The notes under the pieces were generated by a model. The model saw only the letters and a list, made by a program, of their open reading frames with translations. It was not told the origin of the DNA and did not search any database. The position numbers and the translations under genes are program-made. A stretch of DNA of 49,374 nt from a virus, in IMG/VR virus record IMGVR_UViG_3300033553_000791, positions 1 through 49,374 of that record; one strand, 5' to 3'. Position 1 is the first letter of the stretch, and each line of letters opens with the position of its first letter. This document shows positions 1 through 49,374 of the stretch, in pieces.

Positions 1-267
1 ATGCCTCCTGACTGTCCCGACGACCGAGAACACATAGTCCCCGCGCTCTCCCCTTTCCGTCCCCTCGACCCACCCCTCCTGACCCCCGGCGACGTCTGGT
101 GCACCAAGTGCGGCAGCACCGGCCAGCCCCGTGTCCGCCACTGCCCCGGCGGTGATCACTGCCGCTTCGGCGTCGGCGGCGAACACCTGCACCTGATCTG
201 CCCTGACTGCCGGCACGTGGAGCTCACGGAGACGTACGAGGCGTTCCAGGCGCAGGCGGGCTCGTAG
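1..267 (+). CDS. small zinc-binding hypothetical protein
   Basis: An 88-residue protein that begins with ATG at the first base of the window, so its true start may lie upstream. The C-terminal two thirds has a CxxC pair (CTKC near residue 35), a Cys/His-rich middle (CPGGDHC) and a second CxxC (CPDC near residue 68), which fits a small zinc ribbon. Its 3' end overlaps the convergent gene that ends at 224. I do not recognise a named family. If the window were circular, its frame would continue from the truncated gene at the other end, so it could be the tail of that gene. Confidence 0.55.
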   Translation: MPPDCPDDREHIVPALSPFRPLDPPLLTPGDVWCTKCGSTGQPRVRHCPGGDHCRFGVGGEHLHLICPDCRHVELTETYEAFQAQAGS

Positions 268-505
268 GTCGATCACTCGTCCGGCTCGTCCTGCTCCTCT
301 CCGGCTGCTTCGGTGCGCTCGCAGTCGGCAGCGGGATGACTTCGGTCGGCGGCCGCAGCCGTGGCTCCGGCTTGGTGCCCTCGAGCCAGATCTGCGTGGG
401 GATGATCAGGTTCGGGCGGTAGCCGCAGTCGTCCTCGGGTAGGCGGGGCTTGGGGACGGGGAAGGGGATGATCTTGGCGGGTGGGTCATTCGCCCTGCGA
501 TGCAC
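224..505 (-). CDS. proline-rich hypothetical protein
   Basis: A 93-residue minus-strand ORF with a GTG start at 505 and a GGAGG motif four bases upstream (CCTCC at 510-514). The first 60 residues are a short conserved-looking segment (IIPFPVPKPRLP, then LIIPTQIWLEG). The rest is a low-complexity Ser/Thr/Pro/Arg tail that overlaps the convergent gene ending at 267. It is the promoter-distal member of the minus-strand accessory cassette. No family recognised, and the disordered tail makes the true extent uncertain. Confidence 0.45.
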   Translation of the reverse strand: MHRRANDPPAKIIPFPVPKPRLPEDDCGYRPNLIIPTQIWLEGTKPEPRLRPPTEVIPLPTASAPKQPERSRTSRTSDRPTSPPAPGTPRTSP

Positions 506-680
506 ATTGCCTCCTCGCCGTTCTCACGGGAGCTATCGCATCGCGAGCGGTCGCGGATGGGTAGCGGCTCTTTATTTCGCTGCCCTTTGGGTCGGCTTCA
601 TCACTACTCCCCTGTGTCCGCCCCCCGTACACCTTCACGTATGCCGCCTGCGCCAATGCCCACCCCGGCGAGCCACGTTG

Positions 681-1694
681 CTAGGCCTCACCGCCGTCGA
701 ACACATATCCACAGAATCGGCATTTGCGGGCCGCAGTTCGAACCTGCTCTGCGCAGTCCGGACAGGTCTTCAAGTCCTCCGACGGGACAGGGGACGTTTG
801 CGCCTCATGTGCCGCATGTGCGGATTCGATGCGAGCCACGACGGGCGCAAGAAGCTCACTCAACTGGCTCGGTGTAAACGCAGTATGGAGGAATTCAAGC
901 TGGCAAGAGTCCCAATGGAAGCTGATGACGCTTTCGGTAGAGGTCGTGGTCTTGGTGGTCAGCTTGTTCAGTACACTCGCGATTGCTGCGCCCTCGATAA
1001 TCCCTGTGAGACCAAAGCCTCCTCCAATCCAGCCCCCTCCGGAGGTTTTCGAAACGACGCCAGGGCCAGCGAACTGCAACCCGCTTATCTCCTCGTATTC
1101 GATTGACCAGTGGTTCGCAGTGGATCCGATGATGAGGAGCACCAGGTCTCTTTCGAAAAGCAACGTACAAGGGCCGGTGGCGGCACCCGAGATTCCGGAA
1201 ACACGGGTGATTTCTCCATCCAGGCGCCGGCGGGTGGGATCGGAGACAACTGGTGCTGGGCTTAAGCCGACTGTGCTGTAGAGGTCGAGCAGCTCCCGAG
1301 TCAGGAACTTGCGCTGTTCCGACAAAGGAGCCGATTGCCAACGATGCCGGCCGGAATCACGGCCACACAGGGGACACATCCACTTGTTGACCCCCGGGAC
1401 AGTGTCTTGGGGAGGGATTTCAGAGGCACCTTTGCAGCTAGGACATCTACGCTGGTACGTGATGAGACCGCAGACGCCGCAAGTCCTCTCCGCCACGTCT
1501 CCCGGATAGATGCCGCCCGCGCCGCAGGAATCGCACACGGCGGCCACGCCAGAAGCTGTGAGACTTTGGACGCCCGAGAACCCGGTTGGCACTTCCACTA
1601 CTGCGCCGCACGAAAGGCATCTACTTTTCTTACCTGCGAATTCCTCGGCGATATGGAAGTCGCGCCCGCAATCCTGACACTGAAAGTCGATCAT
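681..1694 (-). CDS. multi-zinc-ribbon protein with central PH-like region
   Basis: About 337 residues from ATG 1694; a GTG at 1718 would add eight. The order of parts is an N-terminal zinc ribbon (CQDCGRDF...CLSCGA), a second treble of CxxC pairs (CDSCGAGG, CGVCG, CPSCKG, CPLCGRD), a central beta-rich region of about 130 residues resembling bacterial PH-like domains with a Gly-rich insert (GGGWIGGGFG), and a C-terminal double-CxxC ribbon (CPDCAEQV...CRFCGY). Proteins of this build are usually bacterial rather than virion proteins. It shares a 16-bp leader sequence with the nuclease gene upstream. Function unknown; it may bind nucleic acid or membrane. Looks like cargo of the accessory cassette. 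Confidence 0.75.
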   Translation of the reverse strand: MIDFQCQDCGRDFHIAEEFAGKKSRCLSCGAVVEVPTGFSGVQSLTASGVAAVCDSCGAGGIYPGDVAERTCGVCGLITYQRRCPSCKGASEIPPQDTVPGVNKWMCPLCGRDSGRHRWQSAPLSEQRKFLTRELLDLYSTVGLSPAPVVSDPTRRRLDGEITRVSGISGAATGPCTLLFERDLVLLIIGSTANHWSIEYEEISGLQFAGPGVVSKTSGGGWIGGGFGLTGIIEGAAIASVLNKLTTKTTTSTESVISFHWDSCQLEFLHTAFTPSQLSELLAPVVARIESAHAAHEAQTSPVPSEDLKTCPDCAEQVRTAARKCRFCGYVFDGGEA

Positions 1695-1711
1695 CCCGTT
1701 CTCACTATTCT

Positions 1712-1727
1712 CTTCCACCCTCAGCGC
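1712..1727. repeat. 16-bp leader repeat, copy 1
   Basis: CTTCCACCCTCAGCGC on the + strand, identical at 3488-3503. Each copy lies just upstream of a minus-strand start: 18 bases before ATG 1694 and 38 bases before ATG 3450. In the reading direction of the genes it is GCGCTGAGGGTGGAAG. Its place in two leaders suggests a shared regulatory or translational element, but no hairpin is obvious. Confidence 0.6.
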
Positions 1728-1797
1728 GCCTCACCCGGCAACTACCGACCAAGCGCCCCCTCGCAGTTCTGCTGGTCTCCGGGGGCGCGACGGCCTG

Positions 1798-2520
1798 CTA
1801 CTGCACCTTCTCCCAATACGCGACCTCCATACCGGGGATGGTGATCTCCCACCCCGCTTGACTCGTATAGGAATACGAACCAGTGCATTCGCCCCAGACG
1901 CGAATGACGTCTTCTTCGTAGATGTCGACCGTTCCTGGGCAGTAGGCCCACACAACATCGTTGTAATCGTAGCCGTATGAGCCTTCCGTAACAGCGAGTC
2001 GCATGACGGTTCCCGATGAGTCTTCCATGATCTGGATGACTTCACCGGTGAACCGGAGACGTTCGCCGATGTACGTATCTGGGTTCTTGTTCAGCTTCCG
2101 GTACTCGACTGTGTCGGTCGAATCTACATATTCCTGTCGCCGCTGCGCTGCGGGGATCGTCGTGGTGGTGGTAGGCGGCTCGGTGGAGGTTGTCGTCGTG
2201 GGCACTGTCGTCGTTGTGGTGGTCGGCGCCTCAGTCGTCGTCGTCGTGGCCTCACTCGTCGCCACCGCCGCGGCCTGCTGAGTGGTCGTCGTCGTTGGCG
2301 ACGACGACGGAGCGATGCCCGCGAACATAAAGAGCAGGACGAAAAGCCCGCCGACAACCAAGCCAATCTTGCCGAACGTGCCGCGGCGCTTCCAGAACGC
2401 TGAGATCTTCCCGAAGAACTCCCCGGCATCGAACGGGACTATCGGCTCGATCTTACCGCCGCAGTACTTGCAGAAGCTCCCTGGTGCAACGCCCGGTTGA
2501 TCGCAGTGTGGACACTTCAT
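1798..2520 (-). CDS. zinc-ribbon, membrane-anchored protein with Thr-rich linker and OB-like domain
   Basis: 240 residues, ATG at 2520 with GGAGG eight bases upstream. An N-terminal zinc ribbon (CPHC...CKYCG, residues 3-21) is followed by one membrane segment (about 52-72, GLVVGGLFVLLFMFAGI), a long linker of Thr runs broken by Pro and Glu (about 75-130), and a C-terminal domain (about 132-240, with YIGERLRFTGEV and VWAYCPG) that reads like an OB-fold. The zinc ribbon would be cytoplasmic and the OB-like domain outside. TTTT-x-PTTTT linkers are typical of actinobacterial exported proteins. Likely a host-derived cassette gene; an envelope role is inference. Confidence 0.75.
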   Translation of the reverse strand: MKCPHCDQPGVAPGSFCKYCGGKIEPIVPFDAGEFFGKISAFWKRRGTFGKIGLVVGGLFVLLFMFAGIAPSSSPTTTTTQQAAAVATSEATTTTTEAPTTTTTTVPTTTTSTEPPTTTTTIPAAQRRQEYVDSTDTVEYRKLNKNPDTYIGERLRFTGEVIQIMEDSSGTVMRLAVTEGSYGYDYNDVVWAYCPGTVDIYEEDVIRVWGECTGSYSYTSQAGWEITIPGMEVAYWEKVQ

Positions 2521-2523
2521 CTC

Positions 2524-2541
2524 CCGTACCTCCTACTTCGG
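2524..2541. repeat. 18-bp RBS-linked repeat, copy 1
   Basis: CCGTACCTCCTACTTCGG, identical at 2675-2692. Both copies hold the Shine-Dalgarno GGAGG of a minus-strand gene (starts at 2520 and 2672) at 7-8 bases spacing. Identity extends beyond the ribosome site on both sides, so the translation leaders of the two genes appear to have been duplicated. Confidence 0.65.
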
Positions 2542-2543
2542 TC

Positions 2544-2672
2544 CTATGACGACAGCGCGCCTCCGGTACACACGAGACCCAACAGCGCGAGTACCACAAG
2601 GGCCACGACCACGAAGAGCAGACACCCGCAGCCCATCCCGAACCCCTGCCTGACCGACCCCCGTTCCCCCAC
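2544..2672 (-). CDS. tiny single-span membrane protein
   Basis: A 42-residue protein from GTG 2672, too short for most gene callers. GGAGG lies seven bases upstream (CCTCC at 2680-2684) inside an 18-bp repeat shared with the next gene. A short charged N-terminus (VGERGSVRQGF) precedes a Gly/Cys start and one hydrophobic span (CLLFVVVALVVLALLGLVC). It sits between the nuclease gene and the zinc-ribbon/OB gene. Function unknown. Confidence 0.6.
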   Translation of the reverse strand: MGERGSVRQGFGMGCGCLLFVVVALVVLALLGLVCTGGALSS

Positions 2673-2674
2673 CG

Positions 2675-2692
2675 CCGTACCTCCTACTTCGG
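2675..2692. repeat. 18-bp RBS-linked repeat, copy 2
   Basis: Second exact copy of CCGTACCTCCTACTTCGG (first at 2524-2541). It lies just 3' (on the minus strand) of the nuclease stop at 2695 and supplies the ribosome site of the 42-residue membrane peptide. Confidence 0.65.
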
Positions 2693-2694
2693 AT

Positions 2695-3450
2695 TCAACC
2701 GCCAAGACACTCCGGCCGCAGTACGGTCTGCTCGAGTAGATCAAGGACTTGCTCGGCCGACGCCCGATGCTCCGTTTGCCGCCACAACTCTTTTCGGATT
2801 GCCTCGAGGACTTTCTCTGAGCGGAGAACTTTCGCGAGAGACTCGGGCGACGTGGCCCGCCGCGCCTGCCAGAGTTCATCGATGCGCTTCTTCTTCAGGG
2901 ACTCGGAAGTGAGATAGAAGAGGCTGGCCGCCTTGTCGGAGAGTCCGCCTTCGGCGAGAAGGTCGACCTCGAAGGCCAGTTCCGTCACCACAGGCACCGC
3001 CGCGGTGATGTGGTACACCTGCCATGTCGCGCCGTTCGTGAGAGCCACCCACTCAACCCCCTCATTGAGCGCGTAGTTCTGAACCTGGCGCAGATGCTTC
3101 AGCCCCAGCTTAGTGGAAACCCTCTTGACCTCCACAAAAGCTACGAGCTGCTTGTCGACACGGACGCCGAAATCCGCGAACTCTCCACGAACCCGGTACT
3201 CGGTGGTCAGATCCGCGTACTTGTCGTACCCGAGCACGTCGCAGAGGAAGTCGGTGACAAGAAGTCGGGTGTCCCCTTCGTTGGCGTCACGAGCGGCCAG
3301 GTCGGCTAGAGGCTTGCCGAATCGCCTGATGCCAGCCTTCACGCGATCGCGCGCCGTCTTCTCCCATTTCGGGACGGACGCCGACTTCGACTTCGCCGCT
3401 ACGGCATCAGCCTCGCCCGCGCCCGCCGCTGTCCCCAGTTCGTCTGTCAT
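2695..3450 (-). CDS. stand-alone HsdR-N-like PD-(D/E)xK nuclease
   Basis: 251 residues from ATG 3450, preceded by GGGAGGG nine bases upstream; an upstream in-frame GTG at 3507 lacks a site. The middle matches the N-terminal nuclease domain of type I restriction HsdR and its solitary homologues: LVTDFLCDVLGY, then EYRVRGEFADFGV (catalytic Asp region), then FVEVKR (ExK), then NYALNEGVEWVALTNGATWQVY. The helicase part of HsdR is absent, as in the known stand-alone family. The C-terminus is a helical extension. It is first in the minus-strand cassette, directly outside the repressor, a usual place for lysogenic cargo. A defence role is inference. Confidence 0.8.
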   Translation of the reverse strand: MTDELGTAAGAGEADAVAAKSKSASVPKWEKTARDRVKAGIRRFGKPLADLAARDANEGDTRLLVTDFLCDVLGYDKYADLTTEYRVRGEFADFGVRVDKQLVAFVEVKRVSTKLGLKHLRQVQNYALNEGVEWVALTNGATWQVYHITAAVPVVTELAFEVDLLAEGGLSDKAASLFYLTSESLKKKRIDELWQARRATSPESLAKVLRSEKVLEAIRKELWRQTEHRASAEQVLDLLEQTVLRPECLGG

Positions 3451-3487
3451 ACGATGACCCTCCCGCAGATCGAGTTCCGAGTGGTCC

Positions 3488-3503
3488 CTTCCACCCTCAG
3501 CGC
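3488..3503. repeat. 16-bp leader repeat, copy 2
   Basis: Second exact copy of CTTCCACCCTCAGCGC, in the leader of the HsdR-N-like nuclease gene. The rest of 3451-3665 is intergenic and must hold the divergent promoters; I could not assign convincing -35/-10 boxes there. Confidence 0.6.
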
Positions 3504-3665
3504 ACACCTAATCCGCAAATACCGAACAAACGTTCACCCCTAGCGTACGCGATGCAACGGCCGTCTCAGTTCCAGAGACCTGCACGGAGAATACTAGCGT
3601 TTGCAGGAGAGTTTCTGTCCGAAGCCCAGCGTAGAGTGACGACTCCAGAGAGATGGGAGGGTGCG

Positions 3666-3821
3666 ATGATGACGGGGCGAGAGGCGCTTCTGGCGGCGGC
3701 GACAATCCTGGAGGAGGTGCCGGAGGATGATCCGCTGGCGGTTTGGGCGTCGTCTATCGCTGCGTACGTCAAGGAGAATCTAGCTCCTCGTCACCCTTCC
3801 GTACTCGCGCCCCCTCAATGA
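3666..3821 (+). CDS. small acidic hypothetical protein
   Basis: 51 residues from tandem ATGs at 3666/3669 with GGGAGGG at 3655-3661. The sequence is largely helical and acidic (REALLAAATILEEVPEDDP, then WASSIAAYVKENL). It runs convergently into the repressor gene, overlapping it by 53 bases. The longer in-frame start at 3552 has no ribosome site. No family recognised. Confidence 0.4.
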   Translation: MMTGREALLAAATILEEVPEDDPLAVWASSIAAYVKENLAPRHPSVLAPPQ

Positions 3822-4128
3822 TCATCTCGAGGGCTTCGAGGGAAATGAGTCCTTCTGCCATGGCCTCCCATACCAACCGCTCTGCCTTCGCCTGGCGGTA
3901 CTCCAGGAAGTACTCAGGGTCTACAGAGAGTGCGCGGGCAAGTTTCTCGACGGTACGGAGGGAACGAGGGTCGAGGTGGTGTCCGCGCTTGCCCGAGATG
4001 TACCTGCTGATCGTGGCCGGGGTGACGTCAGCGGCAGCAGCGAGCTCGGTGTGCTCGTCGATACCCCTCTCGTGCATCAGATATGTGAGTGCTTGGCCTA
4101 TGGGCATGTCAGTTCGCTCTCGCTCCAT
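3769..4128 (-). CDS. XRE-family repressor (CI-like)
   Basis: 119 residues. An N-terminal lambda-repressor-like helix-turn-helix lies at about residues 10-72 (LTYLMHERGI...LAAAADVTPATISRYISGKRG...LEKLARALSV-type pattern). A short acidic helical tail follows, with no LexA/S24 self-cleavage domain, so induction would not use RecA-type cleavage. It is transcribed away from the Cro-like gene at 4236, across three palindromic operators. Expected role: holds the early operon silent and regulates itself. A second ATG (residue 8) is possible. Confidence 0.85.
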   Translation of the reverse strand: MERERTDMPIGQALTYLMHERGIDEHTELAAAADVTPATISRYISGKRGHHLDPRSLRTVEKLARALSVDPEYFLEYRQAKAERLVWEAMAEGLISLEALEMIIEGARVRKGDEELDSP

Positions 4129-4140
4129 CGTAACAGCACC

Positions 4141-4215
4141 CTAACCAACGTTGGCAATTAATGCTTGCTTAGGTTGGTAATCCGTGCTAGAGTTCCGATT
4201 GCCGAGGTTGGTAAT
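4141..4215. promoter_or_regulatory. operator array O1-O3 between repressor and Cro-like genes
   Basis: Three 18-bp imperfect palindromes: 4141-4158 CTAACCAACGTTGGCAAT, 4164-4181 CTTGCTTAGGTTGGTAAT and 4198-4215 ATTGCCGAGGTTGGTAAT. The right half (GTTGGYAAT) is constant and the left half varies. Centres are 23 and 34 bp apart. A fourth copy lies at 4457-4474. Position and symmetry fit binding sites for the flanking helix-turn-helix proteins, as in lambda OR. Confidence 0.8.
4165..4193 (+). promoter_or_regulatory. candidate early rightward promoter
   Basis: TTGCTT (4165-4170), 17 bases, then TAGAGT (4188-4193), giving a start near 4200. O2 covers the -35 box and O3 covers the start point, the arrangement expected for repression by the CI-like protein. 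Boxes are only partly consensus. Confidence 0.5.
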
Positions 4216-4235
4216 CGCCACAGGATTGGAATCAG

Positions 4236-4457
4236 ATGGACCGGATCGCGGAACTCATCGACAGATACAACAAGGACTTCCTGGCATCAGGCGAGCAACC
4301 CATGAACCAACGCCGACTGGCTGAGTTGCTCGGCACGAGCGAGGCACAGGTGAGCCGTCACGTGAGAGGGCACACGAACATGTCGCTCGCAACGGCTCGC
4401 AGATACGCCCAGGTACTCCGTTGTCGGGTCGACGACCTCTATTCTGACGTCCGATGA
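4236..4457 (+). CDS. Cro-like helix-turn-helix regulator
   Basis: 73 residues. Nearly the whole protein is an XRE-type helix-turn-helix (MNQRRLAELLGTSEAQVSRHVRGHTNMSL, then ATARRYAQVLRC). First gene of the rightward early operon and divergent from the repressor. Its stop overlaps the ATG of the next gene (TGA within ATGATT), and an operator begins at the last base of the stop. Expected to counter the repressor at the shared operators. Confidence 0.8.
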   Translation: MDRIAELIDRYNKDFLASGEQPMNQRRLAELLGTSEAQVSRHVRGHTNMSLATARRYAQVLRCRVDDLYSDVR

Positions 4458-4687
4458 TTACCGACGTTGGCAATCAAGCCTCCACCACCCATACCGAGTA
4501 CGAAGGAGCCTTCTACCCGAAGGACTCCGTCGGAGCCGACGGAGTCCCGGCTCCGCTCCCTCCAGAGGTCGCCGGCCTAATCCGGGAGATCATCGAAGCC
4601 GACCTCGCGGCCAATCCTGAGGCGCGCCGCGTCTGGATAGCCGAGGCTGAACGATTGGTGGCTGAGCGCAAGCGGGGTGCAGCATGA
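4454..4687 (+). CDS. hypothetical early protein with operator-encoded N-terminus
   Basis: 77 residues, ATG 4454 overlapping the Cro-like stop. The first residues after Met (ITDVGN) are specified by the operator palindrome, so they are probably not under protein-level selection. The C-terminal half is helical and charged (VAGLIREIIEADLAANPEARRVWIAEAERLVAERK), like small phage regulators or partner proteins. It ends in ATGA overlap with the next gene. No family recognised. Confidence 0.65.
   Translation: MITDVGNQASTTHTEYEGAFYPKDSVGADGVPAPLPPEVAGLIREIIEADLAANPEARRVWIAEAERLVAERKRGAA
4457..4474. promoter_or_regulatory. operator O4 inside the next coding start
   Basis: ATTACCGACGTTGGCAAT, the best-symmetric copy of the operator (half-sites ATTACC and GGCAAT; compare O3). 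It occupies codons 2-7 of the gene starting at 4454, so those codons read ITDVGN. Binding here would act as a roadblock to elongation or a loop partner for O1-O3, not by blocking promoter access. Confidence 0.7.
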
Positions 4688-5127
4688 CCCCCTCCGAACG
4701 CAGAACGGCTGAGGCGGTAGAGGCCGGGGGCATCGCCCCGAAGATCGCCGCCTGTGGTCGCGCACCCCTTCTAGCGCGGCCGCTCACTCCTTCCACCCCC
4801 GGCCCGGAGTCCCATCCCGGGCTGGGGGTCCTTGACTGTCTCGGGCCCGGACGCCGCAACGGGACATCGGTCCCCGACTTGGCTCGTGCCACCGGACTCT
4901 CGAACCGCGAAGTACGCGCCGAGATCGAGCGCCTGGTCGTAGAGGAACGTATCCCCATCGTCACCCTGCCCACAGCGCGCGGGGTGTTCCTGGCTGCGAC
5001 CCCGGACGAGATCGACCTAGCCGTGGCCGGCCTGCGCTCCCGTTCCTTGTCGATGCTGCGGCGGTGCCGTGCGCTGCGGATTGCCCGGGAGGGCATGACG
5101 TGGTCCCCGGAGTTGTTCCCACGATGA
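4684..5127 (+). CDS. winged-helix-type hypothetical protein
   Basis: 147 residues starting in ATGA overlap. The middle (about 60-105) reads as a winged helix-turn-helix: TSVPDLARATGLSNREVRAEIERLVVEERIPIVT, then a short wing ending in RGVFLAATPDEIDLAV. The N-terminal 55 residues are Pro-rich and weakly conserved. Phage early operons often carry such a protein as a regulator or replication accessory. Function uncertain. Confidence 0.7.
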   Translation: MTPSERRTAEAVEAGGIAPKIAACGRAPLLARPLTPSTPGPESHPGLGVLDCLGPGRRNGTSVPDLARATGLSNREVRAEIERLVVEERIPIVTLPTARGVFLAATPDEIDLAVAGLRSRSLSMLRRCRALRIAREGMTWSPELFPR

Positions 5128-5492
5128 GAAACATGAGCTTCAGCATGACCACGGAGGCCGTCCGCAACCGCACGAAGACGGTCACGCGACGGGTCGGTTG
5201 GTCGAACCTACAGCCCGGCACTCTTCTCTGCGCTGTGGAGAAGGGCATGGGGCTGAAGAAGGGAGAGAAGGTCAAGCGGCTGGCGACCATCCGGGTGGTG
5301 TCGGTGCGCCAAGAAGACATCTGGGAGGTAACAAACTACCCGCAGGAGGAGATGGTGCGCGAAGGCCTTCCGGACCTTACCCCCGGCGACTTCTGGCTCA
5401 TGTTCGTGAGAGCAAACGGCTGGGGACGGAGCTGCATTCTGCGCCACCACGTCAACCGCATTGAGTTCGAGTATGTGGACGATCCGCGATGA
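5124..5492 (+). CDS. ASCH-like domain protein
   Basis: 122 residues from ATG 5124 (ATGA overlap); a second Met is at residue 4. The pattern MSFSMTTEAVRNRTKTVTRR, then W..LQPGTLL-CAVEKGMG, then a beta-strand pair (VKRLATIRVVSVRQE) and GDFWLMF matches the small ASCH-domain proteins common in phages. ASCH folds bind RNA or modified bases; the ligand here is unknown. In the translationally coupled early operon. Confidence 0.65.
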   Translation: MRNMSFSMTTEAVRNRTKTVTRRVGWSNLQPGTLLCAVEKGMGLKKGEKVKRLATIRVVSVRQEDIWEVTNYPQEEMVREGLPDLTPGDFWLMFVRANGWGRSCILRHHVNRIEFEYVDDPR

Positions 5493-5650
5493 CCCACACC
5501 ACCCACATAACCCCCCCGGACGGTCCCCGCGTGGCGTTCATCATCCGCGACGGCGTGAAGTCCTACACGTGCCCGCACTGCCGGAGGGGCTGGCCCACCA
5601 TGACCGAGGCTGTGTTGTGTGCTCTGGAATGCGAAGAGAAGGAGGAGTGA
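5489..5650 (+). CDS. mini-protein with CxxC zinc motif
   Basis: 53 residues, missed by length cut-offs, coupled by ATGA overlap at both ends (starts 5489, stop overlaps ATG 5650). Carries CPHC (TYTCPHCRRGWPTM) and later Cys residues (LCALECEE), a possible zinc knuckle. No family recognised. Confidence 0.65.
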   Translation: MTHTTHITPPDGPRVAFIIRDGVKSYTCPHCRRGWPTMTEAVLCALECEEKEE

Positions 5651-5781
5651 TGGATTTCTGGCTAGGCGTCTTCTGCGGCGGTTTCGCGATGTTCGTGGTG
5701 CTCGGGTTCATCCTGGCGCTGTGCCGGGTGTCTGCTGATGCTGATCGTACTGTGGAGTGGATGCGGGAGGCGGGGCTGTGA
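5650..5781 (+). CDS. small single-span membrane protein
   Basis: 43 residues starting in TGATG overlap. One hydrophobic segment (WLGVFCGGFAMFVVLGFILALC) is followed by a charged tail (RVSADADRTVEWMREAGL). Its end overlaps the GTG of the next small gene. Function unknown; small early membrane proteins in phages can alter host envelope or exclusion, but nothing specific is visible. Confidence 0.6.
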   Translation: MDFWLGVFCGGFAMFVVLGFILALCRVSADADRTVEWMREAGL

Positions 5782-5987
5782 TCACCACCGCACTCGCAGA
5801 CCAAGCCCGCGTCCCCGAACAGGTAGACGCCTGGGCAACCTGGGCCACGTGGGAATCCAGGAGCCGCCGTGCCCGGCCGCACCGTATCCGACACCCCCGT
5901 CAGTGGCGATGGGAGCGAATCGTCGGCTACGTCGTGATTCCCGCGACCTACGTGGGACTGCTGTTCTGGGCGACGGGACCGTCATGA
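5778..5987 (+). CDS. small membrane protein with basic N-terminus
   Basis: 69 residues from GTG 5778 (GTGA overlap). A basic, Arg/Trp-rich stretch (RSRRARPHRIRHPRQWRWER) precedes one membrane span (IVGYVVIPATYVGLLFW). It ends in ATGA overlap at 5984. Second consecutive small membrane protein of the early operon; unknown function. Confidence 0.6.
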   Translation: MITTALADQARVPEQVDAWATWATWESRSRRARPHRIRHPRQWRWERIVGYVVIPATYVGLLFWATGPS

Positions 5988-6010
5988 GTGTACGGAGGGG
6001 GGTGATTCAC

Positions 6011-6325
6011 ATGAGAGGACGGAAACCACAAGCCATCGTCGAGCTCGACAACGCACTGCTCGACCAAGCGGCCGCGCTGGATGACGACCGACTGAACGAC
6101 GCGCACACGCTGGAACTGTTCGACGCAGCACTGGCCGACGGCTCGATCGACCTCGAGGAGGCCTTTGCGATCCGACGGCACCTGCGGCTCGACCAGGAGT
6201 TGACGCGGATCTCGGCAGGCCTGAACCGGAGCGCCAATCGGCACTTCGACGCCGTGGTGGCACTGGCCCGCAAACGCAGCACGAGCGCCTCCGAAGAAGC
6301 GCTCGCACACACACGTTCACTGTAG
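6011..6325 (+). CDS. hypothetical helical protein
   Basis: 104 residues from ATG 6011, chosen because GGAGGGGGG ends eight bases upstream; ATG 5984 would keep an ATGA overlap and add nine residues. All-helical, alternating acidic and basic (AIVELDNALLDQAAALDDDRL, then DLEEAFAIRRHLRLDQEL). No family recognised. It precedes the recombination block and may be a regulator or a partner of it. Confidence 0.6.
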   Translation: MRGRKPQAIVELDNALLDQAAALDDDRLNDAHTLELFDAALADGSIDLEEAFAIRRHLRLDQELTRISAGLNRSANRHFDAVVALARKRSTSASEEALAHTRSL

Positions 6326-6341
6326 CAGGAAGGGGAAGGCA

Positions 6342-7454
6342 ATGGCAACAAAGACCACACAACCGGGCCAAGCGCTCGAACGAGTGCGCCCGCAGGAGCG
6401 GGCACTGGTCCAGGCGGCCAGCGAGCTCGGCATCCTACGGGAGGCCGGGGGCGCGCTCATGATCGACCTGTCGAGTTCCGAGCTCGGCGAGCGGTTCAAC
6501 GTCCTGGCGCCGGCGGCGACGTTGGTGCAGGCGGATCGGAACTTCACCCCGGCGATCTCGGTTGTCAACCTGGACGCGGCGGAAGCGTCTGGCGATTTCT
6601 ACGCGATCGAGAAGCCGAAGGTGGCGAGCGGCAGCTACGCAGCCAAGCCCGGTGCGTACGCCCTCAGCAAGCGCGCCCTGGACGTGATCGGCAAGCAGGC
6701 CGGGATCGAGGAGCTCGACCCGATCATCCAATACTTCGGCGACCGCTCCGAGAACGTGCGCATCACGGTGACGGTCCGCGTCCGCCGCCCCGACGGCACC
6801 TACCAGACCGCCAAGGGCACGCGCGAGTGGATCGAGGAAGACGAGAAGGCTCAGCTCGAGGGGGGCATCCCCGACTGGGCGACCAAGGGTGATTCCGCCC
6901 GCGCGAAGTGGTGGAACGACAACTGGTACGGCCGGATCAAGAAGTTCCGACTACCCATGACGGAATCGAAGGCGCGCCTGCGGGCCTACCGGCAGGTGCT
7001 GACGCTGAAGAGCAAGTACGGGCCCGACGAGATAGCGCGGCCCTTCCTCGTCGTCTCCACCACGTTCACCCCGGACACGTCGAATCCTGACGTGCTCCGC
7101 ATGATCTTCACGGGTGGAGAGCAGGCGGCCGGGCTGCTGTACGGTCCGCCGGCGGCTGTTGAGGAGGCGCCCATCGACGTGACCGCGACCGAGCACGATG
7201 AGGCCCCGGAGGGTGTGGACCCAGAGAGCGGGGAGCTCCTCCCGGAGACCTTCGGCGAGCGACCGGACTCCGACCCGACGATCCCGAGCGGGCCGCATGA
7301 GGGCCTGCCTATCTCGCAGGTGGCACGCGAGCACCCCGACTACGTGCGGGGCACGCTGCTCGCCTCCGGCAGTGCGAAGTGGGGCACCGCTTCAGAGGCC
7401 TGGCTCACGTACTGGGGCCATGCGACGGGGGACGATGATGATGTCGACTTCTAG
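6342..7454 (+). CDS. candidate single-strand annealing-type recombination protein
   Basis: 370 residues with GGAAGGGGAAGG before ATG 6342. The core (about 85-255) has AYALSKRALDVIGKQAGI, RVRRPDG and the stretch MTESKARLRAYRQVL followed by KSKYGPDEIARPF. I recall this E-S/T-K-A-x(2-3)-R-A-x-R helix in uncharacterised phage proteins found near nucleases and resembling RecT/Erf-type annealing proteins. The C-terminus (about 325-350, IPSGPHEGLPISQVAREHPDYVR) resembles the small DUF3820/exonuclease-X C-terminal module. It lies directly before SbcD- and SbcC-like genes. The annealing role is inference. Confidence 0.6.
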   Translation: MATKTTQPGQALERVRPQERALVQAASELGILREAGGALMIDLSSSELGERFNVLAPAATLVQADRNFTPAISVVNLDAAEASGDFYAIEKPKVASGSYAAKPGAYALSKRALDVIGKQAGIEELDPIIQYFGDRSENVRITVTVRVRRPDGTYQTAKGTREWIEEDEKAQLEGGIPDWATKGDSARAKWWNDNWYGRIKKFRLPMTESKARLRAYRQVLTLKSKYGPDEIARPFLVVSTTFTPDTSNPDVLRMIFTGGEQAAGLLYGPPAAVEEAPIDVTATEHDEAPEGVDPESGELLPETFGERPDSDPTIPSGPHEGLPISQVAREHPDYVRGTLLASGSAKWGTASEAWLTYWGHATGDDDDVDF

Positions 7455-8691
7455 CATCCGCCTCGCCCACGTCGCCGACCCCCACCTCGGCAGCGGCTAC
7501 CACCTCGGCGACGAAGACCGCGGGGGAGTGAACTCCCGCCTACGGGACTTCCGCGACGCCTGGGTGCGCTCGTGTGAACAGATGGTGACTGAGGGCGTCG
7601 ACCTGGTGCTCTTCGCCGGGGATGCGTTTCGGGACTCGAAGCCGTCGCCCACGGAACAGCAGGCGTTCCGGGACGGGCTGGACGTGCTCTGCGACGCCGA
7701 GATCCCGATGGTGGCGATCGTGGGGAATCATGATCTCCCGAGAGCGCCGGGTCGCACGCATGCGCTTGCGATCTTCGATGGCTATCGCGACTACGTAATG
7801 GTGGTAGACCGACCTCAAGTGATCGCTGGTGATGGGATCACAGTGCCCCTGCCCAAGCTACCGATACCCATCGCCTGCCTCCCCTGGCCATCCCGCGCCC
7901 ACCTCGCTGCGGCGGATCCCGAGTTCGAGCGTCTGACCATCGACGAGCAGAACGCTCGCATCGTCGAGCTCTCCCTGGCCGTGCTCCGGAAGCTCGGAGC
8001 GGAGGCAGAGGCCGCAGCCGGTCCTCTTGGGTGTGTCCTTCTGGCCCACGGGTCCATCGCGGGCAGCGCGGTCGGCGCGGCCGGGAGCACGCAGTTCTTC
8101 CGCGAGCCGGTGCTGCCGCTTTCGGAGCTCCGCGGGCTGCCGTTCCGGTATCAGGCGTGGGGACACCTACACCGTGCCCAGGATCTGGAGCCACACATCA
8201 GGTACGCGGGGTCGCTCGAGCGCCTCGACTTCGCGGAGGCGACAGAGGACAAGGGGTGGTGGCTGATTGACCTGTCCACCAATGCCGACAGCGGGGGGTG
8301 CACGTTCGGGACGGCCTGGCGCTCGAGTAACCCCCGTCCGTTCGTCGACCTCGAGCTCACCGAGCCCACCGCCTGGGAGGCCGGCGTCGCCAGTCTGAAC
8401 GGCGCCCTGCCGGGAGCCATCGTGCGAGTGCGCTACGAGGCAACACCGGAGCAAGCCCGCGCCGTCGACCACGCCGGGATCCGCCGGGCCCTGTACCAGG
8501 GCGGAGCCCTCAAAGTCCACGGCCCGATCGCGACGCTGCGCCACGCGGTAGCCGAGCGCGAATCCACGCTCTCTGAGGAGACCGACGTGCTCACCGGCTG
8601 GCAGGAGTACGCCAACGGGCAGGGGCTCACAGGGGCGCAGCGTGAGCGGCTCGATCGACTGGTACACGACGCGCTGGGGGTGCTGGCATGA
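7438..8691 (+). CDS. SbcD-like (Mre11 family) nuclease
   Basis: 417 residues; start taken at ATG 7438 (three consecutive ATGs at 7435-7443, GGGGG at 7427-7431). Calcineurin-type metallophosphoesterase motifs are in order: D14-P-H16, G61-D62, G96-N-H-D99, a lone His near 203 (LLAHGS) and GHLH near 241-244. In the family these hold two Mn ions and give 3'-5' exonuclease and hairpin endonuclease activity together with SbcC. Overlaps the previous gene and is coupled to a 78-residue gene and then SbcC. Probable role: processing of replication intermediates or recombination ends. Confidence 0.9.
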   Translation: MMSTSSIRLAHVADPHLGSGYHLGDEDRGGVNSRLRDFRDAWVRSCEQMVTEGVDLVLFAGDAFRDSKPSPTEQQAFRDGLDVLCDAEIPMVAIVGNHDLPRAPGRTHALAIFDGYRDYVMVVDRPQVIAGDGITVPLPKLPIPIACLPWPSRAHLAAADPEFERLTIDEQNARIVELSLAVLRKLGAEAEAAAGPLGCVLLAHGSIAGSAVGAAGSTQFFREPVLPLSELRGLPFRYQAWGHLHRAQDLEPHIRYAGSLERLDFAEATEDKGWWLIDLSTNADSGGCTFGTAWRSSNPRPFVDLELTEPTAWEAGVASLNGALPGAIVRVRYEATPEQARAVDHAGIRRALYQGGALKVHGPIATLRHAVAERESTLSEETDVLTGWQEYANGQGLTGAQRERLDRLVHDALGVLA

Positions 8692-8924
8692 CCACCGCCA
8701 CACACACCGAACCTCGCCTCGATGCCATCGAAGCGATCCCCGGGCTCGGGCCCGACGCGCGCCGCATCCTCTATCAGTTGGCCGAGGAAGTCGCCTGCTT
8801 CGAGCGCCGCACCGACCAGGCGCCCATGAGCATCATGGCGCGTGCGCGGGGCGACTTCGAGGTCGCCTTGCAGATGTTCGAGCTGGCCGTGAAGACAGCG
8901 GGAGGGCACTACTATGAGGGTTGA
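8688..8924 (+). CDS. hypothetical protein between SbcD and SbcC
   Basis: 78 residues, ATGA overlap with the SbcD-like gene and 11-base overlap with the SbcC-like gene. The first part has a helix-hairpin-helix-like phrase (IPGLGPDARRILYQLAEEV), the rest is helical (ARGDFEVALQMFELAVKTAGG). Its position inside the sbcDC unit suggests an accessory of the complex. No named family. Confidence 0.65.
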   Translation: MTTATHTEPRLDAIEAIPGLGPDARRILYQLAEEVACFERRTDQAPMSIMARARGDFEVALQMFELAVKTAGGHYYEG

Positions 8925-11220
8925 GTCTCTGACACTGAAAGACTTCAAGAGCTACCAGGACGCCTCGATCGACCTCTCCGGCCTGCAGCTGGCGAGCGTC
9001 GTCGGTGCCAACGGCGCGGGCAAGAGCAGCCTCCTTGAGGCGATCGCCTTCGCCCTCACCGGCGCGCGGTCCATGCGCAACCTCGACCAGTTCATCCGCA
9101 CGGGCACTGAGGAGTGCCGGGTCGCTCTCAACTTCTCTACCGGCGGGGAAACCTACCGGCTGACCAGGACGCGCTCCTCACGGGGTTCCGGGAAGTCCAC
9201 CGTGGAGCTCGCGCGGCAGGCCGACGGGCTCTGGGTCGCGGAAGGCGACGGCACCCGAGACACCGAGGCCCGCGTGCGGCAGATCCTGGGTGTCGATGAA
9301 GATACGCTCCTCGGTACCGCGATCGTGAGCCAAGGGGACGCCGGGTCGTTCTTCGCGCTCCGGCCGGCGCAGCGCCTCGAGGCTCTCGGCGCCATCCTGA
9401 AGCTCGATGAGCAGTACGGACCGATCGAGTCTCACTTCAAGGCCGCGGCTGCAGAGGCCAAGGCGGAGCTCGAGACTGCTCGGCGTGACGTGGAGCGGCT
9501 GGAAGCGGACGTGGAGCGGCTGACGGAGAAGGACGTGGACCTCGACTTCGCTGTTGGGGAGCGGGCCACCTACGCCGTGCGCGTCGAGAAATACGAGCGG
9601 GTACTCCAAGAGGCGGGCTTCGCACTGGAGGCGGCCCGCAGAGGTGCGGCTGACTCCGAGCGTGCCGAGGCTGAACTCACACGGCTGACCGATCACCGGG
9701 CGAGCCTCGAGACGCGGGTCCACTCTCTGGCGCAAGAACGCGACCGACTCGAGATCCGCGTCTCGGATCGGGCCGACCTCGAGCAGCAGCTCGCAGACCG
9801 CGACGTCATCGTGGAGTGGCTTGCTGACAGCGCCTGTGCCCGCGAGGTAGACCAGGCCGTGGAAGCAGACCGGCGTCTTGCCGAACTGGCGATCGCGACG
9901 GCACGTACCCGGTTGGACGAAGCCACTGAAGAGTATCGACAGACTGAACGCCGAATGACGGCGCTGGCCCGTGAACACGCCGACGCGACAAGCGTGGCGG
10001 ACCGGTCCGGCCTCGAGGCGGACGACGCCGAACGGCGGCTGGTAGTTGTGAAGAATGCAGACACGCCAACCTGCGACCGCTGCGGGCAGGACGTTGGCGG
10101 AGAGTCATTGAGGCAGACTGTCGCGGGGCTCTTCGCTGAATGGCAGACGGCCCGCGCTCGTCACGCTGCGGCAGAGCAAGCCGCGCTCGAGAAGCTCGAG
10201 AGTCTGCAGGACGCCCAGGCGGAGCTGAAGGCGACAAGCGCCACGGGCACGGAACGACGGCACGAGCTAGAGGCAGCCGAGGCAGCTCTGGGCAGTCTCC
10301 CCGCGCCCGCCCATGATGCCATCGCGCACCAACGCCAAGAGTCATGCCTGCGTGACCTCGACGCGATCCCCGCCCGCCTCGCCGAGATCGCCGCTCTGGG
10401 GGAGCGACTCGTCGATGTGCAGCGTGACGTGACGGAGGCCCGTGATGCCCTGGAGGACCCAGCCCTTACGGATACCCTCACGAAGGCCCGCGAGGCCGCC
10501 AGCGGGGCACAGGCAGCGCTGGGTGACCTCAGGACGGCAGAGCAAGCGGTGCACGGTGCGGAGGCGACACTGAAGTCCGCCCGTGCGACCCACGCGGAGG
10601 CCGACAGAGCGGTCGCCCGCCTCGAGGGTGAGATCTCGCAACTTGCCCCCAGCCGGGACGCTCTCGCCGAGACCACGGGGACCGCCAAGCGCCTCGAGCA
10701 AGACCAGGCCGACGCCGAGCTCCTGCGCAAGGCGTTCAGCAAGTGGGGCGTGCCGGCGCTCATCGTCGGCAACGTGCTCCTGGCTCTGGAGAAGGAGGTC
10801 AACGAGCTCCTGGCGCTGTATGAGGGCTCCCTGGCTCTGCGCTTCGAGTCAGAGAGGGAGACCCGCGACGGCGCCCGCGAGTCCCTGGAGATCATCGTCT
10901 ACGACGGGGAGGACTGGCGGCCGTTCGAGACCTTCTCCGGAGGCGAGCGCTACCGGGTGGCCTCGGCGATGCGACTCGGGTTGGCTCAACTGCTGTCTCA
11001 TCGATCGGGCGCCCGGGTGGAGACCCTGATAGTCGATGAGCCGGAAGGGCTTGACGCCCCGGGCCGCGCGCACCTGGCGCGGATCCTGGAGCGGATGGGT
11101 GAGACCTTCGGCGTGGTGCTGCTTCTGACTCACTACGACGACCTGAAGGACGCAATGCCGCAGCAGATCGTGGTCTCTCGCGGCGAGGACGGGTTGTCGC
11201 GGGCGGAGGTCGCCGCGTGA
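8914..11220 (+). CDS. SbcC-like (Rad50 family) ATPase
   Basis: 768 residues. Walker A GANGAGKS at 31-38, then two long coiled-coil arms flanking a zinc hook (CDRCGQ near 387), then the ABC signature FSGGER near 674 and Walker B (TLIVDEPEGLD) near 704-714. This is shorter than E. coli SbcC (about 1050) but keeps every functional element. It should dimerise through the hook, clamp DNA and drive the SbcD nuclease. Phage SbcCD homologues (for example T4 gp46/47) work in recombination-dependent replication. Confidence 0.9.
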   Translation: MRVESLTLKDFKSYQDASIDLSGLQLASVVGANGAGKSSLLEAIAFALTGARSMRNLDQFIRTGTEECRVALNFSTGGETYRLTRTRSSRGSGKSTVELARQADGLWVAEGDGTRDTEARVRQILGVDEDTLLGTAIVSQGDAGSFFALRPAQRLEALGAILKLDEQYGPIESHFKAAAAEAKAELETARRDVERLEADVERLTEKDVDLDFAVGERATYAVRVEKYERVLQEAGFALEAARRGAADSERAEAELTRLTDHRASLETRVHSLAQERDRLEIRVSDRADLEQQLADRDVIVEWLADSACAREVDQAVEADRRLAELAIATARTRLDEATEEYRQTERRMTALAREHADATSVADRSGLEADDAERRLVVVKNADTPTCDRCGQDVGGESLRQTVAGLFAEWQTARARHAAAEQAALEKLESLQDAQAELKATSATGTERRHELEAAEAALGSLPAPAHDAIAHQRQESCLRDLDAIPARLAEIAALGERLVDVQRDVTEARDALEDPALTDTLTKAREAASGAQAALGDLRTAEQAVHGAEATLKSARATHAEADRAVARLEGEISQLAPSRDALAETTGTAKRLEQDQADAELLRKAFSKWGVPALIVGNVLLALEKEVNELLALYEGSLALRFESERETRDGARESLEIIVYDGEDWRPFETFSGGERYRVASAMRLGLAQLLSHRSGARVETLIVDEPEGLDAPGRAHLARILERMGETFGVVLLLTHYDDLKDAMPQQIVVSRGEDGLSRAEVAA

Positions 11221-11684
11221 ACCGTCGGGACCAAGCCTACGCCGCAACCACAGTGGCAGTAGCGAAAACGCAGGAGGACATCCGCAAGCTCCTGGTCCGC
11301 CACGGCGCTCGGGGGATGCAGTTGACTGAGATCTTCGACCCGCCCTCCCTGGCGCTGCGATTCCAAGTGTTGATCGGGCCAGACGGCAGGCAGGTCCTGG
11401 CCATGGTCAACATGGAGATCCCCACCGGTGAAGAGGAGGCCCGAAACGAAAAGCAGGCGGACCAGTTCCGCCGGCAGTCGGCCCGGGCGCTGTTCTTCTA
11501 CCTGAAGAGCCAGCTCGAGGCGGTGGACTTCGGGCTCGTGCGATTCGAGGAAGCCTTCCTCGCGCATTTCGAGATCCCGACCAAGGCCGGCACGACTACC
11601 GTGGGCCGGAGAGTGCTTCCCGAGTTCCTGGAGGCCTCCGCGCGCGCAGTGCCGCAACTCCTGCCGCCGGGAGACACGGCATGA
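11217..11684 (+). CDS. hypothetical phage protein (early recombination operon)
   Basis: 155 residues from GTG 11217 (GTGA overlap). N-terminal helix (EDIRKLLVRHGARGM), a beta segment (LALRFQVLIGPDGRQVLAMVNMEIP), then SARALFFYLKSQLEAVDFGLVRFEEAFLAHFEIP and a C-terminal ...VGRRVLPEFLE. I recognise the pattern as one recurring in uncharacterised phage proteins next to recombination genes, without a named function. Confidence 0.7.
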   Translation: MNRRDQAYAATTVAVAKTQEDIRKLLVRHGARGMQLTEIFDPPSLALRFQVLIGPDGRQVLAMVNMEIPTGEEEARNEKQADQFRRQSARALFFYLKSQLEAVDFGLVRFEEAFLAHFEIPTKAGTTTVGRRVLPEFLEASARAVPQLLPPGDTA

Positions 11685-12391
11685 GAGTCGCCACCTGTCC
11701 AGAGCACCCCGGAATCATCACCGAGCACAAGGCCTGCTATCGCTGCCATGAGGAGGCACCCGTGGAAGAAACAACCATAACCCTGAAGGCCGCCGGCCGG
11801 GCCGTCACGATGACTGAAGAGCAGTTCCTGGGAGCCGTCAACGGCGGCGCCGATGCGATCGACATGGAGACGGGGGAGCTACTGCACTACCAGCCCACCC
11901 TCGACGACAAGGTCTTCGCCGACTACACGCCCGAGCACCAGGTGGGCGTCAAGCTCACCAAGGGAAGCAGCAAGTGGTCGCTCGGCACCTTCGGCAAGCT
12001 GCTCTCCGGTGAGAAGCTCGAGCGCGGCCGCGAGGTGATCGTCACGGCGCGCTACTTCGCAAAGAGCGTGCACGTGCCGGCCACGAGCGATGAAGGTCTG
12101 GTCTATGAGGGCGAAGGCACGGTGGAGCTGGAACTGCTCGGGATCCGCACCCTCGAGGTGGGCCGGCAACTGCTTCGGCAAGCGAGCCCGTGGAAGCCCT
12201 GCACCTGCCTGGAGCCCTACGACCAGGAAGAGGATGGAGACTACCCCGGCGGCCGCAACGTGCTTGCCCACCCGCTGGACGGCTGGAGTGCGCAGCAGGG
12301 GTGCACGGTCTGCGCAGGGGTGGGCTACACGCGGCCGGGGATCAAGCCGGACGACGTGAACCCCGAGGACGAGGGGCACGTGAGTGAGTAG
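11681..12391 (+). CDS. hypothetical protein with Cys-rich ends
   Basis: 236 residues, ATGA overlap. The N-terminus has CPEHPGIITEHKACYRCHEE (zinc-finger-like). The middle (60-160) is beta-rich with GVKLTKGSSKWSLGTFGKLL and the GREVIVTARYFAKSVHV segment. The C-terminus has CTCLEP and CTVCAGVGY. Two potential zinc sites flank a globular core. The family is unknown; the early position suggests DNA metabolism. Confidence 0.65.
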   Translation: MRVATCPEHPGIITEHKACYRCHEEAPVEETTITLKAAGRAVTMTEEQFLGAVNGGADAIDMETGELLHYQPTLDDKVFADYTPEHQVGVKLTKGSSKWSLGTFGKLLSGEKLERGREVIVTARYFAKSVHVPATSDEGLVYEGEGTVELELLGIRTLEVGRQLLRQASPWKPCTCLEPYDQEEDGDYPGGRNVLAHPLDGWSAQQGCTVCAGVGYTRPGIKPDDVNPEDEGHVSE

Positions 12392-12392
12392 C

Positions 12393-12563
12393 GTGACGCC
12401 CTGCGGCGGAGACGCCTGGAGCGACCCCTACGCAGCCGACCGCTGCGGTGTGACCGAACCCACGTGCATGACCTGCGAGAAGGCGGACAAGTGCCTCGGG
12501 CGGCACGGGTACGAGTGGGCGGCGGCGGCTGGGATCGTACTCCTCAGTGCCCCGCCTCGATGA
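12393..12563 (+). CDS. Cys-rich mini-protein
   Basis: 56 residues from GTG 12393, one base after the previous stop; below common length cut-offs. It has six Cys (CGGDAW, DRCGV, CMTCEKADKCLGRHG), fitting a small metal-binding fold like bacterial WhiB- or Fe/Zn-type knuckles, without a firm match. Overlaps the next gene by 17 bases. Confidence 0.5.
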   Translation: MTPCGGDAWSDPYAADRCGVTEPTCMTCEKADKCLGRHGYEWAAAAGIVLLSAPPR

Positions 12564-12798
12564 CATCCTCCCGCCTGACGAGGCCGATGCCGTCCGCCTG
12601 TTGTTCCGAGTCCGCAAAGCTCAACTGCAGGCTGACGGCTGGAGCGCGGAAGCTGCTCACGATGAGGCGACAGACAGCGCGGCAGCCTGGACCGAGGCAT
12701 TCCACACTGGCTTCCTGGAGTTCGTGGAGCGGGTGTCGGTTCCGGCAGTCGCGTCGCAGGCACGTCGGGAGGTTCGGCAGATGAGGATGGAATTGTGA
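12547..12798 (+). CDS. hypothetical helical protein
   Basis: 83 residues from GTG 12547. Helical and acidic (LDDILPPDEADAVRLLFRVRKAQLQADGWSAE, then AAHDEATDSAAAWTEAF). It overlaps the VRR-NUC gene by GTGA. No family recognised. Confidence 0.6.
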   Translation: MPRLDDILPPDEADAVRLLFRVRKAQLQADGWSAEAAHDEATDSAAAWTEAFHTGFLEFVERVSVPAVASQARREVRQMRMEL

Positions 12799-13124
12799 CC
12801 GGGCGTCGCATGCCCATCGAGGAAGCCCGCCGCATTGTCGCCAAGTCGCGCGGACAGCAACCGGAGACGGCGATCCGATCGCAGATCCGGGACTGGCTGC
12901 GGTGGCGCGGGTGGTTCGTGATTCTCCACGTGCAAGGGCCCTTGTCGCACAAGGGGCTCGCGGACCTGTCGGCAGTGCGGGGCGGTGAGACGGTCTATAT
13001 CGAGGTCAAGACCCCGAAGGGGACACAGCGGCCCGACCAGGCGGTATTTCAGGCGGACGTGGAGCGCCATGGAGCGCGCTACATCCTAGCGAGGTCAATC
13101 GAAGACGTGGAGGTACTCAAGTGA
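12795..13124 (+). CDS. VRR-NUC domain nuclease
   Basis: 109 residues, GTG 12795. After an N-terminal helical segment the VRR-NUC (PD-(D/E)xK) core is clear: QIRDWLRWRGWFVILHV, then KGLADLSAVRGGETVYIEVKTPKG (Asp and ExK catalytic residues), then QAVFQADVERHGARYILARS. Single-domain phage VRR-NUC proteins are Holliday-junction or flap-type endonucleases. Its neighbours (SbcCD, replication protein) support a replication/recombination role. Confidence 0.85.
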   Translation: MTGRRMPIEEARRIVAKSRGQQPETAIRSQIRDWLRWRGWFVILHVQGPLSHKGLADLSAVRGGETVYIEVKTPKGTQRPDQAVFQADVERHGARYILARSIEDVEVLK

Positions 13125-13188
13125 CTCAAACCAAGTCCTTGCTCGTAGTCCCCGCAAAGGGCAGGGCTGTGCCTTCGCCCTGCTCATC

Positions 13189-13311
13189 ATGGCGGAGAAG
13201 TACGCGGAGGTTCTCTGCGACCAGGGCAAGGGGCCGGTGCAGATCGTGAGTCGGTGGACGGGAGACGTGGTGCAGGTTGTGGAGGAGGAGGCCGACCGTG
13301 GCAACGTGTAG
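13189..13311 (+). CDS. small hypothetical protein, possibly frameshifted
   Basis: 40 residues from ATG 13189 (MAEKYAEVLCDQGKGPVQIV, then SRWTGDVVQVVEEEADRGNV); no good ribosome site. A GTG at 13121, in GTGA overlap with the VRR-NUC stop, opens another frame (TQTKSLLVVPAKGRAV). A -1 shift near 13170 would join the two into one coherent protein of about 62 residues. It may be one gene with an indel or programmed shift. Confidence 0.4.
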   Translation: MAEKYAEVLCDQGKGPVQIVSRWTGDVVQVVEEEADRGNV

Positions 13312-13504
13312 CAGCTGTGGAGCAGAGATCCTCTGGGTCACGATGTTCCCAAGCGGGAAGGCGATGCCACTGGATCACAAGGCCGAGAAGCGCATCCGCG
13401 TGCTGAGTGTCGAGGGGGAAGCGCTGGAGGGCCGGATGGTCGACGCCCACACGTCTCACTTCGCGACGTGCCCCGACGCGGCAGCACATCGGAGGCGAAC
13501 ATGA
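13298..13504 (+). CDS. small zinc-ribbon phage protein
   Basis: 68 residues from GTG 13298, with a GGAGGAGGAGG tract ending eight bases upstream. CSSCGAEILWVTMFPSGKAMPLDHK is a recurrent phage zinc-ribbon pattern, closed by HTSHFATCPDAAAHR (His/Cys half). Probably a structural zinc site. Coupled by ATGA to the next gene. Function unknown. Confidence 0.7.
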   Translation: MATCSSCGAEILWVTMFPSGKAMPLDHKAEKRIRVLSVEGEALEGRMVDAHTSHFATCPDAAAHRRRT

Positions 13505-13725
13505 TCCGCCGCTTCGGACGTGCCGGCGCCCGAGCTCGGGCCATGCAGGAGCGCCGCGAGGTCGCTGCCGCAGCCACTGAAGACACTGAGGACGCAGGGC
13601 GGATCGTCGGACGCTGCACCTTATGCACTGGCACGCATGGCTTCCCGGATCTTCGACAGGCGTGCCCGCGGTGCGGGGCCCCAACGTGTTTCGCGAGGCG
13701 ATGCGAGTGTGGGGAGACGCGATGA
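13501..13725 (+). CDS. Cys-rich zinc-binding small protein
   Basis: 74 residues from ATG 13501 (ATGA overlap). A basic N-terminus (RRFGRAGARARAMQERRE) is followed by an acidic spacer and eight Cys in two treble-like sets: CTLC, CPRCGAPTC and CEC. Ends in ATGA overlap with the replication gene. A DNA- or protein-binding zinc module is plausible; no family name. Confidence 0.6.
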   Translation: MIRRFGRAGARARAMQERREVAAAATEDTEDAGRIVGRCTLCTGTHGFPDLRQACPRCGAPTCFARRCECGETR

Positions 13726-14723
13726 CCTGGATCCCATCTCATCAGGAGCTACGCGATCATCCGAAGCTGAAGCGTCTTGCGCGGCTTCTGGGCGCCTCTC
13801 CAGCCCACGCTTGTGGGCACCTGCACTTCCTCTGGTACTGGGTCCTGGACTACGCCGTCGACGGAGATCTCTCCGACTTTGATCACGGGGATATTGCCGA
13901 CGCCGCGGGGTGGACGGGAGACCCGGAATTGTTCGTCGCGGCCCTCGTCGACTGCGGCCCGGGAACGTCAAAGGGATTTCTCGAACGCACACGCGGTGGG
14001 AAGCTCTTCATTCACGATTGGGAGGACCACGGCGGAAGTCAGTTCCGCAAGCGCATTCAAGACGCCGAACGTAAGCGTAAGAAAAGAGCCGCTGAGCGGG
14101 AAGAACCGGAAACGTCCACCGGACGTCCGCCGGACATGTCCGAAACGTCCGCCGGACAGGACGCGGACATGTCCGAAACGTCCAAACCAGCGGCGCTGGA
14201 CGCACCGGACATGTCCGCGACGAGAGGAGAGGAGAGGAGAGGACAGAGAAGAGAGGACCCTCCTAAAGAAGATGCTGCTGCTGTCGCGTGCGAGGCCGAC
14301 GGTGATCCGAGCAGCAGCATTGAGCAGGAAGAGCAGAAGACCCCGGACCCCACCGAGGAAGACGACCCCACTGATGCGCTGCTCATCGAGCTCTGGGACG
14401 TACCTGGGTGGCAACGGTCCCCAGCGGCGGACCGGCGGGAGCTCGAACGCCTGGGCCGGGAGTACCCACGCGCCGACCTTGCCACGGCGATCGGGCAGCT
14501 CCGCGCCAAGGCCCGAGACTCGACCCTGCGAGGCGGTCCCGCCGTCGCCCTCGTGGCCTTCGCCAAGCGCCTGCATGAGCAGACGGTGCCCGAGGTGCGC
14601 AGAGTCCCGCAGGCGGTTGCGGATGATGAGCCGGAGGGGGAGAGTCTGAGTCGCGAGGAGCAGGCGGCTCGCGCACGGGCCGCCGGTGAGCACGTGCGGA
14701 AGTTGCGGGCGGGTGCGTCGTGA
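13722..14723 (+). CDS. replisome organizer-like replication protein
   Basis: 333 residues from ATG 13722 (ATGA overlap). The N-terminus (1-110) fits phage winged-helix replication initiators: WIPSHQELRDHPKLKRLARLLG, FLWYWVLDYAVDGDLSDF, IADAAGW, KLFIHDWEDHGG. A charged linker (115-175) holds repeated DMSETS units and an Arg/Glu/Gly run, then an acidic stretch and a C-terminal helical domain (DALLIELWDVPGWQR...HEQTVPEVR). The linker DNA carries iteron-like repeats, as the lambda O gene carries ori. No helicase or loader gene accompanies it, so it probably recruits the host helicase. Confidence 0.7.
   Translation: MTWIPSHQELRDHPKLKRLARLLGASPAHACGHLHFLWYWVLDYAVDGDLSDFDHGDIADAAGWTGDPELFVAALVDCGPGTSKGFLERTRGGKLFIHDWEDHGGSQFRKRIQDAERKRKKRAAEREEPETSTGRPPDMSETSAGQDADMSETSKPAALDAPDMSATRGEERRGQRREDPPKEDAAAVACEADGDPSSSIEQEEQKTPDPTEEDDPTDALLIELWDVPGWQRSPAADRRELERLGREYPRADLATAIGQLRAKARDSTLRGGPAVALVAFAKRLHEQTVPEVRRVPQAVADDEPEGESLSREEQAARARAAGEHVRKLRAGAS
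14131..14222. repeat. iteron-like palindromic repeats (candidate origin)
   Basis: CGGACATGTCCGAAACGTCC occurs exactly at 14131-14150 and 14164-14183, and its first half CGGACATGTCCG again at 14206-14217. Spacings are 33 and 42 bp. Each contains the palindrome GGACATGTCC. Related ACGTCC elements lie just before, at 14112-14128. They are inside the replication gene and in frame, encoding the DMSETS repeats. Confidence 0.65.
14223..14257 (+). repeat. homopurine AGAGG tract
   Basis: A 35-base run of purines broken by a single C at 14244, made of short AGAGG/GAGAGG repeats, directly after the iteron-like units. It encodes RGEERRGQRRE. Such strand-asymmetric tracts can unwind or form triplex and can slip. 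It may be the melting element of the candidate origin in place of an AT-rich region. Confidence 0.55.
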
Positions 14724-14920
14724 AGATTGATCCGGGGTTGGTCGACGTGGTGGCCGACCTGCAGCGCCGATGCAGCCGACGCACCCACGGCCGGGTGGTT
14801 CTGACCGTCGAGCTTGATGCAGGGGACGTGGTAGCGCATCGGTGTGAAGAGACGGAGTTGACCGGGGACGACGTGCGGCGCGTGATGGCCGCCAAGCCGC
14901 GACCGAGGGCAGACGCATGA
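14720..14920 (+). CDS. small hypothetical protein
   Basis: 66 residues from GTG 14720 (GTGA overlap with the replication gene). Reads as one alpha/beta unit: LVDVVADLQRRCSRRTHGRVVLTVELDAGDVVAHRC, then LTGDDVRRVMA. Ends in ATGA overlap. No family recognised. Confidence 0.6.
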   Translation: MKIDPGLVDVVADLQRRCSRRTHGRVVLTVELDAGDVVAHRCEETELTGDDVRRVMAAKPRPRADA

Positions 14921-15477
14921 CCCGATACGTGGAGGTGACCGCAGTGACGTTCCGAGACGCGCTCCGACTGTCGACCCTGGACAGCCCCACATTTCGCGAG
15001 GACCTGTCCCGGGGGTATGACCGCTACCGGTCGCCATGCCGGCGGATCCCGAAGCCCGGGTGGAGGGAAAGGGCCCGGGACTGTTCCCCGGCGTGGCACC
15101 GGCGGTGCTGCGCGCTCTGGGCGGATGATACGTGGCAACGGCCGACGCCGCGATCCATACCCCGCATGAAGTCGGTGTCCGCGGCGGGCAACGCATACAG
15201 AGGCAACGGATTGGTCGCCCGAGGCGGAGAGAATCGCAGCTTGTACCCGGTCGCCTTCCGTGAGCGAGCGGTCGCCCGCAGCCGGTTGTTTCGAGTCCGT
15301 GCCCTCGCCCGTCGGGAAGATGTACCGCGCGTCGGGGAGGAAGTTCTGCTCCTTGGCAGGAGAATCGAAGTCCTCAGCGTGCGTGTGGGGATGAGCCCAG
15401 GCAGTCCCGCTTGGGTATACGCGACCATACTCGGGCTGGTGCTTGAGGGACAGGCCGAGAAGAAGGTGGCCCTGTGA
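14917..15477 (+). CDS. hypothetical protein
   Basis: 186 residues. Coupled at both ends (ATGA at 14917, GTGA at 15474), which supports this frame over long antisense ORFs. The N-terminal half is Arg-rich and poorly structured. The C-terminal third looks globular and beta-rich (VGEEVLLLGRRIEVLSVRVG, then AWVYATILGLVLEGQ). A 30-residue ORF in another frame (15036-15128) overlaps it, so the N-terminal half may be wrongly assigned. Confidence 0.5.
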   Translation: MTRYVEVTAVTFRDALRLSTLDSPTFREDLSRGYDRYRSPCRRIPKPGWRERARDCSPAWHRRCCALWADDTWQRPTPRSIPRMKSVSAAGNAYRGNGLVARGGENRSLYPVAFRERAVARSRLFRVRALARREDVPRVGEEVLLLGRRIEVLSVRVGMSPGSPAWVYATILGLVLEGQAEKKVAL

Positions 15478-15704
15478 CAGCGCCGCGCTACCGCTGGCTC
15501 GAGCACGGCGACGAGGTCCGAAGCGTCGCCCGCTCCGGCGCCACTCACGGCTGGCTCCGCGGTGAGCAGGGCCGCGTCGAGGTTCTCCCGCCCCCCGGCG
15601 CCATCGGCAACGTGCTCGTCCGCTTCCACGGCTTCGGTCGGGTGGTCGTGCCCGCCGGCACCGTGTGCCCTGTCCCCACCCTCGTCCCAGGAGGTCGACC
15701 ATGA
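15474..15704 (+). CDS. small beta-rich hypothetical protein
   Basis: 76 residues from GTG 15474. Reads as a small SH3-like barrel: RYRWLEHGDEVRSV, GWLRGEQGRVEVL, IGNVLVRFHGFGRVVVPAGTV. Similar short barrel proteins are frequent in phage early operons. Ends in ATGA overlap with a 14-residue ORF. Function unknown. Confidence 0.6.
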   Translation: MTAPRYRWLEHGDEVRSVARSGATHGWLRGEQGRVEVLPPPGAIGNVLVRFHGFGRVVVPAGTVCPVPTLVPGGRP

Positions 15705-15745
15705 CACCCCTTGCGGAATTCTCCGCTGTGGCGGCAGTGGCATGA
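15701..15745 (+). CDS. 14-residue coupled mini-ORF, truncated duplicate of 16023 gene
   Basis: ATG ACA CCC CTT GCG GAA TTC ... encodes MTPLAEFSAVAAVA and stops at 15743-15745. The gene at 16023 starts MTPLAEFAAVATIA with near-identical codons. Both its start and stop overlap neighbours in ATGA fashion, so it could still be translated. Probably the remnant of a tandem duplication of the membrane-protein gene, ended by a stop before the membrane span. Confidence 0.45.
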   Translation: MTPLAEFSAVAAVA

Positions 15746-16026
15746 GAGGAGGGTCTGTGGCGGGTGAGGAGGAAGACTACGCCGCGCTCAGAGAGCGGTG
15801 TGATATCGCGGAGGTGCAGTGGGCATACTGGCAGGAGCAGTGCGCGCTGCTGAACGCGGAGCAGAGGACCCACCGGCGCGTGGTAGCGACGTGGATCGAG
15901 GCTCAGGACGGGTTCCCCGCACACTGGTCGTTCAACTGCTCACCCGAGAAGTGCTCATGCCAGCGCCGCCGACACGAGCAGGCAGTGGCCTACGGCCGTG
16001 CGCCGACAGACGAGGAGACGACATGA
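15742..16026 (+). CDS. hypothetical protein with helical N-terminus and Cys-rich end
   Basis: 94 residues from ATG 15742 (ATGA overlap); GTG 15757 is an alternative. Helical first part (EEDYAALRERCDIAEVQWAYW, then LLNAEQRTHRRVVATWIEA) and a C-terminus with CSPEKCSCQRRRHE. Ends in ATGA overlap with the small membrane gene. No family recognised. Confidence 0.6.
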   Translation: MRGGSVAGEEEDYAALRERCDIAEVQWAYWQEQCALLNAEQRTHRRVVATWIEAQDGFPAHWSFNCSPEKCSCQRRRHEQAVAYGRAPTDEETT

Positions 16027-16133
16027 CACCCCTCGCCGAATTCGCCGCCGTGGCGACGATCGCCTACCTGGCCGGCGCGGTGTCGGCCTTTCTCTTGGCG
16101 CGCTGGGCTGGGCGCCCGAGGAAGAGGGCCTGA
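16023..16133 (+). CDS. small single-span membrane protein
   Basis: 36 residues from ATG 16023. One membrane span (FAAVATIAYLAGAVSAFLLARW) with a basic cytoplasmic tail (AGRPRKRA). Its 5' end is duplicated at 15701. Directly before the late-regulator candidate, with a one-base overlap. Function unknown. Confidence 0.6.
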   Translation: MTPLAEFAAVATIAYLAGAVSAFLLARWAGRPRKRA

Positions 16134-16570
16134 TGCGCCGGGAGCGGCGTCCCCTCCGGGACAACCTGCGGCGCTGGAACTTCAAGAACGTGGAGTCCCT
16201 CGGTGAGGCGCTCGACGAGTACGCGAGCTTCGATGACGGCACTGCTCTCCGCCGGTACGGTGAGCGCGGCCCCGGCGCCAGAGACGACGAAGCGTTGGAG
16301 AACCGCCGAGAAACGATCATGTGCCAGAACGCCGAGATCGACCGGCGGATGGTGATGCTCTCCGCCACGGCTCCCCTCTACTTTCGGCTACTGGACTCGT
16401 ACTACCGCGGCGGCCTCTGCTACGAGGTCAAAGGTTGGGAGCAAACGGCCCGCCGGGCCGGGCTTCCGCATGATCGCCGAGCCCACAAGAAGCGATTCGA
16501 GGTAATGCTTGAGTGGGCGACGGAGGCGCTTTTTTTCTGCCGTTCGAAGCCGCCCAGAGCGGTCGCTTGA
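16133..16570 (+). CDS. candidate late-gene regulator (Q/ArpU-like position)
   Basis: 145 residues from ATG 16133. Basic N-terminus (RRERRPLRDNLRRWNFKNV), then a helical core (AEIDRRMVMLSATAPLYFRLLDSYYRGG) and a helix-turn-helix-like part (CYEVKGWEQTARRAGLPHDRRAHKKRFEVMLEWATEALFF). Size, charge and place as last early gene, followed at once by a promoter, a terminator and the packaging genes, match phage late activators or antiterminators. No sequence family is certain. Confidence 0.55.
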   Translation: MRRERRPLRDNLRRWNFKNVESLGEALDEYASFDDGTALRRYGERGPGARDDEALENRRETIMCQNAEIDRRMVMLSATAPLYFRLLDSYYRGGLCYEVKGWEQTARRAGLPHDRRAHKKRFEVMLEWATEALFFCRSKPPRAVA

Positions 16571-16596
16571 CACTCACGGCGGACCCGTGATAGCTT
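16567..16596 (+). promoter_or_regulatory. candidate late promoter (pR'-like)
   Basis: A perfect TTGACA at 16567-16572 overlaps the stop codon of the late-regulator candidate. TAGCTT follows after 18 bases (16591-16596), matching TAnnnT. A second TTGACA at 16595-16600 has no good partner at normal spacing (TAGAAT at 16614 is only 13 bases away). Transcription would run into the terminator at 16629. Confidence 0.5.
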
Positions 16597-16628
16597 GACA
16601 AGCGTTGGGATACTAGAATTGCGCCCTG

Positions 16629-16656
16629 AGGGCCGCTCACCCCGAGCGGCCCTTTT
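16629..16656 (+). terminator. intrinsic terminator before the late genes (tR'-like)
   Basis: Ten-base-pair stem AGGGCCGCTC / GAGCGGCCCT (16629-16638, 16644-16653) with loop ACCCC, then TTTTC. It sits about 30 bases after the candidate late promoter and 34 bases before the methyltransferase start, so late transcription would need antitermination or leak-through. Confidence 0.8.
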
Positions 16657-16689
16657 CTATGCCCCCACATTTCCGAGGAGGCAACCCCC

Positions 16690-17913
16690 GTGTCTGAGTG
16701 GTCCAACCGCCTGATCGGATACGACTTGGTGGACGCCGATCAGCTCCTCGCCAACCCTGCGAATTGGCGTCGTCATCCGAACGTGCAGCGCGAGGCCCTG
16801 CGGGGTTCGCTGGATGATCTGGGTTGGATCGCACCGGTGATCGTCAACCAAACCACGGGCTTCATGATCGATGGGCATGCCCGGGCGGAGGAGGCCCTCG
16901 CTCGCGGTGCTCAGGTGCCTGTAGCCTATGTCGAGCTCACGCCGGCGGAAGAGGCCGAGGCGCTCGCCATCCTCGATCCCATCGGCGCCATGGCGACGGC
17001 CGACGCAGATTCCCTGGACGCGCTTCTGCGTGAAATCACCACGGGGAGCGAGGCGATCCAGAAGCTGCTCGCAGGGATCGCCGAAGGGGCGGGACTGTAC
17101 CTCGACCGGCCTCTCGCGGAAGATCCCGGCGCCGATCTCGATCACGCGGATGAGCTCCGGGAGAAGTGGGGCACGGAGGCGGGACAGCTCTGGGAGCTCG
17201 GGCCGCATCGGGTCTTGTGTGGGGACGCGACGGTTGACACGGACGTGCAGCGGCTCATGGGCGGCGGCTTGTGTGAGATGGTCTGGACGGATCCGCCGTG
17301 GAACGTGGCCTACGGGCAATCAGGGACCAACCCGCGCTGGAAGATGCGTACCATCGAGAACGACAACCTGGGTGAGGCGTTCCCTGCCTTCGCCGCCGAC
17401 TTCTGTCGCGCGATCGCGGCCGTGGCGCTGCCGGGTGCCCCGATCTACATGGCCATGAGTGCGCAGGAGTGGCCCGTGATCCACGCGACACTGACCGCGG
17501 CCGGCTTCCACTGGTCGTCCACGATCATCTGGGTGAAGGACCACGCCGTTCTTTCGCGCAAGGACTATCACACTCGCTATGAACCCCTCTGGTACGGATG
17601 GCGAGAAGGCGCCGCGAGGCTGGTGTCGCTGGATGACCGCAGGCAGAACGACGTCTGGGAGATCGATCGCCCTACGCGCTCTGAGGAGCACCCGACGATG
17701 AAGCCAGTGGAGCTCGTGGCTCGTGCGATTGGCAACTCCAGCCGTCTGGGCAATCGGGTGTACGACCCCTTCCTTGGTTCGGGGACCACCATGGTCGCCG
17801 CTGAGCAGACGGATCGAGTCTGCTACGGGCTGGAGCTCGAGCCCAAGTACGTGGCCGTGACCCTCGAGCGGATGCAGGGCATGGGTATTGAGCCCAGCCT
17901 GCTGGAGGGGTGA
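16690..17913 (+). CDS. ParB-like domain fused to beta-class DNA methyltransferase
   Basis: 407 residues from GTG 16690, with GAGGAGG nine bases upstream. Residues 1-95 are a ParB/Srx-like domain (QLLANPANWRRHPNVQREALRGS, then IDGHARAEEAL). The rest is an amino-methyltransferase with motif IV DPPW (about 200-203) before motif I DPFLGSGTT (about 359-367), the beta-class order; DPPW is usual for N6-adenine. Phages use such orphan enzymes to mark DNA or evade restriction; target site unknown. First gene after the terminator, translationally joined to the terminase. Confidence 0.9.
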   Translation: MSEWSNRLIGYDLVDADQLLANPANWRRHPNVQREALRGSLDDLGWIAPVIVNQTTGFMIDGHARAEEALARGAQVPVAYVELTPAEEAEALAILDPIGAMATADADSLDALLREITTGSEAIQKLLAGIAEGAGLYLDRPLAEDPGADLDHADELREKWGTEAGQLWELGPHRVLCGDATVDTDVQRLMGGGLCEMVWTDPPWNVAYGQSGTNPRWKMRTIENDNLGEAFPAFAADFCRAIAAVALPGAPIYMAMSAQEWPVIHATLTAAGFHWSSTIIWVKDHAVLSRKDYHTRYEPLWYGWREGAARLVSLDDRRQNDVWEIDRPTRSEEHPTMKPVELVARAIGNSSRLGNRVYDPFLGSGTTMVAAEQTDRVCYGLELEPKYVAVTLERMQGMGIEPSLLEG

Positions 17914-18452
17914 TGGGCGGCCCCGAGGGCGCGGCGAGCGCCCGCAAGGCTCTCGCCCGCAAGCGCGAGGCCGACGCTCTTGAGCTCCGACTGGGAGGGG
18001 CCACCTACGAGCAGATCGCCGGGCGCCTCGGCTACAAGAACCGCTCGGGTGCTATGCGAGCGGTCCAGCGGGCCCTCGACAAGCTGATCTCTCCCGAGAA
18101 CGTGGAGAGCCTGCGCCAGCTGGAGCTCGAGCGCCTCGATCGGCTGCTCCTCGGCATCTGGAGCTCAGCGGTACGGGGCAATCCCCCGGCCATCGATCGC
18201 GTGCTCAAGATCCTCGAGCGCCGGGCGCGGATCCTCGGGATCGATGCACCTGAGCGCCGTGAGTTCTCGGGGCCGGGCGGAGGGCCGATTCAGCATGAGC
18301 ACCACACCGAAACCGAGCTCGATCGAGAGATCGGCCGCCTCCTGGGCGACATGGCCTATGCCGAAGAAGCGCTCCTTGGCCACGCGCCTGCGGACCTCCC
18401 GCGAGGCTTCGAGCCGCCTCTACGACTGGACGTTGGCGCGGAGACTGATTGA
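17913..18452 (+). CDS. terminase small subunit-like protein
   Basis: 179 residues from ATG 17913 (GTG 17910 would add one residue). The N-terminal part has a helix-turn-helix (LELRLGGATYEQIAGRLGYKNRSGAMRAVQRALDKL), followed by a helical middle (LERLDRLLLGIWSSAVRGNPPAIDRVLKILERRARILG) suited to ring assembly and an acidic His-rich tail. Directly upstream of, and overlapping, the large terminase. Family role: recognises the packaging start site. Confidence 0.75.
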   Translation: MGGPEGAASARKALARKREADALELRLGGATYEQIAGRLGYKNRSGAMRAVQRALDKLISPENVESLRQLELERLDRLLLGIWSSAVRGNPPAIDRVLKILERRARILGIDAPERREFSGPGGGPIQHEHHTETELDREIGRLLGDMAYAEEALLGHAPADLPRGFEPPLRLDVGAETD

Positions 18453-19983
18453 CGGCGAGCCCTTCGCGTTCGCGGGGCACGAGTACCTGCGGGGACTCTA
18501 CGCCGACGAGTCTCCGGGGATGGTCATCCGCAAGGCCGCCCAGATGGGGGCAAGCGAGTACGCGATCTCGCGGGCGCTCCACTTCGCGATTCTGCGGGGC
18601 GGGCGGACGGTGTACTTCTTCCCCTCCGACCATGACGTTGGCGAGTTCTCTCGGGATCGCTTCGCGCCGGCTGTGGAGGAGTCGCCGTACCTGAAGGCGC
18701 TCGTACGGGATACCGATACCGCCGGACTCAAGCAGATCGGCAAGGGCTCCATCTACTTCCGGGGCACGCGATCGCGAACCCGCATGAAGTCGGTGCCGGC
18801 AGACTTCTTGATCTTCGACGAGCTCGACGAGATGATTCCGGCGAACGTGTCCCTGGCCGAGAAGCGGCTCGGCCACTCCGAGTGGGGCTGGTCGCTCCGA
18901 CTCTCAACCCCGTCGCTGCCCGAGTACGGGGTGGATGCAGCCTTCGGGGAGACGGACCAGCGTCACTGGCTGCTCCGTTGTCCAGGTTGCGGGCGCTGGC
19001 GCTGCCTGGAGGACGAATTCCTCGAGCACCACGGCTCCCCCCAGGATCCCCGGCAGGAGATCTGCTTCATCAAGGGCGAGCCCGGAAGTGAGCGGTTGGT
19101 CTGCTTGGGTTGCGGGGCGACACTGAACCCGGCTCATGGCCGCTGGGTGGCGAAGCATCCCGAGAGGCCCACGCACGGTTACCACCTCTCGAAGTTCCAG
19201 AGTCAGATCGTGTCGCAGCAGGAGCGAGAGCAAGGGCACCACACCAAGCCCTCGGCTCTCCTGGCGGAGTGGCGGACAACGCGTTTCCCGGAGGAGTTCT
19301 TCAACTCCGAAGTGGGGCTCCCCTACCTGGCGGCCGAGGGCGGCCTCACAGAGCAAGAGCTCCTGGCGCTCGAGGGCGTCTACGGACAACCGGACTTCGG
19401 CAAGGGCTGCGTCATGGGCGTCGACCAGGGCAACGGACTCCACGTGGTCGTGAAGGAGCCCACCGGCTCGGGCCTGGTGTGCACGGTCCGCATCCACAAC
19501 GAGCCGATGACCGACGCCGTGTTCAGCCACCTGGATCACTTCATGGCCAACTACGACGTGCGGGCCTGCGTAATCGATGCGCTGCCGAATACCCATGCGG
19601 CGCGGGCCTTCTCTCGGCGCTTCCCGGGACGGGTGTGGATGGCGTTCTACTCGTCCACCCAGAAGGGCGGGGCCGCCTGGAGCTACGACCAGGAAGGCAG
19701 TCCGGTGGTGAGCATCAACCGTACCGAGGCCCTGGACGCCTGGCGGGACGTGCACAAACTCCAGCAGAGGCGTCTCCCGCGGGATACGAACGAGCTGGCC
19801 GAGTACCGCCGGCAGATGACCAACGTGCTGCGCAAGGTCGAGGAGGACCCCGTGAGTGGAGAGAGACGCGCGCGATGGATCAAGCGGGGGCCGGACCACT
19901 TTGCCCACGCCGATAGCTACGCCGAGATCGCCCTCGGACAGCAGGGCGGGCGTAGCCGCGTGAGCGTGCTGGTGGTGGGCTGA
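18295..19983 (+). CDS. terminase large subunit (GpA family)
   Basis: About 562 residues from ATG 18295 (GGAGGG nearby); ATG 18358 is an alternative and reduces the long overlap with the small subunit. ATPase domain: degenerate Walker A RKAAQMGASE (about 80), Walker B FLIFDELDE (about 170). A zinc-finger insert has CPGC..C (about 228) and CLGC (about 268). The RNase-H-like nuclease has VMGVDQGNG (about 372), VIDALPN (about 425) and HADSYAEIA (about 537). GpA-type terminases usually cut cohesive ends. Confidence 0.85.
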   Translation: MSTTPKPSSIERSAASWATWPMPKKRSLATRLRTSREASSRLYDWTLARRLIDGEPFAFAGHEYLRGLYADESPGMVIRKAAQMGASEYAISRALHFAILRGGRTVYFFPSDHDVGEFSRDRFAPAVEESPYLKALVRDTDTAGLKQIGKGSIYFRGTRSRTRMKSVPADFLIFDELDEMIPANVSLAEKRLGHSEWGWSLRLSTPSLPEYGVDAAFGETDQRHWLLRCPGCGRWRCLEDEFLEHHGSPQDPRQEICFIKGEPGSERLVCLGCGATLNPAHGRWVAKHPERPTHGYHLSKFQSQIVSQQEREQGHHTKPSALLAEWRTTRFPEEFFNSEVGLPYLAAEGGLTEQELLALEGVYGQPDFGKGCVMGVDQGNGLHVVVKEPTGSGLVCTVRIHNEPMTDAVFSHLDHFMANYDVRACVIDALPNTHAARAFSRRFPGRVWMAFYSSTQKGGAAWSYDQEGSPVVSINRTEALDAWRDVHKLQQRRLPRDTNELAEYRRQMTNVLRKVEEDPVSGERRARWIKRGPDHFAHADSYAEIALGQQGGRSRVSVLVVG

Positions 19984-21458
19984 TGAGCAAGGTGCACATC
20001 GAGGTCATCGAGACCCCGGCGAAGGGCGGAGGCGAGTCCAAGCAGCTCGACTTGGCAAAGTTCAACTACGACGAGCACAAGTGCGTAAGCCCGCCGATCG
20101 ATCCGCAGATCCTGGCGCAGCTCTACAGCCGCAGCGTCGCGCACAAAGCGTGCGTGGATGCCAAGGCCGTGAACACCGTGGGCCTCGGCTGGAAGTTCGA
20201 ACCGAAGGCGGGGACGGACCCCGGCGACCCCAGCATAGAAGAGCTCACCGAGCAGCTGACCGCCTGGCTCGAGCTCCTGGCCCGCCGGGACGGAGAGACA
20301 TTCAGCGACCTCCTCCTCGCCGCCAAGAAGGACGAGGAGAGCGTCGGGTGGGCCGCCATCGAGATCTCGCGGAACGGCAAAGGCCAGGCCGACGGCTTCT
20401 ACCACGTGCACTCCTACACCCTCCGGCGCCGGAAGGACAAGGACGGCTGGGTGCAGAAGGTGGCCGGCGACTATGTGTACTTCCGGAACTACGGCACGGC
20501 GGCCAAGGATACCAAGTCGCCGGATCGCTTCGAAGGCGCGAACGAGCTGCTGATCGTGGGGGAGACGGCGCCCGACAGTCCGTTCTACCCGCTACCAGAC
20601 CACGTGCCGGCGCTCGGGGACATTGCGGGCGATGAGGCGGCCCAGGCGTACCAACTGCAGTTCTTCAAGAACAACGCGGTCCCCAGGATGGCGATCGTAG
20701 TGGAGGGCGGCGAGCTCGACGAGGACACCAAGACGTATCTCCTCGAGTACATGCGGGAGGGGATCCGCGGGGACGCGCACAAGACCCTGATCATCCAAGG
20801 CAAGGAGCCGTCGGCCCCCGGGAAGCCGGAGTCCAAGATCCGCATCGAAAAGTTGACCGTCGGCACCCGCGAAGAGGCCGACTTCATGGAGTACCGACGC
20901 TTCGTCGTCGGCCAGGTGATCATGGCCCACCGGGTGAGCCCGAGCAAGGTCACGATCGTGGAGAACGCCAACCTCGCCAACAGCAAAGACCAGGACAAGA
21001 CGTTCAAAGAGCAGGTGGTCAAGCCGGATCAGGACCGCTGGGAGAAGCGCATCCAGTGGCTGCTGGAGGACGAGTTTGGCGCGGACATTCCTCTGCGCTT
21101 TGAGTTCACGGAGATGGACCTCGCCGACGAGGAGCAGATCGCCCGCACCCGTACCCACTACATGGGGGCGCTCACGAACAACGAGGTGCGCTCCTTCATC
21201 GATCACGGCGACGCAGGCATGGATCCTGACACCGGGGCGGTCACCGATCCGGATCTGGAAGAGTGGGGCCGTCAACCTTTCGAAGCGCCTACTCCCGCGC
21301 TGTCCGGTGCCCAGGAGGGTCTCGGCAATCTGGAGTCGCTCAGCAAGCGCGTCTCGCCGGCTCACCGGGCCTTCATCGCTGAGGTGGCGAAGCTGGGCTA
21401 CCTGGTGGAGGAGATCCGGGAACTCGCCGGTCCGGATTCAGAGCACGCGGGCTACTAG
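19983..21458 (+). CDS. portal protein
   Basis: 491 residues, TGATG overlap with the terminase. Typical portal layout: PPIDPQILAQLYSRSVAHKACVDAKA near the N-terminus, the wing/clip region with FYPLPDHVPALGDI and QLQFFKNNAVPRMAIVV, then the stem and crown with FVVGQVIMAHRVSPSKV and NSKDQDKTFKEQVVKPDQDRWE, matching the phage_portal/PBSX-type family. Forms the dodecameric DNA channel at the capsid vertex. Confidence 0.9.
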   Translation: MSKVHIEVIETPAKGGGESKQLDLAKFNYDEHKCVSPPIDPQILAQLYSRSVAHKACVDAKAVNTVGLGWKFEPKAGTDPGDPSIEELTEQLTAWLELLARRDGETFSDLLLAAKKDEESVGWAAIEISRNGKGQADGFYHVHSYTLRRRKDKDGWVQKVAGDYVYFRNYGTAAKDTKSPDRFEGANELLIVGETAPDSPFYPLPDHVPALGDIAGDEAAQAYQLQFFKNNAVPRMAIVVEGGELDEDTKTYLLEYMREGIRGDAHKTLIIQGKEPSAPGKPESKIRIEKLTVGTREEADFMEYRRFVVGQVIMAHRVSPSKVTIVENANLANSKDQDKTFKEQVVKPDQDRWEKRIQWLLEDEFGADIPLRFEFTEMDLADEEQIARTRTHYMGALTNNEVRSFIDHGDAGMDPDTGAVTDPDLEEWGRQPFEAPTPALSGAQEGLGNLESLSKRVSPAHRAFIAEVAKLGYLVEEIRELAGPDSEHAGY

Positions 21459-21479
21459 CTCGACACAAGGGAGGAACGG

Positions 21480-21797
21480 ATGGGTTTTTGGGAGGCCATA
21501 CGCAATGCAGCGAACGATGCTCTGCGGGTGGAACCGCGTCCCTACGATTCTGGTGGTATTGTCACTTTCGCGAATGATGGCGTCGTCTGGACTGAAGTAT
21601 CCCCAGCTGCGCAGGCATTGGAGGTCGTGATTCGACCTACTGACCCTACCCACAGGTTGTCGGTCGGAAGTTCAGCCACTCCTGGAACCAATGTGGAAGT
21701 AGTCCCCGCCGGAGAGCCGTTCGCTCACCCGTGTACGGGGAAGGTTTGGGTCAAGCTATCCGCATCGGGAACCTTCTCCGTCCGGACCTATACCTAG
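21480..21797 (+). CDS. small virion-associated hypothetical protein
   Basis: 105 residues from ATG 21480 with GGGAGGAACGG upstream. The core is a beta sandwich-like run (WTEVSPAAQALEVVIRPTDP, then KVWVKLSASGTFSVRTYT), the kind of small beta domain found in phage decoration proteins. Lies between portal and MuF, where head-maturation genes are usual. No named family. Confidence 0.6.
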   Translation: MGFWEAIRNAANDALRVEPRPYDSGGIVTFANDGVVWTEVSPAAQALEVVIRPTDPTHRLSVGSSATPGTNVEVVPAGEPFAHPCTGKVWVKLSASGTFSVRTYT

Positions 21798-21801
21798 ACG
21801 G

Positions 21802-22602
21802 GTGTTGTCTCCCCGAGACAGACTCTTTCGACGGACGAAAGCTGCCTCCGGGCGGTCTGCTCCTGTCGGCGGCTTGACCGAGTTCATCACGACCGGCCTC
21901 ACCGTGCAGTTCAACTTCCTGCAAGGCGCTGATCCTCTCAAGCTGTATGAGGTCTCCGGGACTGGTCTGACCGGAACCTTCAAGCCTGGCGCAGGCACGG
22001 TTCCGACTTGGGTAGACGGGGGCACCGCAGTAGAGTTCAATGCGAACGGTGGCCACATTCTCTATTGGCCCAGTGAGCCGTCCGGTGTCATCTACGACGT
22101 GAATGAACCCAATGTCCCTGTCGTGTGGTTCGCAGCGTTCCTGATGTCTGACCTGACTTGGGATAATGGGTTCGGGGCCTACGTGTTCTGCGGCAACGGC
22201 ATCAACATGTGCGGAGTCAACCGGATTCGGCCCGGACTGAAGCCAGCCTCGTTGTCGGCCCAAGACTACGCCGCCACTGCGAATGAAATCGGTGACACCA
22301 CCCTCTGCTCGATGAATACGCCGATTCTCGTCGCCTGTCGAAGAAGGCAAACCGAGATGGCCCAGTGGACTAGATGGTCGGGACACGCGGTCACCAAAGT
22401 GACTCTGGTCACCAGCCCACAGACCACGTGGGAAGGCAACAAACAGATGAACTTCGGCGACTACTGGGCTGGAGTCGTCGGCCCGATGAAGGGCAAGGGA
22501 TATTGGGCGCAGTGGAATCAGGCTGACTTGTCGGACGCTGACGTCGTCCAGAACATGCAGGCGATCGCTGACCGGCTCGCGTTGCGGGGGGTGACGGTGT
22601 GA
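21802..22602 (+). CDS. LamG/concanavalin-like beta-sandwich protein
   Basis: 266 residues from GTG 21802. The sequence reads as one jelly-roll domain: TVQFNFLQGADPLKLYEVSG, VDGGTAVEFNANGGHILYWP, VVWFAAFLMSDLTW, and a C-terminal FGDYWAGVVGPMKGKGYWAQWNQADLSDADVVQNMQAIADRL, like LamG-type modules that end by listing a local structural change. A carbohydrate- or surface-binding role is inference. An unusual place for it, between portal and MuF. Confidence 0.55.
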   Translation: MLSPRDRLFRRTKAASGRSAPVGGLTEFITTGLTVQFNFLQGADPLKLYEVSGTGLTGTFKPGAGTVPTWVDGGTAVEFNANGGHILYWPSEPSGVIYDVNEPNVPVVWFAAFLMSDLTWDNGFGAYVFCGNGINMCGVNRIRPGLKPASLSAQDYAATANEIGDTTLCSMNTPILVACRRRQTEMAQWTRWSGHAVTKVTLVTSPQTTWEGNKQMNFGDYWAGVVGPMKGKGYWAQWNQADLSDADVVQNMQAIADRLALRGVTV

Positions 22603-23192
22603 CGATCTGGGGGCCGAATCCGCCAACGCACGACGCGAACGTGTACTCGGCCGAGCCAGCTGTCGCCCACAACACCGATATGCTCATGCCGCGGAGGGGG
22701 ACCGGACCCCAGCGGGCGTTTCTCCAGTTCGATCTCTCGGCTGTGCCTGGTGGGGCCACTATTGTGTCGGCGACACTGAAGCTTCAGCAGGTGTGGTACG
22801 CCCTCAGCTCGAACGGACCGAAGCTGTTGGAGTGCCGCAACCTGCTCGGAACGTTCACCGAGGCGGCTGTGACCTGGAATAACATGCCCGGGTTGGGGGC
22901 ACTGGTGTCCCCGTCCAACTTCGACGACTCGAGTGCGATCGGGACTCCGCGTCTGTGGGATGTGGCGGCACTCGTGACGCAGTATCGTGGAGCCTCGATG
23001 CCTCTGGTGGTGAAGTTTTTGAGCGCCGACGAAGCGACTGCCGATAGCATCTGGGGGTACGCCTCGAAGGAGCATGCCACCACCGGCGCCCGGCCTGCGT
23101 TGACCATAGAGTATGCCGAAGGTGGGGGTAGTAGCTCTCCGCATCGGGAACCTTTAGGCCCTCGTCGGCGGCTTGTCAATCGTGGAGTGTGA
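22599..23192 (+). CDS. DNRLRE-domain protein
   Basis: 197 residues from GTG 22599 (GTGA overlap). Residues about 10-170 match the DNRLRE (disaggregatase-related/CBM96-like) pattern: DANVYSAEPAVAHNTDML, RAFLQFDLSAVPGGATIVSATLKL, AAVTWNNMPGLGALVS, WDVAALVTQY, GARPALTIEY. The family is known from exported and cell-wall proteins and some virion proteins. The C-terminal tail is basic and disordered. Likely a decoration or adhesion module. Confidence 0.75.
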   Translation: MTIWGPNPPTHDANVYSAEPAVAHNTDMLMPRRGTGPQRAFLQFDLSAVPGGATIVSATLKLQQVWYALSSNGPKLLECRNLLGTFTEAAVTWNNMPGLGALVSPSNFDDSSAIGTPRLWDVAALVTQYRGASMPLVVKFLSADEATADSIWGYASKEHATTGARPALTIEYAEGGGSSSPHREPLGPRRRLVNRGV

Positions 23193-23445
23193 GCAGGGCG
23201 TGAGGCTCGTCGGGTTGGTCGCCAGCGAGAGGGTGCTGGTGGCGGAGCAGATTGAGCGGGGGCGCATGTCCGTGGAGCAGGGATGTGAAGGCGGAGTCGT
23301 CCAGGGTGTGAGCTTCATCGACGCTCGTGCGGATCTTGGCCCCGATGAGCAGCTCGCCACGTACTACGTTCTGGCTGCCGAGGACCGGCATTTCCGTGAG
23401 ACGAAGGACGGCCCTGCGATCACGCTGCCGGAGCTGCGGCGGTAG
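23182..23445 (+). CDS. hypothetical protein ending at an in-frame amber codon
   Basis: About 87 residues from GTG 23182 (TTG 23173 also possible), overlapping the previous stop. Mostly beta, ending DRHFRETKDGPAITLPELRR then TAG. Reading on in frame after the TAG gives 17 more codons (CAEALGLEPQTIKFWFE) that look like a helix-turn-helix end. The gene may be interrupted by a nonsense change or read through. Confidence 0.45.
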   Translation: MECEQGVRLVGLVASERVLVAEQIERGRMSVEQGCEGGVVQGVSFIDARADLGPDEQLATYYVLAAEDRHFRETKDGPAITLPELRR

Positions 23446-23525
23446 TGCGCAGAGGCCCTTGGGTTGGAGCCCCAGACCATCAAGTTCTGGTTCGAATAGG
23501 CGAGCGAGCCACAGGAGATTCAGCG

Positions 23526-23550
23526 AGGCCCCGTGAGGGGCCTTTCCTTT
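23526..23550 (+). terminator. intrinsic terminator before MuF gene
   Basis: Seven-base-pair stem AGGCCCC / GGGGCCT (23526-23532, 23537-23543) with loop GTGA, then TTCCTTT. The MuF start lies only 27 bases downstream with a strong GGAGGAG site, so this is inside the late operon rather than at its end. Confidence 0.7.
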
Positions 23551-23576
23551 GCCCCTACGACCGGAGGAGCCCCAGC

Positions 23577-26123
23577 GTGTCCCACGCCCTCGCCGAGCTC
23601 ATCCGCAAGGTCGACACTGAGGACACCGAGGCCTGGCTGCGCGAAGGCATCCCACACGGCGCGGGCCTCCCGCCGGCCAAGGTCCTCGCCGCGCAGATTC
23701 TGACACTTCGTGACGGTCTCGCCGGCGTCATGCGCCAGCAGCAGAAACTCTACGCCGCCTACATCCGCGAGCACCCACCGTCCCAGCCGGTTCTCAAGAA
23801 GAAGCGCCCGTTCGATGATCTTCCTCCCGGCGCAGCGCTCGAATGGCAGACGTGGCTCTCAGAGGTGATCTCCCGCGGTGGCACGGTGGAGGTCGATGCA
23901 GAGGAGTTCGCGCAGGCGCTGCAAGTCGCGGCCCGCGAGGGCGTGGGGGAGGGCGCGGTCGCCGGAGCCAAGGCGGCGGGGCTGCTCCCGGCCGGCGCTC
24001 GAGAGCTGACCGTGGCACAGGCGCGGAAGGCCCTGGTGGAGCTCGCGGGCTTCGAAGCTTCCACCGATCGGGCCCGGCGGGCAATCTGGCAAGCGCTGGA
24101 GCGGGCTGCCAAGACCAAGGGAGTGCGGGCCCTCGTACTCCGGGACGGCGCCGGGCGGATCGTGGCGGCGGCGAGCTATCGTGTTCAGAAAGGGCTCCTC
24201 GAGATCGAGTATCTGGGGGCGCTCGAGCGGGAAGTGCCCGGCACCGGCGTCCAGCTTATGCGTGAGCTCGCAGCGGCGGCCGTCAAGAGCAAGAGCGGAC
24301 TCGCAGTCACCGCCGGCCCGGAGTCCGAAGCTTTCTTCTCCGGGTTCGGGATGCAGCGCGCATCGGCCGCCGCGGGCAGCACGGTCTTCTCCTTGGCGCC
24401 TGGGTCTGTAGAGGGTCTGGCCGCCGGTAGTTTTGCGGGGCAGGTGCCCGTCTGGCTCACGGCCGGTTGGCTTGAGGGCCCAGCGGCTACGTTCCGGGCC
24501 GTCAACGGTGCGGCGTCTCTGGTGGCTGAGAACGGGAGTACGCTGGCTGAGGCGGCTTACGAGCTCGGCGAGAAGGGGCCCCTGCGAGTGACCGCGCTTG
24601 ATCTGGCCGAAAACGTACCCCCTGGGGTCGAACGCAGAATGCTCCGTGAGCTGGCCACCGTCGCCCGAGAGGCAGAGCGGAGCCTCGAACTTCCCCTGGA
24701 GCCTGGGCGGATGGCCCTCTACGAACGCCTGGGAGCAAACGCGAGAGCCGCCTGGGGCGTCCGGGAGGCACAGGTGCTTGCCTCAGGTCTCTCGGCGACG
24801 CCGGGGTTCGCCGGTCAACTCACCTGGGAGCTCGGGGTAGCTGGGGCGCCTGAATGGCTGCGAGGCCACCGGATCCGGGGTGTGGTCGACGAGATCTCCG
24901 CTACGACTCACAGGGCCTTGGTGAACACGCTGGCTGATGGACTGCAGGCCGGGGAGACCACCGAGCAGCTGGCGCAGCGGGTGATGCGGCTCGACAAGGC
25001 TTTCGGGCGGTTGAGGGCGGAGAGGATCGCCCGCACCGAGGTGCTGACCGCGAATAGATGGGGAGCCAGATTCATAGCCTTGGCTGGCGGCTCCACGGAG
25101 CACGAGTGGCACGCTCGCCTGGACCTGCGGACTCGCCGCTGGCACCGGGAGGCCAACCGGCAGCGTCGGCCGATCGACGAGCCGTTCGTGGTCAACAACC
25201 GGCTGGGCGAACCGGAGAAGATGATGGTCCCGGGGGACTACGAGTCCTTCGGCGCCGGGCCCGACAACACGATCCAGTGCCGCTGCTCCGTGAAGTACGT
25301 GAAGCGTGGTGTTACCTACGATCCGCCGGCACTGGACGAGCACGGGCTCGCCGCCGCCGCGGTGCCTGCCCCCGTGGTCGCCGTGACCGGACCGGAAGTC
25401 AGTCCCGATATGTACCGCCCCTCGGCCGAGCGCATCGCAGCCATCCAGAGGCACGCTGAATCCGTCGTCAGAGAGTGGGCCGAGAAGAACGGCGTCACCT
25501 TCGAGCAGGGCATGACGCGGGCACAGGACCTCATGACCGAGGCCGCCGTGGGACCGGTGAAGATCAACTCCACGATTGATGCCGCCCACCTGATTCTGGA
25601 AGACGGGCGCTTCGAGACACAGTTCGAGTCGGGCACGAGCGGCGGGAACTACGACCCCGAGCTGCGTGCCAATGCCGAGAGATCGGGACTTGGGATCCCG
25701 GTCGACCTCCCAGCTGCAGAACGTCCCGTCTACGGGTACACCACAGGGACTGCCTCGCAGTACGGCGAGATCCAGTGGGTGCTGAAGGACTCCGTCCGGG
25801 AGCGGACGACGATCACCCTGGGCGACAGTCTTGGGGGGTTCCTCAACGAGCTCTATGACGAGCCAACGAAGGCCGCCGGCATGATCGGCACACCCATAGA
25901 GGCGCCGAGGCTCGAGGGATTCAACGGGGAGTGGCGCACCGACGGAATGATGCGCAGCGGCCTCGACTCGCAACCATTCGTCGAAGCTCAGATCCAAGGA
26001 GGCCTCACGCTGGACGACGTCCAGGAGGTGCACGTGCGGGGCCTGCGGTGGACGCCCGAGCACGAGGGGCTGCTGAACCGCTTGATTTACATGGGCATAG
26101 ATGCGTACATGGAGACGCAATGA
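23577..26123 (+). CDS. MuF-domain polyvalent protein with GNAT-like repeats and ART/DUF3626-like C-terminus
   Basis: 848 residues from GTG 23577 (GGAGGAG seven bases upstream). Residues about 180-272 read as a GNAT-like fold (RALVLRDGAGRIVAAASYRV, IEYLGAL, MRELAAAAVKSKSGLAV, SEAFFSGFGMQR). A degenerate second copy is at about 302-401. The MuF head-morphogenesis domain is at about 431-578 (AERIARTEVLTANRWGARF, DYESFGAGPDNTIQCRC). The C-terminus (about 608-848) has RPVYGYTTG (about 716), RTTITLGDS and FVEAQIQGG (about 800), like DUF3626/ADP-ribosyltransferase-type toxins. MuF proteins are packaged near the portal, so the extra domains may be injected. Catalysis is unproven. Confidence 0.75.
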   Translation: MSHALAELIRKVDTEDTEAWLREGIPHGAGLPPAKVLAAQILTLRDGLAGVMRQQQKLYAAYIREHPPSQPVLKKKRPFDDLPPGAALEWQTWLSEVISRGGTVEVDAEEFAQALQVAAREGVGEGAVAGAKAAGLLPAGARELTVAQARKALVELAGFEASTDRARRAIWQALERAAKTKGVRALVLRDGAGRIVAAASYRVQKGLLEIEYLGALEREVPGTGVQLMRELAAAAVKSKSGLAVTAGPESEAFFSGFGMQRASAAAGSTVFSLAPGSVEGLAAGSFAGQVPVWLTAGWLEGPAATFRAVNGAASLVAENGSTLAEAAYELGEKGPLRVTALDLAENVPPGVERRMLRELATVAREAERSLELPLEPGRMALYERLGANARAAWGVREAQVLASGLSATPGFAGQLTWELGVAGAPEWLRGHRIRGVVDEISATTHRALVNTLADGLQAGETTEQLAQRVMRLDKAFGRLRAERIARTEVLTANRWGARFIALAGGSTEHEWHARLDLRTRRWHREANRQRRPIDEPFVVNNRLGEPEKMMVPGDYESFGAGPDNTIQCRCSVKYVKRGVTYDPPALDEHGLAAAAVPAPVVAVTGPEVSPDMYRPSAERIAAIQRHAESVVREWAEKNGVTFEQGMTRAQDLMTEAAVGPVKINSTIDAAHLILEDGRFETQFESGTSGGNYDPELRANAERSGLGIPVDLPAAERPVYGYTTGTASQYGEIQWVLKDSVRERTTITLGDSLGGFLNELYDEPTKAAGMIGTPIEAPRLEGFNGEWRTDGMMRSGLDSQPFVEAQIQGGLTLDDVQEVHVRGLRWTPEHEGLLNRLIYMGIDAYMETQ

Positions 26124-26329
26124 GACTTAAAGCGACATGGAGAAACAGCGAGTGCACGCTGGTGTTCGCTCAGCCGGGGTCCACCGAGGTGCTCGTGTGG
26201 CACCCCGACCGCGACTATCCGGTGCTCCGCGTCGCGCACGAGATCGGCATCAATAAGTGGGGTCGCTGGACCAGGGTGGACCCTCCCGTGGAATTTGACG
26301 TTCCTAAACCAGAGGAGGACGCACCGTGA
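26120..26329 (+). CDS. small hypothetical protein after MuF (possible partner)
   Basis: 69 residues, ATGA overlap with the MuF gene. Beta-rich with many aromatic residues (RLKATWRNSECTLVFAQPG, then STEVLVWHPDRDYPVLRVAH, INKWGRWTRVDPPVEF). Tight coupling to a gene with a toxin-like C-terminus makes a cognate inhibitor or chaperone conceivable, but nothing in the sequence shows this. Confidence 0.6.
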   Translation: MRLKATWRNSECTLVFAQPGSTEVLVWHPDRDYPVLRVAHEIGINKWGRWTRVDPPVEFDVPKPEEDAP

Positions 26330-26718
26330 GCGGATCGAACCCTGCTCTCCGCGACGACATAGATCGCGTGTTTACCCCAGCGGTGAGCCGAGTGGTAGAA
26401 ACCCTCGACCGCCTGGAGGCCATCGCCAAACACGGCACCGGGGATCAGTCTCCGCACGGTCGCAAAGGCGGCGGCAAGGGGCCGGAGGAGAAAGATCCCA
26501 AGAAGCGCCCGAAGGGCGCGCCTCAAGGTGCCGACCGAGAGATGAAGGTTCGCTACGCGAGGGCGCGGACGCAACTGCGGAAGGATCTCCTGGAGATCGA
26601 CAGGCTCTCGACACCGCCGGCGGACGGCAAACTAGCTGGCGAGCACGTCGGGAAGATAGAGGAAGCGCAGCTCCGTGCAGGCGAGCTGATCGCCTTCATG
26701 AGAGGCGAGATGGACTGA
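26326..26718 (+). CDS. hypothetical head protein with KHGTGDQSPHG motif (paralogue 1)
   Basis: 130 residues from GTG 26326 (GTGA overlap). An N-terminal helix (VFTPAVSRVVETLDRLEAIA) leads into KHGTGDQSPHGRKGGGKGP (motif at about 35-45), a Lys/Pro-rich linker, then a helical C-terminus (RYARARTQLRKDLLEIDRL...KIEEAQLRAGELIAFMRGEMD). The next gene is a paralogue of the same plan. The motif also occurs in the XkdF-like protease, suggesting a head-assembly role. Confidence 0.65.
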   Translation: MSGSNPALRDDIDRVFTPAVSRVVETLDRLEAIAKHGTGDQSPHGRKGGGKGPEEKDPKKRPKGAPQGADREMKVRYARARTQLRKDLLEIDRLSTPPADGKLAGEHVGKIEEAQLRAGELIAFMRGEMD

Positions 26719-27194
26719 TGAGCAAGGCATCCGACAGAGAGGTTCTACGCTCGGCCACTTGGGAGTCCTTCGGTCCGGCGGTGGAGGCGATCTCCGCCGC
26801 TCTTGATCGAGTAGAGTCCGTGGCCAAGCACGGCTCCGGCGACCAGAGCCCGCACGGTCGGAGGGGTGGAGGCAACCCCGGCGGCACCACTCCGGCCGAT
26901 CACGGCCGCCAGGCTGCGCGGGCGGACGACAAAGCCCGTGCCTCCGCCGAGAAGAACCCTATCGAAGCCCGGCGAGCCAGGAGGGCTGATTCCCAGGCGC
27001 GCAACGCTGCGAAAGCTACTGCGGCCTACAAAGAGGCACAAGCCGCAGTCCAGGCGGACATCACAGAACTCGCCAAGATCGTCGGAAAGCCGATGCCCGG
27101 CGGCCCGTTGGATTGGGGCCACGTCGGGAACATGGTGGAGGCGCGTCGGCAGGTGGCCGAGCTGCTGAGGTTCCTCCGTGGCGACGAGGAGTAG
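26718..27194 (+). CDS. hypothetical head protein with KHGSGDQSPHG motif (paralogue 2)
   Basis: 158 residues from ATG 26718 (TGATG overlap). Same plan as the preceding gene: helix (FGPAVEAISAALDRVESVA), KHGSGDQSPHGRRGGG at about 37-47, a long charged Ala/Arg/Lys region and an end matching the paralogue (HVGNMVEARRQVAELLRFLRGDEE against HVGKIEEAQLRAGELIAFMRGEMD). Clearly a tandem duplication that has diverged. Confidence 0.65.
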   Translation: MSKASDREVLRSATWESFGPAVEAISAALDRVESVAKHGSGDQSPHGRRGGGNPGGTTPADHGRQAARADDKARASAEKNPIEARRARRADSQARNAAKATAAYKEAQAAVQADITELAKIVGKPMPGGPLDWGHVGNMVEARRQVAELLRFLRGDEE

Positions 27195-27249
27195 CTGGCC
27201 AAAGGACGCCAACCGCCGGTGAGTTCGCCGGGAAGCCATAGGACGCAGG

Positions 27250-27270
27250 AAGGGCCCTCCGGGGCCTTTT
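27250..27270 (+). terminator. intrinsic terminator before protease gene
   Basis: AAGG, bulged G, CCC, loop TCCG, GGG, CCTT, then TT: a seven-base-pair stem with one bulge. The XkdF-like start follows 17 bases later after TTGGAGGTGAG. Third terminator-like hairpin placed directly before a head gene. Confidence 0.6.
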
Positions 27271-27286
27271 CCATTGGAGGTGAGTA

Positions 27287-28318
27287 ATGGCCAAGCTAGT
27301 CGGCTCCTACGAGAGCCGCATGCGCGCACAGGATGCCGCCGCGCGAGAGCTGAGCCGGACCATGCGGACGCCCGCGCTGAGTCCCGCCGAGGACGCAGCA
27401 GACTTCTACGTCGACGAGCACCACGAGGATCACGTCGTCGTGCGTGACTACAAGAACAACAAGTTCTACCGGGTGCCGTGCAGCTTCGCCAAGGACGGCA
27501 CGGCCACCTTGGACACGGAGGCCATGACCGAAGTGCAGCAGGTCTATGCCGAGGTCACAAAAGACTTCCGCTTCTTGGTCCCCGTGGAGAAGGCCGCAAG
27601 TGCCCGCCGCATCACCTACGGCGTCGTCCTCGAGCCGGACACCGAGGACCTCCAAGGCGACGTCATGAAGGCCGAGGACATCGAACTCTCCGCCCACGCC
27701 TGGATGGAGGAGTCGCAGGTCGGCGGCGAGATGCACACCGAGATCGTCAAGGGCGCCTTCGTGGTGGAGTCCTTCCTCGCCCCCGCGGACTTCGACGTGG
27801 ATACGGCCGAGGGCACGGAGACGGTCAAGAAGGGCTCCTGGGTTCTCGCCATGCGCTGGCCCGAGGAGATCTGGAAGCGCATCGAGGGCGGCGAGCTCAC
27901 CGGCTACTCGGTGGGCGGCCAGGGTGTGCGGCTGGACGCGGAAGATGTGGCGAAGCACGCCAGCCACGATCAGAGCACCCACGGGAGCCGCACCCTGCAC
28001 GGGCGCTCCGAGGACAGCGGGCGGACCCACACCACCCGCGACGGCGCGAAGGTCGAAGAGAAGATGAAGGTCAAGCGGGTGGACAACGGGGAGCGCTTGG
28101 TCGGCTCGAACGGCGTGGAGATAGACCTTCGGAACTCCATGTTCGCGAACGGCCAGAAGGCACCCAAGCTCACAGAGGGGGCGTCCTGGGCCGTGCACCC
28201 CACGTCGGGAGGCCGGGCCGATCGCTCCACCGACAAGATCATCTGGAGCAGGGCCAACACAACCCTGGCGGACTTCATGGCCTCGCTGCCCCCAGGCGAA
28301 TATGAACTGGCGACCTGA
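27287..28318 (+). CDS. XkdF-type prohead protease
   Basis: 343 residues from ATG 27287 (GGAGGTGAG upstream). Residues about 105-215 match the XkdF putative serine protease: RRITYGVVLEPDTEDLQGDVM, HAWMEESQVGGEMHTEIVKGAFVVESFLAPADF, GSWVLAMRWPEEIWKRIEGGELTGYSVGG. An N-terminal extension precedes it. After the core comes KHASHDQSTHG (about 223-233), the third copy of the KH-DQS-HG motif, and a C-terminal basic domain. Expected to process scaffold and capsid during maturation. Confidence 0.85.
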   Translation: MAKLVGSYESRMRAQDAAARELSRTMRTPALSPAEDAADFYVDEHHEDHVVVRDYKNNKFYRVPCSFAKDGTATLDTEAMTEVQQVYAEVTKDFRFLVPVEKAASARRITYGVVLEPDTEDLQGDVMKAEDIELSAHAWMEESQVGGEMHTEIVKGAFVVESFLAPADFDVDTAEGTETVKKGSWVLAMRWPEEIWKRIEGGELTGYSVGGQGVRLDAEDVAKHASHDQSTHGSRTLHGRSEDSGRTHTTRDGAKVEEKMKVKRVDNGERLVGSNGVEIDLRNSMFANGQKAPKLTEGASWAVHPTSGGRADRSTDKIIWSRANTTLADFMASLPPGEYELAT

Positions 28319-28331
28319 GAGGAGACGGGCC

Positions 28332-28904
28332 ATGGCGAAGCGACTCACGATGCTCCGCGTTGACGAGGTCAGCGTGGTGGACAAAGCCGCCAACGGGAAG
28401 CGCTTCTTGATCCTGAAGCGCGCGGACGAAGCACCGAATCCTGACGACGACGCGACCGACGGCGGAGTCCGCGGTTGGGTCAAGAGCGCCATACAGAAAG
28501 CGGCCGGAATCTCCGGCCCAGAGAACGGAGGTTCAGACATGACGGCCGAGGAAATCAAGAAAGCGGTGGCCGAGGCGGCCGAGGAAGCCCTCGCTCCGAT
28601 CCTGGAGCGCGTCGACAAGCTCGAAGACCTCTTCGAGGAAGAGCCCGTCGTCGATCCCGCAACCCCCGTCGCCAAAGGTGGCGAGGAGCCCGAGGGCGAG
28701 CCCGCCACCGAGCTGACCGCGGAGGCCGTCACCAAGTTGGTCACCGACGCCGTTACTGCGGCCGTGGACCCGATCACCAAGCGCCTGGAGACGGTGGAAG
28801 GCGCCGCCGGTGCGCGTCAGTCCGTCACTCCCGAAGGCGCCCACCAGGTTCTGAAGGCCGACGGGACCCGCTCCTGGGAAGGCTCCAAGATCTTCACAGG
28901 GTAG
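28332..28904 (+). CDS. scaffold-like head protein
   Basis: 190 residues from ATG 28332. N-terminal LRVDEVSVVDKAANGKRFLILKR is the phrase that commonly opens scaffold or protease-linked proteins in such head modules. A long acidic coiled coil follows (EEIKKAVAEAAEEALAPILERVDKLEDLF, then TKLVTDAVTAAVDPITKRLETVEG) and a short C-terminal tail (HQVLKADGTRSWEGSKIF) suited to capsid binding. Between protease and major capsid, as expected. The 81 bases that follow hold nothing evident. Confidence 0.75.
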   Translation: MAKRLTMLRVDEVSVVDKAANGKRFLILKRADEAPNPDDDATDGGVRGWVKSAIQKAAGISGPENGGSDMTAEEIKKAVAEAAEEALAPILERVDKLEDLFEEEPVVDPATPVAKGGEEPEGEPATELTAEAVTKLVTDAVTAAVDPITKRLETVEGAAGARQSVTPEGAHQVLKADGTRSWEGSKIFTG

Positions 28905-28985
28905 TCACGAGTAGCACCCCCAGGTCCTGCCTGAAGGGCCCTATCCCCCAAGCAAGTCCACCCCAGCGAAAGCGAGGTTTACGCC

Positions 28986-29924
28986 ATGGATCCTGTCCAG
29001 GCCGTCCAGTCCATCCAGAAGCTCATCAACAGCGAGGTGACCTATGGTCTCCTCTCTCCGGAGCAGGTGCAGCAGTTCTACGTCCAGATCTACGAGCAGA
29101 TCCCCTTCTCCGCGATGCACCGCAAGGAGAAGCGGTCGGCCAAGACCGGCGAGCTCGACAAGATCGCGGTCGGCAGCCGGCTCCTGCGCGCCAAGACCGA
29201 AGGCCCGACCGGGGACGACGGCTACCGCGTGACTCCGACGTTCGCGCGGGTGCCCTACACCTGCGTGCGCATCAAGCTCCCCTGGGAGGTCTCCGAGGAT
29301 GTCTTCCACGACAACATCGAGGGCGAGAACCTCGAGGACAAGCTCATGGGCATGCTGACCACGCAGCTCGCGATCGACCTCGAGGATCTGCATTGGAACG
29401 CCGACAGCGCCGACGCCGGCGCGGACGCCGCCTTCCTCACACTGAACGAGGGTTGGTGGAAGCAGCTGGTCGCCGGGGCGAATGTGGTCGCGGGTGCAGC
29501 CATCAACGGCGGCGCCATCGAGAAGGGCCACTTCTTCGCGGCCTACAAGGCGATGCCCGACAAGTACGTGGCCCGCGGCACTCTCAAGTGGTGCATGAAC
29601 GCCGCCACGCAGATCGCCTGGATCGAGGCGGTTTCCAACCGGGCGACGGGTGCCGGCGATATGGCCCTGCTCGGCGTGGACGCGGTGAACAGTCCCTTCG
29701 GTATCCCGGTCGTGAAGGTGCCGTCGCTGGCCGACGGTAAGATCGCGCTGCTCGATCCCATGAACTTGGCTGCGGTTAACACGTGGGACGTGCGGATCCG
29801 GAAGGCCGCCGAGGGCAAGTCGTCCGTCATGAACGACATGCGGTACTACTCGGTGTTCCTCGACGACGACCCGGTGATCGAGGAGCTCGACGCCACGGTC
29901 ATCGTCACCGGCGTGACCATCTGA
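28986..29924 (+). CDS. major capsid protein (HK97-fold type)
   Basis: 312 residues from ATG 28986 (GCGAGG upstream). Layout fits an HK97-fold capsid: N-terminal arm (VQAVQSIQKLINSEVTYG), E-loop region (KIAVGSRLLRAKTEG), spine helix (EDVFHDNIEGENLEDKLMGMLTTQLAIDLEDLHWNAD), A-domain with LKWCMNAATQIAWIEAVSNR, and DVRIRKAAEGKSSVMNDMRYYSVFLDDDPVIEELDATVIVTGVTI at the end (described by positions about 268-312). No separate delta domain is evident, consistent with the separate scaffold. Confidence 0.85.
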   Translation: MDPVQAVQSIQKLINSEVTYGLLSPEQVQQFYVQIYEQIPFSAMHRKEKRSAKTGELDKIAVGSRLLRAKTEGPTGDDGYRVTPTFARVPYTCVRIKLPWEVSEDVFHDNIEGENLEDKLMGMLTTQLAIDLEDLHWNADSADAGADAAFLTLNEGWWKQLVAGANVVAGAAINGGAIEKGHFFAAYKAMPDKYVARGTLKWCMNAATQIAWIEAVSNRATGAGDMALLGVDAVNSPFGIPVVKVPSLADGKIALLDPMNLAAVNTWDVRIRKAAEGKSSVMNDMRYYSVFLDDDPVIEELDATVIVTGVTI

Positions 29925-29941
29925 GAGTAACCCCCCTCCAG

Positions 29942-29978
29942 TGGCCGGGCCCGGCCAAGTTGCACGCCGGGCCCGGCG
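29942..29978. repeat. twin GC palindromes after the capsid gene
   Basis: Two perfect palindromes: TGGCCGGGCCCGGCCA (29942-29957) and CGCCGGGCCCGGCG (29965-29978), sharing the core GCCGGGCCCGGC. Each can fold alone or pair with the other across a 7-base spacer. No U-run follows, so not a standard terminator; may protect the capsid mRNA end or cause processing. Confidence 0.6.
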
Positions 29979-30011
29979 TCCACACACCCGCATATTCTTT
30001 TGGGAGGACAG

Positions 30012-30494
30012 ATGGCGAAAGCCGACTTCAAGAACAAGAAAGCTGCAGCCGCAGAGGCTGCGGAGGCCGCGATTGCCGAGGAGGCCGTAGAGGCCGAAGT
30101 CGAGGTCGCGGAAGACGAGGAACCAATCGAGCAGCCAGTTCCGTCCGGCTGGGGAGACACGGATGCACCGCCCGATCCGGCCGTCGTCGAAGCTGCCGCA
30201 GTCGCGGTAGCCACGAAGACCCGCACGGCCGCAGCCACGCGCGAGTACGTGGTGCTGGACGGCCCGGCGAGCTATGGACCGGTGACCATCGACGGACAAA
30301 CCCAGCGCGTCAAGAAGGGCGTGCTCTACCACATTCCCGGCGCCGAGGAGCGGGCCGACGTGCTGGCCACCGGCGTCTTCCGGGGAGCGAACGGCGAGGA
30401 CCTGAAGAGGGCGGGCTACGGCTCCGCAGGCGCAGGTGGAACACTCACCGTCGCCCACATCCCCCCGGGCGGGCGCAAGGGCGGTCTTCGCTAG
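30012..30494 (+). CDS. Ala/Glu-rich head-associated protein
   Basis: 160 residues from ATG 30012 with GGGAGGACAG upstream. Residues 1-80 are low-complexity Ala/Glu/Val with a basic start (KADFKNKKAAAAEAAEAA). The C-terminal half is a small globular domain (REYVVLDGPASYGPVTIDGQTQRVKKGVLYHI described at about 78-108, then LATGVFRG). Position after the capsid gene fits a head-tail or decoration factor. Unnamed. Confidence 0.65.
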   Translation: MAKADFKNKKAAAAEAAEAAIAEEAVEAEVEVAEDEEPIEQPVPSGWGDTDAPPDPAVVEAAAVAVATKTRTAAATREYVVLDGPASYGPVTIDGQTQRVKKGVLYHIPGAEERADVLATGVFRGANGEDLKRAGYGSAGAGGTLTVAHIPPGGRKGGLR

Positions 30495-30520
30495 AGTCCT
30501 CCCGAGAACGTAAGATTCCC

Positions 30521-30535
30521 CCGCCGGAACGGCGG
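30521..30535 (+). other. perfect hairpin in leader of decoration-like gene
   Basis: CCGCCGGAACGGCGG: six-base-pair stem with GAA triloop, about 28 bases before ATG 30564, without a U-run. It lies 12 bases before the AGAGAGAGG ribosome-site region and could affect mRNA stability or translation of the next gene. Confidence 0.5.
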
Positions 30536-30563
30536 TGCGAAACGAGAGAGAGGTTGATGCCAC

Positions 30564-31058
30564 ATGAGCAAACTCCAGCTCTTGGGTGCGGGGTTCGTTG
30601 GTACCCCGCAGACCCAGGACATCATCAATGCGCTTGTCATGCAGTCGCAGGCCCTGAGCGGACAGCGGACGCTCGTGCTGACGGCCGTGCCGGCGGCGGC
30701 TGCCAGTTCTGCTGCGGTAGTGACGGCGGCTGCAGTGGGTACCATCAAGAAGACGATCGTTCTCACGTTTGCTGACGCGGCCGGGAACGTGCACACGTGG
30801 ATCAACGGGTCCCCGGTCACGCTCACGCCGACCGAGGTCGTTACCGACGTTGACGTTGCCGCGCCGGCCCTCGACGACACGACTCCTCTCTTCACCAACG
30901 GAGTCGCTACTGTCGTCGCCACCTACGACACCAATGCCGGGGCGACCAAAGGTTATGTCTCGGGTGACAAGGTCGGCTTCACGGCGGCGTGCGCGGCAAT
31001 CGCGGGCCTCACGGCTACCGAGACGAACGCGGACTTCCTCGACACGATGGTGGCCTAA
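30564..31058 (+). CDS. decoration-like virion protein
   Basis: 164 residues from ATG 30564. Ala/Val/Thr-rich beta protein: LLGAGFVGTPQTQDIINALVMQ, LVLTAVPAAAASSAAVVTAAA, KKTIVLTFADAAGNVHTWING, then a strand-rich C-terminus. This composition is typical of capsid-decoration or head-fibre proteins encoded right after the capsid gene. No family certain. Confidence 0.65.
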   Translation: MSKLQLLGAGFVGTPQTQDIINALVMQSQALSGQRTLVLTAVPAAAASSAAVVTAAAVGTIKKTIVLTFADAAGNVHTWINGSPVTLTPTEVVTDVDVAAPALDDTTPLFTNGVATVVATYDTNAGATKGYVSGDKVGFTAACAAIAGLTATETNADFLDTMVA

Positions 31059-31067
31059 GCCGGCGCC

Positions 31068-31703
31068 ATGGCCCTCCAGATCCTCACTCTAGCCGATATG
31101 AAAGCGCATTCGTCTCTGGCCGAGGTGCAGGCGCTGACCGACTCGACGCTCGAGCTGCTGGAGGCACAGGGGCTCGATCTGCTCGAGGCCGAGGTGGGCC
31201 GACGGCTCACGCTGGACGGAGTGGACAGTGCCGTCGTCGCGTACGGCGACGGCCTGTCCCTGCTCCGGCTTCCCGAACGGCTCGGCACCCTCACCACCGT
31301 CGTCTCCGAGACTCTCGGCGACGTCACGTCCTCGTGCGTGCTGCTGGCCGACGGCTGGCTGATGAAGGCCCGCGTGTCCGTGGGATTCGTCTTCGAACCA
31401 GACGCGCCCGCGTACACATTCAGCGAGGGCGTGGCAGTCACCATCACCGGCAAGTGGGGCCTCGCCTGTCCCGCTCGAGCACAGCGCGTACTCATGGACT
31501 TGGTTGAGGCTCTGGCTGTGCGCAAGGGCAACGAGGTGTCTCGCCGCGACGAGGTCATGCCGTGGGGCGCAGTGTCCGACGGAGGCCTCCAGGCGTCGCG
31601 GGACTCCGGGCACCGAGAGGCCACCCTTGAGAACCTGCTCCGCTACGACGTGAAGGCCCGCCTCCGCGGGCTCTATCGTCCGGCCAGAGTGGTCGCGGTC
31701 TGA
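31068..31703 (+). CDS. head-tail connector (gp6/adaptor-like)
   Basis: 211 residues from ATG 31068. Opens LQILTLADMKAHSSLAEVQ...LTDSTLELLEAQGLDLLEAEVGRRL, the helical start usual for DNA-packaging adaptor proteins, followed by a beta region (LRLPERLGTLTTVVSETLGD; FVFEPDAPAYTFSEG) and a helical tail. First of five neck genes in canonical order. Should bind below the portal. Confidence 0.75.
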   Translation: MALQILTLADMKAHSSLAEVQALTDSTLELLEAQGLDLLEAEVGRRLTLDGVDSAVVAYGDGLSLLRLPERLGTLTTVVSETLGDVTSSCVLLADGWLMKARVSVGFVFEPDAPAYTFSEGVAVTITGKWGLACPARAQRVLMDLVEALAVRKGNEVSRRDEVMPWGAVSDGGLQASRDSGHREATLENLLRYDVKARLRGLYRPARVVAV

Positions 31704-32038
31704 TGTTCGACCTGGTGGTCGACCTCTACGCGATCTCGGAGAGCACGGTCAACGCCGCGCCCGGGGAGAGCGCGACTCTGCTGGCCGCCAACGTCCCTGC
31801 GCAATTCCTGCGCACCAGTGGCAACACCCGCTACCTCGCCGCCGGAGTCGGTGTGGTGCTGGACGCACGCATGGCGCTCACCACCACCGCAAACCTGACG
31901 GAGAAAGCGGAAGTCCGGAACGTGCGGACGCGCGAGGGCGCGGCGGTGCCCCATCAGCCCGCGGCCTACCGAGTGCTCTTCGTGAACCCCAGCCGGCGCG
32001 GCTTCCACACCGAGCTGGATCTACAGGCGGTCCGCTAG
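31703..32038 (+). CDS. head closure-like protein
   Basis: 111 residues starting in one-base overlap with the adaptor gene. Beta-rich (FDLVVDLYAISESTVNAAPGE, VPAQFLRTSG, YRVLFVNPSRRGFHTELDLQAVR), as in stopper/head-closure proteins. Assignment rests mainly on order between the adaptor and the gp10-like gene. Confidence 0.6.
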   Translation: MFDLVVDLYAISESTVNAAPGESATLLAANVPAQFLRTSGNTRYLAAGVGVVLDARMALTTTANLTEKAEVRNVRTREGAAVPHQPAAYRVLFVNPSRRGFHTELDLQAVR

Positions 32039-32631
32039 TGCCCGGCTACTCCATGCCCCAGAAGTTCAACATCGGAATCACGCTGGACTTGGAAACGGTA
32101 GCCACTCCACAAGCGATGGAGAGGCTGCTGGCGTTCTTTCGAGAGGAGTACGCCCTGGCTGGGGACGACATAGGCCAACACGTCCAAAGTCGTGTCCAAG
32201 ACATCATCGAGAACACCCACGACATGGTCAGTGAGGGCACCCTGCTGAACTCGATCACCTGGGCCTCGGCCATGATCGGTTCCGTGCTCCAGGTGTTGGT
32301 GGGGACCAACCTCCCCTACGCCAAGTACAAGGAATTCGGGACGATTCCCCATTTCGTGCCCTTCCACATGGCGAAGTCGCTCTACAACCAGGCGAAGAAC
32401 CAGTGGGGCTGGGTGGATCCCCCTGGGCGCTCCGCCTACGAGGCAGACGAGAAGGGGCGCGTCTGGCTGGCGCCGGCCGCCGGCGCGCGACCCACATGGG
32501 GAGTGTTCGTCACCGGCGAGAGAAAGCCCTTCCTGTTCCCCGGCTGGGTGGCCTCCATCGAGTACATCGAGACTCGGATGCAGGACGCCAGCAACCGCGC
32601 CGTCGCTCGTTTCTCCGGAGGTGCCGCCTGA
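32038..32631 (+). CDS. HK97 gp10-like neck/tail-completion protein
   Basis: 197 residues from GTG 32038. ...DDIGQHVQSRVQDIIENTHDMVSEGTLLNSI, then LVGTNLPYAKYKEFGT and a C-terminal KPFLFPGWVASIEYIETRMQDA: the gp10-type pattern with Y-x-K-Y-x-E-x-G-T followed by R/K-P-F/P-F-x-P. Acts at the head-tail joint in the family. Confidence 0.8.
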   Translation: MPGYSMPQKFNIGITLDLETVATPQAMERLLAFFREEYALAGDDIGQHVQSRVQDIIENTHDMVSEGTLLNSITWASAMIGSVLQVLVGTNLPYAKYKEFGTIPHFVPFHMAKSLYNQAKNQWGWVDPPGRSAYEADEKGRVWLAPAAGARPTWGVFVTGERKPFLFPGWVASIEYIETRMQDASNRAVARFSGGAA

Positions 32632-33080
32632 TGCCCACGTATACCTGGCCACACGCGCACCTCTCACATGCGCTGGCGGATTACCTGAAACTGGCGACCA
32701 GCGCTCAGGGCCGCGTCACCACCGAGATCCCGCGGACCCGCACCTACCCCCTCCTGGTGGCACAGGAGGCCGGCCTGGGCCGCCTGGGCACGGATGCGGC
32801 TATTCAGGCGGATGAGGTGCGACTGCAGGTCGACGCGTGGGCGCAAACGAAGCTCGCGGCGGTCGCCTTGGCCGCTCAGGTCTTCCGGCTGCTGGACGCA
32901 CGCTTCTCTGGAGCCCTCAAGAACACCACGCTCCTCACTGAGGACGAGGCCGCAGCCGGCGAGTTCTACCAGACCAAGGTGGAGCGGATCGCTCGCAGCG
33001 GCGGGGGCGACCCCTTCTTCGACGAGTACGCGCACGTGTGGCGAGTACCCGCCTTCTATAATGTGAAAGTGAACCTCTGA
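32631..33080 (+). CDS. tail terminator-like protein
   Basis: 149 residues from ATG 32631 (TGATG overlap). Reads alpha/beta with an N-terminal helix (HLSHALADYLKLATSAQG), EIPRTRTYPLLVAQEAG, then helices and a C-terminal VWRVPAFYNVKVNL. Place after the gp10-like gene and before tail-tube/chaperone genes fits the tail terminator; no decisive motif. Confidence 0.6.
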   Translation: MPTYTWPHAHLSHALADYLKLATSAQGRVTTEIPRTRTYPLLVAQEAGLGRLGTDAAIQADEVRLQVDAWAQTKLAAVALAAQVFRLLDARFSGALKNTTLLTEDEAAAGEFYQTKVERIARSGGGDPFFDEYAHVWRVPAFYNVKVNL

Positions 33081-33439
33081 TGGCTGAGATTCAGCTTACC
33101 GACGGTGCGATCGTTGTCACGATCTACGAGACGCCAGAGGAGCGCTCCAGCTCTCCGCGGCCGCTGGATGTCCTGCACACTACCGCCGGAGACCCGATCG
33201 TCTATGAGCGCCGGGCGGGGCTCCGGGAGGTCCCTGTATCGGGGCGCCTCCTATCCTCCGCCGACGTCACCCGCATAGAGACGTGGACGGCCGCGGACAC
33301 ACTCCTCACCCTGATCGAGCGCGACGGAACCTCCGACCCGGGGTGGCGGATCAAACCGGGGCCCCCGCCGCGTATCAAGCGCAAAGATGGGGACTCGCCC
33401 GACTGGTTGGTCACAATGCGTCTGTGGAGGATACCGTGA
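33080..33439 (+). CDS. tail protein (tube-like candidate)
   Basis: 119 residues from ATG 33080 (one-base overlap). Beta-rich with VVTIYETPEERSSSPRPLDVLHT, YERRAGLREVPVSGRLLSSADVTRIETW and ...WLVTMRLWRIP. A separate larger tail-tube protein is not obvious upstream of the chaperone gene, so this may serve the tube or tail end. Coupled by GTGA to the chaperone. Confidence 0.5.
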   Translation: MAEIQLTDGAIVVTIYETPEERSSSPRPLDVLHTTAGDPIVYERRAGLREVPVSGRLLSSADVTRIETWTAADTLLTLIERDGTSDPGWRIKPGPPPRIKRKDGDSPDWLVTMRLWRIP

Positions 33440-33816
33440 GAGAGTTGAAGGTAACGCCGGAAGGCATGGTAGGTATCTGGGTCGGTCCTCTCCGATATTC
33501 ACTCTACTATTCGGTGGTGGGTAACAAATCGTGGGCCGAACACCAAGATGTGACCTTCTCCGAAATCCTGAACAGTGGGTGGAGCCCGTCTGCCCTAGAG
33601 AAGGAAGACCTGGGCGCGTTGCTCTTGATCGGGCTCGCAGGTGGAGAGCTCCGTCGACACCTGTGCAGCGGTAGCGAGAGCTACACGGTCGACCAGGACC
33701 TGGTGGATCAGATCTTCGGGCGCTACCACATCACGGAAATCTCCGGAGCGATTCTAACCGCCTGGAACCAAGCGGCGGTGCCCAAGGACCCTCCGATGCC
33801 CCCGGAGACCGAATAG
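33436..33816 (+). CDS. tail assembly chaperone G (short product)
   Basis: 126 residues from GTG 33436 (GTGA overlap). Contains the usual chaperone N-terminal domain (FSEILNSGWSPSALEKEDLGALLLIGLAGG) and ends PPMPPETE at TAG 33814-33816. The next domain is in the -1 frame. G and GT proteins bind and chaperone the tape measure while the tail tube forms. Confidence 0.75.
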   Translation: MRELKVTPEGMVGIWVGPLRYSLYYSVVGNKSWAEHQDVTFSEILNSGWSPSALEKEDLGALLLIGLAGGELRRHLCSGSESYTVDQDLVDQIFGRYHITEISGAILTAWNQAAVPKDPPMPPETE

Positions 33817-33971
33817 CCTGGGGGCAGATCGTTCGGCTGGCCCTCTATCTGGGTCTGAGCTACAAAGATCTGTCGTATGTGTCCCTGGGGGAGCTTACCG
33901 AGATGGTTGAGGACGACAACGACGAGGTCGTGTCGACTGGGGTCAGGGACGACGCTTTCTTTACCCTATAA
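33436..33971 (+). CDS. tail assembly chaperone GT (programmed -1 frameshift product)
   Basis: A -1 slip upstream of the G stop joins G to a frame that reads IAWGQIVRLALYLGLSYKDL, then SYVSLGELTEM and an acidic tail, ending TAA 33969-33971. This is the standard T-domain start and no start codon serves it alone. A likely slip site is the C5 run at 33799-33803 (codons CCC CCG). With a slip after CCG 33802-33804 the product is about 178 residues. The exact site is inference. Confidence 0.7.
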
Positions 33972-33985
33972 CTAGAGGGGTTTTG

Positions 33986-35440
33986 ATGACCGACGGGTTT
34001 GATCTTCAGGGCAAGCTCCGAATTGATCTTACGGAGCTTGACGAGATACCGGAGAGGACCGAGACCGCCGTATCGGCCGCCGATGGTCAGACTATCGAAG
34101 TCACTACCGTGGTCAACGACGCTCAGGCGACGAAGTCTTTTGCCGACACAGAGCGCAAAATAGCAACACTCGACTCCACCATTGCCACACCGAAGATTCG
34201 AGTGGACGCATCCCAAGGCCATGAGGCACTGAATCAATTCAAGACTGAATTTCGCGCTTCGATAGCTGAGATGGATGCCGATCTGCTGGCTCTCCGGATC
34301 AGGACGGGGGCGCTTCCTCAGGATGCGACCCTTGAGACCATGCGTGAGTATGACACTCCCGGGGCTGGTACGGATAGGGCCGCGGCGGCTGCCAGTGCTG
34401 CGACACGGTCCAAGTATCTCGCTATGGGGGCAGCAATCGGAGTGCCACTTGCCCTAATGGCTGCTAAGGGGATCGCACAGGCGACGGTCCCGATGGCACA
34501 AGAGAAAGCCAAGGTCGAATCTGCAGTGACGAGGCGGTTCGGGGTCTCACAGGGTAGTGACTTCATCATCGCGTCCGAGAAGCTGGCTGAGGCTACCGGC
34601 TTCCTGTCTACCGACTTCCAAAGGGCCGCAATGGAAGGTAAGACACTGGCGGCTTTCTCTGATGACGCTGCGCGGGCAACGGCCCTGCAATCCGCAGCAC
34701 TGAAGACCCTTCTACCACTCGCGGCCGACGTCGCCGCTACCTCTCCGGACAAGGCCCTCCAGACAGTCGCTGGTGCGTTCCGGGCGATGAAGAGTGCGAT
34801 AACGGGCAGCGCGGCGGCATCGGAGAGTCTCGGGATCGATCTGAGTGATGGCTATATGGCTACTCGCGCATTCGGGGGAGCCCTCCGTAGCACCTGGAGC
34901 GCGCTCTCCGACACGGAGAAGGCCCAGCTACGCTATCAGGAGATGCTCAGTCAGACGAAGGACATCATGGGAGAGGCCGGAGACGAAAACTCTCTGGAGT
35001 TCCAAACGCGGAAGCTTAACGATCAATTGGGTGAGCTTGCTATTGCAGTGGGGGAACAGCTTCTGGAACCTTTGAAATCATTCGTCAAATTGATCAGAGA
35101 TCTGGTCGATGCGATTCCCGATTGGATGCCGAAGGCTGTTGCGCTTGCCGTTAAGGGGCAGGAGGGTGGCGGTTGGCCTGTTCGCCCCATTACGAAATTT
35201 ATGAAGGCTGTTGTAGATCTTCCTGGTCCGCGTTTGGTACAACCCAAGGCAGAGAGACAGGGCACTCCATTCGAAAATGCACGCGCCGGGGCGGTGGCCG
35301 ATCCGTCTATCCGTCCTGGTTATTACCCACTGAGGGAAGACGCGGTCATGCCGCCGATCAAGATCAGCCTCAACGTGCGCAAGGAACCCGGTACCACGGT
35401 CAATCTCGACGGTGCCAGCTATGCACCGTCAAACACTTAG
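33986..35440 (+). CDS. tape measure protein (short)
   Basis: 484 residues from ATG 33986 (AGAGGGG upstream). Helical N-terminus (ERTETAVSAADGQ; TERKIATLDSTIATPKIRV), a hydrophobic segment (KYLAMGAAIGVPLALMAAKGIAQATV, about 145-170), then the tape-measure-type core SAVTRRFGVSQ, KLAEATGFLSTDFQRAAM, and a helical end. At 484 residues the tail would be short for a siphovirus (about 70 nm at 1.5 Angstrom per residue). The gene is visibly AT-richer than its neighbours (25 G/C of 60 at 35041-35100). Confidence 0.75.
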   Translation: MTDGFDLQGKLRIDLTELDEIPERTETAVSAADGQTIEVTTVVNDAQATKSFADTERKIATLDSTIATPKIRVDASQGHEALNQFKTEFRASIAEMDADLLALRIRTGALPQDATLETMREYDTPGAGTDRAAAAASAATRSKYLAMGAAIGVPLALMAAKGIAQATVPMAQEKAKVESAVTRRFGVSQGSDFIIASEKLAEATGFLSTDFQRAAMEGKTLAAFSDDAARATALQSAALKTLLPLAADVAATSPDKALQTVAGAFRAMKSAITGSAAASESLGIDLSDGYMATRAFGGALRSTWSALSDTEKAQLRYQEMLSQTKDIMGEAGDENSLEFQTRKLNDQLGELAIAVGEQLLEPLKSFVKLIRDLVDAIPDWMPKAVALAVKGQEGGGWPVRPITKFMKAVVDLPGPRLVQPKAERQGTPFENARAGAVADPSIRPGYYPLREDAVMPPIKISLNVRKEPGTTVNLDGASYAPSNT

Positions 35441-35449
35441 GAGGAACAC

Positions 35450-36187
35450 ATGCCCGCGCAGCGACTGCTCACCTACGCCGAGTACCTCTCCATGACCGAC
35501 AAATACGCGAAGGCGATCCAGTACCTGCTGACCGCCAAGGGCGACGAGGACACCGCAGCCACCGCAGCCTACCAGGCTCGGCTCACGCGAGACCAGCTGG
35601 TCGCGTTCGCCGCGGTCGACGAGTACAAGATCACGGCCGACCTGGACGACGCCGTGGGTGCCGTCGTGACGGCGATCGAGCGCGAGAGCGATCTGGTGAG
35701 CTACTTCGCGAACTTCAACAGCTCCGTGCTGGGACACCTCGCCCAAGACCTGAACACCTGGCTCACCATCGGGGCGCTTCGAGTCCACCACTACTGGAGG
35801 CGGGGCGGCAACTCGAGTATCCAGGCGGCCAACGTCTTCCCGCCCGTCACAGCGCTCGGCTCCTTCGTGGTCTCGGGGGCAGGCGCCGGGACATACACGG
35901 ACGGTGCGGTCGTCGATACCACGCTCTATGGCGGGGCCCAGGTCCAGCTCGAGGTGACGGGCAACCCGATCGGCGCCGCCAACATCACCGCGACCGTATC
36001 CTGCGTACACGCCAGCGGCACCCTAGAGGACATTGTCGGGGTGATCCCATTGGGCTCGATCGTCGGGGCCAAGGTGGCGCTCGGCGACGCAGCGGACCGC
36101 GTGGTCAACGTCACCAACATCGCCATTACCGGCGGCACGGCGGCCGACGCGTTCAAGGTCCAGACCATGGAGGATCGGACGATCTGA
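35450..36187 (+). CDS. tail structural protein
   Basis: 245 residues from ATG 35450 with AGGAGG upstream. N-terminal helical half (LLTYAEYLSMTDKYAKAIQYLL; LVSYFANFNSSVLGHLAQDL) and a beta C-terminal half (GAQVQLEVTGNPIGAANITATVSC, VTNIAITGGTAADAFKVQTM), the latter resembling repeated beta modules in phage tail or decoration proteins. Directly after the tape measure; distal-tail or tube-associated role likely. Confidence 0.6.
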   Translation: MPAQRLLTYAEYLSMTDKYAKAIQYLLTAKGDEDTAATAAYQARLTRDQLVAFAAVDEYKITADLDDAVGAVVTAIERESDLVSYFANFNSSVLGHLAQDLNTWLTIGALRVHHYWRRGGNSSIQAANVFPPVTALGSFVVSGAGAGTYTDGAVVDTTLYGGAQVQLEVTGNPIGAANITATVSCVHASGTLEDIVGVIPLGSIVGAKVALGDAADRVVNVTNIAITGGTAADAFKVQTMEDRTI

Positions 36188-36414
36188 TGAGCGCAAAGAA
36201 ACCGACAGATAGAGGCCCGGAGCTTCTGCTCACCTTCACAGGAGAGGCTTCCGGCGGGACCCGCTACACCTGGGACGGCGGCGAACGGACGCTCGAGCGC
36301 GGCATGGGCGTGACGGTGGCTACGCGCCGCCGGCGCGACAGGCTTGAGCCCACAGAGACGCACTTCGCCGCTCTCGTCCGTGCCGGGGACGCTGTCCTCG
36401 AGGCGCAGGAGTGA
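36187..36414 (+). CDS. small tail-module hypothetical protein
   Basis: 75 residues from ATG 36187 (TGATG overlap). Small beta unit (ELLLTFTGEASGGTRYTWDGG) with a basic centre (RRRRDRLEPTETHFAAL). Overlaps the glycosyltransferase gene. No family recognised. Confidence 0.55.
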   Translation: MSAKKPTDRGPELLLTFTGEASGGTRYTWDGGERTLERGMGVTVATRRRRDRLEPTETHFAALVRAGDAVLEAQE

Positions 36415-37388
36415 TGCGAGTCTGTTTCGTCGTCGGTCACGAGGACACACCCGAGGCCTACTGGAGAGTCCTCCTGCCGTCTCGGAGCCTTGGCGCGCAC
36501 GCGGTCGCCATCGACGGCACGGCTGCTCGGGCCACAGCTCTCGCGGCCGACGTCCTGTGGATCCACCAACCGACCAGCATCGCGGCCGCGGATTTGGCAG
36601 AGAAAGCGCGTGCGCGAGGTGGCGCGGTAGTGGTAGATATGTCGGAAGACCCGTGGCGTCGCACCGAATGCGATCAGTCGTATAACGCGGTGCGGATCGA
36701 GTCGTGTGAGCGGGCCTTGGATGCCGCGCACTTGGTGGTACTGGCCATGGATCAGCTCGAGGAGCCATTCGCGGCTTACGATGCCAGGGTGGTGAAGACG
36801 GTCATACCCACAGCAGGGTGGGAGGTCCGCACGCCTCTGGTGCCGGCAACCATCTCTTGGTGGAGCGACGGACGGCAACGCCGAGGCCTCGAGGGCGTGG
36901 CCGACGAGATCATAGCGGTCATCGACAGGAAGCCGGAAGTCAAGATCCGGCATATTCAGTACGCCCACTTCAAGGCTCTGACGTCCGATCTCACGGATAG
37001 TGAGACAAAGGCAGATCGATCCAAGCGGTTCCATTTCTATCTGGAAGGCGACCTTGGGGCAGAAGGGAACCTCAGCATGCTACGCACAGCCATGGCCGGA
37101 TCGGCCGTGGCGTTGGAATGCTACCCAGGCGGCTACGGACAAAGCGTAAGCGATCTCCCCCTGCTCCGATCTGCGATGTTGGGAGTGCCGAGCATAACGA
37201 CTCGCCTAGACGCTCCTCCCGGCGCAATCTCGGCGCAACCTGGGGAATGGCTGGATGCGATCACCGGGCTGCTTGATGACCCTGGTCGCCAGCAGGTTCT
37301 AGCACGAGAGGCTCGCGGCTGGGCCGAATCCCGTGCTTCGTTCGATTCGTACCGAAACATCATCGAGGAGGTATCGACATGGCTGTGA
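36414..37388 (+). CDS. glycosyltransferase-like protein (GT-B type)
   Basis: 324 residues from ATG 36414 (GTG 36411 also in frame). N-terminal Rossmann half (MRVCFVVGHEDTPEAYWRVLLPSRSLGAHAVAID; DVLWIHQPTSIAAADLAEKARARGG; VVVDMSEDPW) and C-terminal half ending LECYPGGYGQSVSDLPLLRSAMLGVPSI-type, where GT4 enzymes bind the sugar nucleotide, then WLDAITGLLDDPGRQQVLAREARGWAE. Sits among tail genes, so it may glycosylate a tail or surface protein, or the host surface. Substrate unknown. Confidence 0.65.
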   Translation: MRVCFVVGHEDTPEAYWRVLLPSRSLGAHAVAIDGTAARATALAADVLWIHQPTSIAAADLAEKARARGGAVVVDMSEDPWRRTECDQSYNAVRIESCERALDAAHLVVLAMDQLEEPFAAYDARVVKTVIPTAGWEVRTPLVPATISWWSDGRQRRGLEGVADEIIAVIDRKPEVKIRHIQYAHFKALTSDLTDSETKADRSKRFHFYLEGDLGAEGNLSMLRTAMAGSAVALECYPGGYGQSVSDLPLLRSAMLGVPSITTRLDAPPGAISAQPGEWLDAITGLLDDPGRQQVLAREARGWAESRASFDSYRNIIEEVSTWL

Positions 37389-37669
37389 ACACCCACAAGA
37401 TCCGGAAGTCCTCACGGGCTCAGAACGAGAAGCTGCCTGACATCACCGGCGCCCAGATCACGTACGCCGGCGGCGTCGAGTGCGAGATCGAGGTGACCCA
37501 ACGCCGGAACGATGAGCCCACCATTACGGCCGGCTCTACGATCACCGTCGGCGGCCGTACGGGTGTGTGCATCGACACCAGCGCTGAGATCATGCCGCAA
37601 TACAAGCTGGACGGCTCCATCGTCTGGGAAGCCAACTACCGGCTAGCCACCGCCGGAGACTCGGTCTAG
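37379..37669 (+). CDS. small tail-module protein
   Basis: 96 residues from ATG 37379 with GAGGAGG upstream, overlapping the glycosyltransferase end. Beta-rich (ITYAGGVECEIEVTQRRNDEPTITAGSTITVGG; GSIVWEANYRLATAG). No family recognised; possibly a tail-tip or baseplate accessory. Confidence 0.55.
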   Translation: MAVNTHKIRKSSRAQNEKLPDITGAQITYAGGVECEIEVTQRRNDEPTITAGSTITVGGRTGVCIDTSAEIMPQYKLDGSIVWEANYRLATAGDSV

Positions 37670-37672
37670 CGC

Positions 37673-38836
37673 ATGGGCCAGACCTTTAGCAGCGCTCTGA
37701 ATGGATCAAACTGCACCGTGAGCGGTCAAACGATTGTCTCACTTGCGGCCACCGAGGATCTGGTGGCGGACTACGACACTGCGTCGGCAGTCTGTTTGGC
37801 TCCATCCGGAGCGCATGCTAAGGGGTCCACGGTGCAGACGATCGAGGGCGGTGTCTCCACGGGATACTGGACCGTCGAGGATCCGGTGCGCGTCAAGTCT
37901 GGTGCGCGGACCTGGAGGAAGAAGAGCGGGGACCATTCCTACGGGCACATCCCGCTGATCTCCTACCGGCTTAGGCGGCTCGGGTATATGCAGGCCCGAT
38001 CGACGCTCTCGGCATGGAACATCGGTTACGACAACTTCCCGCCGAAGTTCTGCACGATAGCTCGGCTGGCCGAGATCACCAACGAGGTCGGCGAACGCTC
38101 GCGAAACGGTGAGATCCACCCGTCGGAGGCGCGGGCGTTGCGCCAGAGTTGGAACCCCGTATATTCCGGCGCAGACGTAGTGGCACACATCTGCTCTTGG
38201 GTGGGCTTGTCGGTGCAGTTCGGGGTAGGTCTGCCACTGATGCCGGAAGAGTACACGCCGATAGGAAAGACCGTGATTTCGGCTCTCCAGGAGGTTGCGT
38301 CCTGGTCTGGCGCCTCGATACGCCTGGACCGAAGCGGAACCATCGTTGTCTACGACTGGCAGGAGACGTATGGCAGAGGAGGGTCGGTACCCAGGCCGCA
38401 GGCCGTCCTGGAGGAGGAATATCACGATACCCTCTATCCCATCACGTGTCTCACCGTGGTCGGCTCGGGCCTATCTGGCTACTATCGTACGCTGGCCCAG
38501 GACACGGCGGTCGAAGTGACCGAGGGGCTGGCTACGGCAGCCGGAGAACGAACCGTGGAGGAGCGTGTCGAGATACGGGAATATCCCATTACGCCCGCAC
38601 TGGCTCAGAAGATCGCTCGGGAACGACTCTCGCGAATCGCGCTGGAAGCCGGGATCGTCCGATATAGGGGGCCGGCCGAGGGCTCGCAAGGCATCCGGCC
38701 CCTGGCCAGCCGAGTATTCTCGGTGACGCGGAATCTGGAGTGGGACGGACTCAAATATCGCTACGAGATCGACATAACGGCACCGACCTCCTCAATCTCG
38801 TGGGGCGCAGATCTTCCTCAATCCGGGTGGTGGTGA
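37673..38836 (+). CDS. baseplate/tail-tip hub-like protein
   Basis: 387 residues from ATG 37673. Mixed alpha/beta with YGHIPLISYRLRRLGYMQARSTLS, DVVAHICSWVGLSVQFGV, TVISALQEVASWSGASIRLDRSGTIVVYDWQE and a C-terminal VFSVTRNLEWDGLKYRYEIDITAP. The phrase 'find domain, helix, then short strand pair' recalls hub proteins of siphovirus tail tips (gp27/Dit-Tal-like). Assignment by order and style only. Confidence 0.55.
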   Translation: MGQTFSSALNGSNCTVSGQTIVSLAATEDLVADYDTASAVCLAPSGAHAKGSTVQTIEGGVSTGYWTVEDPVRVKSGARTWRKKSGDHSYGHIPLISYRLRRLGYMQARSTLSAWNIGYDNFPPKFCTIARLAEITNEVGERSRNGEIHPSEARALRQSWNPVYSGADVVAHICSWVGLSVQFGVGLPLMPEEYTPIGKTVISALQEVASWSGASIRLDRSGTIVVYDWQETYGRGGSVPRPQAVLEEEYHDTLYPITCLTVVGSGLSGYYRTLAQDTAVEVTEGLATAAGERTVEERVEIREYPITPALAQKIARERLSRIALEAGIVRYRGPAEGSQGIRPLASRVFSVTRNLEWDGLKYRYEIDITAPTSSISWGADLPQSGWW

Positions 38837-38837
38837 G

Positions 38838-39335
38838 ATGCCGCGCATGCCTAGCAAAACAGAGCTGCAAGAGTCGTTCGGTGGTAGGGGCCCACATGTC
38901 GCGAATCGCTCCGTCCACGCCGATCTCCGCGATGACGAGCGAAAAGGGCGACTCATGCGGGAGGGGCAGATACAGGATAACTGCACTGTCCAAGTGGAGA
39001 CGCTGGTCTCGTTCGGCGAAGGCGGCCCTGTCTCTGATGTCTCTGACTGGATCGAGTTCGGCCGGGTGAAGTTCGTCAAGCGGCCGATCATGACCACGGG
39101 CAGTATGCGCGTGGCTTTCGTGGACGAGTGGGCACTGAATGAGGAGGCTTCCAACTACGATCCTGTCGTGCATTTCGCCGTCCCCTGTCTGTCGCAGGCA
39201 TTGCGCTTCCGCACCGACGAGCGAGGCTTCTACACCGGGGCCAAGGTGCTCTTCTTCGCATTGGGGTCTGTACCGGCCGACTTCCAATCGGTCATCTATA
39301 CGTTGTTCACGGGCCCGGCCATCCGCACAGCATGA
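38838..39335 (+). CDS. minor tail protein (H-type-lectin-like end)
   Basis: 165 residues from ATG 38838. The C-terminal half (WALNEEASNYDPVVHFAVPC; FRTDERGFYTGAKVLFFALGSVPADFQSVIYTLFTG, about 120-157) resembles the GFYTGA-containing beta sandwich of actinophage minor tail proteins, related to H-type lectins. Likely tail-tip attachment or adhesion. Confidence 0.6.
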   Translation: MPRMPSKTELQESFGGRGPHVANRSVHADLRDDERKGRLMREGQIQDNCTVQVETLVSFGEGGPVSDVSDWIEFGRVKFVKRPIMTTGSMRVAFVDEWALNEEASNYDPVVHFAVPCLSQALRFRTDERGFYTGAKVLFFALGSVPADFQSVIYTLFTGPAIRTA

Positions 39336-39347
39336 TAGGAGTCTCGC

Positions 39348-41573
39348 GTGCCTGATGAACGCACAGATCGCACGAACTACTTAGGGCTCTTGGCCTTGAT
39401 GATGACGGCCGCGGATGCTGAGAATTGGTCCTATCCCTACTGGAACGTCCTCATGCTCGACGCGGCGCTGTCGGGTCTGGCGTGGGCCGAGAGGGACGGG
39501 GTGGCTCACCTAACCGCCCCCACGGTCATGCCTACGGCCGCCTTGGTCACAAGCGGTGGGCTGCTTGCGGCCGGCCGCGACCTGGATATCGTGCAAACGT
39601 TCGTGGACGACTACGGTCGAGAGACTCTGGGCGGACCTATCGCCGGCCTCAACACGGGTGTTCCGATTGTCGACCCGGCTGTCGCTGCCACCTACGGCAC
39701 TATCACACCGGGCGGCACAGGCTATGCGGGCGGGCTTTTCGAGGCCTGGTTCAGCTGGACGGACGGCAACGGGGGAGAGACTCTGCCTTCGCCGGTCGTG
39801 AGCATGGACGTGCCCTATCTTACCGGCGGGCTTCTGTCGGACATCCAGGTCGTTCTGCCCTCACTCCCGTCTGCGGTCGGTGCCGCCGGCGCCAACGTCT
39901 ACGCTCGCCACCGTTCGGGCAATGTGGTGCTGGCCTACCGAATCGAAGTCGCTTCTGTCGACACGATCACGCTCACCGGCGTCGCGGCCGACTGCTACCG
40001 CACGCTGCCCCTAGCCAATTCCACCCTCTCCAGCCGATCGATCAATGTCACCGGCCGGGCGGCAAATGCGGGCGAGACTCCCGCACTCACCCGTTTCTAC
40101 GTCCGGCCTGACGGCACGGCTTGGTCTTCCGGAGATCGGCGCCTCAAGTTGGCCGGCGTCGACGAGTGGGATCCGGATACCGTCACCTATCCGCTGCTGT
40201 ACACCGGAGCCACCGGGGAGCTCGTCGCGGGGTATCCTCCATCGATATCCCAGGTGAAGGCAATCCGTCAGACCGATCTCGCCACCGAGACTGTCGGGAT
40301 ACTACCCAATGCTCAGATTCCCGCAGAGATAGCTCGGGATGCCGAGATTGCGGCGCTTCTTGGTGGCCCTTACGTCGTCAGCGGTCTTGTGGCTGCTGCA
40401 CAGGGTGCTCCCGACATGACCGTCCAGGTTTCAACAGGGTGGGCAGTCTCTAATACGAGGTTATGGAATCCCTCAGCGGCCCCTGTGGTTACCATCGCCA
40501 CGGCCCACGGGACCCTTGGTCGGATCGATCTCGTCTGCATCGACGCGAGCGGGACAATCGTCTCCTCTGGGACAGACGCGGCCTGCAAGGGGACAGCGGC
40601 GGGGTCACCTGCTGCACCAGCTGACCCGACCGGATATGTGGTCCTGGCACAAGTGACCGTACCGGCTCTTGATACGACCATAGAATCCGGGCAGATCGTC
40701 GACTACAGACCACTGCACCCCACTCTCGTCCAGCTCGATATCGAGACAGATGCTCACGCGGCCGACGATATACATGCTTCGGCCAGCCTTGTCGAGGTGG
40801 ACACCGGCACCGACAACATCAAGAAAGTCACTCCTGACGGACTGGCTGGCTCCTACGCTGGCACGAAAAGCATGAGTATCATAGCTGTCGAGCAGACCGC
40901 CGATGTGATCACCGGGGGCTCGAAGGTCGCCTTCGTCATACCTCCTGCTCTCGATGGCATGGACCTGGTCTACGCGAATGCCTGGTCGAATACGGCAGGG
41001 GTCACTTTGGCCCCTCCTGGCCCGCTCACTTCGGCCCTCGGGACTGGAGTGGGCAATGTCGACAACGGTTTGCACAAATACAAGGTCACGCTGACCAACG
41101 CGACCGGAGAGACGGAGGCAGGTACAGCCAATGCCGGGACCACGGTGGTGGATAAGGCGGTCAACGGGAAGATTGAACTGACGGCCATCCCCATCGGCGC
41201 TGCAGGTACAACGTCTCGCAAGATTTACCGGACAGTCGCCGGTGGCGCGGTGTACAAGTTGCTTGCCACGATCGCCGACAACGTGACGACCATCTACACC
41301 GACAACATCGCCGACGTCTCCCTGGGGGTCGATGCTCCGAGTAACAACACTACCGGCGTGACCACGGTCGAGGTCTACAACGTAACCCAGAGTATCGACA
41401 TGCTGACCACCGGATCGACCATCGCCACCGGGGTGAACATCGGCACCCCGGCAGACATCGACGAGTTGAATGACGACGTGGCGGGCGGGGATGTCTTGCG
41501 TATCGATGTGTCCTCAGAGACCACCACCCCCGCGAAGGGCCTTATGGTCGTTCTCGAATTTAGGTTGCCGTAA
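39348..41573 (+). CDS. large modular tail protein
   Basis: 741 residues from GTG 39348 (AGGAG upstream). An N-terminal attachment region (LGLLALMMTAADAENWSYPYWN) is followed by beta modules: residues about 110-215 (GLFEAWFSWTDGNGGETLPSPV...ANVYARHRSG) and about 575-670 (LHKYKVTLTNATGETEAG...RKIYRTVAGGAVYKLLATI) are two copies of the same module recurring in phage fibres; between them is an upper-baseplate-like stretch (MTVQVSTGWAVSNTRLW ... GRIDLVCIDASG ... GYVVLAQVTVP). Likely tail fibre base or side-fibre carrier. Confidence 0.65.
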   Translation: MPDERTDRTNYLGLLALMMTAADAENWSYPYWNVLMLDAALSGLAWAERDGVAHLTAPTVMPTAALVTSGGLLAAGRDLDIVQTFVDDYGRETLGGPIAGLNTGVPIVDPAVAATYGTITPGGTGYAGGLFEAWFSWTDGNGGETLPSPVVSMDVPYLTGGLLSDIQVVLPSLPSAVGAAGANVYARHRSGNVVLAYRIEVASVDTITLTGVAADCYRTLPLANSTLSSRSINVTGRAANAGETPALTRFYVRPDGTAWSSGDRRLKLAGVDEWDPDTVTYPLLYTGATGELVAGYPPSISQVKAIRQTDLATETVGILPNAQIPAEIARDAEIAALLGGPYVVSGLVAAAQGAPDMTVQVSTGWAVSNTRLWNPSAAPVVTIATAHGTLGRIDLVCIDASGTIVSSGTDAACKGTAAGSPAAPADPTGYVVLAQVTVPALDTTIESGQIVDYRPLHPTLVQLDIETDAHAADDIHASASLVEVDTGTDNIKKVTPDGLAGSYAGTKSMSIIAVEQTADVITGGSKVAFVIPPALDGMDLVYANAWSNTAGVTLAPPGPLTSALGTGVGNVDNGLHKYKVTLTNATGETEAGTANAGTTVVDKAVNGKIELTAIPIGAAGTTSRKIYRTVAGGAVYKLLATIADNVTTIYTDNIADVSLGVDAPSNNTTGVTTVEVYNVTQSIDMLTTGSTIATGVNIGTPADIDELNDDVAGGDVLRIDVSSETTTPAKGLMVVLEFRLP

Positions 41574-43210
41574 TGACCTTCTCAGCGACAGGTGGAACGA
41601 AGACCGTTGATGGTGCCTATACGGTGCATGTATTTGCTGGGTCGGGCGTTCTCGAATGTGTGGGCGATCTTTGCGATGCCGAAGTGCTTGTTATCGGCGG
41701 TGGTGCAGGTGGTTCACAGGGTGGTGGAGGTGCCGGTGGCGTCCTGAGTGGGACCGTTCTCCTCAACGGGTCTATGCCCGTAATCGTCGGCCACGGCGGC
41801 GGGGGTAGATACGGCCACGGGGTCACCGTCGTCGATTATGGCTACCCCGGTGGAAACTCCTTCTTCGGTGGTCTGACGGCCCTGGGCGGCGGCGGAGGAG
41901 CGGGCACCGACTTCCCGAAACCTACCTACGTTGGAGGATCGGGCGGCGGTGGCGGTGGCTCGAGCGGTGGAGCTGGCGGGGACGGGACATCTGGTCAAGG
42001 ATATGCGGGGGGCAACCGGGCCGGTTACGCCGCTAGTGGCTACCCTGCCGGTGGCGGCGGCGGTGCCGGTGCAGTCGGTGGCAACGCCACGTCCAGTAGT
42101 CAGGCAGGGGCCGGTGGTACAGGAATCTCAAGCGATATCATCCTTACCGGAAGTCCTGTCGACTACGCAGGAGGTGGTGGGGGAGCGGTCGTCTTCACTG
42201 TCGGCAGTGGTGGCGCAGCCACGCACGGCGGCGGGGCCGGTGGAAAGCAGAATACGCCTGGCACAGCGGGCACCCCCAACACAGGTGGCGGCGGAGGAGG
42301 CTCGGGCACGGGTTCGACAGGAATCGGCGGGCGCGGCGGATCGGGGATCGTGGTGGTACGCTACCTGACCACTCCCGCCCCGGTAGCGAATCCATTCTGG
42401 GCCGCGGCGGTCGGCGGATCGTCCTTCATCCAGGGTCTTTATACCGTCCATGTCTTCCCTAAATCGGGGTCTTTGGTATGCGGCTTGGGGACCATCGACG
42501 GACTCGTCCTCGTGGCCGGTGGCGGTGGTGCAGGTGGCGGATCGACCTACGGAGCGGGTGGTGGGGCCGGAGCCGTACTGGCGGGCGCGGAGACACTGAT
42601 CGGGACTATGCCTGTCACGGTCGGGGCCGGGGGATTGGGAGGACCTGTCACAACCTCCAAGGGTGACCCGGGGGGCCAGAGCGTCTTCGGCACCCGTACC
42701 TGTCCAGGCGGCGGTGGTGGTGGATCATCCACCGAGCGAGGCGGCGACGGAGCCTGCGGTGGTGGCGGCGGTGGCGGTGGATACGGTATCGGTGTCGGTT
42801 CGCAGGGCTACGACGGTGGAAACCCCGCGCACGGCTTCGCCAGTGGTGGCGGCGGTGGTGCAGGTGGGGTCGGTGGGACCACCATTGAGGCTAATGTGGG
42901 CGGTCTAGGGGGTATTGGTGTCGACTCCACGCTCCTCGGCGTCTCCATAGGATTCGGCGGCGGTGGCGGTGGTGGGGCGCAGGGCAACACTTGGGGGAGA
43001 CCTCAGGGCCGGGCCTCGCACGGCGGCGGGGATGGTCAGTCTCAACAGGCGGCAATCTCCGACCCCCAGGACGCTAGGGCATTCTCCGGCGGCGGTGGCG
43101 GTGGGAGTTGGACGACGAAGGGTAGCGGTGCCGTGGGTATCGTCATCATCAGGCACCTGACCGAGATACCGATCAGCAGTAGCTTCCTACCCCAGATCAT
43201 ACTCTGCTGA
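41573..43210 (+). CDS. glycine-rich tandem-repeat adhesin
   Basis: 545 residues, one-base overlap. Two tandem copies of a glycine-rich unit: residues 1-265 (TVHVFAGSGVLECVG ... VLVIGGGAGG ... MPVIVGHGGGG ... SGIVVVRYLT) and 275-533 (TVHVFPKSGSLVCG ... LVLVAGGGGAGG ... MPVTVGAGG ... VGIVIIRHLT). Gly runs suit a polyglycine-II sandwich as in known phage adhesin tips. Residue variation between the Gly runs likely sets receptor choice. Followed at once by another large tail protein. Confidence 0.75.
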   Translation: MTFSATGGTKTVDGAYTVHVFAGSGVLECVGDLCDAEVLVIGGGAGGSQGGGGAGGVLSGTVLLNGSMPVIVGHGGGGRYGHGVTVVDYGYPGGNSFFGGLTALGGGGGAGTDFPKPTYVGGSGGGGGGSSGGAGGDGTSGQGYAGGNRAGYAASGYPAGGGGGAGAVGGNATSSSQAGAGGTGISSDIILTGSPVDYAGGGGGAVVFTVGSGGAATHGGGAGGKQNTPGTAGTPNTGGGGGGSGTGSTGIGGRGGSGIVVVRYLTTPAPVANPFWAAAVGGSSFIQGLYTVHVFPKSGSLVCGLGTIDGLVLVAGGGGAGGGSTYGAGGGAGAVLAGAETLIGTMPVTVGAGGLGGPVTTSKGDPGGQSVFGTRTCPGGGGGGSSTERGGDGACGGGGGGGGYGIGVGSQGYDGGNPAHGFASGGGGGAGGVGGTTIEANVGGLGGIGVDSTLLGVSIGFGGGGGGGAQGNTWGRPQGRASHGGGDGQSQQAAISDPQDARAFSGGGGGGSWTTKGSGAVGIVIIRHLTEIPISSSFLPQIILC

Positions 43211-45807
43211 TGAGCTTCAAGGTCAAAAGATGGGCCTCTAGGGGCCAGATCAGCATCAGCGACTACGACCCCGATGTGGGCTACACCGGGACACAGGCAG
43301 TCCGCTCGTTCGTCTTCCCGATCTCCGGAAAGTTCATCTTCCTCAACTACAAGGGACTGGACGGTGTCTACTACATCTATGACCCGGTGGGGCCGGAGTG
43401 GTCTGGTCCGTGGTTCGTGGAGTCCGGGTGGATCTGGGGCTGGTGGAGCGCGTTCTACGGCCCGCAGGTCTACTATACGAGGACAGCCGACGAGGGGATA
43501 TTCGGGTACGGGGGAAGCCAGGACCAATGGTCGGGGAACCACACATGCGTCTCGATTGACAAGAACTTCGTCCTCACTCGCTACTCCGCACCGAGCTACA
43601 CCGGCATGTATAATTCCACCACGCGGTTTCACCCAGGCATGGGTATCACCGCCAACGGACTCCCGTCCAGACTTGCCTCGACGATGTACAAGGTCACATC
43701 TGGGGATCCTTGGCGAGTGGGGATCAACTCAATCGGACCTGGCGGTACTCGGGCGGTGGCCGATCGTCTCCTTGATGAATATGCCTGGACCCTGGACCCG
43801 ATTGATCACCAGATATATTGGTCGGGGCAGGATGTGGGTCCATATATCTCGTGGTCGGTGAACGACGACTGCTCTAACCCAGCCGTGGAGGATCACAGCA
43901 ACCTGTTCCTCTCTCCTCCAGCGGCGGGGGGCGGGTGCGCGGGTATCCCTGTCTCCGCCACGGCTACGAGGGTGTTCGTCAGCGGGGATGTGTACGGGTG
44001 GGTGGATAACAGGCTCGGGGGCCTGCCGGGTGTCATGCAGTGGGCGAAAATCAATGAGGACCCGCTCACGGAAGTCGCCATCCCCTGGACCTCGACCTGG
44101 AACCTCCGGCAGATGCAGCTGGGCGGGGGCTACGATCTCTATCAGGGCGACATCGACGGGGTCGACCACGAAGTCCTCGTCCCCATTGTGGGAGTACCGA
44201 CTTACGTTCCCGGCCTCGGGCTGTTTATGGGGTCAAATATCTATGGGGAGGGTGGTGCGTCGATCACTCCGTACTTCATGGACCCGTATCAGCCGACTGG
44301 TCTCGCTCCGCGAGCAGCGAACCTTGGGGTATCTGCAATCGGATGGGCGGGTGAGGTCGCAATTCGGCCGAACCTGAGGGTGGAAGATGTTCTCCCGGCG
44401 GACCGACTGAATCCGCAGGGGATGGGAGGATCGGTCGTTGAGCGGGTCGATGGGAAGCATACGAATACGGGTTCGGCGATCTGCATCAAGACGAACCGCA
44501 GTTACACGAACCTCGACCTGCCCCTGACGGTGGACGTCAGTTCATACCCCGTGACCGATCCTGACTTCGTCTGGCCTGGAGCGGAGGATGGCATCGTCGA
44601 GGGTATGGGTTTCATGAGCTTCACCGAAGGCCCCGATGGAAAAATGATCTGGGGCGGAATGCCCGACCCATCATGGGGGATGTATTCTATCGTCCCTGGA
44701 TGGGGTTGGCTCAACATATGGATGGGCGCGGGGTACCTCCTGGAGGAGAACCTCGGTGGGGTGCCTACCTACTCACTCCGCGAATCCTCTCGGATCAGTG
44801 CGACCAACTCAGCGATGCAGCCGATGCCCGCCAACTACGTGGGTGCCAAGGACCAGCTCATTGGATTTCCCGACTTCCCCGGTGGGCCTATCGTCTGTTT
44901 TTGTCAGGCTTGCCCGAAGGGGATCTCGATGCCGTTCTGGAAGGCATTGGTCTGGAGGATCAGCGAGGCAAGTGTCTGGACAAAGATTCTAGACTGGCAG
45001 GACATCGGACCACCGGGACTTGGAGAGTCGAACTGGACTGTCTGGAGTATTGCCCCGATCTATGCGTGTGCGGCTCTACCCCAGGGTGGCTTCCTCATCG
45101 GGGCCACCCTGTACTTCGACCCGTGGGTGGAGGGGGAATGGGAGGACACCCCCGGCGCGAGACTCCACACCTTCATGGGGACCGGTAAGGGCTGGGTCCC
45201 GAGCAAGCCCGGGTGGGCCGGGCCGTTCGAGATCGAGAACTCCCCCCGCCTCCTCACGGCCGAGCCCCTCTCCGCCGGGAGGTCACTCTACGGCCCCGAT
45301 GCCCTGCTGGTCTACGACCACAATGGGACCTTCGTCACGCATCTCAACACGCCCGAGGTCTACCCCCCTGATGGCCGGTCTATCCTGGTCACGAAGGGAG
45401 CGGTCCCCCGCGTGATCTTCAAGACCTACAAGGAGGGCAGTTACTCGGACTACGCCGAGGGCTGGGGTGCGTGGTTTGACTACCAGGGCGATGGCGATCT
45501 GGACGTGCCGATGTTCGTCAGCTACGACCTGATGTCTCCCGGTGGGTTGATCCGCCCGGGGATGGGGAAGTTCAACGGGTTCCTCGATCTGAGCCCGCTC
45601 GGACCGAACCTAACAGACCCCGCCTCGAAGTGGGGAAAGCTCACCAGCCTCTACGGCTACTACTCCCAGACCCACCCACAGACTGAGTGGGGCGGGGCCG
45701 GGACACCTATGCTACGGTTAGGCCGAGGAGGTCGGATGATCACGCCCCTCGGCTCCCGGAACCCGAGCAGCCGGCAGGGCACGAAAGGCGTCGGCCAACG
45801 CTCCTGA
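43210..45807 (+). CDS. large tail-associated protein (propeller-like)
   Basis: 865 residues, TGATG overlap with the adhesin. Strand-rich and aromatic-rich with repeated WSGPWFVESGWIWG, GMYSIVPGWGWLNIWMG, WTVWSIAPIYACAALPQGGF and KGWVPSKPGWAGPFEI blocks that could be propeller blades. No enzymatic motif seen. Its place after the adhesin and before lysis genes fits a terminal fibre or receptor-binding protein. Unnamed. Confidence 0.65.
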   Translation: MSFKVKRWASRGQISISDYDPDVGYTGTQAVRSFVFPISGKFIFLNYKGLDGVYYIYDPVGPEWSGPWFVESGWIWGWWSAFYGPQVYYTRTADEGIFGYGGSQDQWSGNHTCVSIDKNFVLTRYSAPSYTGMYNSTTRFHPGMGITANGLPSRLASTMYKVTSGDPWRVGINSIGPGGTRAVADRLLDEYAWTLDPIDHQIYWSGQDVGPYISWSVNDDCSNPAVEDHSNLFLSPPAAGGGCAGIPVSATATRVFVSGDVYGWVDNRLGGLPGVMQWAKINEDPLTEVAIPWTSTWNLRQMQLGGGYDLYQGDIDGVDHEVLVPIVGVPTYVPGLGLFMGSNIYGEGGASITPYFMDPYQPTGLAPRAANLGVSAIGWAGEVAIRPNLRVEDVLPADRLNPQGMGGSVVERVDGKHTNTGSAICIKTNRSYTNLDLPLTVDVSSYPVTDPDFVWPGAEDGIVEGMGFMSFTEGPDGKMIWGGMPDPSWGMYSIVPGWGWLNIWMGAGYLLEENLGGVPTYSLRESSRISATNSAMQPMPANYVGAKDQLIGFPDFPGGPIVCFCQACPKGISMPFWKALVWRISEASVWTKILDWQDIGPPGLGESNWTVWSIAPIYACAALPQGGFLIGATLYFDPWVEGEWEDTPGARLHTFMGTGKGWVPSKPGWAGPFEIENSPRLLTAEPLSAGRSLYGPDALLVYDHNGTFVTHLNTPEVYPPDGRSILVTKGAVPRVIFKTYKEGSYSDYAEGWGAWFDYQGDGDLDVPMFVSYDLMSPGGLIRPGMGKFNGFLDLSPLGPNLTDPASKWGKLTSLYGYYSQTHPQTEWGGAGTPMLRLGRGGRMITPLGSRNPSSRQGTKGVGQRS

Positions 45808-45874
45808 CTCCGCTTCTCGCATAGGCCTCGAACACCAACCCCCTTCGACAGAGGACCTCCCAAGGACGATCGCC

Positions 45875-45958
45875 CTGCGCGATCTCCTGACCCTGCTCTC
45901 CCTGGCTGTGGGCGTCGTCATCGGCATCGGCATCGGTGTGGCCGACCCCGTGGTCTAA
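45875..45958 (+). CDS. possible small membrane peptide with CTG start
   Basis: A 27-residue frame with one strong membrane span (LTLLSLAVGVVIGIGIGVA) ending TAA 45956-45958. The frame is open from 45740 but has no ATG/GTG/TTG; CTG 45875 has AAGGA eight bases upstream. It overlaps the next ORF in another frame. Could be an accessory lysis peptide, or the C-terminus of the preceding protein reached by a +1 shift. Confidence 0.3.
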   Translation: MRDLLTLLSLAVGVVIGIGIGVADPVV

Positions 45959-46184
45959 CCCCGGCGCGGGCTTCCTGGTCAGCGCCGTCACGATGGGACC
46001 GTGGGACGCTCCGGACTACCCTCACCAGCCGGAACTCGTCGTCAAACTCGACATGACGGCCCCCGTGGTGTCGTGGCCGACGAGGCGTCCGTCGGGGTAC
46101 TTCGGCCTGAAGCTCTACGACGAGACTGTGAGCCTCGATCAGACCGCCGGCAGCCATGTCGCGGTGTATGCAGACTACGAGTAA
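45936..46184 (+). CDS. small hypothetical protein
   Basis: 82 residues from GTG 45936 (ATG 45993 alternative); neither has a good ribosome site. Strand-rich (AGFLVSAVTMGPWDAPDYP; ELVVKLDMTAPVVSWPTRRPSGYFGLKLYDETVSL). Overlaps the membrane-span frame upstream, so the two may be parts of one gene joined by a frameshift. No family recognised. Confidence 0.5.
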   Translation: MWPTPWSNPGAGFLVSAVTMGPWDAPDYPHQPELVVKLDMTAPVVSWPTRRPSGYFGLKLYDETVSLDQTAGSHVAVYADYE

Positions 46185-46196
46185 CGGAGGCATCCT

Positions 46197-46358
46197 GTGG
46201 CCGACTTCAACCACCCCATCACCGGGGAGCCCCTGCACGAGATCGAGCTGCACACCATCCCCTGCGCAATCTGCAACCGCCCTGTGGAGGTGGCCCCGCA
46301 CGTGGAGACGGTGCGCTGTCTGGAGCACTCGCCGGAGTATTGGGAGGCGACGCCGTGA
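46197..46358 (+). CDS. Cys-rich mini-protein before DUF5662-like gene
   Basis: 53 residues from GTG 46197, with CGGAGG six bases upstream; too short for common cut-offs. It has CAICNRPVEVAPHVETVRCLEH, a compact Cys2/Cys-His zinc pattern. GTGA overlap with the next gene. Confidence 0.6.
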   Translation: MADFNHPITGEPLHEIELHTIPCAICNRPVEVAPHVETVRCLEHSPEYWEATP

Positions 46359-46819
46359 CGGACGCTTACGACAGCAGGCCGGGGACGCTCGAACACATAG
46401 CACGCGTGGCGGAACTGATGGACGATTTCGCTGCCTTGTTGCGGGCGCGAGCGCAAAGACACGACGCAAGCAAGCTGTCCGACCCGGAGCGAAGCGTCTT
46501 CGACGAGTACACGCCCAAGCTGAAAGACAGCACCTACGGCTCCGACGAGTATAAGGGCTACCTGGCAGGCATGGGCGAGGGACTGACTAGCCACTACGCT
46601 CACAATCGGCACCATCCCGAGCACTTCGAGAACGGCGTAGATGACATGGGGTTGGTCGACATCATTGAGATGCTGATGGACTGGAAGGCGGCTACAGAGC
46701 GACACGATAACGGAGATCTCGAACGGTCGATACGGCTCAACACAGACCGCTTCAGTTTGACTCCGCAGCTCGCGCGCATCCTGGCGAACACAGCCGCCGA
46801 GAGTGGGTGGAGCAAATGA
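46355..46819 (+). CDS. DUF5662-like protein
   Basis: 154 residues from GTG 46355 (GTGA overlap). GTLEHIARVAELMDDFAALLRARAQRHDASKLSDPE, then YGSDEYKGYLAGM, HYAHNRHHPEHFENG and MGLVDIIEMLMDWKAATERH (positions about 10-115) match the DUF5662 pattern. The spaced His/Asp residues (R-HD-SKL, HHPEH, D-ML-DWKA) resemble an HD-type metal site. Function unknown; found in many phages near lysis or structural genes. Confidence 0.75.
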   Translation: MTDAYDSRPGTLEHIARVAELMDDFAALLRARAQRHDASKLSDPERSVFDEYTPKLKDSTYGSDEYKGYLAGMGEGLTSHYAHNRHHPEHFENGVDDMGLVDIIEMLMDWKAATERHDNGDLERSIRLNTDRFSLTPQLARILANTAAESGWSK

Positions 46820-47664
46820 CCACCTTCACCGACGAATCCGCGAAGCTCTTCAGCGGCCGCTTCCTCCTGCCGCACGAGATCGCGCCATGGATCGCCGCTC
46901 AACAGTTCGGCGCCATGCCTGCGAATCACACTGTGCTGCACCACACCTGGTCACCGACCTATGACCAGTGGTCGGGACGGTCCACCCTGGACGGGATCTT
47001 CGCCTACTACCGTCGCGATCGGGGTTGGCCCGCCGGGGTCGGACCGCACTTCTGGGTGGCCCCACGTGAGCGCGGTGGTCCGCTGGGTGTCTGGATCGGC
47101 ACGCACCCGCGCCACGATGGGATCCACGTCGCGGGATTCAATCACCGCTCGCTCGGCATCGAGACGGCCTGGAACGGGGACGCCGCGCCATTCACCCCCG
47201 CCGTCGAGGCCGTGCTCCGGACGCTCGTCTTCGCGCTCTCGAGTCGTCTCGGGATCCCGCTGCGCTGGACGCACGCCAAGGCGCCAGGCCTGAGCCTGCA
47301 TCGGTGGTGGGCGTCGAAGTCCTGCCCGGGCACCAAGAACACCGACGTGCGGATGGCCGCTGCGATGCTTCCGCAGAAGCCGCCGATGCCCCCGCCCCTG
47401 CCCCCACCTGTCCCGGACCCACCCCAGGAGGACCCCATGGCCGACCCCGAAGTGCTGGCGATGCTCAAGAGCATCAACGCGAACATGGAAGCGATGGCCG
47501 CAGACCTGCGACTGATGAAGGATCGCGTCCACCTGGGAGTACGTGAGGGCGGGTTCCAGCGGTGCATGGCGAACGCCTACGCAGCGGCGAACACGGCCCG
47601 ACTCGCGGAGCTAGCAGACGACGCCCGCCGGGCGAACGTGCCCACCGGATTCGAGCAGGTGTAG
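46816..47664 (+). CDS. N-acetylmuramoyl-L-alanine amidase (endolysin)
   Basis: 282 residues from ATG 46816 (ATGA overlap). An amidase_2/PGRP-type catalytic domain spans about 20-180: zinc ligand His42/43 (VLHHTW), GPHFWVAP, IGIE-type SLGIETAW, and the second zinc set H162 ... C170PGT. A Pro-rich hinge (about 190-215) leads to a coiled-coil C-terminus (LKSINANMEAMAADLRLMKDRV) in place of a standard cell-wall-binding domain. Cleaves the peptide from muramic acid; export would need the holins downstream. Confidence 0.85.
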   Translation: MTTFTDESAKLFSGRFLLPHEIAPWIAAQQFGAMPANHTVLHHTWSPTYDQWSGRSTLDGIFAYYRRDRGWPAGVGPHFWVAPRERGGPLGVWIGTHPRHDGIHVAGFNHRSLGIETAWNGDAAPFTPAVEAVLRTLVFALSSRLGIPLRWTHAKAPGLSLHRWWASKSCPGTKNTDVRMAAAMLPQKPPMPPPLPPPVPDPPQEDPMADPEVLAMLKSINANMEAMAADLRLMKDRVHLGVREGGFQRCMANAYAAANTARLAELADDARRANVPTGFEQV

Positions 47665-47669
47665 AGCCT

Positions 47670-47990
47670 ATGACTGCGGACGAAGCGCGGCAACTGCAAG
47701 GGCTCGCCAACAACGTGGGGGAGCTGACTGTCGCCGTGGTGGATACGCGTGTGGCCGTTGCCCGACTCGAGGAGCGGGTGGCTACGCTGTTCCACGCGGA
47801 GGCGACAAGGCTTGTCGCATGCCACGACCGCCACGAGAAGCTCGACGTGCGTATCGACGCCTACGACAACCGACAGCGCGGGCTCCTGGGGATGCAGTCC
47901 AAGCTCGCGGGCGCTGCGACCCTGGCCGGACTGATAGCTACCGGTATCGGGGCCGTCGCGGCCTTCGGGCGCATCCTGGGCGCGTGGTGA
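47670..47990 (+). CDS. XhlA-like lysis accessory/holin protein
   Basis: 106 residues from ATG 47670. An N-terminal coiled coil (NVGELTVAVVDTRVAVARLEERVATLF) and linker end in one C-terminal membrane span (LAGAATLAGLIATGIGAVAAFGRIL). This plan matches hemolysin XhlA-type membrane partners that sit next to holins. The 84 bases that follow hold a frame ending in a basic run (RYPRWSLYRWQKRRRRR) with GAGGAGG before it but no normal start codon. Confidence 0.7.
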   Translation: MTADEARQLQGLANNVGELTVAVVDTRVAVARLEERVATLFHAEATRLVACHDRHEKLDVRIDAYDNRQRGLLGMQSKLAGAATLAGLIATGIGAVAAFGRILGAW

Positions 47991-48074
47991 TCCAAGAGAG
48001 GAGGCTGATCCATCCGCTATCCCCGTTGGTCCCTGTACCGGTGGCAGAAGCGCCGCCGAAGGAGGTAACACCTG

Positions 48075-48362
48075 ATGGACAACGCGCAGGCGTACGGCCT
48101 GCTCATCGCACTCCTGCTCCCCTTCCTGGCCGGTCTGCTCACAAAGGCCACCTGGCCCTCGTGGCTCCGGTTCAGCGTGCTCGTGGCGCTCTCCGGCGCC
48201 GTAGGGGCGGGGACGCTCTACTACTCCGGAGAGCTCGTGTTCACCGCCGACACATACCTCGTGACTGTGGCCGCGATCGTGGGGGCGTCTCAGACGGCAT
48301 ACTACGTGCTGATCAAGGCGACCGGCCTCAAGCCGTGGCTGGATGGAATGCTGGTGAATTAG
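48075..48362 (+). CDS. holin
   Basis: 95 residues from ATG 48075 with AAGGAGG upstream. Three hydrophobic spans: about 7-25 (YGLLIALLLPFLAGLL), 33-50 (FSVLVALSGAVGAGTLYY) and 58-80 (YLVTVAAIVGASQTAYYVLI), with a short charged C-terminus. Class and position after the amidase fit a phage holin controlling lysis timing. Confidence 0.75.
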   Translation: MDNAQAYGLLIALLLPFLAGLLTKATWPSWLRFSVLVALSGAVGAGTLYYSGELVFTADTYLVTVAAIVGASQTAYYVLIKATGLKPWLDGMLVN

Positions 48363-48378
48363 CGACTGAGGCGCGGGT

Positions 48379-48444
48379 GGCAGGGCCGGGTGGCCCGGTG
48401 GGGCTCATATCCCCGCGAGCGCGGTTCGAGTCCGTGGCCCGCCA
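48379..48444 (+). tRNA. compact tRNA-Met(CAT)-like cloverleaf
   Basis: The 3' half is a canonical tRNA: anticodon stem TGGGG/CCCCG with loop CTCATAT (anticodon CAT at 48406-48408), variable CGAG, T-arm CGCGG-TTCGAGT-CCGTG, then GCCCGCC and A. The 5' strand GGC(A)GGGC (48379-48386) pairs with it over seven pairs with one bulged A. The D-arm is cut down to CGGG-TGG-CCCG, with no 8/9 spacer. An alternative 75-nt fold from 48370 has a poorer acceptor. May be a compact tRNA, a pseudogene, or a tRNA-end attachment site. Confidence 0.45.
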
Positions 48445-48463
48445 TACCTCGCCTCCTTTTGCT

Positions 48464-48503
48464 CCACCCAGCCTGTTCATCGCGGCCTGGGCGGGCTTCC
48501 TTT
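48464..48503 (+). terminator. probable intrinsic terminator after lysis genes
   Basis: CCCAGCC (48467-48473) pairs with GGCCTGGG (48484-48491) with one bulged C; CC/GG outside can extend it. TTCCTTT follows at 48497-48503. It would end late transcription after the holin and tRNA-like element. The rest of 48445-48605 shows nothing else except a weak TTTGTG-N16-TAGTGT promoter at 48562-48589. Confidence 0.45.
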
Positions 48504-48605
48504 GCTGTTCGATCCAAGGGCGAGCGACTGTGTCGGGATGCTGGGACGGACCTTCGTGCTGTTTGTGGCTGCCGCAAACATGGTAGTGTGTTGCGTGTCA
48601 GGCGG

Positions 48606-48857
48606 ATGAGGAAGGAGCCCGCGATCATCATGGATGAATCCCGCGGATATCGGCTGTATGCGCGACCCACGTATCTCCAGGGCATGGCACGGACTTTGGA
48701 TCTTGGTGGTTCCGTCCAGCGAGTAATCTACAACATGAGTTCGACTCCGAATGTGGCTGACACTCGCGCGCTCGCTTCAGACTGGCGTGCGGTTGGCTCA
48801 GACTTGGCCGTGGCGATGCAGCAGGTTGAATGCTCTCACGGGAAGAATGAGTCCTAG
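48606..48857 (+). CDS. hypothetical partner of DUF2335 protein
   Basis: 83 residues from ATG 48606; ATG 48630, with AAGGAG 12 bases upstream, would give 75 and looks the better start. YRLYARPTYLQGMARTLDLGG, then ALASDWRAVGSDLAVAMQQVE is the pattern of a small protein found next to DUF2335 genes in bacteria. It has its own promoter-like region after a terminator, so it appears to be a separate unit outside the late operon. Confidence 0.65.
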   Translation: MRKEPAIIMDESRGYRLYARPTYLQGMARTLDLGGSVQRVIYNMSSTPNVADTRALASDWRAVGSDLAVAMQQVECSHGKNES

Positions 48858-49374
48858 CCGAAGGGAACGCAAGAAGGCGAAGAAGGCGAAGAAGGCGAGT
48901 GCTCGCAACCAGATGAAGCACCCGGCTTCCGTCGCGGGGGGCGAAGTGGTGCCGGCCTCTTCAAGAGCTTCCGAAGAGCCGGGACAAGGTGCTCCGGGTT
49001 CGGGTGGTCATGTGCGACGCGTGTCAGCTTCCCTTCAGGCCAGTTTCAGCGGCCCGCTCCCTCACCCCGCAGTTCTGGCGGAATACGATGAGGTATTGCC
49101 CGGATGCGCGGAGCGCATTGTGTCCATGGCCGAGACCCAGTCCCGCCATCGGCAACTGCAAGAGAATCGCGTTGTGCGCGGCAACGAGATTCGTTCTAGT
49201 CTCGGGCTGATCTCCGGCTTCGCGATTGGACTTGCTGGTCTCTTCGCGACGTACAAGATAGCCGTGATCGGGGAACCTTGGGTCGCGGCCGTCGTCGGCA
49301 CATTCGACATAGGTGGCCTTGTCGCTGTGTTTGTCTTGGGACGACGAGAGTCGCAGGAAGATCGAGATGCGCAT
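48847..49374 (+). CDS. DUF2335 membrane protein (3'-truncated)
   Basis: At least 176 residues from ATG 48847, overlapping the previous gene by 11 bases; no stop before the window end. A Lys/Ala-rich N-terminus (RRERKKAKKAKKAS) and a disordered segment lead to the DUF2335 core: GPLPHPAVLAEYDEVLPGCAERIVSMAE, QSRHRQLQENRVVRGNEIRSSLG, then two membrane spans (LISGFAIGLAGLFATYKIAV and WVAAVVGTFDIGGLVAVFVLG). Widespread in bacteria and prophages, unknown function. Confidence 0.75.
   Translation, partial: MSPSRRERKKAKKAKKASARNQMKHPASVAGGEVVPASSRASEEPGQGAPGSGGHVRRVSASLQASFSGPLPHPAVLAEYDEVLPGCAERIVSMAETQSRHRQLQENRVVRGNEIRSSLGLISGFAIGLAGLFATYKIAVIGEPWVAAVVGTFDIGGLVAVFVLGRRESQEDRDAH

Follow-up and report, generated by a model that had tools for sequence, protein, structure and literature searches.

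A predicted fourth operator at the cro stop/start junction of a CI/Cro switch in an actinobacterial prophage group

Introduction

A distal operator behind a cro- or mor-like gene is already known from phage TP901-1, in which the OD site lies in the distal part of mor, and this layout is reported for many lactococcal and streptococcal phages, with operator sequences that differ among them (PMC7250872). The TP901-1 repressor is built from a helix-turn-helix (HTH) domain and two helices, and in one model hexameric CI loops the DNA, a higher-order assembly lost in CI-delta-58 (122 aa), which only dimerises (PMC4941734). Three other systems offer points of comparison. Coliphage 186 CI uses the distal flanking sites FL and FR beside its main promoter region (PMC7708051, PMC8053113), the stoperators of cluster A mycobacteriophages are numerous, genome-wide and asymmetric (PMC9283540), and the C.Kpn2I site lies inside the protein's own gene, 20 bp from the transcription start (PMC6237814).

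Here we analyse a 49,374-bp stretch (the window) that lies on a 180-kb contig from a bacterial genome of 3.57 Mb. The window carries terminase, portal, head morphogenesis, head protease, virion protein and endolysin genes and is a prophage or phage segment. An initial annotation had proposed that, in addition to three operators between its CI- and Cro-like genes, a fourth (O4) forms the first codons of the next early gene. Comparison with three relatives argues, with a probability of roughly 0.8, that O4 serves the CI/Cro switch as a true distal (auxiliary) operator and is kept for its DNA sequence.

Results

The switch and its operators

The locus has the organization of a temperate phage CI/Cro immunity switch, with divergent HTH repressor and Cro-like genes and shared operators in between. 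Its features, by window coordinates, are as follows.

3769 to 4128, minus strand: CI-like repressor gene, 119 aa (Pfam HTH_26/HTH_3, PHROG repressors, AlphaFold model with pLDDT 89, fold search)
4141 to 4158, plus strand: operator O1, CTAACCAACGTTGGCAAT, the closest to the CI-like gene
4164 to 4181, plus strand: operator O2, CTTGCTTAGGTTGGTAAT, overlying the -35 element of the PR-like promoter
4165 to 4193, plus strand: PR-like promoter, TTGCTT-17-TAGAGT, a pattern match only
4198 to 4215, plus strand: operator O3, ATTGCCGAGGTTGGTAAT, starting 4 bases past the -10 element, over the expected start site
4236 to 4457, plus strand: Cro-like gene, 73 aa (Pfam HTH_26/HTH_3; homologues in all four elements compared), with its TGA stop at 4455 to 4457
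4454 to 4687, plus strand: early gene, 77 aa (homologues in L004, L005 and L020; AlphaFold model)
4457 to 4474, plus strand: predicted distal operator O4, ATTACCGACGTTGGCAAT, the top-ranked site outside the intergenic cluster, kept in three relatives

The AlphaFold model of the CI-like protein consists of an HTH domain and two C-terminal helices without a peptidase domain, the last predicted helix ending at residue 116; these two helices were poorly covered by the fold-search matches, and a protein search of the phage collection with CI returned only weak Vibrio phage matches. A TTGCNN-17/18-TANNNT promoter pattern, again a pattern match only, occurs at O2/O3 in all four elements. We infer that CI and/or Cro bind the four operators. 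Occupancy of O2 and O3, which lie on the rightward early promoter, would repress it directly.

Two further features were seen on the CI side. In each of the four elements a LexA-type box (GAAC-N4-GTTC) adjoins a small conserved ORF (MTGREAL...) that reads toward the 3′-end of the CI-like gene. Since the 119-aa CI lacks a peptidase domain, the product of this ORF is a candidate SOS-induced antirepressor. In addition, three of these elements carry a second CI-like gene, which lies some kilobases past the first and shows no operator cluster.

Window, LexA-type box and small ORF: 3524-3535 and 3669-3821
L004/L055, LexA-type box and small ORF: 2362 and 2476
L005/L056, LexA-type box and small ORF: 1972 and 2090
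L020, LexA-type box and small ORF: 3469
Second CI-like gene just left of the window: G000:C21:106542-106850
Second CI-like gene in the genome of L004: G013:C114:3579-3857
Second CI-like gene in IMGVR_UViG_3300003366_000008 (L011): 31633-31944

O4 is the only strong site outside the intergenic cluster

O4 covers the final base of the Cro-like stop and codons 2-7 (ITDVGN) of the 77-aa gene, whose ATG at 4454 overlaps that stop as ATGA; the coordinates 4457-4474 thus bear out the placement that had first been proposed. So does the claim that O4 is the most symmetric copy, with 14 of its 18 bases dyad-matched as against 12 of 18 in each of O1 and O3 and fewer in O2. O3 is 259 bp away from the site, and O1 316 bp. 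When the whole 49,374 bp was scanned with a symmetric matrix made from O1-O3 alone, leaving O4 out, O4 scored 27.2 bits versus 9.0 for the next best site outside the cluster, and none of 2,000,000 positions of first-order Markov DNA reached its score, placing it far beyond chance. The window holds exactly four strong sites, and the same scan gave no convincing second distal site on the CI side.

The same arrangement recurs in three relatives. The comparison set (n = 4) comprises the window, L005 and L004, all from one bacterial family, and L020 from one IMG/VR viral contig. L005 (from G004) and L004 (from G013) were found via homologues of the 77-aa gene, and L020 and L019 are IMG/VR contigs with such homologues, of which L019 starts downstream of the switch. 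The two relatives from the same bacterial family are recorded as Actinobacteria MAGs; their contigs are short (9.6 and 10.9 kb) and could be viral pieces binned with these genomes. The 77-aa protein had no Pfam or PHROG match and no homologue in the phage collection by DNA or protein search, and single-sequence scans of the viral contig and genome contig collections gave no match. In L005, L004 and L020 alike, CI and Cro are present with three operators between them, and a fourth site lies where the cro-like gene ends. Scored with each element's own matrix, made without O4, the fourth site ranked first outside the cluster in four of four elements and was the only strong extra site in each.

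Window: O4 27.2 (27.0 in cross-scoring), next best site 9.0, O3-O4 distance 259 bp
L005: O4 26.6 (26.7 in cross-scoring), next best site 5.8, O3-O4 distance 258 bp
L004: O4 21.3 (20.7 in cross-scoring), next best site 4.0, O3-O4 distance 266 bp
L020: O4 18.1 (18.2 in cross-scoring), next best site 6.5, O3-O4 distance 264 bp

For each of the four, no random position in 2 million attained the O4 score. When the matrices of all elements were applied to all four sites, every O4 scored best with the matrix of its own element; the window and L005 share one operator type, and with any other element's matrix the sites of L004 and L020 reach no more than 6.5. The rank of O4 by the O1-O3 matrix, together with this comparative support, argues that the fourth operator is real. 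It lies 221-227 bp past the cro start in the four elements, and the near-constant O3-O4 distance is largely a consequence of the constant length of cro.

The operator DNA is kept while the peptide is not

The palindrome is present in all three relatives and follows the operator type of each element, and the residues that it encodes change or are absent; neither of the outcomes that would have spoken against the original proposal, the same peptide in other codons or loss of the palindrome, was seen in them. The peptide over O4 is ITDVGN in the window, ITELGN in L005 and STTRSN in L020. From the window to L005 the central C.G becomes G.C, leaving the dyad intact and converting Asp-Val to Glu-Leu, and a third change is silent and improves the L005 palindrome to 16/18. 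In L004 it is the Cro frame that crosses O4 (codons M-P-E-V-A plus part of the stop), and the next gene begins past it. L020 retains O4 although the 77-aa-like sequence that directly follows it has lost its frame and decayed (tblastn against the intact copy, E 1.8e-6); the intact 77-aa gene, 0.5 kb further downstream, has no operator. The decayed remnant is followed by a Cro-like C-terminal fragment (L020 4403-4640), both between O4 and the intact gene, and this is the trace of a recombination event at the switch. The arrangements in L004 and L020 indicate that O4 belongs to the switch and not to the 77-aa gene.

That the peptide ITDVGN is itself selected and its match to the operator incidental is very improbable. 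Four of the six residues are common to the window and L005, as selection on the peptide would have it, but the residues differ or are missing in L020 and L004 while the operator persists, and the match is far beyond chance. Codon choice also argues against it, the window using the rare codons ATT (0.115 of Ile codons in this prophage), GTT (0.055 of Val) and AAT (0.209 of Asn) within O4; GC3 over codons 2-7 is 3/6 in the window and 2/6 in L005, versus 49/70 and 68/74 over the remaining codons. Residues 1-8, mostly operator-encoded, are the only segment with pLDDT below 50 in the AlphaFold model of the 77-aa protein and are likely disordered, which we take as supporting evidence only because the model's alignment is shallow (four sequences) and low pLDDT is common at N-termini. 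Together these comparisons support the reading that codons 2-7 are held at the DNA level and track the operator type. The initial annotation had described the coding sequence as constrained by protein binding rather than by its product, which holds for codons 2-7 and not for the remainder of the gene, where the homologues are conserved as protein (47-58% identity).

A further alternative is that the 77-aa gene has a promoter of its own, repressed by O4, from which a leaderless mRNA would start close to the ATG. The window does have a TATTCT 8 bases upstream of the ATG, but the corresponding TANNNT is missing at the equivalent place in all three relatives, which makes such a promoter unlikely, and none was found by the promoter scan. 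Moreover, the ATGA/GTGA overlap suggests that translation is coupled to cro, and L020 retains O4 in front of a broken gene. We consider this alternative improbable, if somewhat less so than selection on the peptide.

Two hairpins lie close to O4. One, terminator-like (GTTGTCGGGTCGACGAC), is at 4420-4446, where the cro-like gene ends shortly before O4, with a weak T-rich tail, and 0.5 such hairpins are expected by chance. The other, near-perfect (GGACTCCGTCGG..CCGACGGAGTCC), lies at about 4521-4546 inside the 77-aa gene, some 50 bp past O4, and is reduced in L005; it was rejected as a terminator, the wider fold being not unusual (z -1.85) and a T run lacking, and is probably a by-product of V-G-x-D-G codons.

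O4 in sister switches and other loci

The fourth operator characterizes this group and is not general to such switches, because two sister CI-Cro pairs lack a convincing one. L063 has three intergenic TTGCC-N5-GGCAA operators and no fourth site, and the CTGCC-N5-GGCAG close to the end of Cro in L064, which also has three TTGCC-N5-GGCAA operators, is weak and not significant. In the L062/L028 switch, related sites occur upstream of cro and also far behind CI, with none at the end of cro. In L028, a sister element from G010, the latter is a strong palindrome at 1211-1228 (CTTCGCAACGTTGCGAGT), of the same type as upstream of its cro and possibly a distal operator on the CI side. A scan of distant CI loci (L012-L018 and L023-L054) for repeated palindromes gave only noise or AT/GC-rich repeats, and the sole match to the operator pattern in the viral contig collection, L071, is outside any such switch and was judged unrelated.

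Discussion

How would a repressor bound at O4 act? From about 260 bp downstream, O4 cannot directly block initiation at PR. Repressor at O4 may instead cooperate with repressor at O1-O3, looping out the cro-like gene, and such a loop would give tighter repression in the lysogen, like OD in the TP901-1 model. By analogy with that system we slightly favour looping or cooperation with O1-O3, a tentative reading to which we give a little under even odds. The O3-O4 distances (258, 259, 264 and 266 bp) show no sharp helical phase and so do not separate looping from a block to elongation. Against looping, the 119-aa CI ends where TP901-1 CI-delta-58 ends, the dimer-only form of 122 aa, and has no counterpart of the C-terminal multimerisation part.

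The rival to looping is a roadblock, in which CI or Cro at O4 stops polymerase from PR after cro, letting cro be transcribed while keeping the later genes of the early operon silent. The position of O4, directly behind cro and before the rest of the early operon, is what this would require, and there are precedents in C.Kpn2I, which blocks elongation from the site inside its own gene (PMC6237814), and in the mycobacteriophage repressors that terminate elongation at stoperators (PMC9283540). On the other hand, the CI proteins of lambda and 186 are poor roadblocks (reviewed in PMC10310618), and there is one extra site here versus many stoperators in cluster A phages. We regard a roadblock as possible, and less probable than looping. 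One specific form of it is rather unlikely, in which a small and probably dimer-only repressor (or Cro) would use O4 as an elongation gate, a one-site stoperator embedded in the first codons of the following gene that uncouples cro expression from that of the remaining early operon. Because the repressor is so short, this group offers a simple test of looping versus elongation block by distal operators.

Among the described systems, TP901-1 is the closest in layout. In both, a repressor gene diverges from a cro/mor-like gene, operators lie at the early promoter, the repressor is built from an HTH domain and two helices, and one distal operator (here predicted) lies where the cro/mor-like gene ends. 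They differ in that TP901-1 has two proximal sites and this locus three, and in that OD is within mor whereas O4 is at the junction of the cro stop with the following gene, lying inside cro only in L004. Moreover, TP901-1 CI continues beyond its two-helix hook into a C-terminal multimerisation part (residues 122-180) that is absent from the 119-aa CI. Coliphage 186 resembles this locus in having a repressor with distal sites flanking the main promoter region (here predicted), but its flanks are on both sides (FL and FR), whereas no convincing distal site was seen here on the CI side, and its CI forms a 14-mer wheel through a C-terminal domain, whereas here two helices follow the HTH domain and no such domain is present. 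Like the cluster A stoperators, O4 would be a repressor site inside a transcribed early region of an actinobacterial phage; those are many and asymmetric, however, and the window has four palindromic sites in 49 kb, one of them extra. C.Kpn2I likewise pairs a small HTH dimer with a site in a coding region (here predicted), but that site is 20 bp from the transcription start, whereas O4 is about 260 bp downstream, at a gene junction.

The distal operator layout is thus not new in itself. What these elements would add is an actinobacterial group whose repressor is short, the placement of the site at a stop/start junction, and a clear separation of operator from peptide, extending the TP901-1-like layout of Gram-positive phages to an actinobacterial prophage group. 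They would also provide a clear case of protein binding holding coding DNA in place, in which the operator stays while the peptide changes, shifts to the end of another gene, or belongs to a dead gene copy.
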